This document shows positions 1 to 64,000 of a stretch of 64,000 bases of DNA, piece after piece. The translations under genes and the position numbers were made by a program. The notes below the pieces were generated by a model. That model did no database searches, was not told where the DNA came from, and was given only the letters and a program-made list of their open reading frames with translations. The stretch comes from Clostridium rhizosphaerae. Its GTDB lineage: Bacteria > Bacillota > Clostridia > Clostridiales > Clostridiaceae. The stretch spans positions 248,001-312,000 of the forward strand of contig NZ_JAESWC010000001.1 of NCBI RefSeq assembly GCF_016765585.1, in the 5' to 3' direction. The first letter of the stretch is position 1; each line of letters starts with the position of its first letter.

Positions 1-414
1 ATATTTTCCTACCGCAGCTACAGACCTTGCAGGATGATCTGATCTTTTTGCTCCAGGCCACTTTCTGAACACCTCAGCAACTACTCCCATTCCTATTGCA
101 GGGGTAACCTCCTTATCATAAGCTGGCCAATTTGCACGTATTATAGGCCACCATTCTTCAGGCTCTTCCCAGTGTACTCCCGTAGATGGATCAAGGTTCT
201 TCCAGGTTTGCGAAGGCATCATTAGAGTTCCTTCTTCGCCAACTATTTCAAGTAATGCTCTTATTAAAGTTTCAGCACCACCTACTACAAATCCTAGACT
301 CTTCAGTGATGTGTGTACAAATATAGCTTGCCCTTTAGATACCCCGCAGTCTCTAAACTGCTTTACTAAATCCTCCTTTATTAATATAGATCTGGTTTCT
401 TTACTTTGTTTCAT
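1..414 (-). CDS. AAC(3)-family aminoglycoside/antibiotic N-acetyltransferase, 3' end beyond the window
   Basis: Reading leftward from an ATG at 414 gives 138 codons open to the window edge. The product begins MKQSKETRSILIKEDL and contains FVHTSLKSLGFVVGG, then TLMMPSQTWKNLDP and SDHPARSVAAVG. These are characteristic of the Antibiotic_NAT (AAC(3)/YokD) fold, which transfers acetyl from acetyl-CoA to an amino group, classically the 3-amino group of aminoglycosides. Many chromosomal members have no proven drug substrate, so resistance is not implied. A GGGGG ribosome site lies 6 nt before the ATG. The gene follows the Crp-type regulator by 22 nt on the same strand and is probably cotranscribed with it. 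About half of the usual ~265-residue protein is missing beyond the edge. Confidence 0.85.
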   Translation of the reverse strand, partial: MKQSKETRSILIKEDLVKQFRDCGVSKGQAIFVHTSLKSLGFVVGGAETLIRALLEIVGEEGTLMMPSQTWKNLDPSTGVHWEEPEEWWPIIRANWPAYDKEVTPAIGMGVVAEVFRKWPGAKRSDHPARSVAAVGKY

Positions 415-436
415 ATTTTTCCCCCATTAACTATTA

Positions 437-1126
437 TTATAAAGATTTTATATATAAATTCTTAGATAAATCATTAAGCCTTTTTTCATCTAAGATATAT
501 ATTTTTTTACCATCACATTTTATAATCAATTCTTCTTCCATCTCTTTAAGAGTTCTATTTAAATGTCTGTAGGTTGTTCCTAAAAATTGAGCAATTTCTT
601 TAAATGATGAATTTAAAGTTACATAGTTTTTATCTGTTATATGCTCAATTAGATAGCTGGATAATCTGTTGATAAGAGGATAGACAAAATTGTAGGAGCT
701 ATTATTTATAGTTGCATATAGCTTTTCACTTAGGGAGTCTACTAAATGATGTAAAAGCATTATATTATTGAAATATTCTTTTCTAAGTGTAGCCGCTGGT
801 ATTGCTATTAAATAAGTATCCTCAACTGCCTCAATATCGCATAGTACAGGAATGTTTTTTAAAAGTTCCAGGTCTCCTATAGTATTAAAATCTTTATAAA
901 ACTTTAACTGCATTGATTTGCCATTTTCAAAAAGATACGATACTTTGATTTTCCCATCTACAAGCAAGTAATAGTATTCAAGCTCTGTCTGTGCTTCCAA
1001 TATGAACTCATTTCTCTCAAAGAAGTGAAGCTGAGCATTTTTTAATATATCTTCTCCAAGTATTTCTTCTATATTATGTTTGTCAATATATGTTCTTAAT
1101 AACTTCCTATCAGAAATTCTTCTCAT
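437..1126 (-). CDS. Crp/Fnr-family transcriptional regulator (YeiL-like)
   Basis: A 229-residue protein with an N-terminal cyclic-nucleotide-binding-type beta barrel (about residues 15-125; ELEYYYLLVDGKIKVSYL) and a C-terminal winged helix (about 150-225; FKEIAQFLGTTYRHLNRTLKEM matches the Crp recognition helix region). No cysteine cluster for an Fnr-type iron-sulfur centre is visible, so the signal is unknown. I chose the ATG at 1126 because AAGGAGG sits just upstream; an in-frame ATG at 1147 lacks a ribosome site and lies inside a palindrome. It is divergent from a DMT transporter pair and upstream of an acetyltransferase gene, both likely targets. The family assignment is firm; the YeiL subgroup is a resemblance only. 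Confidence 0.88.
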   Translation of the reverse strand: MRRISDRKLLRTYIDKHNIEEILGEDILKNAQLHFFERNEFILEAQTELEYYYLLVDGKIKVSYLFENGKSMQLKFYKDFNTIGDLELLKNIPVLCDIEAVEDTYLIAIPAATLRKEYFNNIMLLHHLVDSLSEKLYATINNSSYNFVYPLINRLSSYLIEHITDKNYVTLNSSFKEIAQFLGTTYRHLNRTLKEMEEELIIKCDGKKIYILDEKRLNDLSKNLYIKSL

Positions 1127-1140
1127 AAATCCTCCTTGAA

Positions 1141-1154
1141 ATGACATATGTCAT
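1141..1154. promoter_or_regulatory. Perfect 14-bp palindrome, candidate Crp-family operator
   Basis: ATGACATATGTCAT is its own reverse complement and lies between the divergent Crp-type regulator (start 1126) and the DMT transporter gene (start 1225). Crp/Fnr dimers bind such inverted repeats, so autoregulation plus control of the transporter pair is a reasonable inference. Binding by this regulator is not shown. Confidence 0.5.
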
Positions 1155-1224
1155 ATTCAGATTCTTATAAATATTGTAGTTTATTAACAAAGGATTGTAA
1201 ATCTTATACGAGGAGGATTATTAT

Positions 1225-1647
1225 ATGTATAAAAATTTAGCCTTTATAAATGGAGTTATTCTTGCTCTCATGGTGTTTTTAAACGGTATGCTTGGAAGTA
1301 AATCAGGACCCTATTTAAGCACACTGATATATCACTTATTGGGACTTTTATTAATTATTACTTTATCTATATTTAAAGGAAATAAGCTTTCAAACTTTAA
1401 AACTTTATCTCTTGTATTTTTTATCCCAGGGCTTTTAAGTGTTTTAACCATACTCTTTAACAATATTGCTATTCCTAAAATAGGTTTGAGTCTTTCTATT
1501 GGAATAGGGCTATTCGGCCAGCTTGTAATGTCCTGCATAGTGGAACACTTTGGGCTATTCGGAATGCCTTTAAACAGATTCAAAAAGAAAAAACTGCTAG
1601 GCTTTTCAATTATTTCTCTTGGAATAATGATGATGATAATAATGTAG
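1225..1647 (+). CDS. DMT-family small transporter subunit (DUF606/YdcZ type), first of a pair
   Basis: A 140-residue, very hydrophobic protein with about four membrane spans (for example residues 5-25, 32-50, 60-85, 90-140). Gene-pair architecture, length and motifs such as FLNGMLGSKSGPYLSTLIYHLLGLL fit the DUF606/YdcZ group of drug/metabolite transporters, in which two half-size proteins are encoded side by side. AGGAGG precedes the ATG. The second half follows after 17 nt. The substrate is unknown. The divergent Crp-type regulator across a 98-nt spacer is the likely controller. Confidence 0.8.
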   Translation: MYKNLAFINGVILALMVFLNGMLGSKSGPYLSTLIYHLLGLLLIITLSIFKGNKLSNFKTLSLVFFIPGLLSVLTILFNNIAIPKIGLSLSIGIGLFGQLVMSCIVEHFGLFGMPLNRFKKKKLLGFSIISLGIMMMIIM

Positions 1648-1664
1648 TAAAGGAGGAATTTTCT

Positions 1665-2147
1665 ATGTATATATTTTTATCTTTTTTTACTGGTATAATA
1701 ATAGTTGTAAATATGATGTTAAATGGAAAGCTTGCTCAAAAAGAAGGAATGCTAAACGGGCTTATAATAAATTATACAACTGCAGCCTTGTCTTCTATTA
1801 TACTATGCGTATTAATGGTAAAAACTGTGCCCTCATATTTAGTTATTAAGGCCATTCCCCCTATATATTTTCTTGGGGGTTTTATTGGAGTTTTAACAAC
1901 CTATTTGTTTAATATCATTGTTCCAAGGGTACCGGCAGTATATATAGTCATATTGAGATTTATAGGACAGATGCTTACGAGTGCTGCCATAGATTATGTA
2001 TACTTGAACATCTTTTCTAAAGGAAAGCTAATCGGAGGACTGCTGTTTTTAATAGGATTAATAATTAATGCAAAAATTGATAATAAGCAGCTTACTAAAC
2101 TAACTAAACAGGAGGATAATAATGAAATACGAAGTTATAATATTTGA
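1665..2147 (+). CDS. DMT-family small transporter subunit (DUF606/YdcZ type), second of a pair
   Basis: A 160-residue integral membrane protein with about five hydrophobic segments and the same NGKLAQKEGMLNGLIINY-type start as the family; it is paralogous to the 140-residue neighbour. AAAGGAGG stands before the ATG. The two halves probably form a heterodimeric exporter or importer of a small metabolite. The C-terminus is hydrophilic and overlaps the start of the following HAD gene by 26 bp, which indicates translational coupling in one transcript. Confidence 0.8.
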   Translation: MYIFLSFFTGIIIVVNMMLNGKLAQKEGMLNGLIINYTTAALSSIILCVLMVKTVPSYLVIKAIPPIYFLGGFIGVLTTYLFNIIVPRVPAVYIVILRFIGQMLTSAAIDYVYLNIFSKGKLIGGLLFLIGLIINAKIDNKQLTKLTKQEDNNEIRSYNI

Positions 2148-2811
2148 TGCAGATGATACCTTATTTGATTTTAAAAAATCAGAAAGAGAAGCTTTTAGAA
2201 ATGCTATACTTGAGTTTGATATAGAATATGATGAAAATCATCACTTAAAAATATATCAGGAAATAAATACTGCAATATGGAAGGAATTTGAGCAGGGACT
2301 TATCACTCAAGAAAAATTAAAGGTTGAAAGATTTAAAAGACTATCTGATAAATTAAACACAAGCTTTGATGAAAATAAATTTGCAAAAGTGTACATGAAG
2401 CATTTAGCTGATGCATCCTTTTTATTTGATGAAAGCATAGAACTTGTTGAAAGCCTCCACAAAAATTATAAACTTACTATCGTGACCAATGGCCTTACTG
2501 ATGTTCAAAGCAAGAGAATAAGAAAATCAGAGATAGCAAAGTATTTTGAGTATGTAGTAATATCCGAGGAAATTCAAATAGCAAAGCCTGATCCAAAAAT
2601 TTTTGAACATGCTATGCAAAATATCAATCATACAGATAAGAGTAAAATCCTTATGGTTGGAGACAGCTTAACTTCTGACATACAGGGAGGTATAAATTTT
2701 GGAGTAGATACTTGCTGGTACAATCCTAAAAGACTTCAAAACAACACAAATATAAAACCTACCTATGAAGTTTCATGCCTTATGGAACTGAAAACAATAC
2801 TTGAAAAATAG
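2122..2811 (+). CDS. HAD-superfamily hydrolase, YjjG-like (pyrimidine nucleotidase family)
   Basis: A 229-residue HAD phosphatase. Motif I is FDADDTLFDF (nucleophile Asp9), motif II is TIVTNG, and motif IV is MVGDSLTSDIQGG, with the lysine of motif III in IAKPDPKIF. Helical cap sequence and overall length match the YjjG subfamily, whose known members dephosphorylate pyrimidine nucleoside monophosphates, including damaged ones. The start overlaps the upstream transporter gene and has AGGAGG. It is the last gene before a strong terminator. The specific substrate is inferred from family only. Confidence 0.85.
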   Translation: MKYEVIIFDADDTLFDFKKSEREAFRNAILEFDIEYDENHHLKIYQEINTAIWKEFEQGLITQEKLKVERFKRLSDKLNTSFDENKFAKVYMKHLADASFLFDESIELVESLHKNYKLTIVTNGLTDVQSKRIRKSEIAKYFEYVVISEEIQIAKPDPKIFEHAMQNINHTDKSKILMVGDSLTSDIQGGINFGVDTCWYNPKRLQNNTNIKPTYEVSCLMELKTILEK

Positions 2812-2848
2812 GTAAAGGAGTTGTCTCAAAACAACTCCTTTTACCTAT
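2809..2848. terminator. Intrinsic terminator hairpin, GGAGTTGT type
   Basis: TAGGTAAAGGAGTTGT pairs with ACAACTCCTTTTACCTA around a short CTCAAA loop, with a single-base bulge. It starts at the HAD stop codon and also covers the stop codon of the small minus-strand gene, so it may serve both strands. It belongs to the hairpin family noted in the findings. Confidence 0.75.
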
Positions 2849-2996
2849 CTTTATTATTCCTGTCATCATTATTTGAAAATGGTGACTCTAGTATTTTAGG
2901 ATCTTTTCCATCATTTTTATCAATTTCAAAGCCTAGATAACCCCAATCATCGCTGAAGGTTAAATTGGGTTCCTTTTGTTTGTCTTTCTCTTTCAT
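2841..2996 (-). CDS. Small hydrophilic protein of unknown function (51 residues)
   Basis: The frame runs ATG at 2996 to TAA at 2841, with GGGAG seven bases upstream of the ATG. The product starts MKEKDKQKEPNLTFSDDW, continues with GYLGFEIDKNDGKDPKILE and ends in an Asn/Asp/Lys-rich tail. It has no membrane segment or cysteine. I do not recognise a family. The good ribosome site, a plausible amino-acid composition and a dedicated terminator at the 3' end support a real gene, but its shortness limits certainty. It stands alone between the HAD gene and the DUF503 operon terminator. Confidence 0.6.
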   Translation of the reverse strand: MKEKDKQKEPNLTFSDDWGYLGFEIDKNDGKDPKILESPFSNNDDRNNKDR

Positions 2997-3089
2997 AAAA
3001 ACACTCCCTTTATTGTTATGATAAATGCCTCGATTATCTTACAATATAGTTTGCACATTTGTTATAAAAATATAAATTTAACTAAAAAG

Positions 3090-3120
3090 AGCCTTGGCAG
3101 AATCTCATTTGCCAAGGCTT
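3090..3120 (-). terminator. Terminator of the response regulator/ABC/kinase/DUF503 operon
   Basis: AGCCTTGGCA pairs with TGCCAAGGCT across a ten-base loop. Read on the minus strand it is followed by CTTTTTAG, so it should end transcripts arriving from the DUF503 gene at 3177. Confidence 0.8.
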
Positions 3121-3176
3121 CCTAATTATTGATTTTGTAAATTTATAAATCTGTATATGCCTCATATTAAATAAAC

Positions 3177-3470
3177 TTATGTAAAAGTGACCATATCTTC
3201 TCTTTCAATATTAATTAACTCTGCATCTGTATTAGCTTCAACAAAATCAATTATATTTTCCATTGTAGAATCTACCTGAGCTGAGCTTCCGCATACTGCA
3301 GAAATTCCTATAACTATTGTCTGATGAATATCCTGCTCAGCTACTTCTGCAACAGATATATTAAATTTGTTCTTAAGCCTTTGAACAATACTTTTTACAA
3401 CCATTCTTTTTTCTTTTAAAGAATGTACCCAGGAAGCTCTCAGTGTAATTTTCATAAGCAAAATCTTCAT
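3177..3470 (-). CDS. DUF503 family protein (YlxP-like)
   Basis: A ~97-residue protein with the DUF503 pattern: SWVHSLKEKRMVVKSIVQRLKNKFNISVAEV, followed by the DIHQTIVIGISAVCGSS core. In Bacillus the homologue YlxP is encoded with translation factors; its molecular role is unclear. I prefer ATG at 3470, six bases after GGGTG, over an in-frame GTG at 3479. The gene lies 23 nt after the histidine kinase and before the operon terminator, so it is probably the last gene of that transcript. That location is unusual for the family. Confidence 0.85.
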   Translation of the reverse strand: MKILLMKITLRASWVHSLKEKRMVVKSIVQRLKNKFNISVAEVAEQDIHQTIVIGISAVCGSSAQVDSTMENIIDFVEANTDAELINIEREDMVTFT

Positions 3471-3493
3471 ATGTTTCACCCATTCATTTATTT

Positions 3494-4420
3494 TTAGTTA
3501 AGCTTTGTATCACTCTTAATAGATGTTAGCCACTTAATTTCTATGCTTAGCTCTTTATCCTTAAGGCTAGCGCTTATTTCGTGTCCCATTTGCTCAACTA
3601 GCTGTTTTGTTATTGCAAGTCCTAAACCTGTACTCTTTTCCGTTCTTGTTTTATCTCCAGTAAAAAATCGTTCAAACAGGTGTGGAACATCCTCTTCTTT
3701 TAAATCCGGAGCATCATTAGTAAAAATATTGCTTATATAGCCATCTTTTTGAGATAAAGTTACAGACATATTCTTACTGCTGTACTTCAGCATATTTTGT
3801 ATCAGGTTAGAAGAGATTCTTCTTACAGCATTTTCATCGCTTATAACTAATTTTATATTTTCTTCAAGTTCCAAGGCCGGATCAATGCCTTTGTTTAAAA
3901 AATCATTGTAGTAGGAAGCTGTTATGTCACAAATTATGTTATATAAATTTAAAGTCTTAAACTCAAACTTATATTCCTTAGCTTCAAGCCTAGACAAATC
4001 ATAAAAGCCGCTAATCAACATCTGAAGTGCCTTTGAACGTTTCTTTACAATGTCTATATACTGCTTTTTTTCCTCTTCCGGCAGGTTATCATCTTCTATA
4101 AGCTGGATATAGCCCATTATAGAAGTAAGAGGTGTTCTTAAATCATGAGATATGTTTGCAATTGCCTGTCTTAGCTCAAGATCCATTCTTTTGTATTCAG
4201 CCTCTACCTTTAGTTTTTCCTCTAATCCATTATTTATAGCTAAAGCTAGCTTTTTTATTAAATTATTCGCTGAGCCAATTAGTATTTTTGCATTAGTCTT
4301 CGTTGAATTAATACTATCCAATCTGTCTGCTATATCAGAAACATTTTTTCTTAGAGAAAAGTATAGGGCAATGAATATGATTAAGCCAATCGCTAGTATA
4401 ATAATTATAAATTTCTCCAT
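3494..4420 (-). CDS. Sensor histidine kinase of an ABC-transporter-linked two-component system
   Basis: About 308 residues. One N-terminal membrane anchor (residues 3-23) is followed by a short coiled linker, a dimerisation/phosphoacceptor domain (ANISHDLRTPLTSIMGYIQLI, His92) and an ATPase domain with NLIQNMLKYS (N box) and GLGLAITKQLVEQMG (G box). There is almost no extracytoplasmic sensor region, a trait of kinases that sense through a partner ABC transporter; that is inference. Start choice: ATG at 4420 with AGGAAAGGG upstream; ATG 4426 and GTG 4429 are alternatives. It follows the ABC permease by about 18 nt. Confidence 0.9.
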   Translation of the reverse strand: MEKFIIIILAIGLIIFIALYFSLRKNVSDIADRLDSINSTKTNAKILIGSANNLIKKLALAINNGLEEKLKVEAEYKRMDLELRQAIANISHDLRTPLTSIMGYIQLIEDDNLPEEEKKQYIDIVKKRSKALQMLISGFYDLSRLEAKEYKFEFKTLNLYNIICDITASYYNDFLNKGIDPALELEENIKLVISDENAVRRISSNLIQNMLKYSSKNMSVTLSQKDGYISNIFTNDAPDLKEEDVPHLFERFFTGDKTRTEKSTGLGLAITKQLVEQMGHEISASLKDKELSIEIKWLTSIKSDTKLN

Positions 4421-4438
4421 AAACATCACCCTTTCCTT

Positions 4439-5185
4439 TTATTTTATTTCTTTTCTATTAAAATATACAATACTTAATACTGTAAAAATAACAGTATACG
4501 CAAGGCCAATAAATGCAGCATAATAGAGTTCATTTACTGTCATCTTTGGATCACTTAAAGCACCCAGCCTGTTTGTAATAAGATATCTTCTTAAATATTC
4601 GAATTTATCAGAAACAATATAAGCAAGTAACTGAAATATCTTAGAAGTCAAAAGGAATACCCCACCATAGACAAAGCTAAAAATCGTATTGCTGTTTATA
4701 GCCATACCAAGGAAAGTTCCTATTGATACAGCACCAATCCATAAAGGTATTGCTGTTAATATTCTTTTTAAAACCATAGGAAGAACTTCTTTAACTCCCT
4801 GGTCAATTCCAAATAAAGCAGCTGCACTTCCATAAAAAACACCGAATATAATAAAAGCTGCTATGAATGATAATATTACCGAAACAATTAACTTTGATAA
4901 TATAAGCTTATATCTTGGGACTCCAAAGGTTATTACGTTTCGCATTGTTTGATGCTTATTTTCTTCTGCTGTAACCATATCAATATATGGAACAATAATA
5001 AATACGGCTGCTGTGAGAACATAAAGACTGCTGCCTAAAAGCATAGAAAAATTTATTTGGGAAATATTATTTGCTTTACCTATTATAGTTACTGTTAGTG
5101 CAAGTGCCGCTACAAGTCCTGTAAAAACCCAAAAATACATACGATTAAAATTTCTATATAATTCGGCTCTAATATAATTAAGCAT
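4439..5185 (-). CDS. ABC-2 type transporter permease (lantibiotic/bacitracin-exporter type)
   Basis: A 248-residue protein with six predicted membrane spans and the start MLNYIRAELYRNFNRMYFW, typical of ABC-2 permeases of peptide-antibiotic self-protection exporters. The ATG at 5185 follows GGAGG by eight bases and overlaps the stop codon of the ATPase gene. It probably pairs with the upstream ATPase as the membrane subunit, and the surrounding two-component genes probably control it. Substrate unknown; antimicrobial peptides are the commonest case in this family. Confidence 0.85.
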   Translation of the reverse strand: MLNYIRAELYRNFNRMYFWVFTGLVAALALTVTIIGKANNISQINFSMLLGSSLYVLTAAVFIIVPYIDMVTAEENKHQTMRNVITFGVPRYKLILSKLIVSVILSFIAAFIIFGVFYGSAAALFGIDQGVKEVLPMVLKRILTAIPLWIGAVSIGTFLGMAINSNTIFSFVYGGVFLLTSKIFQLLAYIVSDKFEYLRRYLITNRLGALSDPKMTVNELYYAAFIGLAYTVIFTVLSIVYFNRKEIK

Positions 5186-6101
5186 GTTTATTACCTCCAA
5201 TCAAATCTATAAAGTAATTTTCAAGGTTTGCTCCTAATTGATTTAGAGAGTAAAGCTTAATACCGTTATTAATCATTGCCTCAGCTACAACCTCAGGCTT
5301 ATTTATATAATCGTAAATTCTTATCTCATTTCCGTTTAACACTTCATATTTAGTAGAGCCAAGCTGTTTTTCAATCACTGCTGAAGCTTTTTCTGTGCTG
5401 CTTACCTTTACAGAAACTGAGCTTCTGCATTTTTCCTCTAAGTCCTTAGCAGATATCTGTTCAATGAACCTGCCGTCATTAATAAAGCCAAAAGAAGTTG
5501 CGAGTTGAGCAAGCTCACTTAATATATGACTTGATATAATAATAGTAATATTTCTCTCTCTATTAAGCTTTAATAAAATATCTCGAAACTCCACTATCCC
5601 TGTTGGATCAAGTCCGTTTATAGGTTCATCTAAAATCAATAAATCCGGACTTGCCATTATAGCTAGAGCCAGCCCTAAACGCTGCTTCATTCCAAGTGAA
5701 AAGTTCTTGAACTTTTTATTTCCTGTGTTATCAAGTCCTACAATTTTTAATGTATCATCTATAACATCTTTTTCTGCGATACCTCTTTGTATTCTATAGT
5801 ACTCAAGATTTTTCCTTGCTGACAAATATGGAAAAAAGCTTGGAGTTTCTATAATGGAGCCTGTTCTCATTCTTGATTTATTTAATCCCTCATTCGAAGT
5901 CTCCTGAAAAAGCTCAATTTCTCCGCTTGTTGGCATAGTAAGACCAGTTATCATTCTAAGCAGTGTTGTTTTTCCTGCTCCATTTTTTCCTACTAGTCCA
6001 AATACTTCACCTTGTTTTATTTCTAAATCAGCATTATCAACAGCAAGATGACTGCGGTATTTTTTAGTTAAATTCTTAGTTTTTATTACCGTGTTGGTCA
6101 T
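5178..6101 (-). CDS. ABC transporter ATP-binding protein (BcrA-type)
   Basis: A 307-residue ATPase. Walker A is GLVGKNGAGKTT, the signature is FSLGMKQRLGLALAI and Walker B is LLILDEPINGLDP. After the ATPase domain (to about residue 215) there is a ~90-residue C-terminal extension, as in bacitracin/lantibiotic exporter ATPases. ATG 6101 lies nine bases after GGGAGG; an in-frame TTG at 6110 is rejected. It overlaps the permease gene by 8 bp. It is separated from the response regulator gene by an 82-nt spacer holding repeated motifs. Confidence 0.92.
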   Translation of the reverse strand: MTNTVIKTKNLTKKYRSHLAVDNADLEIKQGEVFGLVGKNGAGKTTLLRMITGLTMPTSGEIELFQETSNEGLNKSRMRTGSIIETPSFFPYLSARKNLEYYRIQRGIAEKDVIDDTLKIVGLDNTGNKKFKNFSLGMKQRLGLALAIMASPDLLILDEPINGLDPTGIVEFRDILLKLNRERNITIIISSHILSELAQLATSFGFINDGRFIEQISAKDLEEKCRSSVSVKVSSTEKASAVIEKQLGSTKYEVLNGNEIRIYDYINKPEVVAEAMINNGIKLYSLNQLGANLENYFIDLIGGNKHA

Positions 6102-6119
6102 TAATTTCAACCTCCCTTT

Positions 6120-6181
6120 CCTTGTACAATGTTATAGTAAATCTTAATGTACAAGAAAACTTAAAGAAATCCTTAAGAAAG
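6120..6181 (-). promoter_or_regulatory. Candidate response-regulator box and promoter region before the ABC genes
   Basis: Between the response regulator and ATPase genes the plus strand shows CTTAAAGAAA (6160-6169) and CTTAAGAAAG (6172-6181), a near-direct repeat about one helical turn apart. Next to it is the inverted repeat CTTGTACA (6121-6128) / TGTACAAG (6148-6155). OmpR-type regulators commonly bind direct repeats about 11 bp apart. An internal promoter controlled by the adjacent regulator is an inference. Confidence 0.4.
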
Positions 6182-6183
6182 TA

Positions 6184-6885
6184 TTAAGTTTTATCGCTTA
6201 ATTTAAAACCGATTCCCCACACAGTATGAATATATTCACTGTCTTTATCTGCTTTAGCAATTTTTGAGCGCAGATTGCTTACATGAACATTAACAGTATT
6301 ATCATCACCAAGAAAATCATCCTTCCAAACATGCTCAAATAAATTCGCCTTTGTAAACACCTTATTAGGATAGGTCATTAATAATTCCAGAATAGAAAAC
6401 TCTCTTGCTGTAAGTGAAAGAGGAATATCATTAACTTTAACCTCCATAGTTTCCTTGTCTAAAGCCATATTTTTATGCTTAAGAATGTTTTTTTCTTCCT
6501 TTGGTTTTGAAAATATCATAAACCGTCTTAATTGTGCTTCTACCCTTGCCTCAATCTCATTGACATCAAAGGGTTTAGCTACAAAATCATCAGCACCGAG
6601 CTTTAACACATCTATTTTTGTTTCTAGAAAGTCCTTTGCAGATATAACTATAATAGGCATCGTCTTTAACTTTCTTATGTATGCTATAAGTTCCTCTCCA
6701 GAAACCCCCGGAAGCATCAAATCAAGCAGTACAAGCTGAAAATCATACATCTCAAAACACATCTTAGCTTCAGTACCTGAATATGCCGCCCTTACATTGT
6801 AACCTTTTCTGCCTAGTATTCTGCAAAGAAGACTATTTATGTCTGCATCATCTTCCACAACTAGAATATTTATATCAGTTTCCAT
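6184..6885 (-). CDS. OmpR/PhoB-family response regulator
   Basis: A 233-residue protein: receiver domain (residues 5-118; ILVVEDDADIN, phosphoacceptor Asp55 in LLDLMLPG, Lys in FVAKPFDVNE) and C-terminal winged-helix DNA-binding domain (about 135-230; LTAREFSILELLM, VNVHVSNLRSKI, IHTVWGIGFKL). It is the first gene of the minus-strand set with ATPase, permease and kinase. The ATG at 6885 follows AAAGGTGG, with a rather long spacer; frames further upstream are not supported by the family alignment. It probably activates the ABC genes. Confidence 0.93.
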   Translation of the reverse strand: METDINILVVEDDADINSLLCRILGRKGYNVRAAYSGTEAKMCFEMYDFQLVLLDLMLPGVSGEELIAYIRKLKTMPIIVISAKDFLETKIDVLKLGADDFVAKPFDVNEIEARVEAQLRRFMIFSKPKEEKNILKHKNMALDKETMEVKVNDIPLSLTAREFSILELLMTYPNKVFTKANLFEHVWKDDFLGDDNTVNVHVSNLRSKIAKADKDSEYIHTVWGIGFKLSDKT

Positions 6886-7059
6886 AATAACCAAACCACC
6901 TTTATAAAGCTGATAAATAAACATTTCAACTATAAATCTATACAGTACTAAAGTTCCGCTGTTTTCCAACTGTACAAATTAAGTTTAACCTAAAATATGC
7001 TATTTCTGCAATTACCTGAAGTGTTTTTATAAACTTTTCATCGTATTATTAACAAAGAT

Positions 7060-7106
7060 AAAAATAGAGCAGAGATTAAATAACTTATTTATTCCCTACT
7101 CTATTT
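7060..7106 (-). terminator. Terminator of the tandem GNAT gene
   Basis: On the minus strand AAATAGAG and an inner GGGAATAAATAA arm pair with TTATTTAATCTC and CTCTATTT, followed by TTTTTATC. It lies just past the stop codon at 7114. Confidence 0.7.
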
Positions 7107-7113
7107 CATATTA

Positions 7114-8049
7114 CTATATATTTTGTTTTTCATACATTGCTATTTGAAAGGCTGGCTTCATTCCAATGCTTTTATAAAGCTTATGGGCATTAGTAGGACT
7201 GTCTGCATCTACACTAAGCGCAACCTTGTAAATACTTCTCTTATAGCTTTCTTTCATAATTGTCTTAAGAAGGTTTCTTCCAATTCCATGCTTACGGGCA
7301 CTGCGAGATACCCCTAACAGATCAACCCACATATATTCTCCTTCTATTTTTCCAATTAAAAAGCCTGCTAAATCTCCCTTGTAGTAAGCCATGTACCATA
7401 GATTGAAATCTCCGGTATCTTTTGTCTTATGATTCAGCCATTCTTCATATGGCTTTGGCCGGTGGCTTCTTGCATCCTTAAACGCTTCACAATAAACCTT
7501 GTAGATAGATTTAAAATCCTCATCAGAACTCCACTTTCTTATAGTTACATCTTCTGGAAGGATAACCTCATCAGGCTCTTTATCAAGCTCAATACTCATT
7601 TGGCTGTATAAGCGCTTAAATTTATATTCTCGTTTCTCTAAAATATTCTTTGCACCAGTATTTTCGGCAGGAATAACGTTGTTAAATTCATAGGATATTT
7701 GTTTTTCCTTGTATTTTTCAATATATTCCTTGGCCCTCTCCTCAGTACATTTTACCAAAAGCGTTGCAACTCCTAGTCCTTTATACTCCGGATGAGTAAA
7801 TACATAAGTATCCAGCCTTCCTTCACCCATTTCTTCCATAAATGCATTTCCAATTACTTTATTGTCCTCTGTCGTAACCACCCAGCTATTTGTTTCCATG
7901 GGTATTGATTCTAGTACCTCTTGCATATTGATTACAAATTCATCTGTTCCAAACTCATCTATATCACAGGCTGAAGCAATATACTGTATATTCTGTATAT
8001 CTTCCAAGCTAGCAGGACGCATTATTAACTTACCTTCATATTTTTTCAT
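7114..8049 (-). CDS. Tandem-domain GNAT N-acetyltransferase
   Basis: About 311 residues with two GNAT folds. The N-terminal one (about 8-145) contains TYVFTHPEYKGLGVATLLVKC. The C-terminal one (about 160-308) contains YMWVDLLGVSRSARKHGIGRNLLKTIM, a good acetyl-CoA pyrophosphate-binding loop, and LYKSIGMKPAFQ near the end. Fused GNAT pairs occur in mycothiol synthase-like and other enzymes; the acceptor here is unknown. ATG at 8049 or the adjacent ATG at 8052 follows GGGGG; I list 8049. The gene stands alone with its own terminator. Confidence 0.85.
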   Translation of the reverse strand: MKKYEGKLIMRPASLEDIQNIQYIASACDIDEFGTDEFVINMQEVLESIPMETNSWVVTTEDNKVIGNAFMEEMGEGRLDTYVFTHPEYKGLGVATLLVKCTEERAKEYIEKYKEKQISYEFNNVIPAENTGAKNILEKREYKFKRLYSQMSIELDKEPDEVILPEDVTIRKWSSDEDFKSIYKVYCEAFKDARSHRPKPYEEWLNHKTKDTGDFNLWYMAYYKGDLAGFLIGKIEGEYMWVDLLGVSRSARKHGIGRNLLKTIMKESYKRSIYKVALSVDADSPTNAHKLYKSIGMKPAFQIAMYEKQNI

Positions 8050-8198
8050 CATATCCCCCATCTCTATTTATCATTTTCTGTGGGACACCATAACCTTAAG
8101 TCATTTTTAATTTCAAGATGTCCTACTCTATATATAGTTTATCTTGCGAAGAGAGGAGCCCACAATAGTAAAAACATTTCTATATTATTTTCTACACA

Positions 8199-8225
8199 AA
8201 AGGAGCTGTTATAAAACAACTCCTT
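8199..8225. repeat. GGAGCTGTT-type intergenic hairpin
   Basis: AAGGAGCTGTT and AACAACTCCTT pair around ATAAA. It sits alone in the ~385-base spacer between the GNAT gene and the ECF operon and is not followed by a T tract, so a terminator role is uncertain. It shares its form with hairpins at 2810, 9042, 42715 and 52275. Confidence 0.55.
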
Positions 8226-8286
8226 GACTATTTATTCATATATAACTTTTTAATGAAATCATCATTATTAATTAATATATAAAGTT

Positions 8287-8373
8287 TATACATCATAAAA
8301 TATTATACAAATAATTATATGCTTGGCAATATTTGTAGTGTGATGTATAATATGTACAAGTGTATATACATCA
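8287..8373 (+). promoter_or_regulatory. Promoter and three TATACATCA boxes ahead of the ECF operon
   Basis: A promoter TTGGCA (8323-8328) / TATAAT (8346-8351) has exactly 17 bases between its elements. The nine-base motif TATACATCA occurs at 8287-8295 and 8365-8373, and inverted as TGATGTATA at 8341-8349 over the -10 element. The last two form an inverted repeat around the transcription start. This arrangement looks like a repressor operator set. I cannot name the regulator, and I see no riboswitch in this spacer. Confidence 0.6.
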
Positions 8374-8435
8374 TTCTGCTATTCTTTACACATTTATTTA
8401 AGTACTAATATATAAATAGTGAGAGGAGAATTCTT

Positions 8436-9038
8436 ATGTCAAAAAAAAGTATGTGGTCTTTTAAATTTTCTACTGCATCCCTTGTACTTATTCCAGCAGC
8501 TGTCGGCATCAATTATATCGGAAAACTTATTGCCTCGGCTTTAAAGCTCCCTTTATGGCTTGATGCTATAGGAACATCTCTTGCAAGTATGCTGGCTGGT
8601 CCTGTTATAGGAGCCATTTCAGGAGCCGTTAACAATGTAATCTACGGTCTTACTGCAGATCCTGTTTCCTTTGTTTATGCCCTTACAAGCATAGCTATAG
8701 GTATTGCAATCGGAGTTATGGCTTATAAAGGCTGGGTAGATAATATCGGCAAAGCAATTGTCACTGGTCTTGTAGTTGCATTGGTTTCAGCAATTGTATC
8801 TACACCTTTGAATATCGGTTTCTGGGGAGGACAAACAGGAAACCTTTGGGGAGATGCACTTTTTGCTACTCTTACAGGTCATGGTTTTCCAACCTTTATA
8901 GCTTCTTTCTTAGATGAACTAGTAGTTGATCTTCCTGATAAGGTAGCTACCGTCATTATAGCCTTTTTAATATTTAAGGGTCTTCCTAAAAAACTTACTC
9001 ACTTATATAATAATAATAGCGATATAGAAAAACTGTAA
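8436..9038 (+). CDS. ECF transporter S component (substrate-binding membrane protein), substrate unknown
   Basis: A 200-residue protein with about six membrane spans and the S-component pattern PLWLDAIGTSLASMLAGPVIGAISGAVNNV. It heads an operon with EcfT and two EcfA proteins, so it should be a dedicated-module S subunit for vitamin or small-metabolite uptake. GAGAGGAG precedes the ATG. I cannot assign a substrate from sequence. The nearby ribokinase/nucleoside hydrolase cluster suggests a nucleoside or base but is separated by a different regulator. The gene is followed by a hairpin before ecfT. Confidence 0.8.
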   Translation: MSKKSMWSFKFSTASLVLIPAAVGINYIGKLIASALKLPLWLDAIGTSLASMLAGPVIGAISGAVNNVIYGLTADPVSFVYALTSIAIGIAIGVMAYKGWVDNIGKAIVTGLVVALVSAIVSTPLNIGFWGGQTGNLWGDALFATLTGHGFPTFIASFLDELVVDLPDKVATVIIAFLIFKGLPKKLTHLYNNNSDIEKL

Positions 9039-9041
9039 CTT

Positions 9042-9066
9042 TCAAGGGGCTGTTGAAAAATAGCTC
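9042..9066 (+). terminator. Intra-operon hairpin between S component and EcfT
   Basis: AAGGGGCT pairs with AGCTCCTT around GTTGAAAAAT, just after the S-component stop. Only a short T run follows, so partial termination or RNA stabilisation, giving more S than T/A subunits, is possible. This is inference. Confidence 0.5.
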
Positions 9067-9093
9067 CTTTATTCTAGGAAAAAGGTGATAAAT

Positions 9094-9861
9094 ATGAGAA
9101 CTTTAACCCTTTATCAGCAAAGAAATTCTTTAATTCACAAGGTTGATCCTATAAGCAAGCTCTATTACATAGCTGCCGCCATACTTATCCCTATAATTCT
9201 GCCGACTTTAAACATGACCTTTATCTGCATGCTTGTAAGTATAGGACTGCTTCTTATAGGAAAGGTTTTTAAGAAAGTAATTCCTCTAGTTAGTTTTAGC
9301 TTAATCGTGCTTTTATCAATAATTATAATTCAAGGACTATTTAATAAAACCAATAAAATTGCTTTTCTCACTTTAGGGTCTATTACCTTTTACAAAGAGG
9401 GACTTTTTTATGCTTTTAAGATTTGTATGAGAGTTATTAATATAATCTGTGCCTTTTCAATACTTATATTAACAACAAAACCATCTGATCTTATTGAAGA
9501 GCTTGTTAGAAAAGGGCTTTCTCCTAAAATAGGCTATGTATTGAGTTCAGTACTTCAGATTATTCCTCAGATGGTTTCAACTATGGATACAATTACTGAT
9601 GCACAGCGCTCAAGAGGAATGGAGACAGAAGGAAAACTATTTGTGAGAATGAAGGCCTTTCTTCCTCTTATAGGTCCAGTAGTAATGAACTCTTTGATTT
9701 CTACAAGAGAAAGAGCTATGGCACTTGAGGTTAGAGGCTTTAACTCAAAAGTTAAAAAAAGCTTTCTAAATGATGAGTTCAAATTTAAACATGGCTTTTT
9801 AATAAGAGCAGTAATAATAACCTTAATAGCTGCTGCAATACTTTGGAGGATTATAGCATGA
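9094..9861 (+). CDS. ecfT: ECF transporter T component (EcfT)
   Basis: A 255-residue transmembrane coupling subunit with about five spans. The EcfT features are present: N-terminal SLIHKVDPISKLYYIAAAILIP and the cytoplasmic coupling motifs QRSRGME and ALEVRGF (the Ala-Arg-Gly signature pair). It links the ATPases to the S component. ATG 9094 is preferred over an in-frame GTG at 9085, since AAGGTG serves as its ribosome site. The stop overlaps the next start (ATGA), so it is translationally coupled to ecfA. Confidence 0.9.
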   Translation: MRTLTLYQQRNSLIHKVDPISKLYYIAAAILIPIILPTLNMTFICMLVSIGLLLIGKVFKKVIPLVSFSLIVLLSIIIIQGLFNKTNKIAFLTLGSITFYKEGLFYAFKICMRVINIICAFSILILTTKPSDLIEELVRKGLSPKIGYVLSSVLQIIPQMVSTMDTITDAQRSRGMETEGKLFVRMKAFLPLIGPVVMNSLISTRERAMALEVRGFNSKVKKSFLNDEFKFKHGFLIRAVIITLIAAAILWRIIA

Positions 9862-10703
9862 AAAAGATAGTTGTAGAAAATTTAAAATACAGATATCCCT
9901 TAACTTCTGAGCTTGCCCTTAATGACATATCCTTTGAGGTCAACCAGGGAGAGTTTATAGGAGTTATAGGAGAAAATGGTGCGGGAAAATCCACATTGTG
10001 TCAAGCTCTCGTTGGTTTGGTTCCTCATTTCTATAAAGGTGCTTATGGAGGAAAGGTGCTTGTAGATAATATTGAGGTTGGCGAAAGTGATGTTAATACT
10101 TTATCGCTAAAGGTAGGCATAGTTTTTCAGAATCCCTTCACACAGGTAACCGGCTCAAAGCTAACCGTTTATGAAGAAATTGCCTTTGGACTTGAAAACC
10201 TTGGATTATCCCAAAGTGAAATGAAAAATAAAATAGATTATTCCTTAAAGCTTCTTGATATTTATAAATACAAGGATAGAAATCCTTTTGATTTATCTGG
10301 CGGACAGATGCAGAGAATGGCTATAGCAAGCATAATAGCTATGAAGCCTGAAGTTATTGTTCTTGACGAGCCTACTTCGCAGCTTGATCCTCAAGGTTCT
10401 GAAGAAGTCTTTAAGGCGGTTCAGGCACTTAGCAGCGAAGGAATAACTGTAATTATGGTGGAGCATAAGATTGAAAAGATAGCAAAATACTCAGACAGAG
10501 TTATGCTTTTAAATAAAGGTCAGTTAATAGACTTTGATATTCCTGAAAAGATATTTTCTAGAGATGACATAGAGGCTTACGGAGTCGAAGCTCCAGCTTT
10601 TACTAGAATATGCAGAGGGCTTAATATAAAAAATGAAGCCACAGGACTTTATCCAATCACAATAGATGAGGCTTATGATTTGGTGGTGAAAAAAAATGAA
10701 TAA
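9858..10703 (+). CDS. ecfA1: ECF transporter ATPase, first subunit
   Basis: A 281-residue ABC ATPase. Walker A is GVIGENGAGKST, the Q-loop lies in FQNPFTQVTGS, the signature is LSGGQMQRMAIAS and Walker B is VIVLDEPTSQLDP, with H-loop VEHKIEK. All catalytic motifs are intact. GGAGG overlaps the end of ecfT and the ATG at 9858 overlaps its stop. The following ATPase gene overlaps its 3' end by 8 bp, as expected for a heterodimeric EcfA pair. The symbol is given by position and family. Confidence 0.9.
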   Translation: MKKIVVENLKYRYPLTSELALNDISFEVNQGEFIGVIGENGAGKSTLCQALVGLVPHFYKGAYGGKVLVDNIEVGESDVNTLSLKVGIVFQNPFTQVTGSKLTVYEEIAFGLENLGLSQSEMKNKIDYSLKLLDIYKYKDRNPFDLSGGQMQRMAIASIIAMKPEVIVLDEPTSQLDPQGSEEVFKAVQALSSEGITVIMVEHKIEKIAKYSDRVMLLNKGQLIDFDIPEKIFSRDDIEAYGVEAPAFTRICRGLNIKNEATGLYPITIDEAYDLVVKKNE

Positions 10704-11502
10704 AATTTCAGTTAGAGACCTTCACTTTTCTTACAAAGATTCTGAAGAAATACTTAGAGGCATATCTCTTGAATTTGATGAGAGAAGCACAGCTATAATA
10801 GGGCAAAACGGTGCTGGCAAAACGACCTTCGTAAAGCTTTTAAAAGCACTTTTAAGACCTGTATCCGGAGATATATTAATAAATTCAATAAATACAAAGG
10901 ATACCACTGCTGCAAAGCTTGCAAAGCATATAGGTCTTGTTTTTCAAAATCCTAATGATCAGATATTTAAAAACAAGGTTATTGATGAAGTAATGTTCGG
11001 CCCGTTAAACATAGGCATGGATAAAGATAAAGCAAGGATAAGTTGTGAGTATGCTCTTAAAGAAGTAGGTCTTTTTGATAAGCTTAATGAAAACCCTTAT
11101 GACTTAGGTCTTTCTGAAAGAAAGCTAATCAGTATAGCTTCAATACTAGCTATGGATACAGATATAATAATCTTTGATGAGCCTACAATTGCTCAAGACT
11201 ATTTAGGAAAAGAAAAAATTAAACAAATAATAAAAAAGCTCATAGCACAAGGAAAGCTTGTAATAACAATAATCCACGATATGGACTTTGTAGCCGAAAC
11301 CTTTGAAAGAACTATAGTGCTAAATGACGGCTCAATACTTCTTGATGGAAATACAAGAGAGGTTTATTCTCATGCTGACGTACTTAGAAAAGCATATCTT
11401 GAACCTCCTCATGTAACTCAGCTGTGTCAAAAGCTTGGATTTGAAGATACTTTTCTTACTGCTAGTGAGTTTATAGAATATAAAAAGTCCTTAGGAAACT
11501 AA
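10696..11502 (+). CDS. ecfA2: ECF transporter ATPase, second subunit with altered signature motif
   Basis: A 268-residue ABC ATPase. Walker A is AIIGQNGAGKTT, the Q-loop is VFQNPNDQIF and Walker B is IIIFDEPTIAQD. The signature reads LSERKLISIAS rather than LSGGQ, and the D-loop is AQD rather than SLD/GLD. In the heterodimer this could make one of the two ATP sites degenerate, as in asymmetric ABC proteins; that is inference. It is the last gene of the ECF operon. No convincing terminator follows within the 220-base spacer. Confidence 0.87.
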   Translation: MNKISVRDLHFSYKDSEEILRGISLEFDERSTAIIGQNGAGKTTFVKLLKALLRPVSGDILINSINTKDTTAAKLAKHIGLVFQNPNDQIFKNKVIDEVMFGPLNIGMDKDKARISCEYALKEVGLFDKLNENPYDLGLSERKLISIASILAMDTDIIIFDEPTIAQDYLGKEKIKQIIKKLIAQGKLVITIIHDMDFVAETFERTIVLNDGSILLDGNTREVYSHADVLRKAYLEPPHVTQLCQKLGFEDTFLTASEFIEYKKSLGN

Positions 11503-11724
11503 AAATAAGTGCTTTGCGTGATGTTGAGTTATTCTCTTTAAGTAGGCTAGTTTACTCTAGTAATATTTCATTATAATTATTTGCGTATTTATAGTAAAAA
11601 CTCACAGAAAAACTGTGCAAGGTGAACGACAAAAATCAATCAGGAGACTTTATTTATTAGGAAGTGACAGAGATAGAACTGGACAATGGTTATTAATACC
11701 GTTGTCCCTTCAATAATTCTATGC

Positions 11725-12741
11725 TCAGTCTATAATTTTCTTAACACTATTATTTACAACTAATTTGGGCTCAAGACAAATATCTGCAAATTTAGAATGC
11801 CTATTTTGAATAAGACTAATCATAAGCTCGGAAGCTTTTTTTCCTAAATTTAAAATATTTTGTTCAACAGAGGTCAGCTGCAAATCTATTATAAAGTCAT
11901 TTAATGTATTATCATAACTCACAATTGATAAGTCCTCAGGAACCTTTATGCCCTCTTCCTTTAGACGCTTTAGCAGACCAAGCGTCATCATATCATTGGA
12001 TACAAACACAGCAGTTGTGCTGTTTTTCATTATTATATCTCCAGCATTATATCCGCTTTCAATATAATAATCGCCCTTGATAATATATTCCTCTTTTACT
12101 TCCAGTCCGTATTCGTCCATAGCTTCTTTATAACCTTCAAATCTATAAGATAGATTGTGTGAAGTAATGGAATGTATAATACAAGAAATTTTTTTATGAC
12201 CTTGTTCAATCAAATACCTAGTGGCTAGATAAGCTCCTTTTTTGTTGTTAAAGTACACCTTGTTACAATTAAAGTCGCTAAAAAACCTGTCTATTAAAAT
12301 ATAGGGGACTGTTAATTTATTTAATTTAGCGCACATCTCTTTTTCATGCTTATAGGCTGAAGTAGAAAAAGTGATAAATAAGCCATCAATACCTCTAGAT
12401 AGTAATAGGTCAATTAAATATAAATCTTGCTCGTACTCATCATTGGAGTTAACAATAATAAGAGTATACCCCGATTCTCTGCAATAACTTTCAATAGATT
12501 TTGTTAGTCTAGAGAAAAATATGTTTTCAATATCAGGAATAATGAGACCAAAAGTCTTAGTCTCTTTTGTAACTAAACTTCTTGCATTTATGTTTGGGGT
12601 ATAGTGGTTTTCTTTTGCAATCTTCTTAATTAACTCTTTTTTTTCTTGAGAAATCCTACAAGGTTTATCGTTTAAAACCAGCGAAACGGCACTTATGGAT
12701 ATATTGGCTTGTTTAGCAATGTCTTTTATAGTACAACTCAT
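11725..12741 (-). CDS. LacI-family transcriptional repressor of the nucleoside/ribose operon
   Basis: A 338-residue protein. The N-terminal helix-turn-helix is TIKDIAKQANISISAVSLVLND (residues 3-24), with the hinge helix SQEKKELIKKIAKENHY. The rest is a periplasmic-binding-like effector domain with GLIIPDIENIFFSRLTKSIE. ATG 12741 follows GGTGAT; the in-frame ATG at 12753 is less likely. It is divergent from the GNAT/rbsK/nucleoside hydrolase/transporter operon, and two LacI-type CG-centred palindromes lie between. Ribose or a nucleoside is the probable inducer, by context only. Confidence 0.9.
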   Translation of the reverse strand: MSCTIKDIAKQANISISAVSLVLNDKPCRISQEKKELIKKIAKENHYTPNINARSLVTKETKTFGLIIPDIENIFFSRLTKSIESYCRESGYTLIIVNSNDEYEQDLYLIDLLLSRGIDGLFITFSTSAYKHEKEMCAKLNKLTVPYILIDRFFSDFNCNKVYFNNKKGAYLATRYLIEQGHKKISCIIHSITSHNLSYRFEGYKEAMDEYGLEVKEEYIIKGDYYIESGYNAGDIIMKNSTTAVFVSNDMMTLGLLKRLKEEGIKVPEDLSIVSYDNTLNDFIIDLQLTSVEQNILNLGKKASELMISLIQNRHSKFADICLEPKLVVNNSVKKIID

Positions 12742-12813
12742 ATCAATCACCATTGTAATTATACCATATTTTTTGCAGAGTTTAAATTGCTAAATGTTAT
12801 CTTAATATATCTG

Positions 12814-12827
12814 ATAAAACGTTTTAT
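12814..12827. promoter_or_regulatory. LacI-type operator, upstream copy
   Basis: ATAAAACGTTTTAT is a perfect 14-bp palindrome with the central CG typical of LacI-family sites. It lies just upstream of the -35 element of the rightward operon and also upstream of the repressor gene. Confidence 0.75.
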
Positions 12828-12834
12828 TTCTATA

Positions 12835-12863
12835 TTGACAATGTTTACATCGGGCTGTATTAT
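12835..12863 (+). promoter_or_regulatory. Sigma-A-type promoter of the ribokinase/nucleoside hydrolase operon
   Basis: TTGACA (12835-12840) and TATTAT (12858-12863) are separated by exactly 17 bases. The promoter is bracketed by two CG-centred palindromes whose centres are about 60 bp apart, the classic layout for repression by a LacI-family protein. Confidence 0.8.
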
Positions 12864-12874
12864 ATAAATAAAGA

Positions 12875-12886
12875 TAAAACGTTTTA
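12875..12886. promoter_or_regulatory. LacI-type operator, downstream copy
   Basis: TAAAACGTTTTA repeats the core of the palindrome at 12814-12827 and covers the expected transcript start region. Occupancy here would block transcription directly. Confidence 0.75.
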
Positions 12887-12903
12887 GCATAGAAGGTGAT
12901 TAG

Positions 12904-13320
12904 ATGAATATTGAAAGAAACGGTTTAACTTGGGAGATTTTTGATTCTATAAGAAGATACGCAGATATGCAAATATATGAGAAAACCGATATTATTGAGG
13001 CACTAAAAAATACACTTTACAGCGTCGTGATTTATGATAGGGAAAAACCCGTAGCTATTGGCAGAATTGTTGGAGATGGAAGAATTGCATTTTTTATAAA
13101 GGACGTTGTAGTTCATCCTGATTACAGAAACAAGCATGTTGGAACTATGGTTGTTAATGAACTTTTAGATTATATAGAATCCTGCTGCTGTGAAAATCCC
13201 TATATTGGACTCATGGCTATGCCTCATACGGAGAAGTTTTATGAAAAGTTTGGTTTTATTGTAAGACCAAATGATAGGTTTGGGGCAGGAATGATATGTT
13301 TGAATAGAAGGAAGGTATAG
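12904..13320 (+). CDS. GNAT-family N-acetyltransferase
   Basis: A 138-residue single-domain GNAT. The acetyl-CoA-binding segment is IKDVVVHPDYRNKHVGTMVVNELLDYI, and HTEKFYEKFGF near the end is the usual C-terminal motif. AGAAGGTGAT precedes the ATG. It is the first gene after the LacI-controlled promoter and lies only 6 nt before ribokinase, so it is part of that operon. What it acetylates is unknown; its place in a sugar/nucleoside operon is not explained by the family. Confidence 0.87.
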   Translation: MNIERNGLTWEIFDSIRRYADMQIYEKTDIIEALKNTLYSVVIYDREKPVAIGRIVGDGRIAFFIKDVVVHPDYRNKHVGTMVVNELLDYIESCCCENPYIGLMAMPHTEKFYEKFGFIVRPNDRFGAGMICLNRRKV

Positions 13321-13326
13321 ACTAGA

Positions 13327-14238
13327 ATGAAAAAAGTTGTTGTAGTAGGAAGTTTAAATATCGATCTTACAATTAAGGTTGATAGGATGCCAAAGGAAGG
13401 AGAGACCATTCATGGTCATGACTTTTTAATAAATACTGGCGGTAAAGGCGGAAATCAAGCAGTGGCATCAGTAAAGTCTTGTGCTGAAACAGTATTGATA
13501 GCAAGTGTAGGTGGAGATGCCTTTGGCAATCAGATAATAGAATCTCTCAAAGGTTACGGTATAAGCACAGACTCAATACAGCTTCAAAAGCAGGATTATA
13601 CTGGGTCGGCAATGATTATATGCAGTGATGATGACAACAGAATCATATTAAATCCTGGAGCGAATTTTTCTTTAGATTTTGATTTTGTAAGGGAAAAGCT
13701 GGACAAGATTGCAGATAAGGAAGACCTGTTCATAACGCAATTTGAGAATGATTTTGATACAACCCTAAAGGTACTTGAATACGCAAAAACCATCGGTATG
13801 AAGACTATATTGAATCCCGCACCTGCAAAGGTCATACCAGATGAATTTTTTAAATACATTGATATACTTGTTCTAAATCAGAGTGAGTGTGAGGTTCTGA
13901 CAGGAATTTACCCTAAAACTCCAGAAGAGTGCGAGAGCCTGGGAAAAGCCATAAGGGGTAAAGGAACAGAAAATGTGATCATAACCTTAGGTAAGGTTGG
14001 TAGCGTAACAATAACTCCAGAGGAAGTTATTAAAATGCGTGCATATAAGGTAGATACTGTAGATTCAACGGCGGCAGGGGATTCTTTTATTGGTGCGCTG
14101 GCAGCAAAGCTGGCCTTCGGTGATCACTTAGAAGAGGCTTTGGAATATGCCACAAAGGTGTCAGCAGTAACTGTTACAAGGAAGGGAGCTCAAATAGCAA
14201 TACCAACCACTGAAGAAGTAACTGAATTTTTTAAGTAA
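13327..14238 (+). CDS. rbsK: Ribokinase (PfkB family)
   Basis: A 303-residue PfkB-fold sugar kinase. The ribokinase signature NTGGKGGNQAVA lies at residues 37-47, and the C-terminal catalytic signature VDSTAAGDSFIGALA lies around 250 with the anion-hole GAGD variant AAGD. It phosphorylates D-ribose with ATP to ribose 5-phosphate. The next gene is a nucleoside hydrolase that would release ribose, so the two form a salvage route. The start is immediately after the GNAT stop. Close PfkB paralogues act on other sugars, but the motif pattern and context favour ribose. Confidence 0.9.
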   Translation: MKKVVVVGSLNIDLTIKVDRMPKEGETIHGHDFLINTGGKGGNQAVASVKSCAETVLIASVGGDAFGNQIIESLKGYGISTDSIQLQKQDYTGSAMIICSDDDNRIILNPGANFSLDFDFVREKLDKIADKEDLFITQFENDFDTTLKVLEYAKTIGMKTILNPAPAKVIPDEFFKYIDILVLNQSECEVLTGIYPKTPEECESLGKAIRGKGTENVIITLGKVGSVTITPEEVIKMRAYKVDTVDSTAAGDSFIGALAAKLAFGDHLEEALEYATKVSAVTVTRKGAQIAIPTTEEVTEFFK

Positions 14239-14256
14239 TATAAAGGAGGGTGTATT

Positions 14257-15180
14257 ATGCAAGACAAAAGAAAATTAATAATCGATACAGATCCAGGAAT
14301 TGATGATGCTATCGCCATAGCAATCGCTCTTTTTTCCGATGAGCTGGATGTGAAACTGATAACTACTGTAGCAGGAAATGTTAGTTTAGACCTGGTAACT
14401 GAAAATACACTAAGGCTTCTAACATTCTTTGGCAAAAATGTACCTGTTGCAAAAGGAGCAAAGGAACCTCTTATACAAAAGTTTGATGATGCTAAAAATG
14501 TTCATGGAGCATCAGGAATGGATGGCTATGAATTTGGAGAACCAATTCGAAGCAATCTGCTTGAGGAACATGCTGTGAATGTAATGAGAAAAACTATACT
14601 TGAGAGCAATACTAGAGTAACCATCGCAGCTATTGGACCTCTTACAAACATTGCACTGCTTTTAAAAATGTATCCAGAAGTTAAAGAAAACATTGATGAG
14701 ATAGTATTCATGGGTGGTTCTTTAACAAGAGGAAACAAGACAGTAATGGGAGAGTTCAATATAGCTACTGACCCTGAGGCAGCCAAGATTGTATTTGGCA
14801 GCGGAGTAAAACTTGTTATGGCTGGCCTGGACATGGGGCTTAAAGCACTTGTTTATCCTGAGGATAGTGAAAAGATAAAAACCTTTGGGAAAACTGGTGA
14901 CATGATGTACTCACTATTCCAAAAATACAGAGGTGGAAGCTTTAAAACGGGACTAAAGATGTATGACAGCTGTGCCATTGCATATCTTCTTTGCCCTGAG
15001 ATGTATGAAATGACAGATACCTTTATAGATGTGGAGACACAAAGTTCCCTAACACTTGGATGTACTATTGTAGATTTAAAAGGCTACATGAAGAGAGATC
15101 CAAACGCAAAGGTATGTACCGAAATTAATCCTGATATTTTTAAAGAGTGGTTTTTAAAATCAATTAAAAAATGTATATAA
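14257..15180 (+). CDS. Nucleoside hydrolase (IunH family)
   Basis: A 307-residue enzyme with the N-terminal calcium/ribose-binding motif IIDTDPGIDDAIAIAIAL (Asp10, Asp12, Asp16, Asp17). Other conserved parts are NVHGASGMDGYEF, AIGPLTNIALL, IVFMGGSLTRGN and EFNIATDPEAA. It cleaves the N-glycosidic bond of ribonucleosides to base and ribose. AAAGGAGG precedes the ATG. The order kinase, hydrolase, transporter under one LacI-controlled promoter indicates uptake and breakdown of nucleosides. Purine versus pyrimidine preference cannot be read here. Confidence 0.92.
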   Translation: MQDKRKLIIDTDPGIDDAIAIAIALFSDELDVKLITTVAGNVSLDLVTENTLRLLTFFGKNVPVAKGAKEPLIQKFDDAKNVHGASGMDGYEFGEPIRSNLLEEHAVNVMRKTILESNTRVTIAAIGPLTNIALLLKMYPEVKENIDEIVFMGGSLTRGNKTVMGEFNIATDPEAAKIVFGSGVKLVMAGLDMGLKALVYPEDSEKIKTFGKTGDMMYSLFQKYRGGSFKTGLKMYDSCAIAYLLCPEMYEMTDTFIDVETQSSLTLGCTIVDLKGYMKRDPNAKVCTEINPDIFKEWFLKSIKKCI

Positions 15181-15201
15181 AAGATAAGGGGGAAAAATAG
15201 T

Positions 15202-16608
15202 ATGAACAATTTCATTATGTATGCAGCTGCAATAGTAGCTGTTGTATTGGTAGTCTATATGCTTATAAAGAAAATGGACATAAAGGTCACTTTATTTGCA
15301 ACAGGAATCATACTGCTTTATATCGCTATTGCAATGGGCAACGGCTTAGGAATCAAGGATTTTGCTTCAACCAAGTCCTGGATATTGGATCCTTTAAAGG
15401 TTACAGCAGATATTTTTAAATCAACCTTAAATGGAGCCGGCTTCATAATTCTGATATTAGGTGGTTATGCTGCTTATATGAGTAAAATCGGAGCAAATGA
15501 TGTTACAGTTAGCGTATTAACCAAACCTATATCAAAGATTAAATCAGCTTATGTTTTAGTTCCGATAGTATTCTTAATAGGAAACATGCTTTCATTAGTT
15601 GTTCCTAGTGCTTCTAATCTAGCTATAATATTATTAGCTACATTATATCCAGTATTGAAAAAATCAGGTATGAGCACATTAACAGCGGCGGCAGTTATAG
15701 CGACAACTGCAACTGTAATGCCAACTCCTCTTGGAGCTGACAATGTTGCTATAGCCAAGGAACTTGCAAAATTCCCTGCTTACTCAGGGCTTTCAGTAAC
15801 TAACTATGTTATGAACTATCACGCTATAGTATCTGTACCTACTTTATTTGTAATGGCAGTTCTTCACTACTTCTGGCAAAAGAGTATGGATAAGAAAGCT
15901 TTAAAATCAGCTGTAGAAGAAGAAATACAAGTTCAGGAAATTAAGGAAATCAAGGGCTCACCATTATTTATAACAGTTTACGCACTACTTCCTTTACTAC
16001 CAATACTGCTTCTTATAGCAATGTATTTTACAAAGTCACCTGTTTCCTTATCAGTTGAAGTTGCATCAATACTAAGCTTTATTGTTGCTATTATCTGTGA
16101 GCTTATCAGATACAAAGGAGATAAAAAGGTTTTAGACGATACAGAAAGCTTCTTCAAGGGCATGGCAGGCGGTATGTCAATAGTAGCATTACTTGTTGCA
16201 GCTAGCGTATTTGTACAGGGACTGCAGTCCATAGGTCTAATAAAGACTCTGCAGATAGCAATGACTTCTACAAAGGGTACAGGAATGGGAATAATCCTTC
16301 CTCTTATACTAGTAGTACTATCCTTAATAATCGTACTTCTTTCAGGAAGCGGAACAGCCCTATTCTACGCAATGGTTCCACTTATGGTTCCTCTAGCTCA
16401 AGCAGCTGGAATCAGCCCAATTGCAATTTCAGTTCCAATGGGACTTGCTGGTAACCTGATGAGAGCGGTTTCTCCAGTTGCTGCGGTTGTAGTAATCGTA
16501 GCGGGTACCACAAAAAAACCAGCTTTGGAAATTGTAAAGCGCACCTCAGTTCCAATGATCGGTGGAGTTATATTCATGTTTGTGCTATCAATGATATTAT
16601 TCCTATAA
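15202..16608 (+). CDS. DcuC-like anaerobic transporter of the nucleoside operon
   Basis: A 468-residue membrane protein with about twelve spans. The sequences LVVPSASNLAIILLATLYPVL and SGTALFYAMVPLMVPLAQAAGISPIAISVPMG match the DcuC/YfcC branch of the ion-transporter superfamily, whose founding member exchanges C4-dicarboxylates. Being last in a nucleoside hydrolase operon suggests nucleoside or ribose transport instead; this is inference. GGGGG-type ribosome site; 21 nt after the hydrolase. A strong terminator follows. Confidence 0.8.
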   Translation: MNNFIMYAAAIVAVVLVVYMLIKKMDIKVTLFATGIILLYIAIAMGNGLGIKDFASTKSWILDPLKVTADIFKSTLNGAGFIILILGGYAAYMSKIGANDVTVSVLTKPISKIKSAYVLVPIVFLIGNMLSLVVPSASNLAIILLATLYPVLKKSGMSTLTAAAVIATTATVMPTPLGADNVAIAKELAKFPAYSGLSVTNYVMNYHAIVSVPTLFVMAVLHYFWQKSMDKKALKSAVEEEIQVQEIKEIKGSPLFITVYALLPLLPILLLIAMYFTKSPVSLSVEVASILSFIVAIICELIRYKGDKKVLDDTESFFKGMAGGMSIVALLVAASVFVQGLQSIGLIKTLQIAMTSTKGTGMGIILPLILVVLSLIIVLLSGSGTALFYAMVPLMVPLAQAAGISPIAISVPMGLAGNLMRAVSPVAAVVVIVAGTTKKPALEIVKRTSVPMIGGVIFMFVLSMILFL

Positions 16609-16637
16609 ACACAATAAGATATTGTTAAGATTAATAT

Positions 16638-16675
16638 AAAAAAATAATCAGGATTGATTTCCTGATTATTTTTTT
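16638..16675. terminator. Bidirectional terminator
   Basis: AAATAATCAGGA and TCCTGATTATTT pair around TTGATT, with A and T runs on both sides. It ends the nucleoside operon on the plus strand and also forms the end of the SorC-type remnant on the minus strand. Confidence 0.85.
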
Positions 16676-17095
16676 ATATTGCCGCTTATATCAAAATAAT
16701 GTGTACATACCTCTCCAACTGCATTTTTGTTCTGAAAAATATAAGCTTCTGATTTTAATATGTAGTTCTTCTGAACAATGTTGGATTTAGCAGACATATC
16801 TCCGATACCAACTATTGCTATAGTGCAAGCCTTCTTAACTTCATTCACCAAGGAATCGCAAAGCTTCTTGTTTTCTAAGATAATAGGAGCGTACATAAAG
16901 CAAGGTTTTGCATTTAAAACTTGTGAGGAGCGTCCAACTATATAATCTAAATTTATATAGGATTCTTCCGCATTGAGTCCACCAACAAGCTGTATGACAG
17001 TAAGATTTTTCTATCAATAACTGGACTCTCACCAGTAAGTATGATCCTGCTTTGCTGTACGCACTCGCGATATCTTCTTTTCTAGTTAAATATAT
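16666..17095 (-). pseudogene. Decayed SorC-family sugar-responsive regulator fragment
   Basis: On the minus strand the frame at 16666-16990 gives LTVIQLVGGLNAEESYINL, then SSQVLNAKPCFMYAPIILENK, GIGDMSAKSNIVQ and AVGEVCTHYFDISG. This is the middle of the SorC effector domain. Upstream, RIILTGESPVIDRKI continues in a different frame, so there is at least one frameshift near 16995-17005. The N-terminal helix-turn-helix and the final ~60 residues of a ~315-residue SorC protein are absent. The fragment ends at the terminator hairpin. It was probably once a regulator of a sugar or nucleoside operon and is now non-functional. Confidence 0.75.
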
Positions 17096-17125
17096 AAATA
17101 TTTCTATATTATAGTTAAATATAAT

Positions 17126-18166
17126 TTAGTCAGCTTCTTTAAACTTTACAACATCAAGCATTGCTTTTATATTATCAAATTTAGTTCTTGGTCCGATGCC
17201 GCAGGCTGGCGATAATATATTTACTCCTGAATCTAGACAACTTAACGCCTGTACCTTTATACTTTCTTTAGTACCATTTTCAAGTGTAAAGGTACTTACA
17301 TTTCCCATGACAGCTTTATTATTTACATTTTCGCAAACCTCTCTTACACTTGTAATGGAATCAAAGCTTATGGCATCACTTCTCAGAGAGTTAAGCTCTT
17401 CATAAATACTCTTAAGCCTTCCGCATATATGAATTATTACTCCGGTTTCTGCATATTGCTTTAAAGCATCAGCAATTTTATTTAAATAAGGAACAGCAAA
17501 CTTTCTAAAGCTCACAGGACCTAATATTTCACCTGTGGCACTAGGATCAGAAATAGCAAGAACATTTGCTCCTGCCATAAGCTGAGCTTTTCCGAACTCA
17601 ATTAGATTTTCTGTTACAAATTCCATCAGTTTATGTGCTTCAGAAGGCTTCCTTATAATTTCCTTATAAAAATTTACCGGTTCCATAAGGGAAGCTGCAA
17701 GGCTTATCGGTCCAGTCAGATTAGCTACTATAGGAACTTCATTATTTTTTTCCTTAAGTATTTTAATAGCATCGATTACTGTTTTAACTCTTCCTTCATC
17801 AGTTTTTATTTTCTTTAGCTTTGTCCATTCACTTACTGAGTTTATTACATACTTTGTTACTCTAGGTTCATTTACTTTTGTACCTAGAAAAACTTCAGCA
17901 CCCATGGCTTCTGCTTCGACAGTCATGCAAAAGGGCACTCCAAAGTTTTCAAAGCCTCCGTTTTCACAAACTCCTGCAGAAAGCTCAGCCATTAGCCTTG
18001 CATCCGTATGTGCCTCCGGCCATTTGCAGCCTGTTATATCCATGATATCCTCGACAATCATATTCATCATTCCACTAGGACAAATACATGGTGGTCTGTC
18101 TACCTTCTCTCTTAAAAGAGTAAGTTTTAATCTTTCCTTAGGGGTCAACAATTTAGCCACCTTCAT
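17126..18166 (-). CDS. UroD/MtaA-type corrinoid-dependent methyltransferase
   Basis: A 346-residue protein of the uroporphyrinogen-decarboxylase fold family that includes MtaA, MtbA and CmuA. The zinc/thiol-activating triad is present as His246 and Cys248 (IIHICGR) and Cys322 (LSPACGIGPR). The segment GFENFGVPFCMTVEAEAMGA is shared with the shorter paralogue at 19924. Such enzymes move methyl groups between a corrinoid protein and a thiol or tetrahydrofolate, or load it from a methyl donor. It is the last gene of the nine-gene operon, 4 nt after the previous stop. ATG 18166 lacks a clear ribosome site; TTG 18148 after AAGGTGG is a plausible alternative start. Confidence 0.87.
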   Translation of the reverse strand: MKVAKLLTPKERLKLTLLREKVDRPPCICPSGMMNMIVEDIMDITGCKWPEAHTDARLMAELSAGVCENGGFENFGVPFCMTVEAEAMGAEVFLGTKVNEPRVTKYVINSVSEWTKLKKIKTDEGRVKTVIDAIKILKEKNNEVPIVANLTGPISLAASLMEPVNFYKEIIRKPSEAHKLMEFVTENLIEFGKAQLMAGANVLAISDPSATGEILGPVSFRKFAVPYLNKIADALKQYAETGVIIHICGRLKSIYEELNSLRSDAISFDSITSVREVCENVNNKAVMGNVSTFTLENGTKESIKVQALSCLDSGVNILSPACGIGPRTKFDNIKAMLDVVKFKEAD

Positions 18167-18170
18167 TCTT

Positions 18171-19250
18171 TTAGTTTTCTATCATTTTATGAAGTTTCTC
18201 TACATCTATCGGATAACCTATTTCTCTTACTGTATCCATCATAACGTGTATATTTTCAAGAGGAGTCTCAACAGGGAGACTGCAGCCTGACATAATTGTA
18301 TAGCCTTTAGGGTTGTCATATCCATCTATAACGCATTGTGTAACAGAATTTCGTACCTCCTTGAAGGTACCTGCATACATAACATTTGATGGATCTACAT
18401 TACCTAAAATCTTCATTTTATCTCCTATAGTTTCTTTGCAGGCTTTAAGGCTCACTACGTTATCCATGCTGAATCCTGAAACACCGATAGAAGCCATCTC
18501 ACCGATATCCGGCCATATCTTCTCAGTTTTTCCGCATATATGAAGTACTGTGGCCTTACCTTTTGATTTTATAAATTCTACAAGCCTTCTTAAGTAAGGT
18601 GCGCAGAATATCCTAAAGTGCTTTGGATTTATTATTGTGCAAGAGGCTAGAGGTTCTGATATAGTTGGAGTTAATCCTAATTCTATAGCTACCTTGGCAT
18701 AATCTATACATGTCTGAAGTGAAAGTTCGCACAGCTTGTGTACAGCTTCAGGATCTTTAAATAAAATCTTTGTCATCTTTTCTAGACCTACAAGAAAGAA
18801 GGCATTTGAAAATGGTCCTACTATTCCTGCTGAGCAGGGAACTTCCTGTCCTATTTCATCAATCAGATACTTCATCGCATCAATAAATACAGGAAGCCTG
18901 CCATCCTTATAAGGATTAGCTACCCTAAGTTTGTCTATATCTTTTACATCTTCTATTGCAGGCTTTAAAAGGTCTGCGGTATTATCCTCAGGTAAAATAA
19001 GCTCTGAGCCCATTGCTTCTGCCCAAACATATAAATCCGTAAATACTCTAACTCCGTCCATTCCATATCTTTTATAAGCGGAAATCTGGGCATCTGCTAT
19101 AGCCTTGCCACTAATATTGAAATCAGAAATTTTGCAGCCATGAATACGGGCTACCCCGTTTGCAATGTTAGGGTTACAGGGCAGCCTATCAATTGGCTGA
19201 CCCTTTCCCAAGGCAATAGCTCTTTCCATTGGAGTCATTTGATCCTTCAT
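18171..19250 (-). CDS. UroD/MtaA-type corrinoid-dependent methyltransferase
   Basis: A 359-residue paralogue with MTPMERAIALGKGQPIDRLPCNP at the start and the metal triad His237, Cys239 (VLHICGK) and Cys323 (IMSGCSLPVETP). It is most like the first gene of the operon (25366-26418) in architecture: GYTIMSGCSLPVETPLENIHVMMD here against GLYILSTGCDISPKAPFEYVQAMMD there. It directly follows the corrinoid protein (4 nt), with GGGGG overlapping that gene's stop, so it is probably that protein's methyltransferase partner. Whether it is the substrate-side or acceptor-side enzyme cannot be told from sequence. Confidence 0.9.
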   Translation of the reverse strand: MKDQMTPMERAIALGKGQPIDRLPCNPNIANGVARIHGCKISDFNISGKAIADAQISAYKRYGMDGVRVFTDLYVWAEAMGSELILPEDNTADLLKPAIEDVKDIDKLRVANPYKDGRLPVFIDAMKYLIDEIGQEVPCSAGIVGPFSNAFFLVGLEKMTKILFKDPEAVHKLCELSLQTCIDYAKVAIELGLTPTISEPLASCTIINPKHFRIFCAPYLRRLVEFIKSKGKATVLHICGKTEKIWPDIGEMASIGVSGFSMDNVVSLKACKETIGDKMKILGNVDPSNVMYAGTFKEVRNSVTQCVIDGYDNPKGYTIMSGCSLPVETPLENIHVMMDTVREIGYPIDVEKLHKMIEN

Positions 19251-19254
19251 TATA

Positions 19255-19908
19255 TTACGCCCCCTGAACTAGAGTTTTTGCACGTTTAGCAGCCTTTGAA
19301 GCATCTGTAGTATAAATATCTGCACCTATTTTATCAGCAAAGCTTTGGGATATAGGACCTCCGCCTATCATAACTTTTATCTTGTCTCTTAATTTTTCTT
19401 CTTCAAGTATCCTTATTACCTCTGCCATTCCATCCATAGTAGTTGTCATAAGGGTTGATAAGGCAATTATGTCTGCACCTATTTCCTTTGCTTTTTCTAC
19501 AAAAGCTGCAGGTGGTACATCTCTTCCTAAATCAACTACTTCAAAGCCCTCTGTTTCCATCATAATCTTAACAAGATTTTTCCCGATATCATGCGTATCT
19601 CCTTGAACTACTCCTATAACAACCTTATGTTTACCTTCAGTTTCGGACTTTTCAAGGTGCGGCTTTAAAACCTCGATACCTGAGTACATTGCATCTGAGC
19701 ACATTAAAAGCTCAGGAATGTAGTATTCGCCTTCTTCATAAAGTTGCCCGGCTCTATTCATTCCATCAGACAGCCCCTTTTCAATTCCCTCATAAGCGCT
19801 AATTTCTTTTTCTATGCACAACTTAGCTAGTTCAACGGTTTTTTCCTCATCCATATCCACTACTGAATCAGATAATTCCCTTAAAAGATTTTCCTTTACA
19901 TCACTCAT
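19255..19908 (-). CDS. Corrinoid (B12-binding) methyl-carrier protein
   Basis: A 217-residue protein of the MtaC/MtbC/MtmC type. An N-terminal four-helix cap (residues 1-85) precedes a Rossmann B12-binding domain with the base-off/His-on motif GDTHDIGKNLV (Asp104, His106, Gly109), ALSTLMTTTMD and MIGGGPISQSFADKIGAD. It carries the methyl group on cobalt between two methyltransferases. It is the only corrinoid protein in the operon although there are four UroD-type enzymes. GGGGAG lies before the ATG. Cobalt in such proteins is oxidised at times and needs the RACo-type activator encoded upstream. Confidence 0.95.
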   Translation of the reverse strand: MSDVKENLLRELSDSVVDMDEEKTVELAKLCIEKEISAYEGIEKGLSDGMNRAGQLYEEGEYYIPELLMCSDAMYSGIEVLKPHLEKSETEGKHKVVIGVVQGDTHDIGKNLVKIMMETEGFEVVDLGRDVPPAAFVEKAKEIGADIIALSTLMTTTMDGMAEVIRILEEEKLRDKIKVMIGGGPISQSFADKIGADIYTTDASKAAKRAKTLVQGA

Positions 19909-19923
19909 TTTTTATCTCCCCTT

Positions 19924-20799
19924 CTATATTAATTCTATTTTCCAAACAACAGGTTTTTTCATTTTTAAAGTTGTCCTTTTTAAGCAGTTATAGCCGATAA
20001 GTTTAACATCCTTTCTTAACTCGGTAATTAACTTTAAAGCATCACCATAGGTCATATCTTTATCTATCCCAATTGGAGTAGATTTTATAAATCCGGATTT
20101 GTTTAAAGAAGTGGAGGTAACTCCGCAAATATGCACAAATGCTTTTCCTAGCTTACTTTCTATTTGCTTTAACACCTCATAGCTGTACCTTCCGCTAAAA
20201 TCCTTGTACATCTTTGGCCCAAGTATATCAATGTTTCCAGCAGAATCTCCATAAGATATTATCTTTGCTCCTCTTTTCAAGCCTTCTTCTGCATATTGGA
20301 CTGTGCTTTTACAAATAACCTCCATAAAAGCTTCTACTGCTGCCCTGTCTTTCCTTACAGCCTTATAAAATAGTACCGGGTCAATTAAGGAAGACATTAT
20401 AGTAAAAGGTCCTTGAATATTTAATGCCACTTCTTCTCCTTCGCTGCTTAACTTTTCTACAGCTTTTAGCACTTCGCTAATTCTTCCTGTTGAAAAATCA
20501 ATTGGTTTAATATTTTTCAAATCCTCAATACTTTTATAAGCATATTCTCCAACTCTAGGTCCTATTTTTTCATCTCCAAGCTTTATATCTGCTCCCAAAG
20601 CCTCAGCTTCTACGGTAAGACAGAAGGGAACCCTTGAAATAGAATCCTTGTGGTGGTTTTTTAAAGTTTTTGCAAGTATTGAAATTTTATCAACTTTTGT
20701 ATGTGCTTCAGGAAACGTAATACCTGTTTGATTAGCAACACTCTCCGGTATTTCTTCAAACTTGTCTAATGTACATTTAAAATTAATCTGGTTTTCCAT
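19924..20799 (-). CDS. Short UroD-family methyltransferase paralogue
   Basis: A 291-residue member, about 55-65 residues shorter than its three neighbours. It lacks the usual N-terminal TPKERL segment and has a compact C-terminal part. His223 and Cys225 (FVHICGV) and a later cysteine, Cys272 (IGYNCLKRT), could form the metal site, but the gap between the cysteines is only 47 residues against 74-84 in the other three. It shares VPFCLTVEAEALGADIKLG with the 17126 enzyme. The ATG follows GGGGG, and the corrinoid gene is 15 nt downstream. It may be a methyltransferase of altered specificity or a scaffold; function not established. Confidence 0.8.
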   Translation of the reverse strand: MENQINFKCTLDKFEEIPESVANQTGITFPEAHTKVDKISILAKTLKNHHKDSISRVPFCLTVEAEALGADIKLGDEKIGPRVGEYAYKSIEDLKNIKPIDFSTGRISEVLKAVEKLSSEGEEVALNIQGPFTIMSSLIDPVLFYKAVRKDRAAVEAFMEVICKSTVQYAEEGLKRGAKIISYGDSAGNIDILGPKMYKDFSGRYSYEVLKQIESKLGKAFVHICGVTSTSLNKSGFIKSTPIGIDKDMTYGDALKLITELRKDVKLIGYNCLKRTTLKMKKPVVWKIELI

Positions 20800-20819
20800 T
20801 AATCTACCCCCGCAAATTT

Positions 20820-21659
20820 CTAAAAAGAAAACTTTAAAATATAAATAAGTTCTCCAATAATAATGCTGACTGTCTGCACAAGGAGCATTATTTTAAATGC
20901 TTTCTTCACAGATAACTCTTTAAAGATAACCAATATTCCAAAACCGGTATTAGCGCATAACCCTGCGATCAAAGGTCCAAGACCTACAGCGCCTTTAATA
21001 AAGCCTTCTGCCAGAACCACAGAGGATAAACAGCTTGGGATCATACCTATTAAGCTTGCATACACAGGCTGCAGATAGGAGTTCTTTCCTAACAGCTTAT
21101 AAAGACCTTCTTCCCCTATCTTGTCCATCCCAAGATTGATAAGAAATACTGTAATAATCAAGAATATAAAAATTTTCAGAGTAAATTTTATATTTCTGGT
21201 TATTATACCTTTTCCATCTTTACATTTGCTGCAATCGCAGGATATATCGTATAGCTTAAATCTATTTCTTTTTTCTTTTATAAAAGCATTAATTAAATAT
21301 CCAAAGATCATGCCTATTATTACTTTTAAAATTATAAGCTTAAGCATAAAAGGCAGCTTTTCCGGATGAGCTCCTATAATAATAAGTGCTTCATCTGAAC
21401 TGGATAAAAATATTGCTACAAGCATTCCTATGCTTATTAATCCGCCACTGTATAACTTAGCCATAGCCACAGGTATGCCGCATTGAGGTATCACACCAAG
21501 GATAGCTCCACCTATACAGTCGTATTTTGAAAGCTTTTCTATCAGGCGATTATCCTTATTTACCACATTCACCAGGTAATCTACAAGAATAAAGGCTATA
21601 AATAATATAGGAAGGGTTTTTGATACATCCTTTATACTGTCAATTAGTATATCTACCAC
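20820..21659 (-). CDS. Predicted metal-exporter-like permease (ArsP_2/10TM type)
   Basis: A 279-residue membrane protein with about eight spans. GAILGVIPQCGIPVAMAKLYSGG and its C-terminal mirror ASLIGMIPSCLSSVVLAEGF form the internally repeated motif of the putative 10TM heavy-metal exporter family. A cytoplasmic loop carries CDCSKCKDGKG, a possible metal site. It starts with GTG inside the CobW gene's end (7-bp overlap; GGAGGG eight bases before), so expression is coupled to that metallochaperone. Cobalt or another metal, or a methylated substrate, may be what it moves; unproven. Confidence 0.72.
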   Translation of the reverse strand: MVDILIDSIKDVSKTLPILFIAFILVDYLVNVVNKDNRLIEKLSKYDCIGGAILGVIPQCGIPVAMAKLYSGGLISIGMLVAIFLSSSDEALIIIGAHPEKLPFMLKLIILKVIIGMIFGYLINAFIKEKRNRFKLYDISCDCSKCKDGKGIITRNIKFTLKIFIFLIITVFLINLGMDKIGEEGLYKLLGKNSYLQPVYASLIGMIPSCLSSVVLAEGFIKGAVGLGPLIAGLCANTGFGILVIFKELSVKKAFKIMLLVQTVSIIIGELIYILKFSF

Positions 21660-22588
21660 TTAAAAAGCCCTCCAATCTTTGTCTGAAAAAGCTCTTTTAT
21701 CTTTTTATCCTCTAAGTTTTTTCCTATTATGCAAAGCTTGCCTGTAGAATCAAATTTGCTTTTATATATTTCAAAGTACCCGTTTGCATAACTGAATTCC
21801 AGTCCAAATCCTTTTCCCTTTAAAAATCCTTTTGCTCTTATAACCATGCCAAATTCGGATTCCTTCAGTCTGTTCAGTGCTTCAGCAAGAGATTCTTCAT
21901 TAAATTTTTTTGAGGTTTTAATGGCCAATGCATCAAACTGATTATCACTGCAGGGCTTATATTCTGTATAAAACAAGTTATCAAAATCTATATTTAAGTC
22001 TAAATCTAAGAGGGATTTTATTTCTTCCTGAGTCAGTTTACTCCAATTATCTGTTATTATTGGGGCCTTTAAATTTAGCTCTCTTAAAGATGCAATAATT
22101 TTATCTATTAGTTCTGAATCTGCCAGCTGACTTTTACTGATCATTAAAGTTCCGGCATTTATTATTTGATCTTCAAAAAACTCACCAAATACATCTCTCT
22201 GCTCCATATAGCTTATTCCGTCTATAACGGTAATAATTGAATTAATCTCACATATATTTTTGAATTGCTCAAGTTTTAAAACTTCTATTATTTCGCTTAA
22301 AATACTTATCCCTGTGGGTTCAATTATTACTCTTTCCGGTTTATACTCACAAAGCACCTTTTCAAATAAGGTTACAAAGTCTTTTTTCATGATACAGCAG
22401 ATACATCCACTGGTTATCTCGACAACATCAAAACCGTCTTTTTCAACTATATCTCCATCTATGCCTATATCTCCGAATTCATTTTCTATAAGCACAACTT
22501 TTTCATCCTTATAGGCAGTAAGAAGTTTCTTTATTAAAGTAGTTTTTCCTGCGCCTAAGAAGCCCGATACTATATCTACCTTTATCAT
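21653..22588 (-). CDS. CobW/COG0523-family metal-chaperone GTPase
   Basis: A 311-residue GTPase of the CobW/HypB/UreG family. The P-loop is GFLGAGKTTLIKKLL, the metal-binding motif is SGCICCIMKK (the canonical GCxCC) and the base-recognition motif appears as MISKSQLAD in place of NKxD. A C-terminal CobW_C domain is recognisable though weak. It probably delivers a metal such as cobalt or zinc to enzymes of this operon, since UroD-type methyltransferases need zinc and the carrier needs cobalamin. It overlaps the permease gene by 7 bp and follows the RACo-like gene by 31 nt. Confidence 0.87.
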   Translation of the reverse strand: MIKVDIVSGFLGAGKTTLIKKLLTAYKDEKVVLIENEFGDIGIDGDIVEKDGFDVVEITSGCICCIMKKDFVTLFEKVLCEYKPERVIIEPTGISILSEIIEVLKLEQFKNICEINSIITVIDGISYMEQRDVFGEFFEDQIINAGTLMISKSQLADSELIDKIIASLRELNLKAPIITDNWSKLTQEEIKSLLDLDLNIDFDNLFYTEYKPCSDNQFDALAIKTSKKFNEESLAEALNRLKESEFGMVIRAKGFLKGKGFGLEFSYANGYFEIYKSKFDSTGKLCIIGKNLEDKKIKELFQTKIGGLFKW

Positions 22589-22619
22589 ATTTTTCTCCCT
22601 TCAAAGAATCAGTACTTGA

Positions 22620-24164
22620 TTAAAAGCTTATTTCCTTTACAAAGTAATCCTGAAATTCCTGTTTTACAGAAAGCTCTACTACCTTAATATTTTCTTTGAT
22701 TTTACTCATTTCTCTAAGTTTTTGTTCATTAATAAGTGCAAGCCTTGCTCCTTCAACAGATGAGTTCCCTACGAAATTAATTTTCCCTTTGAAACCCTGA
22801 GGGATGAGTCCAATAGCCTTTATACTTTCAGAATCTAAATGATAGCCAAAGGCTCCTGCTACAACAGCTTCTTCTATAGACTCAATATCAATGTTTAATT
22901 CTTTTAAAAGCATAATAATTCCTGAAGCTATTGCTGCTTTTGCAAGCTGTATTTGTCTTATGTCATTTTGAGATATATAAATTTCATCGGTTATATAAAA
23001 CTTTTTATCTACAAGCCTGAAGGCTAATTTATCAGGAAGATTTTTATTAAATCTACCGCTTTTTAAAATTATATTTCTATTTATTAAACTTGCTGCAATA
23101 TCTATAAGACCACTTCCGCAAATACCCTTTGCCTCTTTATCTCCTATTGTTGTAAAGGCTATATTGTATTGTTCATCTATGTTAAAACTGTCAATTGCAC
23201 CGGCCTCGGCTCTTAAGCCGCAGGAGATATTCATGCCCTCAAGGGCAGGTCCCGCTGCTGTGGAAGAAGCAACCATCTCTTCATCCTTTATCACAACTAT
23301 TTCGCCATTTGTACCAATATCGATAAATAATGATGGTTTTATTTTGTTCTGAAAATCTACGGCCACTATTCCAGATAAAATATCAGAACCTACATAGGCT
23401 GAGGCAGAAGGAAGCAGCGTTATAGTTCCTTCGTTCCTTATATCAATCCCCAGTTCCTCAGCTTTAAAGTCCTTTTTATCTAAAAAAACAGCTTTATAGG
23501 GCGCCTTTGCAATAGTTTCAGGGGTTACCCCTAAAAACAAATGAAGCATTGTAGTGTTTGCCGAGATCACAACTTTATAGATATCTTTCAGGTTATAGTC
23601 TTTATGAGCAGCTTTTTTAAGCATATTGCTTATCTTGTCTCTTATACACTTGCTCAAGGTCTCCAAACCATTTTCTTCCTTTATGGCATAAGTTATTCTT
23701 GATAAAACATCTCCGCCATACTCAGTTTGCGGATTTAAATCGGATATTCTGTCCAAAACCCTGCCATTCTCTAAATCAACAAGATAAACAGAAATACCCG
23801 TCGTTCCTATATCTACAGCTGCCCCTAATGCCCCCTTTTCAGGACAGTCAGCTTTTACTTCAATTGAATAGCCTCTATTTATTGTTTTTAAGTTTTCTCC
23901 TGCACTGATAAGTTTAACCTCAACATCTCCTAAAATCTTAGCCACACATGCAAGCCTTGTATCAGGCTCCTTTGTATGTTTTTCTTCTTCCTCTGATTTT
24001 GAAGAAAGCTTTCCGTAAGCTTTAACCTTACACTTGCCGCATATACCTGTGCAGTTGCAGGGAGTTTCAGCTTTTAAACCGGCCATTCTAATGCAATCTA
24101 TAAGTCTTGTTCCCTCTACAGCTTCAACATTAATATTCTCATCTATAAACCTGACTTCTGCCAT
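22620..24164 (-). CDS. RACo-type reductive activator of corrinoid protein ([2Fe-2S] plus ASKHA domain)
   Basis: A 514-residue protein. The N-terminal ferredoxin domain has Cys36, Cys42, Cys45 and Cys73 (PCNCTGICGKCKV ... RLACVA) for a [2Fe-2S] cluster. It is followed by a linker and a large ASKHA-fold ATPase domain with GAAVDIGTTGISVYLVDLE, SLFIDIGTNGEIVVI and VAGAFGYHLD. Family members use ATP to push an electron onto Co(II) of corrinoid methyl carriers, restoring Co(I). The operon context with a corrinoid protein and methyltransferases fits exactly. AGGGAG lies before the ATG. Confidence 0.93.
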   Translation of the reverse strand: MAEVRFIDENINVEAVEGTRLIDCIRMAGLKAETPCNCTGICGKCKVKAYGKLSSKSEEEEKHTKEPDTRLACVAKILGDVEVKLISAGENLKTINRGYSIEVKADCPEKGALGAAVDIGTTGISVYLVDLENGRVLDRISDLNPQTEYGGDVLSRITYAIKEENGLETLSKCIRDKISNMLKKAAHKDYNLKDIYKVVISANTTMLHLFLGVTPETIAKAPYKAVFLDKKDFKAEELGIDIRNEGTITLLPSASAYVGSDILSGIVAVDFQNKIKPSLFIDIGTNGEIVVIKDEEMVASSTAAGPALEGMNISCGLRAEAGAIDSFNIDEQYNIAFTTIGDKEAKGICGSGLIDIAASLINRNIILKSGRFNKNLPDKLAFRLVDKKFYITDEIYISQNDIRQIQLAKAAIASGIIMLLKELNIDIESIEEAVVAGAFGYHLDSESIKAIGLIPQGFKGKINFVGNSSVEGARLALINEQKLREMSKIKENIKVVELSVKQEFQDYFVKEISF

Positions 24165-24192
24165 AAATTCACTCCCTCTGTCAGCCGTCTTT

Positions 24193-25341
24193 TTAAAGCA
24201 TCTCTATAAAGGCAGCGATTCTGGTATTTAATTGTCCAACATCTGTCTGTGAATAATCAGTTTCTATATTCATATATGGAATTTGTTTTTCCTCATTTAC
24301 AAATCTTCTAATCTTATAGGATTCAACAGCAAAGGTATGACAGGCTTGCAGTATGACATCTATAACTCCATCTACCTTGTAGTCATCTATAAGTTCAGAA
24401 AGAAGATTTATCCTGTTATCATTTGGACTCATGCAGGAACATCCTATATTTAAATATTTTTCTGCGATTGCATCTATAGGATTTTTATCTTCATCAACCA
24501 ACCTGCTAATTTCCTTTATACCTGAGCAATTTTCGTAGCAAACAACCACACCGCCGTTTTCTTCTATGGCTCTTATTACCTTTTTTGTAGCGTCTCCCAT
24601 AGGACAGCCTGTTATTAGTATTCTCTTAGCATCCTTAGAAACTTTTCTCTTTCCTTCTTCATATTCTCTTTTAGCTTTATCTACTAAATCCCTTAGGTCT
24701 TTTATTTCCGCTTCCTTATCCCACTTAAAGGATGCTCCGCTCAATACCTTGTACATTTCAAATCCTGTTATAGGCGGCGGACACATTTTACCTAATTCAT
24801 AAAATTCTTTTAGTGCCAGTCTTTCTCTATTTCGAAGCCTAATAGATTCCATAAGTTTTTCTTTAGTTATTTCTACATTGAATTCCTTCTCCAGCTTCTC
24901 TTTTAGACTAATTATTTCATTTCTCCAAAGTCTGTAGGCATCTTCTCCCTTATTTGTCTGAGGAAGCTGCATAACATGTACATTTTTTATTTCACCCAAA
25001 AATTCGTACATTTTCTTTTTTCCGTCACAAGTTGTTTCTCCAACAATCATATCTGAAAAATAAAAGTAAGGGCACTTATCTGTGATGGCAAAGCCGTAGC
25101 TGGACTTTATTAAAGGGCAAAGATTTCTAGGAAGGTACTGTTCTGCCTCTGAAATAGGCTCATCACTTTTTGCACAAAGAGAAACAGGTGCTGCACCTGA
25201 AGCATGTATAACCTCCCAAGGAGTAAAAGTACAAAAGGTGCCAACAACCTTTTTCCCATCATCCTTTAAATTTTTAATTGTTATAAATCCGTTCTTTCTT
25301 GATTCGCTGAAATCTTCAAATATCTCAGGTAAATTATTCAT
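24193..25341 (-). CDS. Double-cubane-type (2-hydroxyacyl-CoA dehydratase HgdB-like, YjiM family) iron-sulfur protein
   Basis: A 382-residue protein of the HgdB/YjiM family. Cysteines in LPRNLCPLIKSSYGFA, GETTCDGKKKMYEFLG and LQACHTFAVESYKI are placed as in double-cubane-cluster proteins, and the N-terminal TFCTFTPWEVIHASGAAPV is diagnostic of the family. Relatives reduce difficult substrates with electrons raised in potential by an ASKHA-fold ATPase. No separate HgdC-type activator is encoded here, but the RACo-like gene 28 nt downstream has an ASKHA domain. A role in methyl-acceptor activation or corrinoid reduction is an inference. Confidence 0.85.
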   Translation of the reverse strand: MNNLPEIFEDFSESRKNGFITIKNLKDDGKKVVGTFCTFTPWEVIHASGAAPVSLCAKSDEPISEAEQYLPRNLCPLIKSSYGFAITDKCPYFYFSDMIVGETTCDGKKKMYEFLGEIKNVHVMQLPQTNKGEDAYRLWRNEIISLKEKLEKEFNVEITKEKLMESIRLRNRERLALKEFYELGKMCPPPITGFEMYKVLSGASFKWDKEAEIKDLRDLVDKAKREYEEGKRKVSKDAKRILITGCPMGDATKKVIRAIEENGGVVVCYENCSGIKEISRLVDEDKNPIDAIAEKYLNIGCSCMSPNDNRINLLSELIDDYKVDGVIDVILQACHTFAVESYKIRRFVNEEKQIPYMNIETDYSQTDVGQLNTRIAAFIEML

Positions 25342-25365
25342 ATATAATACTCCCTTATATCTTAA

Positions 25366-26418
25366 TTAATTATATTCATACAGTCCGTAGCTTCTCGCTA
25401 CATCCATCATAGCCTGTACATATTCAAAAGGTGCTTTAGGTGATATATCACAGCCAGTTGATAAAATATATAGGCCCTTATAATCTCTCATAAGATCAAT
25501 ATATCGTTTACAAACCTCCTGGATTTTCTCTACAGGTCCATGCAGCATTTCATCTGTTGTGTCAACATTTCCAACAATAGCCGCTCTCCCTGCTACAACT
25601 TCCTTAACCACCTTCAAATCCACTTTATCAACACTTATAGTATCTGCACCTGTTTCAACCATAAGCTCTAAAATCTTTTCTGATTTTCCGCATATGTGAA
25701 GCGCAGCCCCACTATTAAAGCTATGAATATAGTCAACAAGCTCCTTAATATATGGAAAGGCAAATTGCTTAAACATTTTAGGACTTATTACGCTTGCAGA
25801 AGCTATCGGGTCTGCAATAGCTCCTATATCAGCTCCGTGCGCTACTATAGTTTTTATGTGTCTTTTTATATTATCTGTTGATTTTCTCAAAAGCTCATGA
25901 CAAAGCTCCGGATCTGCATACATATCTCTTGCAAAAGCTTCTGTACCTCTTAAAGTTGCAGCTGTAGTAACAGGTCCAGATACTGATATTGAAATAGGTA
26001 CTTCTTGGCCTATCTCCTCGTTTACTATTTTAAATGCCTTGTAAAAAACCCACAGGTTTCCATCCTTTTCAGGATCTATGTCCTTAACCTTGCTCAAGTC
26101 TTCTCTTGACTTAACTAATGGTTCAATGCAGTTGGCAGCATCATCTTCCGGATAATCAAGCTTAGCTCCCATGGCCTCTGCAAGTACTGAACAATTTGTA
26201 CTTAGACCTACTGAATCATACTTGAACCTTTTATAAGCAGCTATATGTGATTGAGCCATTACTTCAGGATCAAGCTGGAACTCTTTTATGGTTTTACCTA
26301 TTAAGTAAGCCGCACTTATTGCTACCATAGGCAGGCATATTATCCTATCCATAGGTTTGCCTTCTGAAAATGCCTTGGACCTCTCTCTAGGAGTTAGTAT
26401 ATCTTCTCTTATATCCAT
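25366..26418 (-). CDS. UroD/MtaA-type corrinoid-dependent methyltransferase, first gene of the operon
   Basis: A 350-residue paralogue beginning near TPRERSKAFSEGKPMDRIICLP. The zinc site is His241 and Cys243 (ALHICGK) and Cys323 (LSTGCDISPKAP). Conserved parts include AEAMGAKLDYPEDDAANC and ISVSGPVTTAATLRG. GAGGAA stands before the ATG. It leads the operon and is followed after 24 nt by the double-cubane protein. Together with the 18171 enzyme it forms one subgroup and the two other paralogues form another, which suggests separate donor-side and acceptor-side roles; this split is inferred from my reading of the sequences. Confidence 0.9.
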   Translation of the reverse strand: MDIREDILTPRERSKAFSEGKPMDRIICLPMVAISAAYLIGKTIKEFQLDPEVMAQSHIAAYKRFKYDSVGLSTNCSVLAEAMGAKLDYPEDDAANCIEPLVKSREDLSKVKDIDPEKDGNLWVFYKAFKIVNEEIGQEVPISISVSGPVTTAATLRGTEAFARDMYADPELCHELLRKSTDNIKRHIKTIVAHGADIGAIADPIASASVISPKMFKQFAFPYIKELVDYIHSFNSGAALHICGKSEKILELMVETGADTISVDKVDLKVVKEVVAGRAAIVGNVDTTDEMLHGPVEKIQEVCKRYIDLMRDYKGLYILSTGCDISPKAPFEYVQAMMDVARSYGLYEYN

Positions 26419-26502
26419 CTTTTTTCCTCGCTATATGCACAATTATTTATATGATTTTATTGTCCAACTAAATTGTAGAATGGCATGAAAGCTTGAGCAA
26501 CA

Positions 26503-26554
26503 ACTATTGATATTTTTAATACTTGGACATCTTACTATTTATATTTTTAGTATT
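26503..26554 (-). repeat. Two 21-bp direct repeats, candidate regulator sites upstream of the methyltransferase operon
   Basis: The segments 26503-26523 and 26534-26554 match at 18 of 21 positions (ACTATTGATATTTTTAATACT against ACTATTTATATTTTTAGTATT) and are spaced 31 bp apart, about three helical turns. They lie in the spacer between the divergent methyltransferase operon and the MFS gene; the second overlaps the -35 of the MFS promoter. A shared activator or repressor is a reasonable guess. Confidence 0.5.
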
Positions 26555-26581
26555 TACAAGCAAAATAGTGTATGGTAAAAT
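26553..26581 (+). promoter_or_regulatory. Promoter of the MFS leader transcript
   Basis: TTTACA (26553-26558) and TAAAAT (26576-26581) are 17 bases apart. The predicted start near 26588 coincides with the first base-paired strand of the structured leader. Confidence 0.6.
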
Positions 26582-26587
26582 ATAACA

Positions 26588-26785
26588 AAGTGAGTGTACC
26601 TAGTTTTATCAAGCGGTACAGGGGCTTATCCTACACGCAGAGTTAAACCCTGCGGAGTCACTAATTATAAGCATTACTGAAACTTAAATTATATGAAATT
26701 AAACATCAAAGTTAACTTTTTTTATTTCATATAATTCATAGCTAAAGTTTGTTTATAAGATGTGATTTCGCAGGGTTTTTTATTT
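26588..26785 (+). ncRNA. Structured 5' leader with terminator, unassigned riboregulator of the MFS gene
   Basis: AGTGA (26589-26593) pairs with TCACT (26658-26662) and closes a multi-helix domain: GTACC/GGTAC, AGG/CCT and CGCAG (26636-26640)/CTGCG (26650-26654). The strand AAACCCTGCG (26645-26654) can instead pair with CGCAGGGTTT (26769-26778), followed by a T run, across an AT-rich inner hairpin. That gives mutually exclusive terminator and antiterminator forms. I do not recognise a known riboswitch class. A GTG-initiated 18-codon frame (26591-26647) ends inside the switch strand, so ribosome-mediated attenuation is an alternative, though no good ribosome site precedes it. Confidence 0.6.
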
Positions 26786-26807
26786 TTATAAGAAAGAAGG
26801 TGCCACC

Positions 26808-27989
26808 ATGAGTATTCAAAAAAACATTAAACTTTACTACTTTTATTCAACCTTTGCTGAGCTTTTAATTTTAGGACCTGTACTTGTATTATTTCTAACT
26901 GCTAAAGGTTTATCCTTTACAGAAATAATGCTGCTCCAATCCATCTCATCAATATCAGTATTTTTCTTTGAGGTTCCAACAGGAGCGGCAGCAGATAAAT
27001 TAGGGAGAAAATACAGCATACTTATAGGTGCCTTTCTCTGGGCTGTAGGACTGCTTTTATATGTAGTTGGTAAAGGCTTTTTAGTTTTTGCTCTTTCAGA
27101 AATAACCTTCAGCCTTGGTTCGGCCTTCAAGTCAGGTGCTGACAGTGCTTTAATTTACGATTCATTAAAAATGCTTAACAGAGAAAAGGAATATCAAAAG
27201 GTTGAAGGCAAGGCTCGTTCCTACTCTTTATATGCTCAAGCTATAGGATCAGTGTTGTCAAGCTTCCTATATGAAAAGAATATAAATCTTCCTATGATTG
27301 TTTCAATTTTGTTTATGCTCATAACAATTGCTGTAACCTTTATGTTTAAAGAACCTGAGGTTGAGGGCAAGGAAGGAAAATACGGAATAAATTATCTTAA
27401 TCAAATAAAAGAAAGCGGAAAATATATTTTAAGTCATGATAAGCTTAAAGCTATTGTATTTTTCTCCATGATATTTTTCATTTTTTACAGAACAGGTTTC
27501 TGGTACTATCAGCCTTACATGGAGGGAGTTAATATACCAGTAAAATATTTCGGTGCCATTTTCTTTATTTTTAATATTACTGCTGCCTTTATTTCCAAGA
27601 GAAGCTCCTATATTATGGAGAAGACAAAACCTAAGACATTGACTTTTATGTCTTTTCTAATGATAGTTTCCTTTTTAATGCTTGGTACTATCAGGGTTTG
27701 GCCTGGAGTTTTTGCAATACTTCTTCAGCAGGTTTCAAGAGGAATTTACAGACCTGTTACAACAAAATATATGAACAAGCATATTCCTTCTGATAAGCGT
27801 GCTACAATTTTATCCTTCCAGAGTCTTGCTACAAACTTAGCTGTTGCAGTAGCTTTTCCATTGATGGGTATTTTGAAAGACAATAGTGATATATTTACTA
27901 CCCATTTAATCCTTACTGCAGCAATGCTAATATTGACATTAATAAGCATAAAGTATATGAATGGAAAACTTGGAGTGAAAAAAAGCTGA
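26808..27989 (+). CDS. MFS transporter
   Basis: A 393-residue protein with twelve predicted spans. The MFS loop 2-3 motif is EVPTGAAADKLGRKYSILIG, and SLGSAFKSGADSALIYDSL is typical of clostridial MFS proteins of the multidrug-like type. Loop 6-7 carries KEPEVEGKEGKYG. AAGAAGGTG precedes the ATG. The leader with a switchable terminator suggests induction by a small molecule or by ribosome stalling, as for some antibiotic exporters. Substrate unknown. It is divergent from the methyltransferase operon; co-regulation is possible. Confidence 0.85.
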   Translation: MSIQKNIKLYYFYSTFAELLILGPVLVLFLTAKGLSFTEIMLLQSISSISVFFFEVPTGAAADKLGRKYSILIGAFLWAVGLLLYVVGKGFLVFALSEITFSLGSAFKSGADSALIYDSLKMLNREKEYQKVEGKARSYSLYAQAIGSVLSSFLYEKNINLPMIVSILFMLITIAVTFMFKEPEVEGKEGKYGINYLNQIKESGKYILSHDKLKAIVFFSMIFFIFYRTGFWYYQPYMEGVNIPVKYFGAIFFIFNITAAFISKRSSYIMEKTKPKTLTFMSFLMIVSFLMLGTIRVWPGVFAILLQQVSRGIYRPVTTKYMNKHIPSDKRATILSFQSLATNLAVAVAFPLMGILKDNSDIFTTHLILTAAMLILTLISIKYMNGKLGVKKS

Positions 27990-28013
27990 TACTGATCAGG
28001 TATCAGCTTTTTT
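27981..28013 (+). terminator. Terminator of the MFS gene
   Basis: AAAAGCTGATAC pairs with GTATCAGCTTTT around TGATCAG, overlapping the stop codon and ending in a T run. Confidence 0.88.
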
Positions 28014-28093
28014 GCTAGTGTATCTAATTACCATTACTTTGGCCCTATTTTTAGTATATAATGTAATATAGTAATGTAATTTGTAAAAACTTA

Positions 28094-28190
28094 ATATAAG
28101 GGCAAACCTATTCGAAAGTTAGGGACGCAAAACTACGGGTCTAAAGTTCATACAATGACAGCCGGGTTGCCGTGTATTGGACAACACGTT
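28094..28190 (+). ncRNA. Cyclic di-GMP-I (GEMM-I) riboswitch
   Basis: The aptamer core is recognisable: AGGGCAAACC, the CGAAA tetraloop, GGGACGCAAA, ACGGGTCTAAA and finally GCCGGGTTGCC. GGGCAA pairs with TTGCC to close P1. These are the conserved parts of GEMM-I, including the GNRA tetraloop and the receptor-side GCAAA. It lies upstream of a gene for a c-di-GMP synthesis/degradation protein, with a terminator hairpin at 28204 in between, so c-di-GMP probably controls transcription of its own turnover enzyme. Whether binding turns expression on or off cannot be settled by eye. Confidence 0.92.
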
Positions 28191-28203
28191 AGTTTTTTCA
28201 ATC

Positions 28204-28249
28204 AGTACCAGTACTAATGCTTATCATACATAGTTACTGGTACTTTTTA
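28204..28249 (+). terminator. Expression-platform terminator of the c-di-GMP riboswitch
   Basis: AGTACCAGTA and TTACTGGTACT pair across a ~20-base loop and are followed by TTTTTAT, about 20 nt after the aptamer and ~90 nt before the start codon. Confidence 0.8.
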
Positions 28250-28337
28250 TACGATTATTTCCTACTTTAGACAAGCTATCTTTTTACTATTTACTATGGA
28301 TTAACTCAAACTAAATAAACAGTGAGGACAACAGCTC

Positions 28338-29930
28338 ATGAACATAAAGACATTTATTAAACATACACCTAAAAAAATATATAATTACGTTTTAACAAAC
28401 CCGTCTAAAACGATATTCGATTTTATTATATTATCTACCGGAGTTGGTTTTATAGCATGCGGGTGGAATTCTCCCGCGCTTTTGATATATTCTGCTATTA
28501 TCACAGGATTACTAATCTTTGCAAATTACTGGGAAGGACATGTCTTATATAGATATATCTTTTCCTTAGCTGCAATAGGCCTATTCTATACAATAATACA
28601 GTTTCATCCTTTAAAATTGGTATACCTTCAAAGCCTAGCATTTTATATTCCATTGATAACTGCATACTTACTGCCTGATGTAATATCTACAAATATAGTG
28701 GGAGTCATACTTGCAGAATTGTTTTCTACATACTTTGGAAAAGCTGATTCTAATATTGTTCTGACTGATATTATTGGTATTATTTATGCATCAATAGTCT
28801 TATCAATAAGCTCTTATTTGTTTAGAAAATTAAATTCCGAAAAAAATAAATATCTTAAGGCAAGCATAACCGATTCACTCACTGGACTATATACCTTAAA
28901 ATACTTTTTAGAAACTGGTCAAAAAATATTAGATAGAAATCATGAAACGGCTGTACTTTTAATTGATTTGGATCATTTTAAACAAATAAATGATACCTAT
29001 GGCCACTTAATTGGAAATAGGGTTCTTATAGATCTTTCAAACTTACTAAAGAAAGAGCTGATGAATACTAATTGTATCATTGCCAGATTAGGAGGAGATG
29101 AATTTGTAGTTTTCATACAGGATGTTTCGAGCATTCAAGTTGAGAATATAATTGATCAGTTGTATCTAAGCTCTAAAAACAAAGTTTGTTCTATAGATCC
29201 TGCTCTTCCACCCTTAAGAATATCTTTTACAATAGGTGCAGCATATTCAAGTGATCATAAAAAATTAAATCTTCAGGAACTTTTAAATCAAGCGGACAGC
29301 AATATGTATCTCAATAAATTCGGAGAATACAAATTAGCTAACAAAGGCTCAATAGGTAATATAAAACAAAGTTCCAGGTTCACACAACTTTTAAAAACTC
29401 TAAAAGAGAAGGAAGCCTATACTTATGTTCACTCAAAATATGTTGCTCAATATTCTGCAGACCTTGCTATTGCTTTAGGCTTTACAGAAGAAAAAGTTAA
29501 AGATATATACATCTCGGGATTAATACACGATATTGGTAAGCTGTTTATACCCAATGAGATATTACGAAAGCCAGAAAAGCTAACCTTTGAAGAGTACTTA
29601 ATAATAAAAGGTCATGTAAATGATGGAATAAATATAGTAAATGATATGGAGCTCTCTGAAGTTATCTTGAGCGGTATCAAATATCATCACGAAAAATTCG
29701 ACGGCACCGGGTATCCTAATAAAATTAATGGAAATGATACTCCCATTGAAGGACGGATTATACAAATTGCAGATGCCTTCTCTGCCATGACAATTAAAAG
29801 AATATATAGAGAAAGTTTATCTTTAGAGGAGGCTCTGCTTGAACTTAAAAAGAATAGCGGCTCACAGTTTGATCCAAGCCTTGTAAGAGTGTTTACCAGC
29901 TTGTTTAAAGATAAAAAATCTGTAATATAG
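28338..29930 (+). CDS. Membrane-bound GGDEF plus HD-GYP protein (c-di-GMP synthesis and breakdown)
   Basis: A 530-residue protein. Five or six N-terminal membrane spans (residues 20-170) are followed by a GGDEF domain (about 180-335) with intact RLGGDEFVVF and a LIDLDHFKQINDTYGH metal-binding segment. The HD-GYP phosphodiesterase domain (about 350-525) has LIHDIGKLFIPNEIL and HHEKFDGTGYPNK. No RxxD inhibitory site precedes GGDEF. Both active sites look intact. The GTGAGGA ribosome site lies close to the ATG. It is preceded by a c-di-GMP riboswitch, giving a feedback loop, and followed after 15 nt by a histidine kinase gene. Confidence 0.93.
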   Translation: MNIKTFIKHTPKKIYNYVLTNPSKTIFDFIILSTGVGFIACGWNSPALLIYSAIITGLLIFANYWEGHVLYRYIFSLAAIGLFYTIIQFHPLKLVYLQSLAFYIPLITAYLLPDVISTNIVGVILAELFSTYFGKADSNIVLTDIIGIIYASIVLSISSYLFRKLNSEKNKYLKASITDSLTGLYTLKYFLETGQKILDRNHETAVLLIDLDHFKQINDTYGHLIGNRVLIDLSNLLKKELMNTNCIIARLGGDEFVVFIQDVSSIQVENIIDQLYLSSKNKVCSIDPALPPLRISFTIGAAYSSDHKKLNLQELLNQADSNMYLNKFGEYKLANKGSIGNIKQSSRFTQLLKTLKEKEAYTYVHSKYVAQYSADLAIALGFTEEKVKDIYISGLIHDIGKLFIPNEILRKPEKLTFEEYLIIKGHVNDGINIVNDMELSEVILSGIKYHHEKFDGTGYPNKINGNDTPIEGRIIQIADAFSAMTIKRIYRESLSLEEALLELKKNSGSQFDPSLVRVFTSLFKDKKSVI

Positions 29931-29945
29931 TTGAGAGGTTGTAAA

Positions 29946-31850
29946 ATGAGAAAAAATTTGCAAATACTCAAAAGTATAGAAAATCGAATTCTATGTGCCT
30001 TAATAATAATAGCTGTAATACCATTACTAGTCTCCTTTATAATTAATAACTTTATTATTTCACAATCTATATTGAACCTGGAAAAAGAAAACTTACACTC
30101 ATTAGGAAATCAGGCAAATACAATAATTGAAGAAAAATTAAATGAACTAGGTACTATAGCAAGGGATTATTCTATTTGGGATGATGCCTATAATAAACTT
30201 GAGGAAAACAACTCTCAATGGTTTAAAGAAAACTTTTCTGATTGGATTCCATCGAATTTTAATCTTGATTTTTCTGTTGTAATTAATAATAACAAACAGA
30301 TTATTGATGAGTCTGGCTTAAAAAATAATGATATATCTCAACTGCTGCAGGATGAAAGTATATCAAATATGTTAAAGGCCCCTTTTGTTACTGACAAAGC
30401 AAATTACCCCAGAGGAATAGTTATGTATAATGGAGATCCTTATTTATTTTATGCAAGCCCAATTCTTAAAACTTATTACAAAGGCGAACAAAAAGGGCTC
30501 TTAATAATTGGAAAAAAAATATCTTCCAGCTATATCAGTTCTCTTGGAAAACGTTTGGAACAAAAAATATTTATGACCTTTGGAGATAAGATTATTTCCA
30601 GTGATGATCTGCATGATAATATCAATGACTATATTAAAGTAAGTGATACAAACAATACTTCTGACGATGTTAAGTTTTGGGGCAATGAACTTATAGGCTC
30701 TATATACATTGATAATATACCAAATACATGTCAGGCAAAGCTGACAGTTATAATGAAAAGAGATACTTTTATATCTACTAAAAAAATGCTTGATATTACT
30801 TCAAGCTCAGTAATATGGCTTGCACTTTTGGCTATTCTAGCTGCGGTACTTATACTAAGAAAATATACAACCAAACCTCTTAAAAACTTTGAAAACGAAA
30901 TTTATGAAATGAGTCAAAATAATGTTATCAGTTATGTTACAACCGAAGGACCTCGAGAAATAGAGAAACTTACTGAAGCCTTTAATAAAATGGTCAATAA
31001 ACTTAATGAAAAGACCATAGAAAACCAAAATCTTAAATCAGAACTTCAATACGATAAATTAAGGGGTGAATTTCTGACAAATATCTCTCATGAGTTTAAA
31101 ACCCCTATAAACGTAATTTTTAGTGCACTGCAGCTGACAGAGCTATACGTAAGAAATGATCCGGATAGCAAACTATCGAAAAATCTGAGCAAAAATATTT
31201 ATATAATGAGGCAAAACTGTTACAGATTGCTCCGAATGGTTAATAACTTAATTGACTTAACAAGAATCGGTTCAAATACTTACCGCCTTGACTTTGTAAA
31301 TTTTGAGATTATAAGTCTAATTGAAGATATAACTCTTTCAGTTTCAGACTATACAAAAAGCAAGGGATTATTTATTGGCTTTGATACTGATGTAGAAGAA
31401 AAGGTTATTGCTTGTGATCCAGATCAGATAGAAAGAATAATATTAAATCTTCTTTCAAATGCTATAAAATTTACTGAACCCGGAGGTGAAATTTGGGTTA
31501 CTGTTCAAGATAAGAAAGACATGCTATTGATTTCAGTAAAAGATAATGGGTTGGGAATACCGGAAGATCATCACAAATTAATATTTGAACGTTTTAGGCA
31601 GGTAGATAGTTCCCTTACAAGAAACCATGAGGGAAGCGGGATTGGATTATCACTTGTAAAATCCCTTGTGGAAATGCATGAAGGAAGTATTGCGGTTAAA
31701 AGCGAGCCTGGAAAAGGGAGCGAATTTATAATTGAGCTTCCTGCAATAATAGTTCCCAAGACAGCTATTACTGAAAATAAAAATAATTTCACAAGTCATA
31801 ATAAAGTAGAAAGAATTAACATTGAGTTTTCCGACATATACTCGCATTAA
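29946..31850 (+). CDS. Sensor histidine kinase with CHASE4-type extracellular domain
   Basis: A 634-residue kinase. Transmembrane segments lie at about 17-38 and 280-303. Between them is an extracellular domain with RDYSIWDDAYNKLEENNSQW, the CHASE4 pattern. A HAMP linker (KYTTKPLKNFENEI) leads to the phosphoacceptor domain (LTNISHEFKTPINVIFSAL) and the ATPase domain with LSNAIKFTEPGG, DNGLGIPEDHH and GSGIGLSLVKSLVEMHEG. ATG 29946 is chosen over TTG 29931 since AGAGG lies between them. It is probably cotranscribed with the GGDEF/HD-GYP gene under the riboswitch. No response regulator gene is adjacent. Confidence 0.92.
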   Translation: MRKNLQILKSIENRILCALIIIAVIPLLVSFIINNFIISQSILNLEKENLHSLGNQANTIIEEKLNELGTIARDYSIWDDAYNKLEENNSQWFKENFSDWIPSNFNLDFSVVINNNKQIIDESGLKNNDISQLLQDESISNMLKAPFVTDKANYPRGIVMYNGDPYLFYASPILKTYYKGEQKGLLIIGKKISSSYISSLGKRLEQKIFMTFGDKIISSDDLHDNINDYIKVSDTNNTSDDVKFWGNELIGSIYIDNIPNTCQAKLTVIMKRDTFISTKKMLDITSSSVIWLALLAILAAVLILRKYTTKPLKNFENEIYEMSQNNVISYVTTEGPREIEKLTEAFNKMVNKLNEKTIENQNLKSELQYDKLRGEFLTNISHEFKTPINVIFSALQLTELYVRNDPDSKLSKNLSKNIYIMRQNCYRLLRMVNNLIDLTRIGSNTYRLDFVNFEIISLIEDITLSVSDYTKSKGLFIGFDTDVEEKVIACDPDQIERIILNLLSNAIKFTEPGGEIWVTVQDKKDMLLISVKDNGLGIPEDHHKLIFERFRQVDSSLTRNHEGSGIGLSLVKSLVEMHEGSIAVKSEPGKGSEFIIELPAIIVPKTAITENKNNFTSHNKVERINIEFSDIYSH

Positions 31851-31857
31851 ATTAGGT

Positions 31858-31960
31858 AAAGGGGATGTTCCAAAGCACCTAAACTTTCTGCAAAGCGAAA
31901 GTTTCCAGGAATTCAGCTAACACGCGGCAGGTTTGAGGTGTTTTGCGAGAAGCCCCTTTT
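31858..31960. terminator. Long compound inverted repeat between the kinase and DUF2087 genes
   Basis: AAAGGGG (31858-31864) pairs with CCCCTTTT (31953-31960). Inside it, CAAAGCACCT.AAAC can pair with GTTTGAGGTGTTTTG, and at the centre AAACTTTC pairs with GAAAGTTT. A T run follows on the plus strand and the element separates convergent genes, so it probably terminates both. Its outer arms resemble the GGGGCTGTT hairpin family. Confidence 0.65.
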
Positions 31961-31961
31961 G

Positions 31962-32261
31962 TTAATTAATCTTAAAATCACTTAATTCTGGCTGTTTTTC
32001 TTCAAGCCAGTATTTAGAACAGTCATTTAATCTTCCCAAAAATCCTTTATTAAACAATTCTCTTCTGATAAGGCATCTATCGTTAAAAGCATGTGCATTA
32101 TCCAGTATTTCGTTTATCTCCTTTTCAGAATATATTATCCCTTTTTCAAATTTAGAAGCTAAAAATATCAGAGCTAATATTTTATATTTTCTCTTGGATG
32201 GATATATTTTCAGTCTACTCTGGTCATCTAGATAATTTTTAAGTTCTATTTCCAAATCCAT
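31962..32261 (-). CDS. DUF2087 domain protein, stand-alone
   Basis: A 99-residue protein consisting of one DUF2087 domain: LKIYPSKRKYKILALIFLASKFE, GIIYSEKEINEIL and RRELFNKGFLGRLNDCSKYWLEE. DUF2087 domains often sit at the C-terminus of helix-turn-helix regulators and may sense a ligand or bind RNA; their function is not settled. It lies after a regulator with the same domain and seems to be a duplicated, detached copy. A 28-bp tandem duplication carries its ribosome site and start codon. Confidence 0.87.
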   Translation of the reverse strand: MDLEIELKNYLDDQSRLKIYPSKRKYKILALIFLASKFEKGIIYSEKEINEILDNAHAFNDRCLIRRELFNKGFLGRLNDCSKYWLEEKQPELSDFKIN

Positions 32262-32310
32262 TTATGCTCCCTCCTATTCCTTAATCCATTTATGCTCCCT
32301 CCTATTCCTT
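32255..32310 (-). repeat. 28-bp perfect tandem duplication at a gene junction
   Basis: Positions 32255-32282 and 32283-32310 are identical, and six more bases of a third copy follow. On the minus strand each copy contains GAGGGAGCATAAATGGAT, that is, a ribosome site and start codon. The upstream copy yields a two-codon cistron ATG-GAT-TAA before the real start of the 99-residue gene. Confidence 0.9.
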
Positions 32311-33066
32311 AATCCAATAATACTTACAATCATTTGTACGTTCCATAAAGCCATATTCTATAAGATAGCGTCTTATCGTAGCAAAATCTTCATAAATCTC
32401 TTTTAATATAGAGTTAAGTTCTTTTTCACTATATTTTTTTTGTTTTTCAAACTGTTGCATTATTTTCTTAAGTACTACTATCTTCTTCTTTTCTTTTGCC
32501 GGAAAACTTATTAATTTTAACGGTTCAAGTGATGAAAACATGCTTGATAAAATCTGCATCTCTTCAGCTTTTGTAGTAAAATATCTATCATCCACCATTT
32601 TGGCACCATTATGAATGTTTATGATATCATCTTTAGTATTCTTATTTCTTTCCGCACTTTGAAAAGCAAGTTCATAAATGGCTAGATACAGTTTTGCCTG
32701 CTTTGCTTTTTCCCTAAATGTAAATCTTTGATGGCGCACAGTTGCTTGTGCAACACCCATTTGCTTAGCTATCTCACTGTCAGTCATACCAGAGGTAATC
32801 ATACTAAGCAGTTCCTTTTGGTTGTCTGTAATCCCTGTAAACTTTTTATCATAGGACATAAGCAGTTTTAATATTTCATCATGTTCATTTTTTATATGAA
32901 TTTTAGCTGCTTTCTCTGCATCGAAATATTTGTCTCCAATTTTAAAAACTTCGCCACTTTCAAATTCTCTTCCGCAAATATTGCAAATATATTTATCTAA
33001 TTGTCTATCAAAGCTATAGCCATTTTTTATTTCATTCAAAGTAAGGTTTATAAGTTCATCAAACAT
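32302..33066 (-). CDS. LuxR-type helix-turn-helix regulator with C-terminal DUF2087 domain
   Basis: A 254-residue protein. The N-terminal ~50 residues hold CNICGREFESGEVFKIG, a possible metal site. A LuxR/sigma-like helix-turn-helix follows at about 85-125 (LLSMITSGMTDSEIAKQMGVAQATVRHQRFTFREKAKQAK), and a DUF2087 domain ends the chain (ISFPAKEKKKIVVLKKIMQQF, KYSEKELNSIL, YGFMERTNDCKYYWIKE). It is likely a transcription factor, autoregulatory or acting on distant genes. The ATG is preceded by GGAGGTGGATT. Confidence 0.85.
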   Translation of the reverse strand: MFDELINLTLNEIKNGYSFDRQLDKYICNICGREFESGEVFKIGDKYFDAEKAAKIHIKNEHDEILKLLMSYDKKFTGITDNQKELLSMITSGMTDSEIAKQMGVAQATVRHQRFTFREKAKQAKLYLAIYELAFQSAERNKNTKDDIINIHNGAKMVDDRYFTTKAEEMQILSSMFSSLEPLKLISFPAKEKKKIVVLKKIMQQFEKQKKYSEKELNSILKEIYEDFATIRRYLIEYGFMERTNDCKYYWIKE

Positions 33067-33392
33067 CTAATCCACCTCCGTATGTTTGTTGTTTTTATAA
33101 ACATATTATAAATCTGTTTATAAAATAAATCAACATATTCTTCCACCAATTTATACTACTACCCAAATACTTCATTGATTAGTGTATCCGCAAATATATT
33201 TTCTTCCAATTTTTCATGTATTAACTTCTCTACATACTTTATTAATTTTCTGAATAGATGTAAAACTTAGCTATACAACTCCAGTAATATTATTTAGTGA
33301 AGCCAAAAAATAAATGAGCAAGAAATGACAAGATTTATTAAACAAACTAATCTATAATAAAGAAAAGAATTCAAATAGGTAGGTAGATTAAT
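33067..33392. other. Spacer between divergent regulator genes
   Basis: This 326-base AT-rich spacer holds an inverted pair of TATAAACA/TGTTTATA-like sequences close to the minus-strand start (33094-33125). On the minus strand it also has a 36-codon open stretch (33266 to 33159) without a start codon. I see no RNA motif or conserved gene here. Confidence 0.5.
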
Positions 33393-33776
33393 ATGAATTA
33401 TGATGCTTGCATAAAAAAATCCATCGAATTTATTGAAGATAATCTTGATAAAAAAATAGAACTTAAAGAACTGGCGGATAAAGTATTTTTATCAAAGTTT
33501 CATTTTCACAGGAAATTTCATGCCGCTACCGGCGAACCCGTAGCTGAATACATAAGGAAAAAACGGCTTGATAGAGCCGCAAAAGATCTTATCTATACAG
33601 ATGAAAAGATTATAGATATATCCCTAAAATATCAATTTAGCTCCCAGGAGGCTTTTACAAAGGCTTTTAAGAAATTTTACGGAGTTCCTCCAAGAGAATT
33701 TAGAAGAAATAGAAATCATATACACATGATGCTTTCAGCTTCCAAAGCTAATATTAGGCTTTCTATGGCGGCATAG
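33393..33776 (+). CDS. AraC-family regulator, DNA-binding domain only
   Basis: A 127-residue protein consisting of the two AraC helix-turn-helix units: ELKELADKVFLSKFHFHRKFHAATG and IIDISLKYQFSSQEAFTKAFKKFYGVPPREFR, followed by a ~20-residue tail. No ligand-binding domain is attached, like SoxS/MarA-type proteins. ATG with a weak GGTAGG site. It lies 31 nt before the ClpP-type gene on the same strand and may be in one transcript with it. Its signal and targets are unknown. Confidence 0.9.
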   Translation: MNYDACIKKSIEFIEDNLDKKIELKELADKVFLSKFHFHRKFHAATGEPVAEYIRKKRLDRAAKDLIYTDEKIIDISLKYQFSSQEAFTKAFKKFYGVPPREFRRNRNHIHMMLSASKANIRLSMAA

Positions 33777-33807
33777 TATTCATTAAAATTTTTAAGAGGT
33801 GATTAAT

Positions 33808-34386
33808 ATGAGTTATGTACCTGTTGTTATTGAACAGACAAATTTAGGCGAGCGTTCCTATGATATTTATTCAAGGCTGCTTAAGGATAGAATAATTATG
33901 TTAAACGGTGAGGTGTCGGATGAAACAGCTAGTATAATTGTAGCACAGCTGCTTTTTCTTGAATCAGCAGATCCAGAAGCAGACATCAGCTTTTATATTA
34001 ATAGTCCTGGAGGTTCCATTACTGCAGGACTTGCAATCTACGATACAATGAGAGCTGTAAAACCAGACGTATCCACAATATGCGTTGGACTTGCAGCAAG
34101 CATGGGATCATTCTTGCTTACAGCCGGTACCCCAGGCAAAAGGTATGCTCTTCCAAACAGTGAAATTCTAATACATCAGCCTTCAGTATATGGTGGTTTT
34201 CAAGGACAAGCTACAGATATAAAAATCCACACTGAGCATCTCCTCAGAGTTAAAAGCAAATTAAATAAAATATACAGTGAAGTCACCGGACAACCGTTAG
34301 AAAAAATAGAAAAGGATATGGAAAGAGATTTTTATATGTCTGCTGAAGAAGCTAAAGAATATGGCTTAATCGATAAAATTTTATAA
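33808..34386 (+). CDS. clpP: ATP-dependent Clp protease proteolytic subunit, orphan copy
   Basis: A 192-residue ClpP with the full triad Ser98 (AASMGSF), His123 (LIHQPS) and Asp174 (MERDFYM), and the oligomerisation sequence [27 protein letters not shown] before ATG 33808 makes this start better than GTG 33799. It degrades unfolded or tagged proteins when docked to ClpX or ClpC. No tig, clpX or lon lies next to it, so it is probably a second, accessory ClpP; that cannot be proven without the rest of the genome. A strong terminator follows. Confidence 0.93.
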
Positions 34387-34390
34387 AATA

Positions 34391-34430
34391 TAGCTCAGTA
34401 TTTTCACCTTAAATTGAAAATACTGAGCTA
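34391..34430. terminator. Bidirectional terminator between clpP and an ABC permease
   Basis: TAGCTCAGTATTTTCA pairs perfectly with TGAAAATACTGAGCTA around eight bases; TTTATTATT follows on the plus strand. It separates convergent genes. Confidence 0.88.
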
Positions 34431-34448
34431 TTTATTATTAGGTAATTA

Positions 34449-35240
34449 TCATACACTTAAATCCCGCTTAGCATAAAAGGAATATGCTGATGCTAAAAGT
34501 ACCGCCACAAGCAAAATAGAGAGGATAGTTACACCAGTGCTTAGACCATTTCCTTTAACGATATTTTCATAGCTGAAATATTTAAATGGTGAAAGTACAT
34601 TAAGTGCATTTAAACTATCTGTCAGATCAGTTATCTTTGATATTACATATGAACTAAACAATATTCCGGTTGTAAGAGAACCTGCAGCTTTTGGCTTTCT
34701 CATAACAGCCGAAATAAATACACCAAGTGATAAAAAGATTAATTGGATAATAAACATGCTTAAAAGAAACACCAACACTTCTCCACTAATGTCTTTTCCC
34801 TTATTATAGGCTGCAACCATAGCTATGGATGAAAGCAAAGTAACTAAATTGATAACTATAATATTTATCAAAGCTGCAAAAAGTTTTGAAGTTACAATAG
34901 CTGCTCTGGATATCGGCTTAGCCATCAAAAACTCCGCCGTCTTGTCTCGCTCTTCTTTTGATATTATTCCGCTTCCAAGCAATGCAGCATGGATAGCCGC
35001 TGTAAGCGCGAGATAAGGAAATAAAAATGCAAAAAAACCGCTCATAGTTGTCACATCAAAAGATCCGAACCCCAACAGTGCCTTCATGGTATGAGGCATT
35101 TTATCAAAAACCTCATTGTTAGCACCTGAAGAATACGCAGTGTATTTTCCCATGCCGCTAAGAACAAAAAGAAACATACATATACTCCATATAATTAAAG
35201 CTTTACGATTAGCCCTTAATTCTCTAATAAAAACATTCAT
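34449..35240 (-). CDS. ABC-2 type transporter permease
   Basis: A 263-residue protein with six predicted spans, starting MNVFIRELRANRKALIIW; the sequence KERDKTAEFLMAKPISRAAIVTSKLFAAL is the cytoplasmic coupling helix region of ABC-2 permeases. ATG 35240 follows GGAGGG. It is paralogous to the next permease (35329-36132), and with the ATPase at 36138 the pair would form a heterodimeric exporter. It is controlled, most likely, by the TetR-type protein at the head of the operon. Substrate unknown. Confidence 0.87.
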   Translation of the reverse strand: MNVFIRELRANRKALIIWSICMFLFVLSGMGKYTAYSSGANNEVFDKMPHTMKALLGFGSFDVTTMSGFFAFLFPYLALTAAIHAALLGSGIISKEERDKTAEFLMAKPISRAAIVTSKLFAALINIIVINLVTLLSSIAMVAAYNKGKDISGEVLVFLLSMFIIQLIFLSLGVFISAVMRKPKAAGSLTTGILFSSYVISKITDLTDSLNALNVLSPFKYFSYENIVKGNGLSTGVTILSILLVAVLLASAYSFYAKRDLSV

Positions 35241-35270
35241 AATCAACCCTCCTGTATTGTTTATACTGTA

Positions 35271-35293
35271 CATAGAGATTATTAATCTCTATG
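35271..35293 (-). other. Inverted repeat between the two permease genes
   Basis: CATAGAGATT and AATCTCTATG flank ATT, a perfect 10-bp stem with a very short loop. It lies in the spacer between the two permease genes and inside a 27-codon frame with a good ribosome site (35307 to 35224, minus strand). Confidence 0.6.
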
Positions 35294-35328
35294 CCTCCTG
35301 TATTCATTTTAATCACCTCAAAAGCATA

Positions 35329-36132
35329 TTAGTTAACGGCATGTATGTCCTTTTTGTTATAGATAATATAACTAGCCGCTATTGCAATCACTATAATTGC
35401 TGTACCTGCGGCCAAGTATGGAGTTTCATAGCTTGCATTTTTGATAATATATGTTATATCGAAGTATTTAAAAGGAGATATAAACCGAGCAAGGTCATTA
35501 TTTTTTTCGGTAGCTATCAGTGCTCCAATCATGTACGTACCGAAGACAACACCAAGCGAAATTGGAAGAACAGATTTAAGCTTGTTAAAAAATACTGAAA
35601 CAACAACACCAATTGCTAGAAAAATCAATTGAGTAAAAAATAGAGTAAGGTTTATCATAAAAAATATCTTTCCGCTATAATCTGCTGACTTAACGCTGTT
35701 GGCTATCAAAGACGATACTCCTAAAAAAACTATATCAGTAGCAAGCAGAGTTGTAAAAGCGGCTAAAAGTTTAGCCGTTACTATAGTTGAACGTGATACT
35801 GGCTTAACTAAGAGAAAATCTGCTGTTCTCTCTCTTGATTCCTTGGAAATAATAGAAGTTCCGAGGTTCATAGCCTGAATAGCTCCACAAAGAATAATAA
35901 AAGAAAAAATCATAGAGTAAAAACCTAAGATTGATGTAATATAATCAAGATTTATTCCCAGCATTGCTCTAACTGATGGAGAATATCCACCTAACAGCTT
36001 TTTAAAATCTTCGGCTTCACTTACCATGCTTGGATATATAGAAAGAAAAAGTGCAGCTAGGGCGATTATTGAACACGTCCATATAAAAGTTGATTTCCTC
36101 AGTGCTTTAAGTTCAAATAAAAAGATGTTCAT
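35329..36132 (-). CDS. ABC-2 type transporter permease
   Basis: A 267-residue protein with six spans, starting MNIFLFELKALRKSTFIW and containing KESRERTADFLLVKPVSRSTIVTAKLLAAF, closely parallel to the downstream permease. The two are likely tandem duplicates that form one channel. The start is 5 nt after the ATPase stop, so the two are translated together. The export substrate is not evident; similar TetR-ATPase-permease-permease sets are usually drug or lipid exporters. Confidence 0.88.
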   Translation of the reverse strand: MNIFLFELKALRKSTFIWTCSIIALAALFLSIYPSMVSEAEDFKKLLGGYSPSVRAMLGINLDYITSILGFYSMIFSFIILCGAIQAMNLGTSIISKESRERTADFLLVKPVSRSTIVTAKLLAAFTTLLATDIVFLGVSSLIANSVKSADYSGKIFFMINLTLFFTQLIFLAIGVVVSVFFNKLKSVLPISLGVVFGTYMIGALIATEKNNDLARFISPFKYFDITYIIKNASYETPYLAAGTAIIVIAIAASYIIYNKKDIHAVN

Positions 36133-36137
36133 GCTGA

Positions 36138-37019
36138 TTAATCCTCCTTTGCATAATAATGCATGAAGATTTCTTCAAGGTCAGGCTCATCTATGGATAT
36201 ATTTCTAAGTTCAATCTCACTAATTTTTTTCATAATGGAGTTTATATTTCCCTTGAATATAAAGCTGGCTGTATTTCTTTTACACTCAAAATCACTCACT
36301 CCGTTAAGATTAAAGGCTTCTCTGGTAATATTCGATTTAGCCTCTATACTTATCCTCTTATAATTGTTTTCCTGAAGAGTGCTCATTTTTTCAGTTTTAA
36401 TAATTCTGCCATCTTTAATAAATGCCACTCTGCTGCACATTTTCTGAACTTCGCTTAAGATGTGAGATGAGAAGAATACTGTAGCTCCCTTTTTATTTTC
36501 CTGATCAATTAATTCGAAAAACTTTTGCTGCATTAATGGATCTAGACCACTTGTAGGCTCGTCCAGTATAATCAACTTTGGCTCATGAAGCAGCCCCTGT
36601 ACTATGCCAACTTTCTTTTTATTTCCGAAAGAAAGATCATCAATTTTCTTTTTCAAATCCAAGTCCATTATCTCAGCAAGTTCTTTTATTCTCTTTGTAC
36701 AATCTTTATTGTAGAAGCTTGCTGAATACTTCAGCAAATCAATTACCCTCATATTGTCGTAATAAAACACCTCAGAAGGCAAATATCCAAGTTCCTGCCT
36801 AACCTCCGGATGTTCAATACAGTTCTTTCCAAAGATAGCAGCAGTTCCGCTGGTAGGAGCTATTAATCCTAATAATGTTCTTATAGTAGTAGATTTTCCG
36901 GCTCCATTTGGACCGATAAATCCAAATACCTCCCCTTGCTCAACATTAAGATTTACATCTATAATGCCTCTTGCCTTTCCATAATTCTTTGTGAGATTTT
37001 TAATTTCAACTACACTCAT
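36138..37019 (-). CDS. ABC transporter ATP-binding protein
   Basis: A 293-residue ATPase. Walker A is GFIGPNGAGKST, the signature is LSFGNKKKVGIVQGLL, Walker B is LIILDEPTSGLDP and the H-loop is FFSSHILSEV, all intact. A ~80-residue C-terminal tail follows, as in DrrA/CcmA-type exporters. It is the first structural gene after tetR (63 nt) and is followed by two permeases. A GGGGG-type site precedes the ATG. Confidence 0.92.
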   Translation of the reverse strand: MSVVEIKNLTKNYGKARGIIDVNLNVEQGEVFGFIGPNGAGKSTTIRTLLGLIAPTSGTAAIFGKNCIEHPEVRQELGYLPSEVFYYDNMRVIDLLKYSASFYNKDCTKRIKELAEIMDLDLKKKIDDLSFGNKKKVGIVQGLLHEPKLIILDEPTSGLDPLMQQKFFELIDQENKKGATVFFSSHILSEVQKMCSRVAFIKDGRIIKTEKMSTLQENNYKRISIEAKSNITREAFNLNGVSDFECKRNTASFIFKGNINSIMKKISEIELRNISIDEPDLEEIFMHYYAKED

Positions 37020-37082
37020 GATTTACCCCCCTATATTTTTATTTTTAAAAAACACTCTAATTGGTTTGATAGATATGCCTTC

Positions 37083-37709
37083 CTATCTTAAATATTCCTC
37101 TTTGTAAAAATTATTTTTAAGCATATCCAAACACTCGTCAAATTCTTTAAACAACTCATCAAGATCAGTTGCCGGATTATTCTTCATCTGATTTGCATAA
37201 CCATCAGCAAGCCAAAGAAGCATTTTCATAAAAAGCTTTAGATTAGTACCCTCTTTAAATTTAGAATAATCCATACCATCAAAAGCAATTTTATTTCTAA
37301 AATCATCTCCCTGTGACAAAATAGTTTTTATGTCATCTCTTACTTCCTCATCATTTTCAAAATACACACTTGTTAAAAAAGATGGGATGTCTGGATGCTT
37401 CTTCATAATAGAAATTTCTATGCTTGTTGAAAGTCTTATTCTCACAAAAAAGTCATCAATGGTACTATCAAATTTGTCATCAATCTCGCTCATAAAAATG
37501 TTTCCGCATAGATTAATCAAATAAAAGTATAGTGACTTTTTAGTTCCAAAATAGTGGAACACCATTGCTTTTGAAATTCCAGCGGCAGCTGCAACATCAC
37601 TAACCGATGTTTTCTTGTAGCCGTTGGCTCCAAAGCACTTAAGGGCAGCATTAATAATTACATTTTGTTTTTCTGTAGGTAAACCTAAAAATTTTTCCAA
37701 ATGTTTCAC
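37083..37709 (-). CDS. TetR-family transcriptional repressor of the ABC exporter
   Basis: A 208-residue protein. The N-terminal helix-turn-helix is KTSVSDVAAAAGISKAMVFHYFGTKKSLYFYLI (residues 33-65); the rest is the helical ligand-binding domain. It leads the minus-strand operon with the ATPase and two permeases. Two inverted repeats containing AAACCGA/TCGGTTT lie right upstream at 37721-37770 and are probably its operators, giving autorepression relieved by an exported compound. The ligand is unknown. Confidence 0.9.
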   Translation of the reverse strand: MKHLEKFLGLPTEKQNVIINAALKCFGANGYKKTSVSDVAAAAGISKAMVFHYFGTKKSLYFYLINLCGNIFMSEIDDKFDSTIDDFFVRIRLSTSIEISIMKKHPDIPSFLTSVYFENDEEVRDDIKTILSQGDDFRNKIAFDGMDYSKFKEGTNLKLFMKMLLWLADGYANQMKNNPATDLDELFKEFDECLDMLKNNFYKEEYLR

Positions 37710-37720
37710 CTCTTAACTTT

Positions 37721-37770
37721 ATAAACCGAATCGGTTTATTTAATTATAATCCTATAAACCGATTCGGTCA
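37721..37770. promoter_or_regulatory. Pair of TetR-type operators
   Basis: ATAAACCGAATCGGTTTAT (37721-37739) is an almost perfect palindrome, and a second copy, ATAAACCGATTCGGT, begins at 37754. The pair lies 11 bases upstream of the tetR start codon. Confidence 0.75.
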
Positions 37771-37956
37771 ATAAGTATAATATAAAAAAACTTCCACAAA
37801 CTAATATAATCTATATGAAAAGCATTAAATATCTTCGCATTGAACTGCTCCAAAAGATTCAATCTTCAAGGATTTATGAAACTGCTCAATGTGATTAGAT
37901 ATTTGCTTTCTATATAAATATTTAAATATTTAAATTTATACTCAGAGGTGCCGCAT

Positions 37957-38940
37957 ATGGAAAACGTGTTTGATTACGAAGATATTCAGCTGATTCCCGC
38001 AAAATGCATTGTAAGTAGTCGCTCAGAATGTGATACAAGCATTTGCTTTGGAGGCCGAACTTTTAGACTGCCCATAGTTCCTGCGAATATGCAGACTATT
38101 ATTGATGAAAAGATTGCTCTTTATCTTGCTGAGAATAATTATTTTTACATTATGCACCGCTTTGAACCAGAAAAACGTTTATCTTTTGTTAAAGATATGA
38201 AGTCACGCGGATTATTCGCCTCCATCAGCGTTGGGGTTAAAGATGAAGAATATAGATTTATTAAAGAGTTATCAGAAGAAAATCTCTCACCGGAATATAT
38301 AACTATCGACATTGCACATGGTCATTCTAATGCTGTCATAGATATGATTAGGTATATAAAGAAGCACTTGCCGAAAAGCTTCGTTATTGCAGGAAATGTA
38401 GGAACTCCGGAAGCAGTAAGAGAATTGGAGCACGCCGGTGCTGACGCCACCAAGGTAGGAATTGGTCCAGGAAAGGTATGTATTACTAAAATTAAGACTG
38501 GATTCGGAACTGGAGGATGGCAGCTAGCTGCCCTTCGCTGGTGTTCAAAAGCAGCAAGCAAACCAATTATAGCTGATGGAGGGATTCGAACCCATGGAGA
38601 TATAGCAAAATCAGTTAGGTTTGGTGCTTCTATGGTTATGATCGGTTCATTATTTGCTGGTCATGAAGAGTCTCCAGGAGTAACAATTGAAAAGGATGGA
38701 AAACTTTATAAAGAATATTTTGGCTCTGCTTCAGAGTTTCAAAAGGGTGAAAAGAAGAATGTAGAAGGTAAAAAAATGTTTGTAGAGTTTAAAGGTCCAT
38801 TAAAAGATACCTTAATAGAAATGGAACAGGATCTTCAATCTTCTATTTCTTACGCAGGCGGTAAAACCTTAGATGCAATACGCACTGTTGATTATGTAAT
38901 TGTTAAAAATTCAATTTTTAACGGTGATAGAATATATTAA
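37957..38940 (+). CDS. guaC: GMP reductase
   Basis: A 327-residue IMPDH/GMPR-family barrel without CBS domains. The active-site loop is [21 protein letters not shown] with catalytic Cys175, and [36 protein letters not shown] is the phosphate-binding region. Length and sequence fit the short bacterial GMP reductase (GuaC) type. It converts GMP to IMP with NADPH and returns guanine nucleotides to the purine pool. ATG 37957 is chosen after AGAGGTG; GTG 37948 is an alternative. It is monocistronic, and I see no purine riboswitch in its 5' region. Confidence 0.92.
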
Positions 38941-38948
38941 TATAAAAA

Positions 38949-38973
38949 ACCCCTAGCATTTCTGCTAGGGGTT
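38949..38973. terminator. Terminator between guaC and the L,D-transpeptidase gene
   Basis: AACCCCTAGCA pairs with TGCTAGGGGTT around TTTC. On the minus strand it is followed by a run of six T, so it is strongest for the transpeptidase transcript, but it may work for guaC too. Confidence 0.85.
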
Positions 38974-38980
38974 AATCCTT

Positions 38981-40360
38981 CTAGTAAAAGCAAACAATAG
39001 GAGTACCTGGATTTATATTTTCAAATATAGTTTTTGCTAAAGCATACGGAGCGTTTACGCAGCCATGCGATCCGTTAGTTTTATAAATACTTCCACCAAA
39101 CTCTTTTCTCCAGCTGGCATCATGAATTCCAATACCTCCATTAAAAGGCATCCAAAACTTAACTGGTGACGCATAATCTTGTCCTTTTAAAACGGCATCC
39201 TTATCTTTATATTTTAACTTATAAACACCTGCAGGTGTCCTATGGCCTGCACTTACATTACCTGTAACTACATCTCCCTGAACTATGAGGGAGCCATTTT
39301 TATAAAACCATAAATGCTGCTTTGACATATCTATCTCAACATAGGTACTACCTATGTCATTGCTTGCGCGTGAAAGCGCACTTTGAGAATATTGAGGTTC
39401 CTTATTTATAGTCTTGCCGTCTTTTATAGCCGTAATTAAATCTTGTGTTTCTTTATTTGTATTAATAGACCAGCCATAATCACCACCGCTGACACTTATC
39501 GTATTACCTGAAGATGCTACAAAGCCTCTTGTCTTACCAACCGTATTATACTTACTGGAAATATCAGAAAAGTATCTTTTCACCTTGTCTTCATCAAGTT
39601 TTACCGCTAAATTTTCATCTATGGTTATCCATTTATTTATAGTTGATCCATCTATTATCTCTTTCTTTTCTCCAAAATTGTAGGTAATCTTTGAAGCTGT
39701 ATATTTATTAAGGATATTTTTAGCATCTATAACTCTTTCAGACTTTGCTGAATATTGTGGATTTACATAGCAATTTTCAGTCTCTAAGTCTATTGAGGTT
39801 TCTTCCTTAAGCACCGCATTTTCAACTTTAGTATATAAAGTATCTTTATTTATCTTATTTCCAAGAACTTCATCAATAACTACATACCCATTATCGGCAT
39901 ATTTAAAGCCGGCACTTTTAGGTTCAATTACACTAGTGCTGTCAAGACAAGAAAGCTTGTCTATCTGCTTTGTCAATAACTCTTTATCGTGGATAGTTTC
40001 TAACGTGATTTCATTATCTTTTCTATCAAAAAAAGCCGACGCCCATTTGATAGGCTTTTGACTATCCTTTAATTCCTTAATTTTTTCCTCTGAGCTGAAC
40101 TTTAATCCAATATCCTCTGCTTTAATTTGTTCTTTTTTATCCCCTCTTTCCTTTAACTCCAAGGTATACTTCTTTAGTTTTCCTTCCATTTCTTCTTTTA
40201 CTTCCTCTACTGTTTTGCCTGAAACATTAATACCGTTAATATTAGAACCAAAATAAAAATGATTCCTATAGTATATTGCCGGTGTACCGTATGCAATGAG
40301 CAAAATGCAAAATGAAATTAAACTACCTATTATAACTTTTTTGCGTTTAGCTTTTTCCAT
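38981..40360 (-). CDS. L,D-transpeptidase (YkuD domain) with N-terminal anchor
   Basis: A 459-residue protein. An N-terminal membrane anchor (residues 8-28) is followed by two PG_binding_4-like repeats (about 40-330; INGINVSGKTVEEV and a WITIDENLAVKLDEDKVKRYF segment). The YkuD catalytic domain ends the protein: GIHDASWRKEF and SHGCVNAP with catalytic Cys434. Such enzymes make 3-3 crosslinks in peptidoglycan outside the membrane. It is monocistronic and convergent with guaC. The ATG is preceded by GGGGATGG at a longish distance. Confidence 0.93.
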   Translation of the reverse strand: MEKAKRKKVIIGSLISFCILLIAYGTPAIYYRNHFYFGSNINGINVSGKTVEEVKEEMEGKLKKYTLELKERGDKKEQIKAEDIGLKFSSEEKIKELKDSQKPIKWASAFFDRKDNEITLETIHDKELLTKQIDKLSCLDSTSVIEPKSAGFKYADNGYVVIDEVLGNKINKDTLYTKVENAVLKEETSIDLETENCYVNPQYSAKSERVIDAKNILNKYTASKITYNFGEKKEIIDGSTINKWITIDENLAVKLDEDKVKRYFSDISSKYNTVGKTRGFVASSGNTISVSGGDYGWSINTNKETQDLITAIKDGKTINKEPQYSQSALSRASNDIGSTYVEIDMSKQHLWFYKNGSLIVQGDVVTGNVSAGHRTPAGVYKLKYKDKDAVLKGQDYASPVKFWMPFNGGIGIHDASWRKEFGGSIYKTNGSHGCVNAPYALAKTIFENINPGTPIVCFY

Positions 40361-40655
40361 TTTCTTAATACCATCCCCTTCATAGCAGCAGAAAATTTAT
40401 AGCTCATATTTTTTTCTTAAGCAAAGCCTACATTTCATTCTATGTATTAACCCATATATTTAAAACCAGTATATTTTTAATAATAAATTCGAACTTGCCC
40501 ATATTTTATATAATATCATTTTATCCTTATATTTCCAAGCACTGATTTGTTCATATTGCTCTATATAAAGTTTTATTCTCCAAGTGTTATTTTTTTGATA
40601 TAATATATATACAAAGAATAACACTATGAATTGAGTCTTAAATAGGGAGATACTT

Positions 40656-41600
40656 ATGAGTAAGGATAGAATAGAAACTGACGCTTATAAAGCAAGCTCT
40701 GAGGTAGGAGACAAAATATATAAAGAGGATTCTTATTTCTTTAAACCTTGGCAGTTTGCAGATTATGAAGTGAATATATGCACCTTGAAAAGCACCTATG
40801 AGGAAATTTATATATGGGGAACTCATCAAGCAATGTTCAGACCAGGTTTTAAGGTAGAAGATAATCATATATATATTACTAACATATTTGCAAAGATAAG
40901 TGGAGTTCACACGAGTAAAAGACAATATAGAAAAGAAATTAAATTGCTTAGGAAAACTCCCAACACTTTATTTTTTCCGTCCTTTCCCCTTTTTAGAGCA
41001 AAACCTTCAAAACTTACAAATAGATCTTATTATTCAGTACTTGACTCCTCAGGTTATATTGATAAGAAAAAGCTGCTATCTTCACAATTTTGGAAATACA
41101 GGCAGCTGAGAACTTCTGTCCAAAACCTTATAGCTGATAGAATTATAGATTTTTGCTCTCTATCAAGATTTAAGAATTACGAGCTTTGGAGTACTGAGCC
41201 TAAAAAAGGTTTATTAGACACCGTGACAGACTTCCTTCAAAACTTTGATATTAATATTAATTTAAATACAAATACTAAAAGCTTTGAGTTAGCCAAGATG
41301 AAGGTTTTTAATATTTTAAACGATATCGACGAACCTCTAATCAGACTTCTCTCAAAATTTGACTATCCTTTTTATGTACCTAAACTGGTTGTTTACAACA
41401 ATGGAAGCAAATTCTCAAAGGTAACTTTCGAAGATGTAGTTAAGCTGACATTTATAAACAGCCTTGGAGCAGATGTGATAATTTATAACCCAGCAGGGTT
41501 TAATGATATAGAAGATTTTATAAAGGAAAGCTACTATGATATACACAGGCTTGATGAAGTAGCTTTTAACCTAAATTATAGTTCTTGGACATTATTTTAA
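40656..41600 (+). CDS. YceG-like protein of the TelA-linked module (short form)
   Basis: A 314-residue protein resembling the YceG family that is encoded with TelA and TerD-type proteins in predicted stress/biosynthetic modules. Relevant parts are TPNTLFFPSFPLFRAKPSKLTNR, KYRQLRTSVQNLIADRIIDFC and a C-terminal PKLVVYNNGSKFSKVTFEDV segment. The Bacillus member is far longer (over 500 residues), so this is a short form. A TATAAT box at 40599-40604 and AGGGAGA before the ATG support expression. It overlaps the region upstream of the TelA gene. The family assignment is moderate. Confidence 0.55.
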   Translation: MSKDRIETDAYKASSEVGDKIYKEDSYFFKPWQFADYEVNICTLKSTYEEIYIWGTHQAMFRPGFKVEDNHIYITNIFAKISGVHTSKRQYRKEIKLLRKTPNTLFFPSFPLFRAKPSKLTNRSYYSVLDSSGYIDKKKLLSSQFWKYRQLRTSVQNLIADRIIDFCSLSRFKNYELWSTEPKKGLLDTVTDFLQNFDININLNTNTKSFELAKMKVFNILNDIDEPLIRLLSKFDYPFYVPKLVVYNNGSKFSKVTFEDVVKLTFINSLGADVIIYNPAGFNDIEDFIKESYYDIHRLDEVAFNLNYSSWTLF

Positions 41601-41632
41601 ATTATAAAGGTTATAAAGGAGAAAGTATTAAA

Positions 41633-42703
41633 ATGGATTATACTGATGAAAAACATGAACTTCAACTCCGAATGGAAGAAATCAAAAAAAACTTAGAAGA
41701 TTCTTCTGAAGTTAAAGCACTTACAAATACAGTTGAAATTAATAATCTTAATTCAATCATGGAATTTGGCAACGGTCCGGCAGAAGAAGTTTCAAAATTT
41801 GCAGATAAAATTCTTCATTCCATAAAAGGAAGCAATATAGAAGGCTCAAGCATTATGCTTAGAGAACTTTCAAACCTTATGACTAGATTTGATAAAGAAG
41901 AGATCTTAAGTGAAGCTAAAGGAGGCTTTATTTCCAGAATATTTAGAGACAGCAAAAAAGCTGTTGAAAAATTATTAAGTAAATATCAGACCTTAGGTAA
42001 AGAAATAGATAAAATTTATAAAGAGATAACTGTTTATAAAAATGAACTTACGAAAACTAATGATATGCTAGAAGAAATGTTTGCACAAAATCTTGAGTAT
42101 TATAAAAAGCTCGAAAAATATACTATAGCCGGAAACCTAATCGTTAAAAGACTTGAAGAAACAGAACTCCCTAAATATGAAGCCTTGGCGATGTCCGGCG
42201 ATGCAGAGGCAAACCTGAATCTTCAAACTATCAATAACGCTATTGAAATGATGAAAATAAGAGTGCATAACTTAGAGCTTGCTAAGATAGTTTCCATGCA
42301 GACAGCTCCTCAGATACGAATTATTCAAAGAAGTAATTTTAAGCTTATTGGTAAGATTCATTCGGCGTTTGTCATAACTATACCAATCTTCAAAAATGGA
42401 ATGATTCAGGCAGTTACTCTGAAGAGGCAGAATCTTATAGCAGAATCTATGGTAGCACTTGATAAAACCACTAATGAGCTTTTGCTAAAAAATGCAGAAA
42501 ATATAAAAAATCAAAGCATTGAAATAGCAAAGCTTTCAGGAAATTCTTCTATAAAGATAGAAACCTTAGAAAACACCTGGAAAACTATTGTTGATGGCAT
42601 AAATGAAACAAGAAAAATTGAGGAAGAGAATAGAAAACTTAGAGAAGAAAGCAGTAAAAAGATTAATGAAATGCAGATTGAATTCATACAAAAAATTAAA
42701 TAA
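41633..42703 (+). CDS. TelA-family toxic-anion-resistance protein
   Basis: A 356-residue, mostly helical TelA protein: MLRELSNLMTRFDKEEI, FRDSKKAVEKLLSKYQTLGKEIDKIYKEI and MKIRVHNLELAKIVSMQTAPQIRIIQRSN are family signatures. A C-terminal coiled coil extends over about 270-356. Members were named for tellurite resistance but more generally belong to membrane-stress modules. ATG 41633 follows AAAGGAG at 11 bases. It is 32 nt after the YceG-like gene and in the same transcript; no TerD gene is visible nearby. Confidence 0.87.
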   Translation: MDYTDEKHELQLRMEEIKKNLEDSSEVKALTNTVEINNLNSIMEFGNGPAEEVSKFADKILHSIKGSNIEGSSIMLRELSNLMTRFDKEEILSEAKGGFISRIFRDSKKAVEKLLSKYQTLGKEIDKIYKEITVYKNELTKTNDMLEEMFAQNLEYYKKLEKYTIAGNLIVKRLEETELPKYEALAMSGDAEANLNLQTINNAIEMMKIRVHNLELAKIVSMQTAPQIRIIQRSNFKLIGKIHSAFVITIPIFKNGMIQAVTLKRQNLIAESMVALDKTTNELLLKNAENIKNQSIEIAKLSGNSSIKIETLENTWKTIVDGINETRKIEEENRKLREESSKKINEMQIEFIQKIK

Positions 42704-42713
42704 TAAAATTATA

Positions 42714-42746
42714 ACTAAGGGGCTGTCTACAAAACAGCCCCTTAGT
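42714..42746 (+). terminator. Terminator of the YceG/TelA operon
   Basis: ACTAAGGGGCTGT pairs perfectly with ACAGCCCCTTAGT around CTACAAA, then TTTTAC follows. It is the cleanest member of the GGGGCTGT hairpin family. Confidence 0.88.
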
Positions 42747-42792
42747 TTTTACTATATACAATGCAAAAGCCTTACTACATTATGTAGTTACT

Positions 42793-43695
42793 TTATTTAC
42801 TTGGTAAGAAAGTTTTAATCTGAGATACAAATATTCCTCCAAGTATAAGTGCACAGCCAATATATCCCCTGCCACTCATAGTTTCTCGAAGTACAACAGC
42901 ACCTCCTATAGCCCCAAATACTGATTCCATACTTAATATAAGAGCAGCATGAGATGGCTTGGCATTCTTTTGAGCAACTACTTGAAGAGTATATGCTATG
43001 CCAACGGATAAAAAACCTCCATAGAGTATTGGAATTAATGCATGGGATATGCCGCTTATAGTAATCTTTTCAAAAATTAAAGCTGTCGCTAAACTTAAAA
43101 TTGAACAAGTTGCGAACTGAATGCAAGATAGTTTTAGAGCATCCATCTTATTAGAAAAATAATCTATTATCAAAATATGTATAGCCCAAAATACAGCTCC
43201 TATAACTTCAAGCAAATCACCATAACCTATAGTGAAATTTTCATTTACACTTAATAGATAAAGTCCAACAACTGCAAATGCTACTCCAACCCATGAACTT
43301 TTTTCAATTTTATGCTTTAAAAATATCCCCATAACTGGTACTAAAACTATATAAAGGCCTGTAATAAAGCCTGCCTTTCCAGCAGTTGTATAAATAAGTC
43401 CGGTTTGCTGCAGTGTTGCTCCTGTATAAAGGGCAGTACCGGCAAGTACACCATATAAAATTGACCTTCTAGTACTTACATAATTATTATTCTCATCAAT
43501 ACCTTCTCTTTTCTTTCTTTTATCAAAGTAAATAATTAAAGGTATAAGTGAAATACTTCCAAGAGCAAATCTTATTCCATTAAAAGTAAGAGCACCTACA
43601 TATTGAGAGCCTACTCTTTGTGCAACAAATGCAAATCCCCATATAGCTGCAGTAAGCAATAACAGCATATCGGCACCTAATCTTTTGTTATTCAT
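42793..43695 (-). CDS. EamA/DMT-family transporter
   Basis: A 300-residue protein with ten predicted spans in two EamA repeats. GADMLLLLTAAIWGFAFVAQRVGSQYVGALTFNGIRFALG begins the first and YGDLLEVIGAVFWAIHILIIDYFSNK the second; VFGAIGGAVVLRE is the usual C-terminal motif. The family exports amino acids or other metabolites; the substrate is not evident here. AAAGGAG precedes the ATG. Just upstream lies a structured element shared with the gene at 60071. Confidence 0.88.
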   Translation of the reverse strand: MNNKRLGADMLLLLTAAIWGFAFVAQRVGSQYVGALTFNGIRFALGSISLIPLIIYFDKRKKREGIDENNNYVSTRRSILYGVLAGTALYTGATLQQTGLIYTTAGKAGFITGLYIVLVPVMGIFLKHKIEKSSWVGVAFAVVGLYLLSVNENFTIGYGDLLEVIGAVFWAIHILIIDYFSNKMDALKLSCIQFATCSILSLATALIFEKITISGISHALIPILYGGFLSVGIAYTLQVVAQKNAKPSHAALILSMESVFGAIGGAVVLRETMSGRGYIGCALILGGIFVSQIKTFLPSK

Positions 43696-43711
43696 TTTGT
43701 CTTTCTCCTTT

Positions 43712-43793
43712 CAGTCGAAACGCTGGATAGTCTGACCTTGCTCGTTCCATTCGCAGACTACCCGTTAAAGTCCATTTAGGACCTCAACCTCCT
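43712..43793 (-). ncRNA. Structured leader element, copy A
   Basis: On the minus strand GTTGA pairs with TCGAC and closes a domain with two hairpins: GTCCTAAATGGAC, and GGGTAGTCTG pairing with CAGACTATCC. It ends directly before the AAAGGAG of the DMT transporter gene. The same succession, including AAATGGACTTTAaCGGGTA, appears at 60489-60644. I do not recognise the class; a cis-regulatory RNA or a small repeated element is possible. Confidence 0.5.
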
Positions 43794-43854
43794 ATCATCA
43801 ATATGCCTTGTTGAAAAATCTTCTATCTAAAAACAGCAATTTTATTATATCATA

Positions 43855-44358
43855 TTACTCCCTTGAAAGCTTATCCACTAGTTTTAATACCCATGGAATT
43901 CTATTATCTCCATCTAAATTTTTAATAAATTCTGCTGCAGTTCCTAACTCTATACCAACTGAACTCACGTATAAGGGACTATGGCTTTCTCCTCTGTAAA
44001 TTTCCTCATAATTTTCGGCATCTTTAAAGTGAGTCTTGGCTACTCCTATAACTGGAATTTTGTAGCTTAGCGCCTTATATAAATGAGCCCCAAGTCCCTT
44101 TTTCCCACTGTTTAGCCATACAAAGCTATCTGTTATCAGTAAATCCACATCTTCCTTCACCTTGTTAAATACATTAAGTATACATGGAAGCTCTCTTTTG
44201 TAAAACTGCCCTGGAATATATTCCTCTACTCCTCGTACTATTACACTATAGTCAGAAAGGATCACTTCCCCTTCTTCTTTTTTAAATACAACACAGCAGG
44301 ATTTAGCATAATCTTCGTGATAATATACATCAAAACATGCAGCAGTGATACCTTTCAT
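43855..44358 (-). CDS. Endonuclease V-like protein, shortened and partly degenerate
   Basis: A 167-residue protein related to endonuclease V, which cuts DNA near deoxyinosine. ACFDVYYHEDYAKSCCVVF keeps the first metal Asp; GVEEYIPGQFYKRELPCI matches the PYIPG-RE motif with its Glu; and TDSFVWLNSGKKGLGAHLYKALSYKIPVIGVAK matches the DGxG-GxA-hlG block. However, DG is changed to DS, and the C-terminal ~50 residues of the ~220-residue enzyme are reduced. It may be an active variant or a repurposed fold. AAAGGAG before the ATG; the DUF4177 gene lies just upstream. Confidence 0.7.
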   Translation of the reverse strand: MKGITAACFDVYYHEDYAKSCCVVFKKEEGEVILSDYSVIVRGVEEYIPGQFYKRELPCILNVFNKVKEDVDLLITDSFVWLNSGKKGLGAHLYKALSYKIPVIGVAKTHFKDAENYEEIYRGESHSPLYVSSVGIELGTAAEFIKNLDGDNRIPWVLKLVDKLSRE

Positions 44359-44394
44359 AATAACTCCTTTAACAGAAAAACTGCTTATTAGAAT

Positions 44395-44574
44395 TTACAC
44401 TTCTCTTTCAAAGATAATCTCAAAGTTCTTTGCTCTGCCTTCCATAGTGTAATATAAAGGCACTATCTGAACAAATCTCCAGCCTTGCTTTGCATACTCA
44501 TTAATAAGCTCCTGATGATTGTCTCCGGTAAAAATTCCGCCCATGGAACACTCTACATATTTATACTCATACAT
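44395..44574 (-). CDS. DUF4177 protein (59 residues)
   Basis: The frame from ATG 44574 to TAA 44395 encodes MYEYKYVECSMGG, then GDNHQELINEYAKQGWRFVQI and a closing NFEIIFERE. This is the compact DUF4177 pattern (YEYK...i...A.qGWr.v......eiiFER). GGGGG lies nine bases before the ATG. Function unknown; such proteins are small soluble beta-alpha folds. The endonuclease V-like gene follows on the same strand. Confidence 0.85.
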   Translation of the reverse strand: MYEYKYVECSMGGIFTGDNHQELINEYAKQGWRFVQIVPLYYTMEGRAKNFEIIFEREV

Positions 44575-44657
44575 ATAGTTTTACCCCCTATTTTGAAAAA
44601 TATATACTTTAATAGTATACCATATTATGTAAAAGCTTTTTCTGTATTGTTATTAAT

Positions 44658-44686
44658 TTGACATACTTATTTTTGTAGTATAGGAT
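44658..44686 (+). promoter_or_regulatory. Promoter of the deacetylase/ABC importer operon
   Basis: TTGACA (44658-44663) and TAGGAT (44681-44686) have a 17-base spacer, about 30 bases before the start codon of the deacetylase gene. Confidence 0.7.
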
Positions 44687-44716
44687 TGTTATAGACGAAC
44701 AATAGGAGATGAAATT

Positions 44717-45466
44717 ATGAGTGGATTTAATGTACTAATGTATCATGAAATAATTAAAAGAGAAGACTTCAATCTTGATAATCCCTCACACATAAAGGTT
44801 AATCAAGATTATGATGATGTACTTCCATGTGTTTTATTTGCTTATCTTGATGAGTTTGAAAAACAGATGAAATATTTTTATGACAATGGCTATAAAACTC
44901 TAAGCCTTAAGGAAATCATTGATTACTATTACAATGGTAAGGAGTTGCCTGAAAAATCAGTTCTTCTAACCTTTGACGATATGTACAAATCTATTTACAT
45001 ATATGCTTATCCAATTTTAAAGAAGTATAATTTTAACGCTGTTGGTTTTGTAGTTCTTGACTGGATTTTTGAAAAAGAGCAGGAGTATTCTACTGTTTCC
45101 TCTGTATGCATGTCTAAAAAAGAACTTAAGGAAATAAGCGATATTTTTGAATTTTCAAATCACACTAAGTCAATGCATACAAGAGATGCAAATGCAACTA
45201 CTGTTCAGAGTGTCGATAAGGAAAGCTTTTTCAAAGATCTTAATGAATGTGAAGATTTTGTCAGCACTAAGGGAGCTTTTGCTTATCCTTTTGGCGGCTA
45301 TAATGAGGAGGTTATTAAAAGACTGAAGGAAGCTGATTTTAAACTTGGTTTTACTTCAGAGCCTGGTAAAAACGCCAAAACTACAAATCCATTTCAGCTT
45401 CATAGAAACGGAGTTCTTATAAACATTGATATAGATAAATTCACAAGCATGTTTGAAAAAAAATAA
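44717..45466 (+). CDS. Polysaccharide deacetylase-family protein
   Basis: A 249-residue protein of the NodB-homology family. VLMYHEI starts the fold, VLLTFDDMY contains the metal Asp pair, FSNHTKSMH provides the two metal histidines and FAYPFGGYNEEV is motif 3. No signal peptide is seen, so it may act in the cytoplasm. AATAGGAG precedes the ATG. It is 20 nt upstream of an ABC importer's binding protein, so the substrate may be an acylated small compound rather than a polymer; that is inference from context. Confidence 0.87.
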   Translation: MSGFNVLMYHEIIKREDFNLDNPSHIKVNQDYDDVLPCVLFAYLDEFEKQMKYFYDNGYKTLSLKEIIDYYYNGKELPEKSVLLTFDDMYKSIYIYAYPILKKYNFNAVGFVVLDWIFEKEQEYSTVSSVCMSKKELKEISDIFEFSNHTKSMHTRDANATTVQSVDKESFFKDLNECEDFVSTKGAFAYPFGGYNEEVIKRLKEADFKLGFTSEPGKNAKTTNPFQLHRNGVLINIDIDKFTSMFEKK

Positions 45467-45486
45467 AACATTCAAAGGAGATACAA

Positions 45487-46413
45487 ATGAAAAAAATATT
45501 ATCATTAACTTTAGCAGCACTACTTTCAATAGGATTATTATCTGGATGTACAAAGAAAACAGAGGAAAACAAAAACATAAGATTTGGAATACTTCCAGCA
45601 GAATCAGCTATTCCAATAATTGTTGCAAAGGAAAAAGGATTCTTTGAGAAGGAAGGAATAAATGTAGATATTACTACCTTCACTTCACCAAATGATAGAA
45701 ATATAGCTGTACAAGCTAATAAATTAGATGGAATAATTGCAGACACCATGACTGCCCTTTCTCTAAACGAAGGCGGCTTTAAGATGAAAATAACTTCTGA
45801 TATAAATGAAGATTTCAAGCTGTTAACTTCACCAAAGTCAGGCATAGACAGTTTTGAAAAACTAAATAATAAGAAAGTGTCTATTGTTCCAAACTTTGTA
45901 CTTGAATATATAATGGATGAGATGGCTAAAAAGAATAATATTAAATATGAAACTGTTGTAATTCCAAGTTTCCAGGCACGTTTTGAAGCTCTTCTATCAA
46001 ACAAAATTGACGGTGTTATATTTACAGAGCCTCAGGCGACTCTTTTAGCTTCACAAGGAGCAAAGGTTTTAGCTACTTCTAAAGAATATAAGCTAAAAGC
46101 CGGAACTATATTGTTTAATAACGATGTATTATCAAAACAGCCTAATACAGTTAAAAACTTCTACAAGGCTTATAATGAAGCTGTTGAGTATATAAATAAA
46201 ACTGATGCTAAAGAATATGGCTCAGTGCTTACTAAATACACTTTCCCAGATGCCATAGTTCCATATTTAAGTGCTAACGGAAAGACCTATGAAAAGGCTC
46301 AGGAAATATCAAGCGAAACTTTTAAAAATGTCTTAGAATGGACTAAAAGCAAGAACATGATCAAGAAAGACTATAAGTTTGAGGATGTAAGTGATTTTAA
46401 ATTTATCAAGTAG
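45487..46413 (+). CDS. ABC transporter substrate-binding lipoprotein (NMT1/SsuA type)
   Basis: A 308-residue lipoprotein. The lipobox LLSGC gives a lipidated Cys at about residue 21. The mature part has the NMT1/THI5-like fold: IRFGILPAESAIPIIVAKEKGFFEKEGINVDI and LDGIIADTMTALSLNEGG. Family members bind thiamine precursors, sulfonates or similar. No TPP riboswitch lies upstream, which argues against thiamine-precursor control. AAAGGAG precedes the ATG. The ATPase and permease genes follow. Confidence 0.9.
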   Translation: MKKILSLTLAALLSIGLLSGCTKKTEENKNIRFGILPAESAIPIIVAKEKGFFEKEGINVDITTFTSPNDRNIAVQANKLDGIIADTMTALSLNEGGFKMKITSDINEDFKLLTSPKSGIDSFEKLNNKKVSIVPNFVLEYIMDEMAKKNNIKYETVVIPSFQARFEALLSNKIDGVIFTEPQATLLASQGAKVLATSKEYKLKAGTILFNNDVLSKQPNTVKNFYKAYNEAVEYINKTDAKEYGSVLTKYTFPDAIVPYLSANGKTYEKAQEISSETFKNVLEWTKSKNMIKKDYKFEDVSDFKFIK

Positions 46414-46424
46414 AGGATTAAATA

Positions 46425-47159
46425 ATGATTGAAGTTAATAATTTAAGCTTTAATTATGGAAAAGAAGAAGTACTTAAAAATATAAAATTAAATATAGCTC
46501 AAAATTCAACCTGTGCTATAATAGGTCCTTCAGGCTGTGGAAAAACAACCCTGCTTTATATATTAGCAGGGCTTCTTTCTAATTATAACGGTACTGTTAA
46601 AATTGATAAAAAGGAACTGTCAGGTATAAGAAAAGAAACCGGATTGATACTCCAAAATGTAGGGCTTCTTCCATGGAAAACTGTTTATGAGAATACAGCT
46701 TTAGGGCTTAAAGCTAGAGGTATAAGCAGTACACAAATTGAAGCAAAGGTAAATTCAATACTTAAAGAATTAAATATTGTTGAATTTAAAAATAAATTCC
46801 CCTCCCAGCTCAGCGGAGGTCAAAAGCAGAGAGCTGCTATAGCAAGAACTTTGGTACTTCAGCCCGACTTGCTGCTTTTAGATGAAGCTTCTTCTGCTCT
46901 AGATGCTATAAATAGAGAACATCTTCAAGACTTGATTCTCAATATCTATAAAGAAAGAAAAATAACCTTAATTATGGTAACGCACAGTATAGAAGAAGCG
47001 GTTTTCCTAGGCCAAAGGATTGTTGTTATGGAAAAAGGACGCATAAAAAATATTATTGATAATCCTTACTTCGGGGATGAAAACATAAGACTTAGCCCTA
47101 ATTATTATAAAATCTGCCTAGAAGTTAGAAAGCAGCTTAACGAGAGTGATAAATTATGA
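46425..47159 (+). CDS. ABC importer ATPase (SsuB/TauB type)
   Basis: A 244-residue ATPase with Walker A IIGPSGCGKTT, Q-loop LILQNVGLLPWKTVYEN, signature LSGGQKQRAAIART and Walker B LLLLDEASSALD. The LLPWKTV pattern is typical of nitrate/sulfonate/taurine-type importers. The stop overlaps the permease start by 4 bp. It powers uptake through the neighbouring permease. Confidence 0.92.
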   Translation: MIEVNNLSFNYGKEEVLKNIKLNIAQNSTCAIIGPSGCGKTTLLYILAGLLSNYNGTVKIDKKELSGIRKETGLILQNVGLLPWKTVYENTALGLKARGISSTQIEAKVNSILKELNIVEFKNKFPSQLSGGQKQRAAIARTLVLQPDLLLLDEASSALDAINREHLQDLILNIYKERKITLIMVTHSIEEAVFLGQRIVVMEKGRIKNIIDNPYFGDENIRLSPNYYKICLEVRKQLNESDKL

Positions 47160-47917
47160 AATTTTTAGAAAAACTTAAATATTTAAAAACTCTATATGCC
47201 TCTCTTATTGTAATTGTGCTTTGGTACTTGCTTCACTTTATAGTGAATTCTGCTATTGTACCAACTCCTCATGAAACCATAATTGCTTTCTTTATACTGC
47301 TAAAAAAAGATTTACTCCTTCATATTAGCGCAAGCTTATTTAGACTTATTGCTGCACTTTTAATATCTATGCTTATTGGAGTGCCACTAGGACTTATGCT
47401 TGGTATGAGTAAAAGAATGGATTCTGTTATATCTCCTGTTGTATATATACTTTATCCTATTCCAAAGATAGCTTTTCTTCCAGTTCTAATGCTCTTATTT
47501 GGACTTGGAAATGTATCTAAAATTATACTCATTATGACAATAATAGTGTTTCAAATAATGCTCGGGGCCAGAGATGGTGTTAAGGAAATTGACACTCAGC
47601 TTTTTTTCTCAATGGAATCTCTAGGACTTAGCAAAGTTCAAATATATAAAAATTTAGTTATTCCTGCTGTACTCCCAAAGCTTATTTCCTCACTTAGAGT
47701 AAGTATAGGCATAAGCATATCTGTACTGTTTTTCGCAGAGAACTTTGCAGCTACCTATGGAATTGGCTATTTCATAATGAATACATGGTCAATGATTAAA
47801 TATGTAGATATGTTTGCAGGCATACTGGCTTTGAGCCTTATGGGACTTTTAGTTTTTAAATTTATTGATTTTATAGAAAAGAAGTTATGTCCGTGGATTT
47901 ATATAGACAATGAATAA
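47156..47917 (+). CDS. ABC importer permease (SsuC/TauC type)
   Basis: A 253-residue protein with six spans. The EAA-type loop EIDTQLFFSMESLGLSKVQIYKNLVIPAVLPKLISSLR couples to the ATPase, and VPTPHETIIAF and LYPIPKIAFLPVLMLLFGLG are family motifs. It is the last gene of the operon and is followed by a perfect terminator. The substrate is shared with the binding protein and is unknown. Confidence 0.92.
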   Translation: MKFLEKLKYLKTLYASLIVIVLWYLLHFIVNSAIVPTPHETIIAFFILLKKDLLLHISASLFRLIAALLISMLIGVPLGLMLGMSKRMDSVISPVVYILYPIPKIAFLPVLMLLFGLGNVSKIILIMTIIVFQIMLGARDGVKEIDTQLFFSMESLGLSKVQIYKNLVIPAVLPKLISSLRVSIGISISVLFFAENFAATYGIGYFIMNTWSMIKYVDMFAGILALSLMGLLVFKFIDFIEKKLCPWIYIDNE

Positions 47918-47932
47918 TTTTTACTCATAAAA

Positions 47933-47980
47933 AAGTGCACCTCCAAATGTTATTTTTTTATAACATTTGGAGGTGCACTT
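47933..47980. terminator. Perfect 21-bp terminator hairpin
   Basis: AAGTGCACCTCCAAATGT TAT and its exact complement enclose a loop of six T. An A run lies on the left side and the element separates convergent genes. Confidence 0.88.
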
Positions 47981-48015
47981 CAATCTTTAAAGCAGTTTTT
48001 TTACTTCAAGATCGT

Positions 48016-48450
48016 TTATTCTACTTGTGTTAAAAGTGTTCTCATTGCATTTCCAAGCTTAGATTCACCTAAGTCTTCATGAGCAATAGCTATAACCAGC
48101 TTTATGTCATTATCAGATTTATCCCATTTATATGCTCTGATATCAAGGATAGATTCTTCTGGAACAACTTCTTCAAGCTCTGTGGCAATTTCTTCTGCCA
48201 AATTAAGATACTCATCGAAAATATCATCTTCTGTAAGCTCACCTTCGGAAAGCTCATTTATATCAAATTCATCTTCTTCTTTCATAATATCATTTAAGAC
48301 ATCTAAACTTATACTTAAGTTATAAGCTAATATATCTTCTCTCTTAGAGCCTTTACTCATGTCCTTAACAACTTTAAACTCTGAATTATTTTCAATAGCT
48401 TCTTTCATTTCCTTGCTATCTACAACATTGTTCCCAAATAGTACGTACAT
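48016..48450 (-). CDS. Acidic protein of unknown function (144 residues)
   Basis: A soluble, strongly acidic protein (clusters such as MKEEDEFDINELSEGELTEDDIFDEYLNLAEE). Its N-terminus MYVLFGNNVVDSKEMKEAI and C-terminal DIKLVIAIAHEDLGESKLGNAM look well structured. I do not recognise a domain and see no signal peptide or membrane span. GGGAGG before the ATG and normal composition make it a real gene. It is monocistronic between the ABC importer and the SpoIID-like gene. Confidence 0.75.
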   Translation of the reverse strand: MYVLFGNNVVDSKEMKEAIENNSEFKVVKDMSKGSKREDILAYNLSISLDVLNDIMKEEDEFDINELSEGELTEDDIFDEYLNLAEEIATELEEVVPEESILDIRAYKWDKSDNDIKLVIAIAHEDLGESKLGNAMRTLLTQVE

Positions 48451-48733
48451 ACTTTATCCTCCCTGTAATATTTAGTGTATAAGTAAAAAGCAGTTCACTG
48501 CTTATAAACTTCTTCTACAAATAACACATGCATTTTATTTTACCTCTATAGCATAGATATATCCATTATTTTGATAGTTGTCAACTAATTTTATATATTA
48601 AGGATAAATAAGCCATACTTGCATCTAATTCACTAGTACATACTGACGTTTTTGCTCTATAGCTTTATAATGAAGCCTTCGATAAATAAAGCATCAAACT
48701 TTATTATACCAAAATTTAAGGGGGGAGTAGTTT

Positions 48734-51021
48734 GTGTTTAAAAAATATACAGCCTTTTTTACATCATTGTTCCTAGTTATTACAATGCTTCCTTTAGCTA
48801 TTACGCAAAAGGTTTCTGCTTATCAAAACAATTCTTATTTTAATGATTTAAAAATTGGGCTTGTAAGTATGTCAGCCGCTTCTATAAGCATGGCATTAAG
48901 TGGAGATTATACTTTTAACGGTAAAGTCTATCCTTCCGGATCAATATTAAGTTTAACGACCGATGGGACAAGCATTTTATTAAATGGAACAACATTAAAT
49001 CAAGTTAACTTAGTTCCAAGCAGCAATTCTAATTTGATAACTATGACCTCAGGCACAGTATCAAATAAATATATGGGTTCTTTTCTTATAAAAGTTCTTA
49101 ACGGAAAGCTCATGCCCATCAATAATATCTATATAGAAGATTATTTAAAGGGTGTCATAGGTTATGAAATGGCTAATAATTTTCCTCTTGAGGCTTTAAG
49201 GCTCAGACTATAGCAGCAAGAAACTATGCTTTATCAAGAATAGGCTATGAAGCATCAAAAGGCTATGATTTCGATGATACAGCAAGCTATCAGGTTTATA
49301 AAGGGTATAACTCAAGCTATCAAAATGTTATAAATGCAGTTAACCAAACACGCGGTGAAGTACTTTTATATAACGATAAGCTTGTAGAAACTCTATATTC
49401 TGCGTGGCATGGAGGTATTTCTGAGAACAGTGAAAATGTGTGGGGTAACACCGTTCCATATTTAAGATCTGTTGCAGACCCATATGAAAGCGATGCGTGG
49501 CCAAATGTCAATAGAATATATAGTAATGCCCAAATACAAGCAGCTTTAGTTTCTAAGCGTTATCTTTCTTCAACAGATACTTTTGAAAACTTGGATTTAA
49601 GTTCAATAACAAGATTCGCAAGCGGAAGAGTATCTAATATAAATATAATCTATAAAGATTCTGCTGGTGTGGAGCAAACAAAATCAGTTACAAAAGATAA
49701 TACAAGAACCTTCTTAGGACTGCCAAGTAATTTGTATACTGTTAGTTATGACTCAATAAATGGTTCCTATACCTTCTCCGGCAAAGGAAATGGACATGGT
49801 CTTGGAATGAGCCAGATAGGAGCTAGAAATCGCGCTTCAGCTGGACAAAACTATAATGAAATATTAAAATTCTATTATCAGGGAACGTATATTCAAAACC
49901 TTATACTTAAGGCTTCTTTAGGTTCAATTACTCAAAGTAGCAGTTCCTTATACCTTGGAAATACCGTTTCCTTTAATGCATCAGGAACAAACGGTAATGG
50001 TTATGGATATTTATTTAAATTCATTATAAAGAATGATTCTAATATAGTATTTACTCAAGACTACAGCAGTTCCGCAAACCTTAATTATGTACCTTTAAAT
50101 TCCGGAAACTATACTGCTGAAATTTATATAAAAGACAATTTCTCAATTTCAGATTACGATGATATGAAAGTTGTTCCATTTTCAATTTATAATCCATTAA
50201 CCCTATCTTCCTTCAGTAAAGATATTCAGAATGTATTTACAGGGGATACTGTTACTTTGAGTTCTGCAGTAAGCGGCGGCTCGGGAAGCGGTGTACAGTA
50301 CAAATATACTGTAGTAAAGGATGGTCAGATTATAGCTGCAAGAGATTATGATGCAAGTAGAAGCTTCAGCTTTATTCCAGCCGTATCTGGAAACTACGAA
50401 GCATATGTTTATGCCGTTGATCCTATAACAAAAAATGAATATGACGTTACTAGAAAAATAACTTTCGGAGTAATTCAGAGAGCTTCTATTGCCTCTGTAA
50501 CTGCCTCAGGCAACTTGTATGAAGGAAAAATGGTAACACTTAATTCTATAAGCACAGTTAGTGATTCTACAAATATTAATTACAAATACGAGGTATATAA
50601 TAACGGAAGTTTTTTAACTTCTAACAGCTTTAGTAAATCAAGTCAGTTCAGCTTTACACCATCAAATCCTGGTGTTTATACAATTAAAGTTTATGAAAAA
50701 GACGGATTAAGCTCAAGAATTTATGATAGTATTAAGCAGTTTGATATCACAATAATCAGCAAACCTTTAATTCTATCAACTTTTCCTCTGAGCTATGGGA
50801 TGACTAGCAAAGATGTAGCTTCGCTCCAAAATGCATTGATAAAATTAGGCTATCCTCTTTCCGGAGCAACCGGCTACTTTGGTTCTCAGACAAAAGATAC
50901 CGTTATATCTTTTCAAAAGAGCAGAGGATTGACTGCTGATGGCATAGTAGGAAATCTTACCTACAAAACTTTAAATGATACACTCATCCAAAAGGCTGGA
51001 ATCAAAAACTTGACTTTTTAA
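48734..51021 (+). pseudogene. SpoIID/LytB-domain secreted protein with a frameshift
   Basis: Two frames together encode one ~760-residue protein. A GTG start after GGGGGGAG leads to a signal peptide (FFTSLFLVITMLPLAITQKVSA). The SpoIID domain begins IYIEDYLKGVIGYEMANNFPLEAL in the first frame and continues AQTIAARNYALSRIGYEA in another. The switch is at 49200: TTAAGGCTCAG lacks one A compared with the expected TTAAAGGCTCAG. Then come YSAWHGG and GHGLGMSQIGA (SpoIID signatures), three Ig-like repeats and a C-terminal peptidoglycan-binding domain (SKDVASLQNALIKLGYPLSG). It would cleave or bind cell wall. The shift may be a real mutation, phase variation in a short A run, or a sequencing error. 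Confidence 0.88.
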
Positions 51022-51031
51022 AAGTAATTAA

Positions 51032-51137
51032 AAATGCCTCAAAACAACTTAAATCTATTGCATGATATTTGAAATCTGTCATAGCTTATTTTCTACACAT
51101 TCAAATACCATACTAAATTTAGTTGTTTTGAGGCACT
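51032..51137. terminator. Long inverted repeat after the SpoIID-like gene
   Basis: TGCCTCAAAACAACT at the left pairs with AGTTGTTTTGAGGCA at the right, and inner arms ATGATATTTGAAAT and ATTCAAATACCAT also pair roughly. The result is a ~105-base hairpin between convergent genes. It probably terminates transcription in both directions. Confidence 0.7.
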
Positions 51138-51198
51138 CATATCTTTTTTCTATTTAAATTAACATGATGTGATAGTTAAAGCAGTGGGAGGCTGAAAC

Positions 51199-51906
51199 TT
51201 ATATATAATTAATAATTTTATTTACATCTCCATCCCAAATTTGATATTTGCTATTAACTTCTGTAACATTCCTTGAAAGATTGCTATGTATATAAACACA
51301 ATCCAGGGAGGATGCAGCAGCGCCTTCAGCATCACACTTGTCATCATTTCCTACGAAAATAGTTTCTTGTCTGTTTAAGCCCTCTTTTTCAACAAGATAA
51401 TCAAAAAATGTTTTATCAGGCTTGCAAACTTCTATATCAGAGGAGCTGTATAGCCCATCAAAATAATCATAAATACCTAAAAACCTTAATTCGGGGACAG
51501 TAAATTCTCTCTGACCATTAGACAGCATAAATATTTTTTTGTCCTTGCTTTTTAGCTCTTCTAATAAATCTATTACCCCAGGATACAGTCTTATATACTC
51601 TAAGGACAATACTCTGAAGAGCTTCATTGCTTGGTTTACAGCCCCCTTTTCTATTTTAACCCCTTTATTCACATATAGCTTTTCAAATACCGACAACAGT
51701 TTTATATCGGGGTATTTTGTCTTAGTATTTGCCTTTAATCCTTCCTTAACCTCTTTCAAATATGTCCTTTTAAGCTCACTATAGCTGTAAACAGCGCCAT
51801 TGTAACTATAAAAAAGCGCAAGCTTTTCCCAAAATGTCTTTCTGCTTTCATTTGTTTTAATATCAACTAAAGTACCATACAAATCAAAAATAAAGTTTTT
51901 ATACAT
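51199..51906 (-). CDS. HAD-superfamily hydrolase
   Basis: A 235-residue HAD protein. Motif I is FIFDLYGTLVDI (Asp nucleophile with Tyr in place of the second Asp's neighbour, as in many HAD-IA members), motif II is FMLSNGQ, the lysine is in VCKPDKTFF and motif IV is FVGNDDKCDAEGA. The helical cap lies between about 20 and 95. ATG 51906 follows GAGGGTGG. Substrate unknown; resembles phosphoglycolate phosphatase or YjjG-like enzymes at a distance. Confidence 0.87.
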   Translation of the reverse strand: MYKNFIFDLYGTLVDIKTNESRKTFWEKLALFYSYNGAVYSYSELKRTYLKEVKEGLKANTKTKYPDIKLLSVFEKLYVNKGVKIEKGAVNQAMKLFRVLSLEYIRLYPGVIDLLEELKSKDKKIFMLSNGQREFTVPELRFLGIYDYFDGLYSSSDIEVCKPDKTFFDYLVEKEGLNRQETIFVGNDDKCDAEGAAASSLDCVYIHSNLSRNVTEVNSKYQIWDGDVNKIINYI

Positions 51907-52076
51907 TAGAACCACCCTCACTTAATCTAATAACTCTATAATATCATTTGTATCTAATTCTTAGTAGTCTGTATCAGTAACTTCAAATACCTTTTTATAG
52001 TTTTAAAAGGCATACACACCAATTACGATCTTAGGCAAACTTTTACAAAATCAATTTTATAGCATCTAGAAGGCTT

Positions 52077-52270
52077 TTTACAGGCAACCTTGATTCAGAG
52101 TCTACAGAGAGCATTTATAATTTAATGAGAATATAAATGAAAAATTTAACACTACTTTCATTGTAATAACGCATGATAGAAGAATAGCTGAAAAAACTGA
52201 CAGGATAGTTGAGATAAATGATGGAAAGATATGTATTGATGAAAAAAACATCATCAAAGCTGCTTCATAA
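52077..52270 (+). pseudogene. Remnant of a LolD/MacB-type ABC ATPase C-terminus
   Basis: TGNLDSESTESIYNLM is read in one frame and NTTFIVITHDRRIAEKTDRI then DGKIC in another. This is the D-loop to H-loop part of an ABC ATPase of the LolD/MacB type. A frameshift occurs near 52125-52135 (AGAATATAAATG where AGAGAAATAAATG would restore the frame). Walker A and the signature motif are absent. There is no start codon or ribosome site. It is a decayed end of a gene lost by deletion. Confidence 0.75.
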
Positions 52271-52274
52271 AAAT

Positions 52275-52304
52275 AGGGGCGGCTGTTCTAAAGCAGCTGC
52301 CCCT
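52275..52304. terminator. GGGGCGGCTGTT-type hairpin
   Basis: AGGGGCGGCTG pairs with CAGCTGCCCCT (one G-U) around TTCTAAAG, and TTACTTTT follows. It lies between the ATPase remnant and the stop of the lectin-like gene and can act on either strand. Confidence 0.75.
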
Positions 52305-52313
52305 TACTTTTAA

Positions 52314-53609
52314 CTAATCTCTCCAAATATGCCACAAGGCATTATTTGTTCCTCTTGCAAACACATCTGTTCTATTTGGTCCCCAAGATACAGCTGCAGG
52401 ATCAGAAGTTATATTTCCTCCAATATCACTCCAGTTGCTCCATCTTGAACCGTTCCAAGTAATTGTCATAAGTTGATTGTTTCTTCCCCTAGCAAATACC
52501 TCAAGCCTATTTGCTGCTCTTGAAGAAGCTGCGGGTCCAGAAGTTAAGTTTCCTCCGAGATCTTCCCAATTGCTCCATCTTGAGCCATCCCACCATAAAT
52601 GATATAATCTGTTACTTTGACCTCTAGCAAATACATCTATTCTGTTATTTCCCCAAGATACTGCTGCCGGCGATGAAGTGAGTACACCTCCAAGGTTTTC
52701 CCAATCGCTCCATCTTGAGCCGTTCCACCATTTATGATAAAGCGCATTATCAGCTCCTCTTACAAAGGTATCAAGTCTGTTTGGTGCCCAGGACGAAACT
52801 GCAGGTGCTGAAGTTAAAACTCCGCCAAGACTTTCCCAGTTACTCCACCTTGAGCCGTTCCAGAATATATGCCACATAGCATTATCTGTTCCTCTACCAA
52901 AAACATCTATCCTATTGTTTCCCCAAGACACAGCGGCAGGTGCAGATGTAAGTCTTCCCCCTAGGTTCTCAAAATCACTCCATCTTGAGCCGTTCCACCA
53001 TTTATGATAAAGTGCACTGTCAGTTCCAACTACAAAGGTATCAAGCCTGTTTGGTGCCCAGGACGAAGCTGCAGGTCCAAAGATTAAAGTTCCACCAAGG
53101 TCTTCCCATCTGCTCCATCTTCCACCTGGAGAAGGTCCAGGCCCAGGAGCAGGTCTCATATTTCTTAAAGTAAACTCTATTACGTCTCTGAAAGTTGCAT
53201 CTATTACATTATTAGGTACTCCAGCAGAACGAAGTGCAGCAAAAATCCATGCATTGCTTCTTCTGAAGCTATTGAATATTGCTGTTGTTCTTTGATTTAT
53301 ATTTCCGCTAAATCTTTCAGCATTGTCTAGAGTATAGGCTATAGCAGTTCTAAAGTATAAATTAACAGTTACCGGTCTGACTCCAAATCTTTGAAGTCCT
53401 CTGCTAAGATCAGGTCTTTGCCTGTTAAGTAAGAGTAATATTCTGTTTACTTCCTGCTGTGGAGCTCTAAGAGAATTTTCATAGCCTACATACTCTTCGT
53501 AATCATCTAGTTCTTCAAAGTCATCATAACTTCTCATCTGTTCTTCTGAAAATGGACAGATAACTCGTTCATAGCAATAGGGACAATAAGTAAATGGACT
53601 AATATACAT
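52314..53609 (-). CDS. Six-repeat PLL-like (lectin-type) beta-propeller protein with helical N-terminal domain
   Basis: A 431-residue protein. The N-terminus has [13 protein letters not shown] (four close cysteines, possible metal site), an acidic stretch, and a predicted helical domain (about 50-150). [10 protein letters not shown] linker leads into six repeats of ~45 residues, each with the pattern GSRWS.WE.LGG.LTS.PA..SW..NR.DVF.RG..N.L.H..W. This matches the PLL/fucose-lectin-like propeller repeat. Repeats 1 and 3 share [12 protein letters not shown]; 2, 4 and 6 share VSWGxNRxDVF. No signal peptide is visible. It may be a cytoplasmic, spore-associated or non-classically exported glycan-binding protein. 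Confidence 0.82.
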
Positions 53610-53692
53610 TATAAGCCTCCTTATATATCTTGATCCGCTGCATAGCTTATCAATTTCAGCTTATGATGAAAACAATTTTTTGTTACAAAAAT

Positions 53693-53719
53693 AAACGGGC
53701 TATTTTAATAAGCCCGTTT
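53693..53719 (-). terminator. Terminator of the MFS drug-exporter gene
   Basis: AAACGGGCT pairs with AGCCCGTTT around ATTTTAATA. On the minus strand ATTTTTGT follows. It lies just past the stop at 53727. Confidence 0.85.
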
Positions 53720-53726
53720 GTATATC

Positions 53727-55187
53727 TTAACTTTCTATATTATTTTCTTTTAATTTATTTGGCAAAATAAGCGAAAGCGCAAGACAAAGTACTGAAATAG
53801 CAACTAATATTATAAATACAAGGTGAACACCTGAATATATTGAAGCTTTTATATGTTCTGCCGATAAATTTACATTAATTGCTTTAGATGAATAAATATT
53901 ATCCGGCTTTATTCCTTTTATACCTATATCACTAAAATACCTGACTATACTTAAATTAACTATGCTTCCTAAAATGCTTACTCCTATAGTTTGACCGATA
54001 GTTCGAACAAGAGAGTTCGCAGCAGTTGCTGCACCTCTTATACTATATTCCACAGAGGACTGCACCACTATTGTCAGTATAGTAAAAGCTCCTCCAAATC
54101 CAAGACCCATTATAAAAGCATAAATTAATACCAGTGTAATTGAAGAATTTAAATTAAGCGTGACTAAAAACACACAGCTTATTAGAGTAATCAAGACAGA
54201 CAAAGCTGTGACCACTCTCTCCCCATATTTAGGTATTGCCTTTGACAGTAATACAGAAGATAATGTCCAGGCTAGTGACATAGGCGCCATAGCTAGTCCT
54301 GATATTGTAGGACTAAATCCTAAGATATTTTGTATATATAAAGGCATATATACATCTGTACCTATGAGCACAGAGGAAATTAAAAAACTAATTATATTTA
54401 CTATGATATTTGTTTTAGTAAATATTTCAAAAGGTATTATGGGTTCTGAAACTCTTTTTTCTATAAAATAAAAAATAATAAACATACCTATTGTAACTAC
54501 TATAGAAATAAAAGTCTTAACAGAAACTGCACTGCTGCCTTCTCCCTTTGACATGGTTCCATATAAAAATAAAAGTATTGCAAAGGAAAGTACCAAAGCA
54601 CCTGCATAATCTATTTTAACCTTTTTCTTCATAATATGCTCATCAAGGTTTTTCTGTAAAAGAACAATAGACAGAATTCCAAAAGGTACATTAATAAAAA
54701 ATATCCAATGCCAGGAAAGATAATCTATTAAAAAACCTCCTAAAAACGGACCTGCAAGACTTGCTACCCCCCAAACAGTTCCAAGCCACCCTTGTACTTT
54801 AGCTCTTTCAGAAAGTGTAAAAATATCACCAACTATCGTGTAGGTTACAGTAAATATTGCACCTGCACCAAGCCCTTGAAGAGCACGAAAAATTATAAGC
54901 TGATACATACTTCCTGATACTCCGCAGAGAAAGCTTCCTGTTATAAATACAATTATACCGATGGAAAGTATATTCTTTCTTCCATATAAATCTGACAATT
55001 TCCCATATATAGGGGTAGAAATAGCTGAAGTTAAAAGGTATATTGAGAAAACCCAGCTTATAAGTTCAAAGCCATTTAATGCCTTTACTATTGTAGGCAC
55101 GGCTGTAGTTACAACTGTACCTTCAACTGCTCCTAAGAACATAGCTACCATAAGCGAAATTACTATATTTCTTTTTCTTAAATCCAT
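53727..55187 (-). CDS. MFS transporter, DHA2 (EmrB/QacA) family
   Basis: A 486-residue protein with fourteen predicted spans. Motif A is GKLSDLYGRKNILSIG, motif C is GVASLAGPFLGGFLIDYLSWHWIFFINVPFG, and FLGAVEGTVVTTAVPTIVKAL is the usual start of DHA2 members. These are proton-driven multidrug exporters. GAGG precedes the ATG. The YhdH-type oxidoreductase gene lies 24 nt upstream on the same strand, so the two may be cotranscribed. Confidence 0.92.
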   Translation of the reverse strand: MDLRKRNIVISLMVAMFLGAVEGTVVTTAVPTIVKALNGFELISWVFSIYLLTSAISTPIYGKLSDLYGRKNILSIGIIVFITGSFLCGVSGSMYQLIIFRALQGLGAGAIFTVTYTIVGDIFTLSERAKVQGWLGTVWGVASLAGPFLGGFLIDYLSWHWIFFINVPFGILSIVLLQKNLDEHIMKKKVKIDYAGALVLSFAILLFLYGTMSKGEGSSAVSVKTFISIVVTIGMFIIFYFIEKRVSEPIIPFEIFTKTNIIVNIISFLISSVLIGTDVYMPLYIQNILGFSPTISGLAMAPMSLAWTLSSVLLSKAIPKYGERVVTALSVLITLISCVFLVTLNLNSSITLVLIYAFIMGLGFGGAFTILTIVVQSSVEYSIRGAATAANSLVRTIGQTIGVSILGSIVNLSIVRYFSDIGIKGIKPDNIYSSKAINVNLSAEHIKASIYSGVHLVFIILVAISVLCLALSLILPNKLKENNIES

Positions 55188-55211
55188 TAATTAATCCTCT
55201 TTCCTAGCACA

Positions 55212-56210
55212 TTAAAGTTCAATATTTACAAGAACTCTTCCTATCATTTTTCCAGCAAGAATTATATCTATCTTATCATTAAGCCCATTTAAGGACACTT
55301 CTTCAATATTTAATGCCAAATCCTCAGGCTTCCACTCATTTGAAAGCAAATTCCAAAGTTTTAATCTTAGGTCTTTTGGACATTGAACAGAGTCAACACC
55401 TAAAAGTGATACTCCTCTAAGTATAAAAGGATATACTGAGCTTGAGAACTCATAAGAAGCAGCATTACCGCAGGATGTTACAGTTCCTCCATACTTTGTT
55501 GCTTTAAGTGCAGATGATAAAATATTACCTCCAACTGTATCAATAACACCTGCCCATCTCTCTCTAAGCAGCGTCTTTCCTGATTTATCATCAAGTTCTT
55601 CCCTTAATATTATATCTTTTGCTCCTGTCTTAATAAGCATTTCTCTTGCCTCAGGTTTTCCTGTACCTGCTATTACACTATAACCAAGCTTATCAAGTAT
55701 ACTTACCGCAACACTTCCAACACCACCTGTTGCACCTGTCACTAATATATCTCCATCCTCAGGCTTTACTCCTGAGTTTATAAGCCTATGAACAGATAAT
55801 GCAGCAGTAAATCCTGCAGTACCATATATCATGCTCTCCATAAGAGTAAGTCCTTTAGGCAGCTTAACAACCCACTCTGATGGCACCCTTATGTATTCGC
55901 TGAAACCTCCTGAGGTGTTCATACCTAAATCATAGCCTGTGACAACAACCTCATCTCCAGTTTTAAAAACGTCACTGCTGCTTTCTACTACAATTCCTGC
56001 AGCATCTATACCAGGAGTATGAGGATAATTTCTAGTTACTCCTTTATTTCCAACAGCTGAGAGAGCATCCTTATAATTTAAAGATGAGTATTTTACATTG
56101 ATTAAAACTTCACCTTCTGGAAGACTTGACATATCTTTTTCTTTAATCTCTCGAGAATACTTTTTAGGCTCTATCTCGCTTACTACCATAGCTCTAAATT
56201 TATTTATCAT
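55212..56210 (-). CDS. YhdH/YhfP-family quinone oxidoreductase (acrylyl-CoA reductase-like)
   Basis: A 332-residue MDR-superfamily enzyme. MINKFRAMVVSEIEP, NVKYSSLNYKDALSAVGNKGVTRNYPHTPGIDAAG and the NADPH-binding GATGGVGSVAVSILDKLGY are diagnostic of the YhdH/AcuI subgroup. No zinc ligands are present. Known members reduce acryloyl-CoA or quinone-like electrophiles with NADPH. AGGGGAGGG lies before the ATG. It is the first gene before the MFS exporter, so a detoxification pair (reduce and export) is possible. Confidence 0.92.
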   Translation of the reverse strand: MINKFRAMVVSEIEPKKYSREIKEKDMSSLPEGEVLINVKYSSLNYKDALSAVGNKGVTRNYPHTPGIDAAGIVVESSSDVFKTGDEVVVTGYDLGMNTSGGFSEYIRVPSEWVVKLPKGLTLMESMIYGTAGFTAALSVHRLINSGVKPEDGDILVTGATGGVGSVAVSILDKLGYSVIAGTGKPEAREMLIKTGAKDIILREELDDKSGKTLLRERWAGVIDTVGGNILSSALKATKYGGTVTSCGNAASYEFSSSVYPFILRGVSLLGVDSVQCPKDLRLKLWNLLSNEWKPEDLALNIEEVSLNGLNDKIDIILAGKMIGRVLVNIEL

Positions 56211-56374
56211 AGTTGTCCCTCCCCTTCTAAAATGTTCCTATATATTATAACCTATATAGTTTTAATTAGTAAATCGCTAGTCTGAGTGAGCAAAAATCCT
56301 GATGCTTCTACTGGTCTTTGAGAAGCTCAACTAACAGATTTACTTTAAAATCTATGTAGAATATATAAAAAATA

Positions 56375-56402
56375 AAGGAGTGGCTTAATTCTTCCACTCC
56401 TT
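56375..56402 (-). terminator. Terminator of the HD-GYP gene
   Basis: AAGGAGTGG pairs with CCACTCCTT around CTTAATTCTT; on the minus strand TATTTTTTAT follows. Confidence 0.85.
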
Positions 56403-56409
56403 AAATACA

Positions 56410-57477
56410 CTACAAAACTAGTCTTTCTACATATAAATCCTTATATTGTTTTAAATCTATAAAATTATTATCATCAAATAAAAGAGGTCTTGTAAGGTTA
56501 TTTGCATCTACCTGAACTATCTTGCAAATCTTATTTGTATTAAGCTGTACCGTTTCTCCCATGTAATAGTTTACAATATGATTTAAAAATATATTGCAAT
56601 ATTCGTAATCAAGCCTTCCTAAGCTTTCCTTTTTGATTATCTCCAAAGTTTCAAAGGGACCTTTGCTTTTTTTATACACTCTGTTTGAATTAACTGCATC
56701 AAATACATCAGCCACCGCAATTATCCTTGCAAACTGATGGATTTGATTTCCCTTAAGTCCTAAAGGATATCCCGAGCCGTCCATCCTCTCATGATGCATA
56801 AGTACTCCGTAGCTTACTGAATGATCTAAGTATGGTATTTCTTTTATATATTTGTATCCTATTGTAGGATGATTTCTTATTTCCTTAAATTCGCCCGGAG
56901 TCAAGTTACTTGGTTTATCTAAAATTTCTTTATCAATTTTAATCTTTCCAAAGTCATGTAAAACTGCAGAATAAGTAAGAAGATTAAGATCAATTTCACT
57001 CAATCCTATCCATCTGCCAAGTATTGCACTTAATGCCGCCACATTAACTCCATGTCTGTATATGGTGTCTTTACCGCTTCCATATAGAACAATATTCTTT
57101 ATTACTGAATTTATTGACTTAAGCTCAGATTGAATTCTTGAAGCAAATTTTCTAACTTCTTCAATACCTGAGGATTTCAGGCTATCCATATCCTCAAATA
57201 TTCCTTCAACATTAAAAGAAAGTTCATTAAGACTTTCCTCTATTTCTTCAACAGTCTTCGTCCTTTGAGACATACTTGTGTTTCTTAATTCATCTTCATC
57301 ACCATAATAAACTTCGATTAAGTTTGGAATATAATGCTTTTTGATTTTTTCCAATGCATAGTCAGTGATGGTAGCACCTTTTGCAACTAGAACTTTCCCA
57401 TTAGCTCTTATATCCTGCGACAAAATCATACCTGGGGCTAACTCATGAACATAAAACAGTTTCTTTTCCTTGTCCAT
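56410..57477 (-). CDS. HD-GYP domain c-di-GMP phosphodiesterase
   Basis: A 355-residue protein. An N-terminal ~120-residue region of DUF3391-like type (AKGATITDYALEKIKKHYI) precedes the HD-GYP domain (about 130-300). The latter has LHDFGKIKIDKEIL, RNHPTIGYKYI, LMHHERMDGSGYPLGLKG and ADVFDAVNSNRVYK. The metal-binding His/Asp and the GYP motif are intact, so c-di-GMP hydrolysis is likely. No membrane span. The ATG follows GGTGA. The GGDEF/EAL gene lies 210 nt upstream on the same strand, but with its own likely promoter. Confidence 0.92.
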   Translation of the reverse strand: MDKEKKLFYVHELAPGMILSQDIRANGKVLVAKGATITDYALEKIKKHYIPNLIEVYYGDEDELRNTSMSQRTKTVEEIEESLNELSFNVEGIFEDMDSLKSSGIEEVRKFASRIQSELKSINSVIKNIVLYGSGKDTIYRHGVNVAALSAILGRWIGLSEIDLNLLTYSAVLHDFGKIKIDKEILDKPSNLTPGEFKEIRNHPTIGYKYIKEIPYLDHSVSYGVLMHHERMDGSGYPLGLKGNQIHQFARIIAVADVFDAVNSNRVYKKSKGPFETLEIIKKESLGRLDYEYCNIFLNHIVNYYMGETVQLNTNKICKIVQVDANNLTRPLLFDDNNFIDLKQYKDLYVERLVL

Positions 57478-57687
57478 AATTGGTCACCTTCCATAGTTGC
57501 TGAAATCATGTAACTTACATAATAACTAATTTCCACAAAAGAGTCAGATATCCTTTGTCTAATCAGGTCTTATTTTGTCTTTATTCATATTTCTTAGATA
57601 AATATTTCGACAAGCCTAAAATAATAATAAAATTATTGTCTTTGCCATATTAATAATCTTGCTGAGAACTCCGTAAAGCAGTCCATT

Positions 57688-59832
57688 TTAAATACTTACT
57701 ATTCTATTTCTCATAACACTTTCAACACTGCCTGCAGGCAAAGGCCTGCTGAATAGATATCCCTGTGCCATATCACAGTTTTCATTAAGAAGAAACTCAT
57801 GCTGCATTTTCGTTTCTACACCTTCTGCAATAACATTCATATTCATTTTATGAGACATGACTATTATAGCTTCAGTAATAGCGGCAGCATAAGTATTTTC
57901 GTTAATTTCATCAACGAAAGACTTATCTATCTTGATAGTATTTATAGGGAGTCTCCTAAGATAGCTTAAGGAAGAAAAACCTGTTCCAAAATCATCTAAA
58001 GCTATACTTATTCCTATTTCCTTCAAATCCGTAAGCATCTTAACTGCAAATTCAATATCCGAAATAGCAATACTTTCTGTTATTTCAAGACAAAGCCATT
58101 TAGGTTCTAATTCAGTTTCAATAAGTACATCTCTTATTTTCTCCACTAATCCCGGCTGCTTTAACTGATTGGCAGAAAGATTTACAGATATACAAACCTT
58201 ATGATAGCCCATATCTTGCCAAAGCTTATTCTGTCTGCAAGCTTCTCTTAAAACCCAATCTCCGATAGATACTATAAGTCCTGTTTCCTCGGCTATCGGT
58301 ATAAAATCATTTGGAGGAATTAAGCCCTTAGTAGGATGGTTCCATCTAATCAAAGCTTCTACTCCTATAATCTCTTTTGTTTTTTGGTCAATTTGAGGCT
58401 GATAATGAAGACTAAGTTCATTATATTCTAAAGCATGCCTGAGATAGTTTTCTATCTCAATTCGCCCCTTGAGCTTTGAATTCATCTCCATGGTAAATAC
58501 ATTATAATTATCTTTTCCGGACTTTTTGACAGAGTACATTGCACAGTCTGCATTACTTAAAATACTCTGAGTATCACAATTTTTACTATCATAAAATACA
58601 ATTCCAACACTTACTGTACTATAAAATTCTCTTCCTTGAACTAACCAGCATTTATTAACCGACTTTACAATATCTTTTGCCAAATTAGTTACCTGCTCAT
58701 TACTTTGAATATTATGTATCATTATTACAAATTCATCGCCGCCAAATCTTGAAATAACTATATTATCATTCTCGAAAGTTTTTAATATGGCTGCTACACC
58801 TTTCAATATTTCATCGCCGGCTGAATGTCCATGTGTATCATTAACACTTTTAAAATTATCAAGGTCCAGAAACAAAACGGCTCCTCTAAGATTATTCTGC
58901 TTTGATTCATGTAAAGATTTATTTAGTCTCATTTCCAGCATTGCTCTATTATTAAGACCAGTTAATGAATCATAATAAGCCATAAAATTAATCTTTTCTT
59001 CAAAGTTCTTTCTCTCAGTAATATCTGTCTGTGAGCCCGCAATACGGATAGGATTACCTTCTTCATCTCGAAGTGCTTTTCCTCTAACCATAACCCACTT
59101 ATATTCACCATTTTTCATTCTAAGTCTATATTCACTGGTATAAAAAGGAGTTTTCCCATCTAAATGATCCTTCTGAGCCTTGAATGCACGTTCTTTATCA
59201 TCAGAATGTATAAGCTCCTTCCAGGTTAGATGATCTACTCTCAAATCTTCTTCAGTGTACCCAAGCATCTCTCTCCATCTACTTGAAGTAAAGGCTTTAT
59301 TTCTTTTAATATCCCAATCCCATATGGCATCCCTTGCTCCATCAAGTGCCAGCCTATATCTTTCATCGCTGATTCTAAGCTGCTCTTCTTTATTTTGCAA
59401 ATCGAAATAATTTTGTTTTATCTCCTCTTCAGTAGCTGCAAGCTCTTCATAAACTGCTTCCAATTCCTCATAACTGTTCATAAGCTCTTGTTCTGTTTGT
59501 TTTTGCTTAGTAATGTCCATCCCTATAGATATAACTTTCTCTGATTTTGCTGTTTCATCCTGAAAAGCTATATTATTCCACCATACATAAACTTCTTGTC
59601 CATCTTTGCATTGAAGTTTTCTTTCATAGGATTGCTTCTTTATATTAAAATAAGCACCTCTGTCTTTTTCAAACAAAGTGCCTACCCACTTTTTCCCTAT
59701 GACTTCTTCTTGTAAATATCCACTAATACTTTCACTGTATTTATTAAAATTGATAATATTTTCTTCTCTATCCCAAACAATAATAAATATATCTAAATTA
59801 TTTAAGGTATTATTAATTAACTCTATCCCCAT
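57688..59832 (-). CDS. PAS-PAS-GGDEF-EAL signalling protein
   Basis: A 714-residue soluble protein. PAS 1 lies at about 1-115 (IFIIVWDREENIINFN), followed by a coiled coil, PAS 2/PAC at about 155-280 (YRLALDGARDAIWDWDI, GSQTDITERK), GGDEF at about 285-445 (ISRFGGDEFVIM) and EAL at about 460-714 (GVEALIRWNHP, LEITESIA, LDDFGTGFSSLSYLRRLP, IKIDKSFV). Both catalytic centres look intact, so it may make and break c-di-GMP under PAS control. ATG 59832 follows GAGGT; TTG starts upstream are rejected. Confidence 0.93.
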   Translation of the reverse strand: MGIELINNTLNNLDIFIIVWDREENIINFNKYSESISGYLQEEVIGKKWVGTLFEKDRGAYFNIKKQSYERKLQCKDGQEVYVWWNNIAFQDETAKSEKVISIGMDITKQKQTEQELMNSYEELEAVYEELAATEEEIKQNYFDLQNKEEQLRISDERYRLALDGARDAIWDWDIKRNKAFTSSRWREMLGYTEEDLRVDHLTWKELIHSDDKERAFKAQKDHLDGKTPFYTSEYRLRMKNGEYKWVMVRGKALRDEEGNPIRIAGSQTDITERKNFEEKINFMAYYDSLTGLNNRAMLEMRLNKSLHESKQNNLRGAVLFLDLDNFKSVNDTHGHSAGDEILKGVAAILKTFENDNIVISRFGGDEFVIMIHNIQSNEQVTNLAKDIVKSVNKCWLVQGREFYSTVSVGIVFYDSKNCDTQSILSNADCAMYSVKKSGKDNYNVFTMEMNSKLKGRIEIENYLRHALEYNELSLHYQPQIDQKTKEIIGVEALIRWNHPTKGLIPPNDFIPIAEETGLIVSIGDWVLREACRQNKLWQDMGYHKVCISVNLSANQLKQPGLVEKIRDVLIETELEPKWLCLEITESIAISDIEFAVKMLTDLKEIGISIALDDFGTGFSSLSYLRRLPINTIKIDKSFVDEINENTYAAAITEAIIVMSHKMNMNVIAEGVETKMQHEFLLNENCDMAQGYLFSRPLPAGSVESVMRNRIVSI

Positions 59833-59986
59833 ATGCCGTACCTCTTCTTTTGTGTTTTTTACGTTACTTGACAACAACCTTCCATGTAATACAAATTATA
59901 GCACATATTGAATTTATATCAAAGTGGCTGCAGATAATTTATATAAACACTTATCGTTTATAAACCTATACTACACGTACAATAAA

Positions 59987-60021
59987 ACAAACCAAAGAAT
60001 AGGGGGAATTCTTTGGTTTGT
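59987..60021 (-). terminator. Terminator of the Gly/Gln-rich protein gene
   Basis: ACAAACCAAAGAAT pairs with ATTCTTTGGTTTGT around AGGGGGA. On the minus strand it is followed by TTATTG. It lies ~50 bases past the stop at 60071. Confidence 0.75.
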
Positions 60022-60070
60022 TCTTAATATAGATATTTATATAATTAAGCTGTCTTCTATATAATTAAAT

Positions 60071-60472
60071 CTATTTAATAGTAGCTCCTGAAGTTCCGTC
60101 AACTTGACCTTGTCCTGGAGCTCCAGACTGTTTATTATTGTTTTGTGTTTGTCCGTCTGGCACTTGTCCATTTTTACCTTGTGTCTGTTGGTTTTGTCCT
60201 TGTCCATTTATGCCTTGTCTGCTGCTCTTACCTTGTGCAAACTTTCCATTACTTCCTTGCTGCCCCATAGGTGCTCCATTTCTATCCTGTCTTTGATCTG
60301 ATACTCTAACATTTTTTCCATTACCTCTACCATTACCATGAGAACCTAGTACGTAACCTGCCCCGACTGATACTGCTACAGCTAATACAACCGCTATAAC
60401 ACCTATCCTCTTTTTAGTAAATAACCCTTTTGTATTTTCCTTTGAAAAAAATCTTTTTAATTTTGCATTCAT
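60071..60472 (-). CDS. Membrane-anchored Gly/Gln/Asn-rich low-complexity protein
   Basis: A 133-residue protein. A basic N-terminus and one membrane segment (RIGVIAVVLAVAVSVGAGYVLG, about 22-43) anchor an 85-residue extracellular part rich in Gly, Gln, Asn and Ser (GQGQNQQTQGKNGQVPDGQ). No cysteine or known domain. The low-complexity outer part may be flexible or matrix-like. AGGAGG precedes the ATG, and a long structured leader sits directly upstream. Function unknown; not a shadow of another gene, since no competing frame has a ribosome site or family features. Confidence 0.75.
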   Translation of the reverse strand: MNAKLKRFFSKENTKGLFTKKRIGVIAVVLAVAVSVGAGYVLGSHGNGRGNGKNVRVSDQRQDRNGAPMGQQGSNGKFAQGKSSRQGINGQGQNQQTQGKNGQVPDGQTQNNNKQSGAPGQGQVDGTSGATIK

Positions 60473-60488
60473 TTTTAATTCCTCCTTT

Positions 60489-60644
60489 TAGTCGGAAGCA
60501 CTGAGTAATTTAAAACTCTCGCTCCCTTCGGGCACAGGGTAACTTAAGACATTCGCTTCGCTCATAAGTTACCCGCTAAAGTCCATTCAGGACTTTAGCC
60601 TCTAAAATTACTCTTAAAAGTCCATTTAGGACTTCTACTTCCTG
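60489..60644 (-). ncRNA. Structured leader element, copy B (expanded)
   Basis: On the minus strand GGAAG pairs with CTTCC and closes an array of hairpins: AAGTCCTAAATGGACTT; GAGTAATTT with AAATTACTC; then, inside, GCTAAAGTCC/GGACTTTAGC, GGGTAACTTA/TAAGTTACCC with a GAGCGAAGCGAA loop, and CCCGAAGGG. It ends just before AGGAGG of the Gly/Gln-rich protein gene. It shares its layout and several short sequences with copy A at 43712-43793. Confidence 0.55.
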
Positions 60645-60749
60645 TTTGTTTTCTATATTTAGAATTATAGCTGCAAATTGTTGCAGAAGTATCAAGACAT
60701 TTTGTGAACTTCGTGGGATTTTTAGAATCCAAAATAAAAATATTTACTA

Positions 60750-60778
60750 TTGACAAAAATCTTTTTATGTGATATGAT
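60750..60778 (+). promoter_or_regulatory. Promoter of the metallo-beta-lactamase-fold gene
   Basis: TTGACA (60750-60755) and TATGAT (60773-60778) with a 17-base spacer, ~75 bases before the start codon. Confidence 0.75.
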
Positions 60779-60856
60779 TAAATTTTATGTCATTGATCTT
60801 ATATCTTGTTATGTTATAATATTCTATACCAACAATACTAAATTTGGAGGTGTAGG

Positions 60857-61594
60857 ATGAATATAACCGATAAAATTAAAATGTTAGAAATACCGGTAAA
60901 AATTAATGGAAATCAGAATATGATTTATCCTGTTATTTTGGTAGACGGAAACTCTACTATCTTGGTGGACACCGGATACCCAAATCAGCTTGCTCAGCTT
61001 AAACAGGCTTTTAAAGCTGAAAATATATCCTTTAACTTGTTAAACAGTATTATTATTACACATCAGGATATTGATCATGTTGGCAATCTTATGAGTATCA
61101 AGAAGGAAGCTTCTAAGCCAATTGATATACTTGTTCACGAAGTGGAAGCTCCATATATTGAAGGAAGTAAACTTCCTGTAAAGCTGGCTCTTTTGGAATC
61201 AAGGCTTGAATCATTAACCGAAGAAATGAAATTAATATACCAGGGTTTTAAAAATTTTTATAATAATTTACACATAAATATCAATTCAACTTTAACTGAT
61301 AATCAGGTACTGCCCTACTGCGGCGGAATTACTGTAATTTTCACACCAGGACATACCCCTGGACATATTTGTCTCTATCATAAAGCAAGCAAAACACTTA
61401 TTGCTGGAGATTGCTTAGGCATAGAAAACGGTGAACTAGTTACCTCTTCCGAATCTATCAATTATGATCAAGATTTATATATAAAATCTTTAGAGAAACT
61501 TTCATCGTATGACATAAATACAGTTATCTGTTATCACGGAGGCCTGTACGAAGGCAACGTATCACAACGCATTAAAGAACTTGTAAAAAAATAA
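60857..61594 (+). CDS. Metallo-beta-lactamase-fold hydrolase
   Basis: A 245-residue protein. The metal motif reads IITHQDIDHVGN, a common clostridial variant in which HxHxDH becomes HxDxDH; other ligands are FTPGHTPGHICLY, IAGDCLG and the final CYHGG. Relatives hydrolyse thioesters, lactones or phosphodiesters; the substrate here is unknown. TTGGAGGTG precedes the ATG. It is monocistronic, with a consensus promoter and terminator. Confidence 0.9.
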   Translation: MNITDKIKMLEIPVKINGNQNMIYPVILVDGNSTILVDTGYPNQLAQLKQAFKAENISFNLLNSIIITHQDIDHVGNLMSIKKEASKPIDILVHEVEAPYIEGSKLPVKLALLESRLESLTEEMKLIYQGFKNFYNNLHININSTLTDNQVLPYCGGITVIFTPGHTPGHICLYHKASKTLIAGDCLGIENGELVTSSESINYDQDLYIKSLEKLSSYDINTVICYHGGLYEGNVSQRIKELVKK

Positions 61595-61642
61595 GCAAAG
61601 AATAGGCTGAGAATTATATGAATAATCTCAGCCTATTCTTTG
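61594..61642. terminator. Bidirectional terminator
   Basis: GCAAAGAATAGGCTGAGA pairs with TCTCAGCCTATTCTTTG with the ends AATTAT/ATAATC extending the stem; TTTATTTTT follows. It separates the MBL-fold gene and the convergent HAD gene. Confidence 0.85.
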
Positions 61643-61656
61643 TTTATTTTTAAAGT

Positions 61657-62436
61657 TTACGAAGCATCTTCTAAGATATATTTTCCGATACATTCAGCTA
61701 CAGTATCAACAACATATCTTGCTTTTGACTGCAGCTCCTTCTCAGCTCTTTTAAAGGTAAAAGAATGTTGTGCGGACTTAAACATAGATACATCATTCCA
61801 GGAATCACCTATGGCAAAGGTATTTTCACTAGGAATCCTTTCTTTCTCCTTTATATAGTCCACTCCATCTCCCTTAGAGCATCCTGCTGGTACTATATCA
61901 ATGAAGCTTACATTTCTATAAGCTATAATTTTGTCACCAAATTTATTATTGATTTTTTTGCACATTTCATCAACATACTTTGTATCTTCTTTCTTATAGT
62001 TCATAGCAAACATAGATATATTCTCTTGTTTTATTTCTTCAATACCTTCAATCACTATGTTGTTCGCATTTACTAAATTTCCTTCCTCAAAATTTAGTTT
62101 AAAGCTTTTAAAGCCTGTTCCAAAGTATATTCTCCAGTCATCGTTATAAAACTCTTCTACAATAGCTTCTATAGTACTCATAGGTATAGTTTGATGATTA
62201 ATTACACTACCACGCTTATCTAAAATCAGCGCACCATTTAAAAGTATGTAGTAATCTACATCTAGATTATATTGTTTCTGCAGAGCTTCTATATGGTCAT
62301 ACGCCCTGCCAGTAGCTATAGCAAAGCAGTGTTTTAAATCTTTTAACTTTTTGATATAATCAAGGTTTTCTTCAGTTATAGATACATGATTTTCTAAAAG
62401 TGTTCCATCCAAATCAGTTACAAATAGTTTTTTCAT
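61657..62436 (-). CDS. Cof-type HAD-IIB phosphatase
   Basis: A 259-residue HAD-IIB protein. Motif I is FVTDLDGTLLENH, motif II is FAIATGRAYDH, the lysine lies in VPAGCSKGDGVDYI and motif IV is TFAIGDSWNDVSMFKSA. The Cof-type alpha/beta cap lies between about 80 and 180. Such enzymes dephosphorylate sugar phosphates, flavin or other small phosphates. GGAGG stands before the ATG. It follows the membrane protein gene by 65 nt on the same strand, with a hairpin in between (62460-62487). Confidence 0.9.
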   Translation of the reverse strand: MKKLFVTDLDGTLLENHVSITEENLDYIKKLKDLKHCFAIATGRAYDHIEALQKQYNLDVDYYILLNGALILDKRGSVINHQTIPMSTIEAIVEEFYNDDWRIYFGTGFKSFKLNFEEGNLVNANNIVIEGIEEIKQENISMFAMNYKKEDTKYVDEMCKKINNKFGDKIIAYRNVSFIDIVPAGCSKGDGVDYIKEKERIPSENTFAIGDSWNDVSMFKSAQHSFTFKRAEKELQSKARYVVDTVAECIGKYILEDAS

Positions 62437-62459
62437 AGCTGCCTCCTGTAAACAAAAAT

Positions 62460-62487
62460 CAGGGACAGTTTATAAAACTATCCCCTG
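62460..62487 (-). terminator. Hairpin between the membrane protein and Cof-type genes
   Basis: CAGGGACAGTT and AACTATCCCCTG pair imperfectly around TATAA. It is another member of the GGGG/CCCC hairpin family and lies just past the stop codon at 62502. Confidence 0.55.
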
Positions 62488-62501
62488 CTCACTTAATTAT
62501 A

Positions 62502-64000
62502 TCATAATTTTATTTTCTTTTTTATAAGATTATTTAAACACCATAAAACGGAAGCAAAGATTATAATGTCAAAAGTAAAATTAAATAAATATAACTGTTT
62601 TGAAGTATCTGCCTGACCATTTCCCATATAAGACATTGGAAACTGAAGTATACTTATAAAAAATATTGCCCAAAAAAGCTGTATTTTTGCTTTGACCTCT
62701 GTATTAAGCCTATTCCTTAAATATATAAGTATTGAAGAAGCTAAAATAATAATATAAATTAGAACTATAAATACGAGCTTCTTAGGCGTGCATTTTAACC
62801 TTAAAGAAGACCATGTCGTAAATCTATCGAATTTTCTTATCGGTACTTCACTATAGCTTCTTTTATATTTTCCCAAATAAGTACTTGTATCAAAAGAATG
62901 CGCTGCTGTGTACTCCATTCCTTGTATAAGCCTTAAAGGATGAGTTATATAAAACTTAATCAGTTTTCCATTGCTCATTCTGCTGTAAAATTCTTTTTCA
63001 GTAATTTCTGTGTGAGGTATATATTTTACATAATCCTTTGTAGGAGAATATGAGTTTTTTCCTGCCTCTACGACCATATCGGTATTAAGACCTAAATCTA
63101 TCAAATCCTGTCTTGGATTTTTTGAATCCTTAAGTATGCCATAAAAAACAGAATTATAGTTTGTATCCTCACTAAGAGGTTTGTGAATAAGACTAATATC
63201 TATTGGGTAAGCCACTAGAATTATCAGTAGAATTAAAAGTATGCTCTTTTTCATCCAAGTCAGCATATTTCTATTATCCCAAATAAGCTTAGCAAACATA
63301 AGTGATACAACAGGCAGGGCAGAAATAACCTGAAGCTTTGAACCTATAAACATAAGTGATGCTATAAAAATCAGTATAATCTTCGAAAATATTTTTTCGC
63401 TTTCTTTTAAAACTTCTTTGCAGTAAATATAATACATCCAAGATGACAAATACAACATGAAGGTTGTTATCATAGCAGGTTCACCGTATAGGCTATTAAA
63501 CCATACAAGGTAATTCCCATCAAAAAATATAAACAAAGTCAATAAGCATACTATTATACATTTAACTTTACCTTTTATATTTATATATTTTAATATCATG
63601 ATAATGGAAAACAAGTATACTAAACAATAAACGCCTGCTAGATATTCAGTACTAAATAGCTGTCGGCCAAGTATTCTGCATATAATACCTCCTATAGTAG
63701 TAAATACTGAAACTGTAGTTCCTATTATTCCAACAAACATTCTTGGTACACCTTTATCAGGCATCTTATAATCAGTAATAATATAGTCTAAATATCTTTT
63801 AAGATTAGGATTATTTTTATCTTCATCTGTAAGCTGAAGCCCTGAAGCAAACATAACTCTATTAAAATCCCCCTGATCAGCAACCCCTGGCCTGGGATAT
63901 TTAAAAAGCACATAAGATATAATTATAATTGCTAATAAAACAAAAATAATAAATATATATTTTCTAAATATCTTTTCCTTATCTGTAAAATTCCCCTCAT
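62502..64000 (-). CDS. Polytopic membrane protein of unknown function, 5' end beyond the window
   Basis: The frame is open to the right edge; about 499 codons are visible. An N-terminal span (RKYIFIIFVLLAIIIISYVLF) is followed by an outside segment starting KYPRPGVADQGDFNRVMFA and about nine further spans. A large loop between the last groups of spans contains PRQDLIDLGLNTDMV and TEKEFYSRMSNGKLIKFYITHPLRLIQGMEYT. This layout resembles GT-C-type glycosyltransferase-like or cell-wall glycan proteins (WsfD-like), but I cannot assign it. The true start lies at or past base 64000; a GTG at 63911 is not needed. Confidence 0.75.
   Translation of the reverse strand, partial: EGNFTDKEKIFRKYIFIIFVLLAIIIISYVLFKYPRPGVADQGDFNRVMFASGLQLTDEDKNNPNLKRYLDYIITDYKMPDKGVPRMFVGIIGTTVSVFTTIGGIICRILGRQLFSTEYLAGVYCLVYLFSIIMILKYINIKGKVKCIIVCLLTLFIFFDGNYLVWFNSLYGEPAMITTFMLYLSSWMYYIYCKEVLKESEKIFSKIILIFIASLMFIGSKLQVISALPVVSLMFAKLIWDNRNMLTWMKKSILLILLIILVAYPIDISLIHKPLSEDTNYNSVFYGILKDSKNPRQDLIDLGLNTDMVVEAGKNSYSPTKDYVKYIPHTEITEKEFYSRMSNGKLIKFYITHPLRLIQGMEYTAAHSFDTSTYLGKYKRSYSEVPIRKFDRFTTWSSLRLKCTPKKLVFIVLIYIIILASSILIYLRNRLNTEVKAKIQLFWAIFFISILQFPMSYMGNGQADTSKQLYLFNFTFDIIIFASVLWCLNNLIKKKIKL

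Follow-up and report, generated by a model that had tools for sequence, protein, structure and literature searches.

The type 1 mlp gene cluster (MGC) family was defined in a 2023 preprint by Kountz and Balskus (PMC10418091). There, ClMlp2 of C. ljungdahlii methylated selenide with methylcobalamin in vitro, with slow kinetics (0.778 per min) and a possible weak activity on sulfide that was 4.3-fold slower; loss of sdmC in M. voltae is described as abolishing dimethylselenide use. The same work reported that 87% of the species with an MGC encode Sec machinery, proposed methyl-sulfur salvage for the approximately 10% of carriers that show no selenium traits, with H. thermocellum as a selenium-free example, and assigned all Mlp3 proteins from selenium-deficient organisms to one clade. 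The Mlps lie apart from OdmB/VdmB, and several Mlp1 proteins depart from the His-Cys-Cys ligands, with nothing further said on the Mlp1 site (PMC10418091). In Methanococcus maripaludis, an sdm-like operon was up-regulated 5.6–7.8 log2-fold without selenium, according to the available part of PMC11097638.

Results

The window, a 64,000-nt stretch of Clostridium rhizosphaerae DNA, contains nine minus-strand open reading frames spanning 17126–26418, exactly at the place given by the first-pass annotation. The features, in window coordinates, are:

25366–26418, minus strand: U1, UroD-fold methyltransferase of Mlp2 type from a distinct 'U1' subclade, lead gene (PF01208, 261.5 bits)
24193–25341, minus strand: double-cubane-cluster reductase (DCCP; NF040772, 562.2 bits, cut-off 350)
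22620–24164, minus strand: RACo/Ram-type corrinoid activase with N-terminal 2Fe-2S domain (Fer2, Raco_middle, RACo_C_ter)
21653–22588, minus strand: CobW-type GTPase, probable metallochaperone (PF02492, 133.9 bits; CobW_C, 30.4 bits)
20820–21659, minus strand: ArsP_2 or 'arsenic efflux' family permease, MGC-linked subtype (NF037962, 183.4 against 100)
19924–20799, minus strand: U3 (Mlp1), short UroD-fold protein of 291 aa (PF01208, 122.9 bits)
19255–19908, minus strand: corrinoid methyl carrier protein (TIGR02370, 216.7 against 215.3 bits)
18171–19250, minus strand: U2, UroD methyltransferase of Mlp2 type (PF01208, 275 bits; Mlp2 group in trees)
17126–18166, minus strand: U4 (Mlp3), MtaA-like UroD methyltransferase (PF01208, 305.7; NF004889, 458.7 against 244)
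16633–16680, minus strand: terminator-like hairpin followed by a T-run, 3' of the operon (92-nt segment, −26.2 kcal/mol, a value without shuffle control)

In ascending coordinates, the intergenic gaps are 4, 4, 15, 20, −7 (an overlap), 31, 28, and 24 nt, a spacing from which cotranscription of all nine genes is likely. Inspection by eye identified a G-rich, Shine-Dalgarno-like stretch before eight of the nine genes, the exception being 17126–18166. Rfam matches in the region upstream of the operon were all far below the gathering scores. All four PF01208 (UroD) matches of the genome lie in the operon, as does its sole PF02607 match, the carrier. The earlier description of an operon for corrinoid methyl transfer, with a common carrier for its UroD subgroups, is therefore right.

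The set has a precedent in the type 1 MGCs and agrees with their published definition (PMC10418091). The genes run in one direction, with no divergent gene between them and no more than 2 kb apart. No tetrahydrofolate methylase homologue is encoded within 20 kb; the only PF00809 (pterin-binding) match of the genome is on contig C12, while the window is on C1, and its neighbours mark it, by eye, as FolP-like. Orthologues of both Mlp2 and Mlp3 are encoded, as judged by blastp and trees with reference names given by gene order. The His-Cys-Cys zinc ligands, from which the definition excepts several Mlp1 proteins, occur in U1, U2, and U4 (sequence and alignment); U1, for example, carries HICG and a C-terminal TGCD. 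An HxC...C site had been assigned to all four UroD proteins; this applies to these three, while U3 has the HxC without the C-terminal cysteine. We conclude that the operon is probably a type 1 MGC with unusual extra genes that demethylates selenium or sulfur compounds via its B12 carrier protein. Mlp names were assigned by gene order, blastp, and tree position relative to the C. ljungdahlii cluster, where the ClMlp names themselves follow from matching gene order and not from annotation: the order at that locus (L170), Mlp1-Mlp2-Corr-Mlp3-RACo, is the published locus-tag order.

Trees were built from UroD-like ORFs of 240–420 aa, which left out 13 outside this range, including the fused frame of L179. 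In the IQ-TREE analysis, U1 belonged to a five-member subclade (support 100/100) within the Mlp2 group; the Mlp2 rows without U1 had a support of 36/5. U2 is 74% identical to a second Mlp2-like protein of C. ljungdahlii. By blastp, U1 and U2 share 31% and 34% identity with ClMlp2, low values that count against the selenium- or sulfur-directed role favored below. The best C. ljungdahlii match of U3 was ClMlp1 and that of U4 was ClMlp3 (52% identity; 36% to M. mazei MtaA). U4 and ClMlp3 fell into a 30-member clade in FastTree (support 0.976) and grouped with a support of 81/47 in IQ-TREE, in which the Mlp3-type rows required two changes and thus do not form one group. Mlp1 was present at 23 of the 30 loci of the U4 clade compared to 7 of the 56 loci of other Mlp3-like rows. 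Two Acetivibrio Mlp3-like rows fell among the latter 56 and not with U4; H. thermocellum, the selenium-free example, is related to Acetivibrio. A simple pattern search found a C-terminal cysteine in 30/30 U4-clade, 56/56 other Mlp3-like, and 48/99 Mlp2 proteins and is, given the last count, loose for Mlp2.

The MtaA equivalog NF040654 (at least 400 bits) scored 173.5, 167.8, 111.1, and 261 bits with U1 to U4, and the MtaA/CmuA family TIGR01463 (cut-off 235.4 bits) 225.6, 218.9, 94.6, and 241.2 bits, respectively. In trees without OdmB, VdmB, and CmuA, the ClMlps and MtaA were the nearest named relatives of the operon proteins. Plasmid records yielded distant UroD matches only (at most 33.6% identity), including a 23% match to U1 named for CmuA, a UroD-type donor enzyme of the O-, N-, or halo-demethylation kind. 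Fold-search rows that ranked lower than the UroD family, MetE and MetH among them, were read as a shared barrel fold only.

The short Mlp1 protein has its HxC at 223/225, and the only later candidate is Cys272. Across the Mlp1 group, alignment showed three invariant cysteines and the absence of the usual C-terminal zinc ligand. All 30 relatives are 278–308 aa long (among ORFs pre-filtered to 240–420 aa), their C-termini align, and none has the C-terminal cysteine motif, which rules out truncation of 19924–20799; the short form is a family trait. A CobW-Mlp1 gene fusion is present elsewhere, and in C. ljungdahlii the remnant of a CobW gene immediately precedes Mlp1. Selenocysteine in that CobW was ruled out, as TGA-marked frames gave merely a decayed fragment.

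Loci for comparison were picked by matches to U1, U3, or the corrinoid protein, so that rates describe this sample and not a population; 45 of the 113 loci did not pass the content test, in some cases because a contig or flank ended there. CobW occurred in 8/25 Mlp1 clusters compared to 4/38 others (Fisher p = 0.0496, a weak statistic as the genomes are related) and did not adjoin 18 of 27 distinct Mlp1 genes. The double-cubane gene occurred in 6/25 Mlp1 clusters and 0/38 others (p = 0.0026). We do not rely on this association because of counterexamples: in L069, L071, L073, L074, and L075, which failed the content test, the gene adjoins Corr although no intact Mlp1 is present, and the double-cubane gene of L064 is divergent.

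When 391 genomes of the class were searched with a profile of the permease subtype, only G000 and G343 scored near 500 bits, the next reaching 214; a contig-end fragment was also present in G272. Among the loci seen, the subtype occurred only alongside U1 and CobW. The cysteines PQC60G, PSC210, Cys143, and Cys146 are family-wide, while Cys141 is present in all four proteins of the MGC subtype and is not among the commonest letters in 28 others. The fetched flanks of 6 of these 28 contain an ORF that we take to be Fur-like, which weakly suggests metal ions. Selenium salvage has no obvious need for a permease of metal or metalloid type, an observation that counts against our favored explanation.

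With regard to selenium, the genome contains SelD with an in-frame TGA (401.6 bits), an adjacent ORF identified by eye as SelA, and a tRNA-Sec (65.5 bits against a gathering score of 47). MetE had no match in the genome, and MetH nothing beyond corrinoid-protein scores (best E 6e-40).

Discussion

The first-pass annotation had left the substrate unknown among O-, N-, S-, or halo-methyl compounds; the MGC publications narrow this range in favor of methyl-selenium or methyl-sulfur, and methyl-selenide/methyl-sulfide transfer is the activity predicted by analogy to MGC relatives. We consider it fairly probable that the operon, as a type 1 MGC, takes methyl groups off selenium compounds, and possibly also sulfur compounds, loads them onto the corrinoid protein, and delivers them to a thiol or sulfide acceptor. 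The two Mlp2-type enzymes would demethylate donors such as methylselenol, dimethylselenide, or relatives, and the selenide set free may feed SelD. The RACo-type activase would keep the cobalt as Co(I), with the double-cubane protein providing low-potential reduction, and Mlp3, the MtaA-like enzyme, would methylate a thiol. The remaining proteins, Mlp1, CobW, and the permease, may form an accessory part that handles metals or chalcogens. Direction, substrates, methyl acceptor, and accessory roles in C. rhizosphaerae are the parts of this scheme that we infer. The preprint status of the main source and the slow selenide kinetics of ClMlp2 weigh against the scheme, as do the low IQ-TREE supports given above.

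The alternative that survives best, albeit an unlikely one, is that the same chemistry serves methyl-sulfur instead of selenium, in salvage of methionine or methylthio compounds. His-Cys-Cys sites suit sulfur as well as selenium, ClMlp2 may act on sulfide (PMC10418091), and such salvage would be useful to a genome with no MetE match and only a FolP-like pterin-binding protein. MarHDK genes mark this non-selenium type. Against this reading, the genome carries SelD and tRNA-Sec, and U4 clusters with ClMlp3, apart from the Acetivibrio rows, in a FastTree tree that does not place the published selenium-deficient clade itself.

Detoxification of methylated metalloids such as methylarsenite, with U1 demethylating and the permease exporting the product, is improbable. 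The confinement of the permease subtype to loci with U1 and CobW and its conserved cysteines fit this idea, as do, in the available parts of the sources, organoarsenical export by ArsP proper (PMC7176098) and a methanogen able to demethylate dimethylarsenite (PMC10579292). However, 'arsenic efflux' is a family name and not the result of an assay of the operon permease, none of the nine genes matched other ars families, the Fur-like flanking ORFs point weakly to metal ions, and DMAs was not demethylated by the Clostridium and Tissierella isolates of PMC10579292.

That Mlp3 replaces methionine synthase, with methionine production as the purpose of the operon, is suggested by the MetE and MetH results in this genome and is nevertheless very improbable. 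A MetH-like match of at most 1e-100 was absent in 17/38 MGC-side entries compared to 7/18 controls, which were relatives in which U1 had no match at 1e-60; where it was absent, MetE was lacking in 15/16 MGC-side genomes (the other has a 133-aa fragment) compared to 6/7 controls. The MGC-side set left out L065, counted one genome twice (G137 and G569, with the same coordinates), and included several loci that failed the content test. With no contrast in either the MetH search (56 genomes) or the MetE search (23 genomes), the absences are not tied to MGCs, since the controls show them too. Hardly any weight is left for classical O-, N-, or halo-demethylation, the range of the first reading, for which UroD-type donor enzymes (OdmB, VdmB) exist, as the ligands are His-Cys-Cys and not carboxylate (rule from PMC10418091), the ClMlps and MtaA are the nearest named relatives in the trees described above, and the genome has no folate acceptor enzyme of known family save the FolP-like protein.

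Within the favored assignment to a selenium- or sulfur-directed MGC, we tentatively suggest that the U1-type Mlp2, CobW, and permease mark a subtype of MGC that is as yet undescribed and uses a donor of its own. Mlp1, there and in MGCs generally, might then be a CobW-coupled UroD-fold protein and not a third usual zinc methyltransferase. Its site, rearranged to Cys9/Cys225/Cys272, would deal with the selenide set free, a different thiophilic product, or the metal, for the permease to move. The main text of PMC10418091 names neither the U1 subclade with CobW and permease nor the CobW-Mlp1 fusion, and never mentions CobW, GTPase, permease, or arsenic. Literature searches yielded no paper on CobW with selenium and UroD, nor one since 2023 on corrinoid with dimethyl selenide. 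The fusion and the CobW-permease-U1 linkage offer genetic leads to the role of Mlp1 and the accessory genes. As a single operon holds all UroD proteins and the sole PF02607 carrier, and the pterin-binding family gave no folate methyltransferase save the FolP-like protein, C. rhizosphaerae provides a clean case for the fate of the methyl group in MGCs.

Among known systems, MtaA, the methylcobalamin:CoM methyltransferase (PDB 4ay7), has the UroD fold and HxC...C site of 17126–18166 at 36% identity; the latter scores below the equivalog cut-off (261 against 400 bits), and CoM is not expected in a bacterial host. The SdmABC dimethylselenide system of Methanococcus voltae/maripaludis likewise combines a corrinoid protein with UroD-type methyltransferases, and M. 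voltae has two Mlp2, Mlp1, and Mlp3 as found here (PMC10418091), an archaeal case likened by description and not by sequence. The type 1 MGC of C. ljungdahlii (PMC10418091) also encodes Mlp1, Mlp2, Mlp3, RACo, and the corrinoid protein, all on the same strand, at 35–56% identity; the C. rhizosphaerae operon has, beyond these, another Mlp2-type gene (U1), an intact CobW, the permease, and the double-cubane protein. The combination of Mlp1, two Mlp2, and Mlp3 recurred at L110 and L173. The Hathewaya massiliensis MGC (L108, with the same contig longer in L173) shares Corr, two Mlp2, Mlp3, RACo, CobW, Mlp1, and double-cubane genes but, unlike this operon, has neither the permease nor a U1-type Mlp2. 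Three clusters from Clostridia (L035, L036, L174) lack the double-cubane gene and the second Mlp2, and share seven of the nine gene types, namely Corr (59–61% identity), U1-type Mlp2, Mlp3-like (39–42%), RACo, CobW, permease, and Mlp1.

The window operon is a type 1 mlp gene cluster

The nine minus-strand genes that the first-pass annotation had described as a corrinoid methyltransfer operon at 17126-26418 were borne out; they are spaced 4 to 31 nt apart except for one 7-nt overlap. By Pfam and NCBIfam, they are transcribed in the order UroD (U1), double-cubane reductase, RACo-type activase, CobW GTPase, ArsP_2/'arsenic efflux' permease, UroD (U3), corrinoid protein (Corr), UroD (U2) and UroD (U4). 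Given this close spacing, all nine are likely cotranscribed. By the downstream end lies:

16633-16680: terminator-like hairpin

Between operon and hairpin, we observed a decayed C-terminal remnant (16668-16990, minus strand), resembling a SorC-type sugar-binding regulator. The divergent gene 26808-27989 encodes an MFS exporter; its leader (26420-26807, plus strand) has a predicted fold of -90.7 kcal/mol, calculated without shuffle control, and a terminator-like stem with a T-run immediately 5' of the start codon. Rfam returned no match near the gathering score for this leader, a possible attenuator. A c-di-GMP-I riboswitch (28091-28174, plus strand; 73.1 bits) precedes ORF 28338-29930, which has GGDEF- and HD-GYP-like motifs.

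Criteria for type 1 mlp gene clusters (MGCs) are set out in sections of a preprint (Kountz & Balskus 2023, PMC10418091). Each published point was found in the window; the operon is a type 1 MGC. In the C. ljungdahlii genome, which has 14 UroD matches, the transcription order of one cluster (L170), Mlp-Mlp-Corr-Mlp-RACo, agrees with the locus-tag order in the preprint's text (RS09360, 09365, 09370, 09375, 09380), and the names ClMlp1-3 were assigned from this match. A second cluster (L105) is arranged differently. The best matches of U3 and U4 were ClMlp1 (37% identity) and ClMlp3 (52%), respectively. U2 showed 74% identity to a different Mlp2-like protein of C. ljungdahlii (L171) versus 34% to ClMlp2, and U1 31-39% to the Mlp2-like proteins of this species.

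Two trees were calculated, with IQ-TREE (54 rows) and FastTree (245 rows). In the former, U3 grouped with Mlp1 and ClMlp1 (100/100) and U1 with the Mlp2 rows (100/100; U1 subclade itself 100/100), and support for U4 with ClMlp3 was 81/47. Taken whole, the Mlp3-type rows do not form one group, as two changes are needed. FastTree placed U4 and ClMlp3 in a common 30-member clade (support 0.976). With some genomes counted twice, Mlp1 occurred in 23/30 loci of this clade versus 7/56 for other Mlp3-like rows, which include two Acetivibrio rows. Unlike in the published tree, M. mazei MtaA attached beside the Mlp2 rows, a placement given no weight because it depends on a single partial PDB row and midpoint rooting.

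Host genome and probable donor class

In the host genome (4.85 Mb, 96.85% complete), all four PF01208 matches lie inside the operon, and the only PF02607 match is its corrinoid protein. The single pterin-binding match (L061:1453-2259, outside the window) is most likely FolP, since the flanking ORFs, read by eye, look FolE- and FolB/FolK-like. A search for MetE (PF01717) gave no match; with no MetH-like match either, the searched families reveal no methionine synthase. As far as these families show, the four UroD proteins would share one carrier, and no known folate methyltransferase would accept the methyl group.

U1, U2 and U4 carry HxC and a C-terminal Cys, like the His-Cys-Cys set tied to S- and Se-methyl transfer in the text of PMC10418091, which also describes ClMlp2 as transferring methyl groups from methylcobalamin to selenide and, for dimethylselenide use, cites genetic work on M. 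voltae. In sections of PMC11097638, an sdm-like operon of M. maripaludis is up 5.6-7.8 log2-fold without selenium. Encoded in the host genome are SelD (401.6 bits), whose reading frame contains a TGA, and tRNA-Sec (65.5 bits; gathering score 47); a SelA-like ORF, read by eye, adjoins SelD. Zinc-site residues, ClMlp2 activity, the archaeal data and the presence of SelD and tRNA-Sec together make methyl-selenium the most likely donor class; methyl-sulfur comes next.

Accessory genes across clusters

Among 113 loci examined, 68 combined two or more UroD genes with Corr and RACo, and 63 remained after removal of near-identical ones. Mlp1 was present in 25/63 (one a fusion), CobW in 12, the permease in four and a double-cubane gene inside the cluster in six. 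Three clusters had at least four UroD genes; L108 is a further one, its fourth visible only in a longer view of the contig (L173). The window RACo has 514 aa (22620-24164, minus strand); several relatives match RACo in two pieces, so they probably carry additional residues that separate the Fe-S domain from the ATPase part. CobW lies upstream of 9/27 distinct Mlp1 genes (18/27 lack it) and also occurs in 4/38 clusters without Mlp1:

L038, L039, L173: CobW directly upstream of Mlp1
L170:9601-9978, minus strand: CobW remnant directly upstream of Mlp1, C. ljungdahlii cluster
Window, L035, L036, L174: CobW upstream of Mlp1, permease between
L179:7969-9756, plus strand: CobW GTPase fused to Mlp1 in a single 595-aa frame

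CobW also precedes Mlp1 in L178, cut by a contig end. The permease accompanies CobW and U1 in the window, in L035, L036 and L174, and in L192, which lies at a contig end. L037, the fifth U1 locus of the trees, has no permease and looks decayed. Permease-family members were found at 1e-15 in 71/391 class genomes, only the host and G343 scoring near 500 bits (next, 214 bits); G272 has a contig-end fragment (56% identity over 135 residues). Fur-like ORFs in the fetched flanks of 6/28 other family members (22/28 without) weakly favour a metal-ion role over arsenic.

Corr and U2 show 75-79% identity to one locus type (L062/L063/L071), and U1, CobW and permease 57-66% to another (L035/L036/L174), so that the operon looks like a mosaic. 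The main text of PMC10418091 does not name the U1-CobW-permease set. Measured against that text, the type 1 MGC is known, and the occurrence of this accessory set in one is provisionally new.
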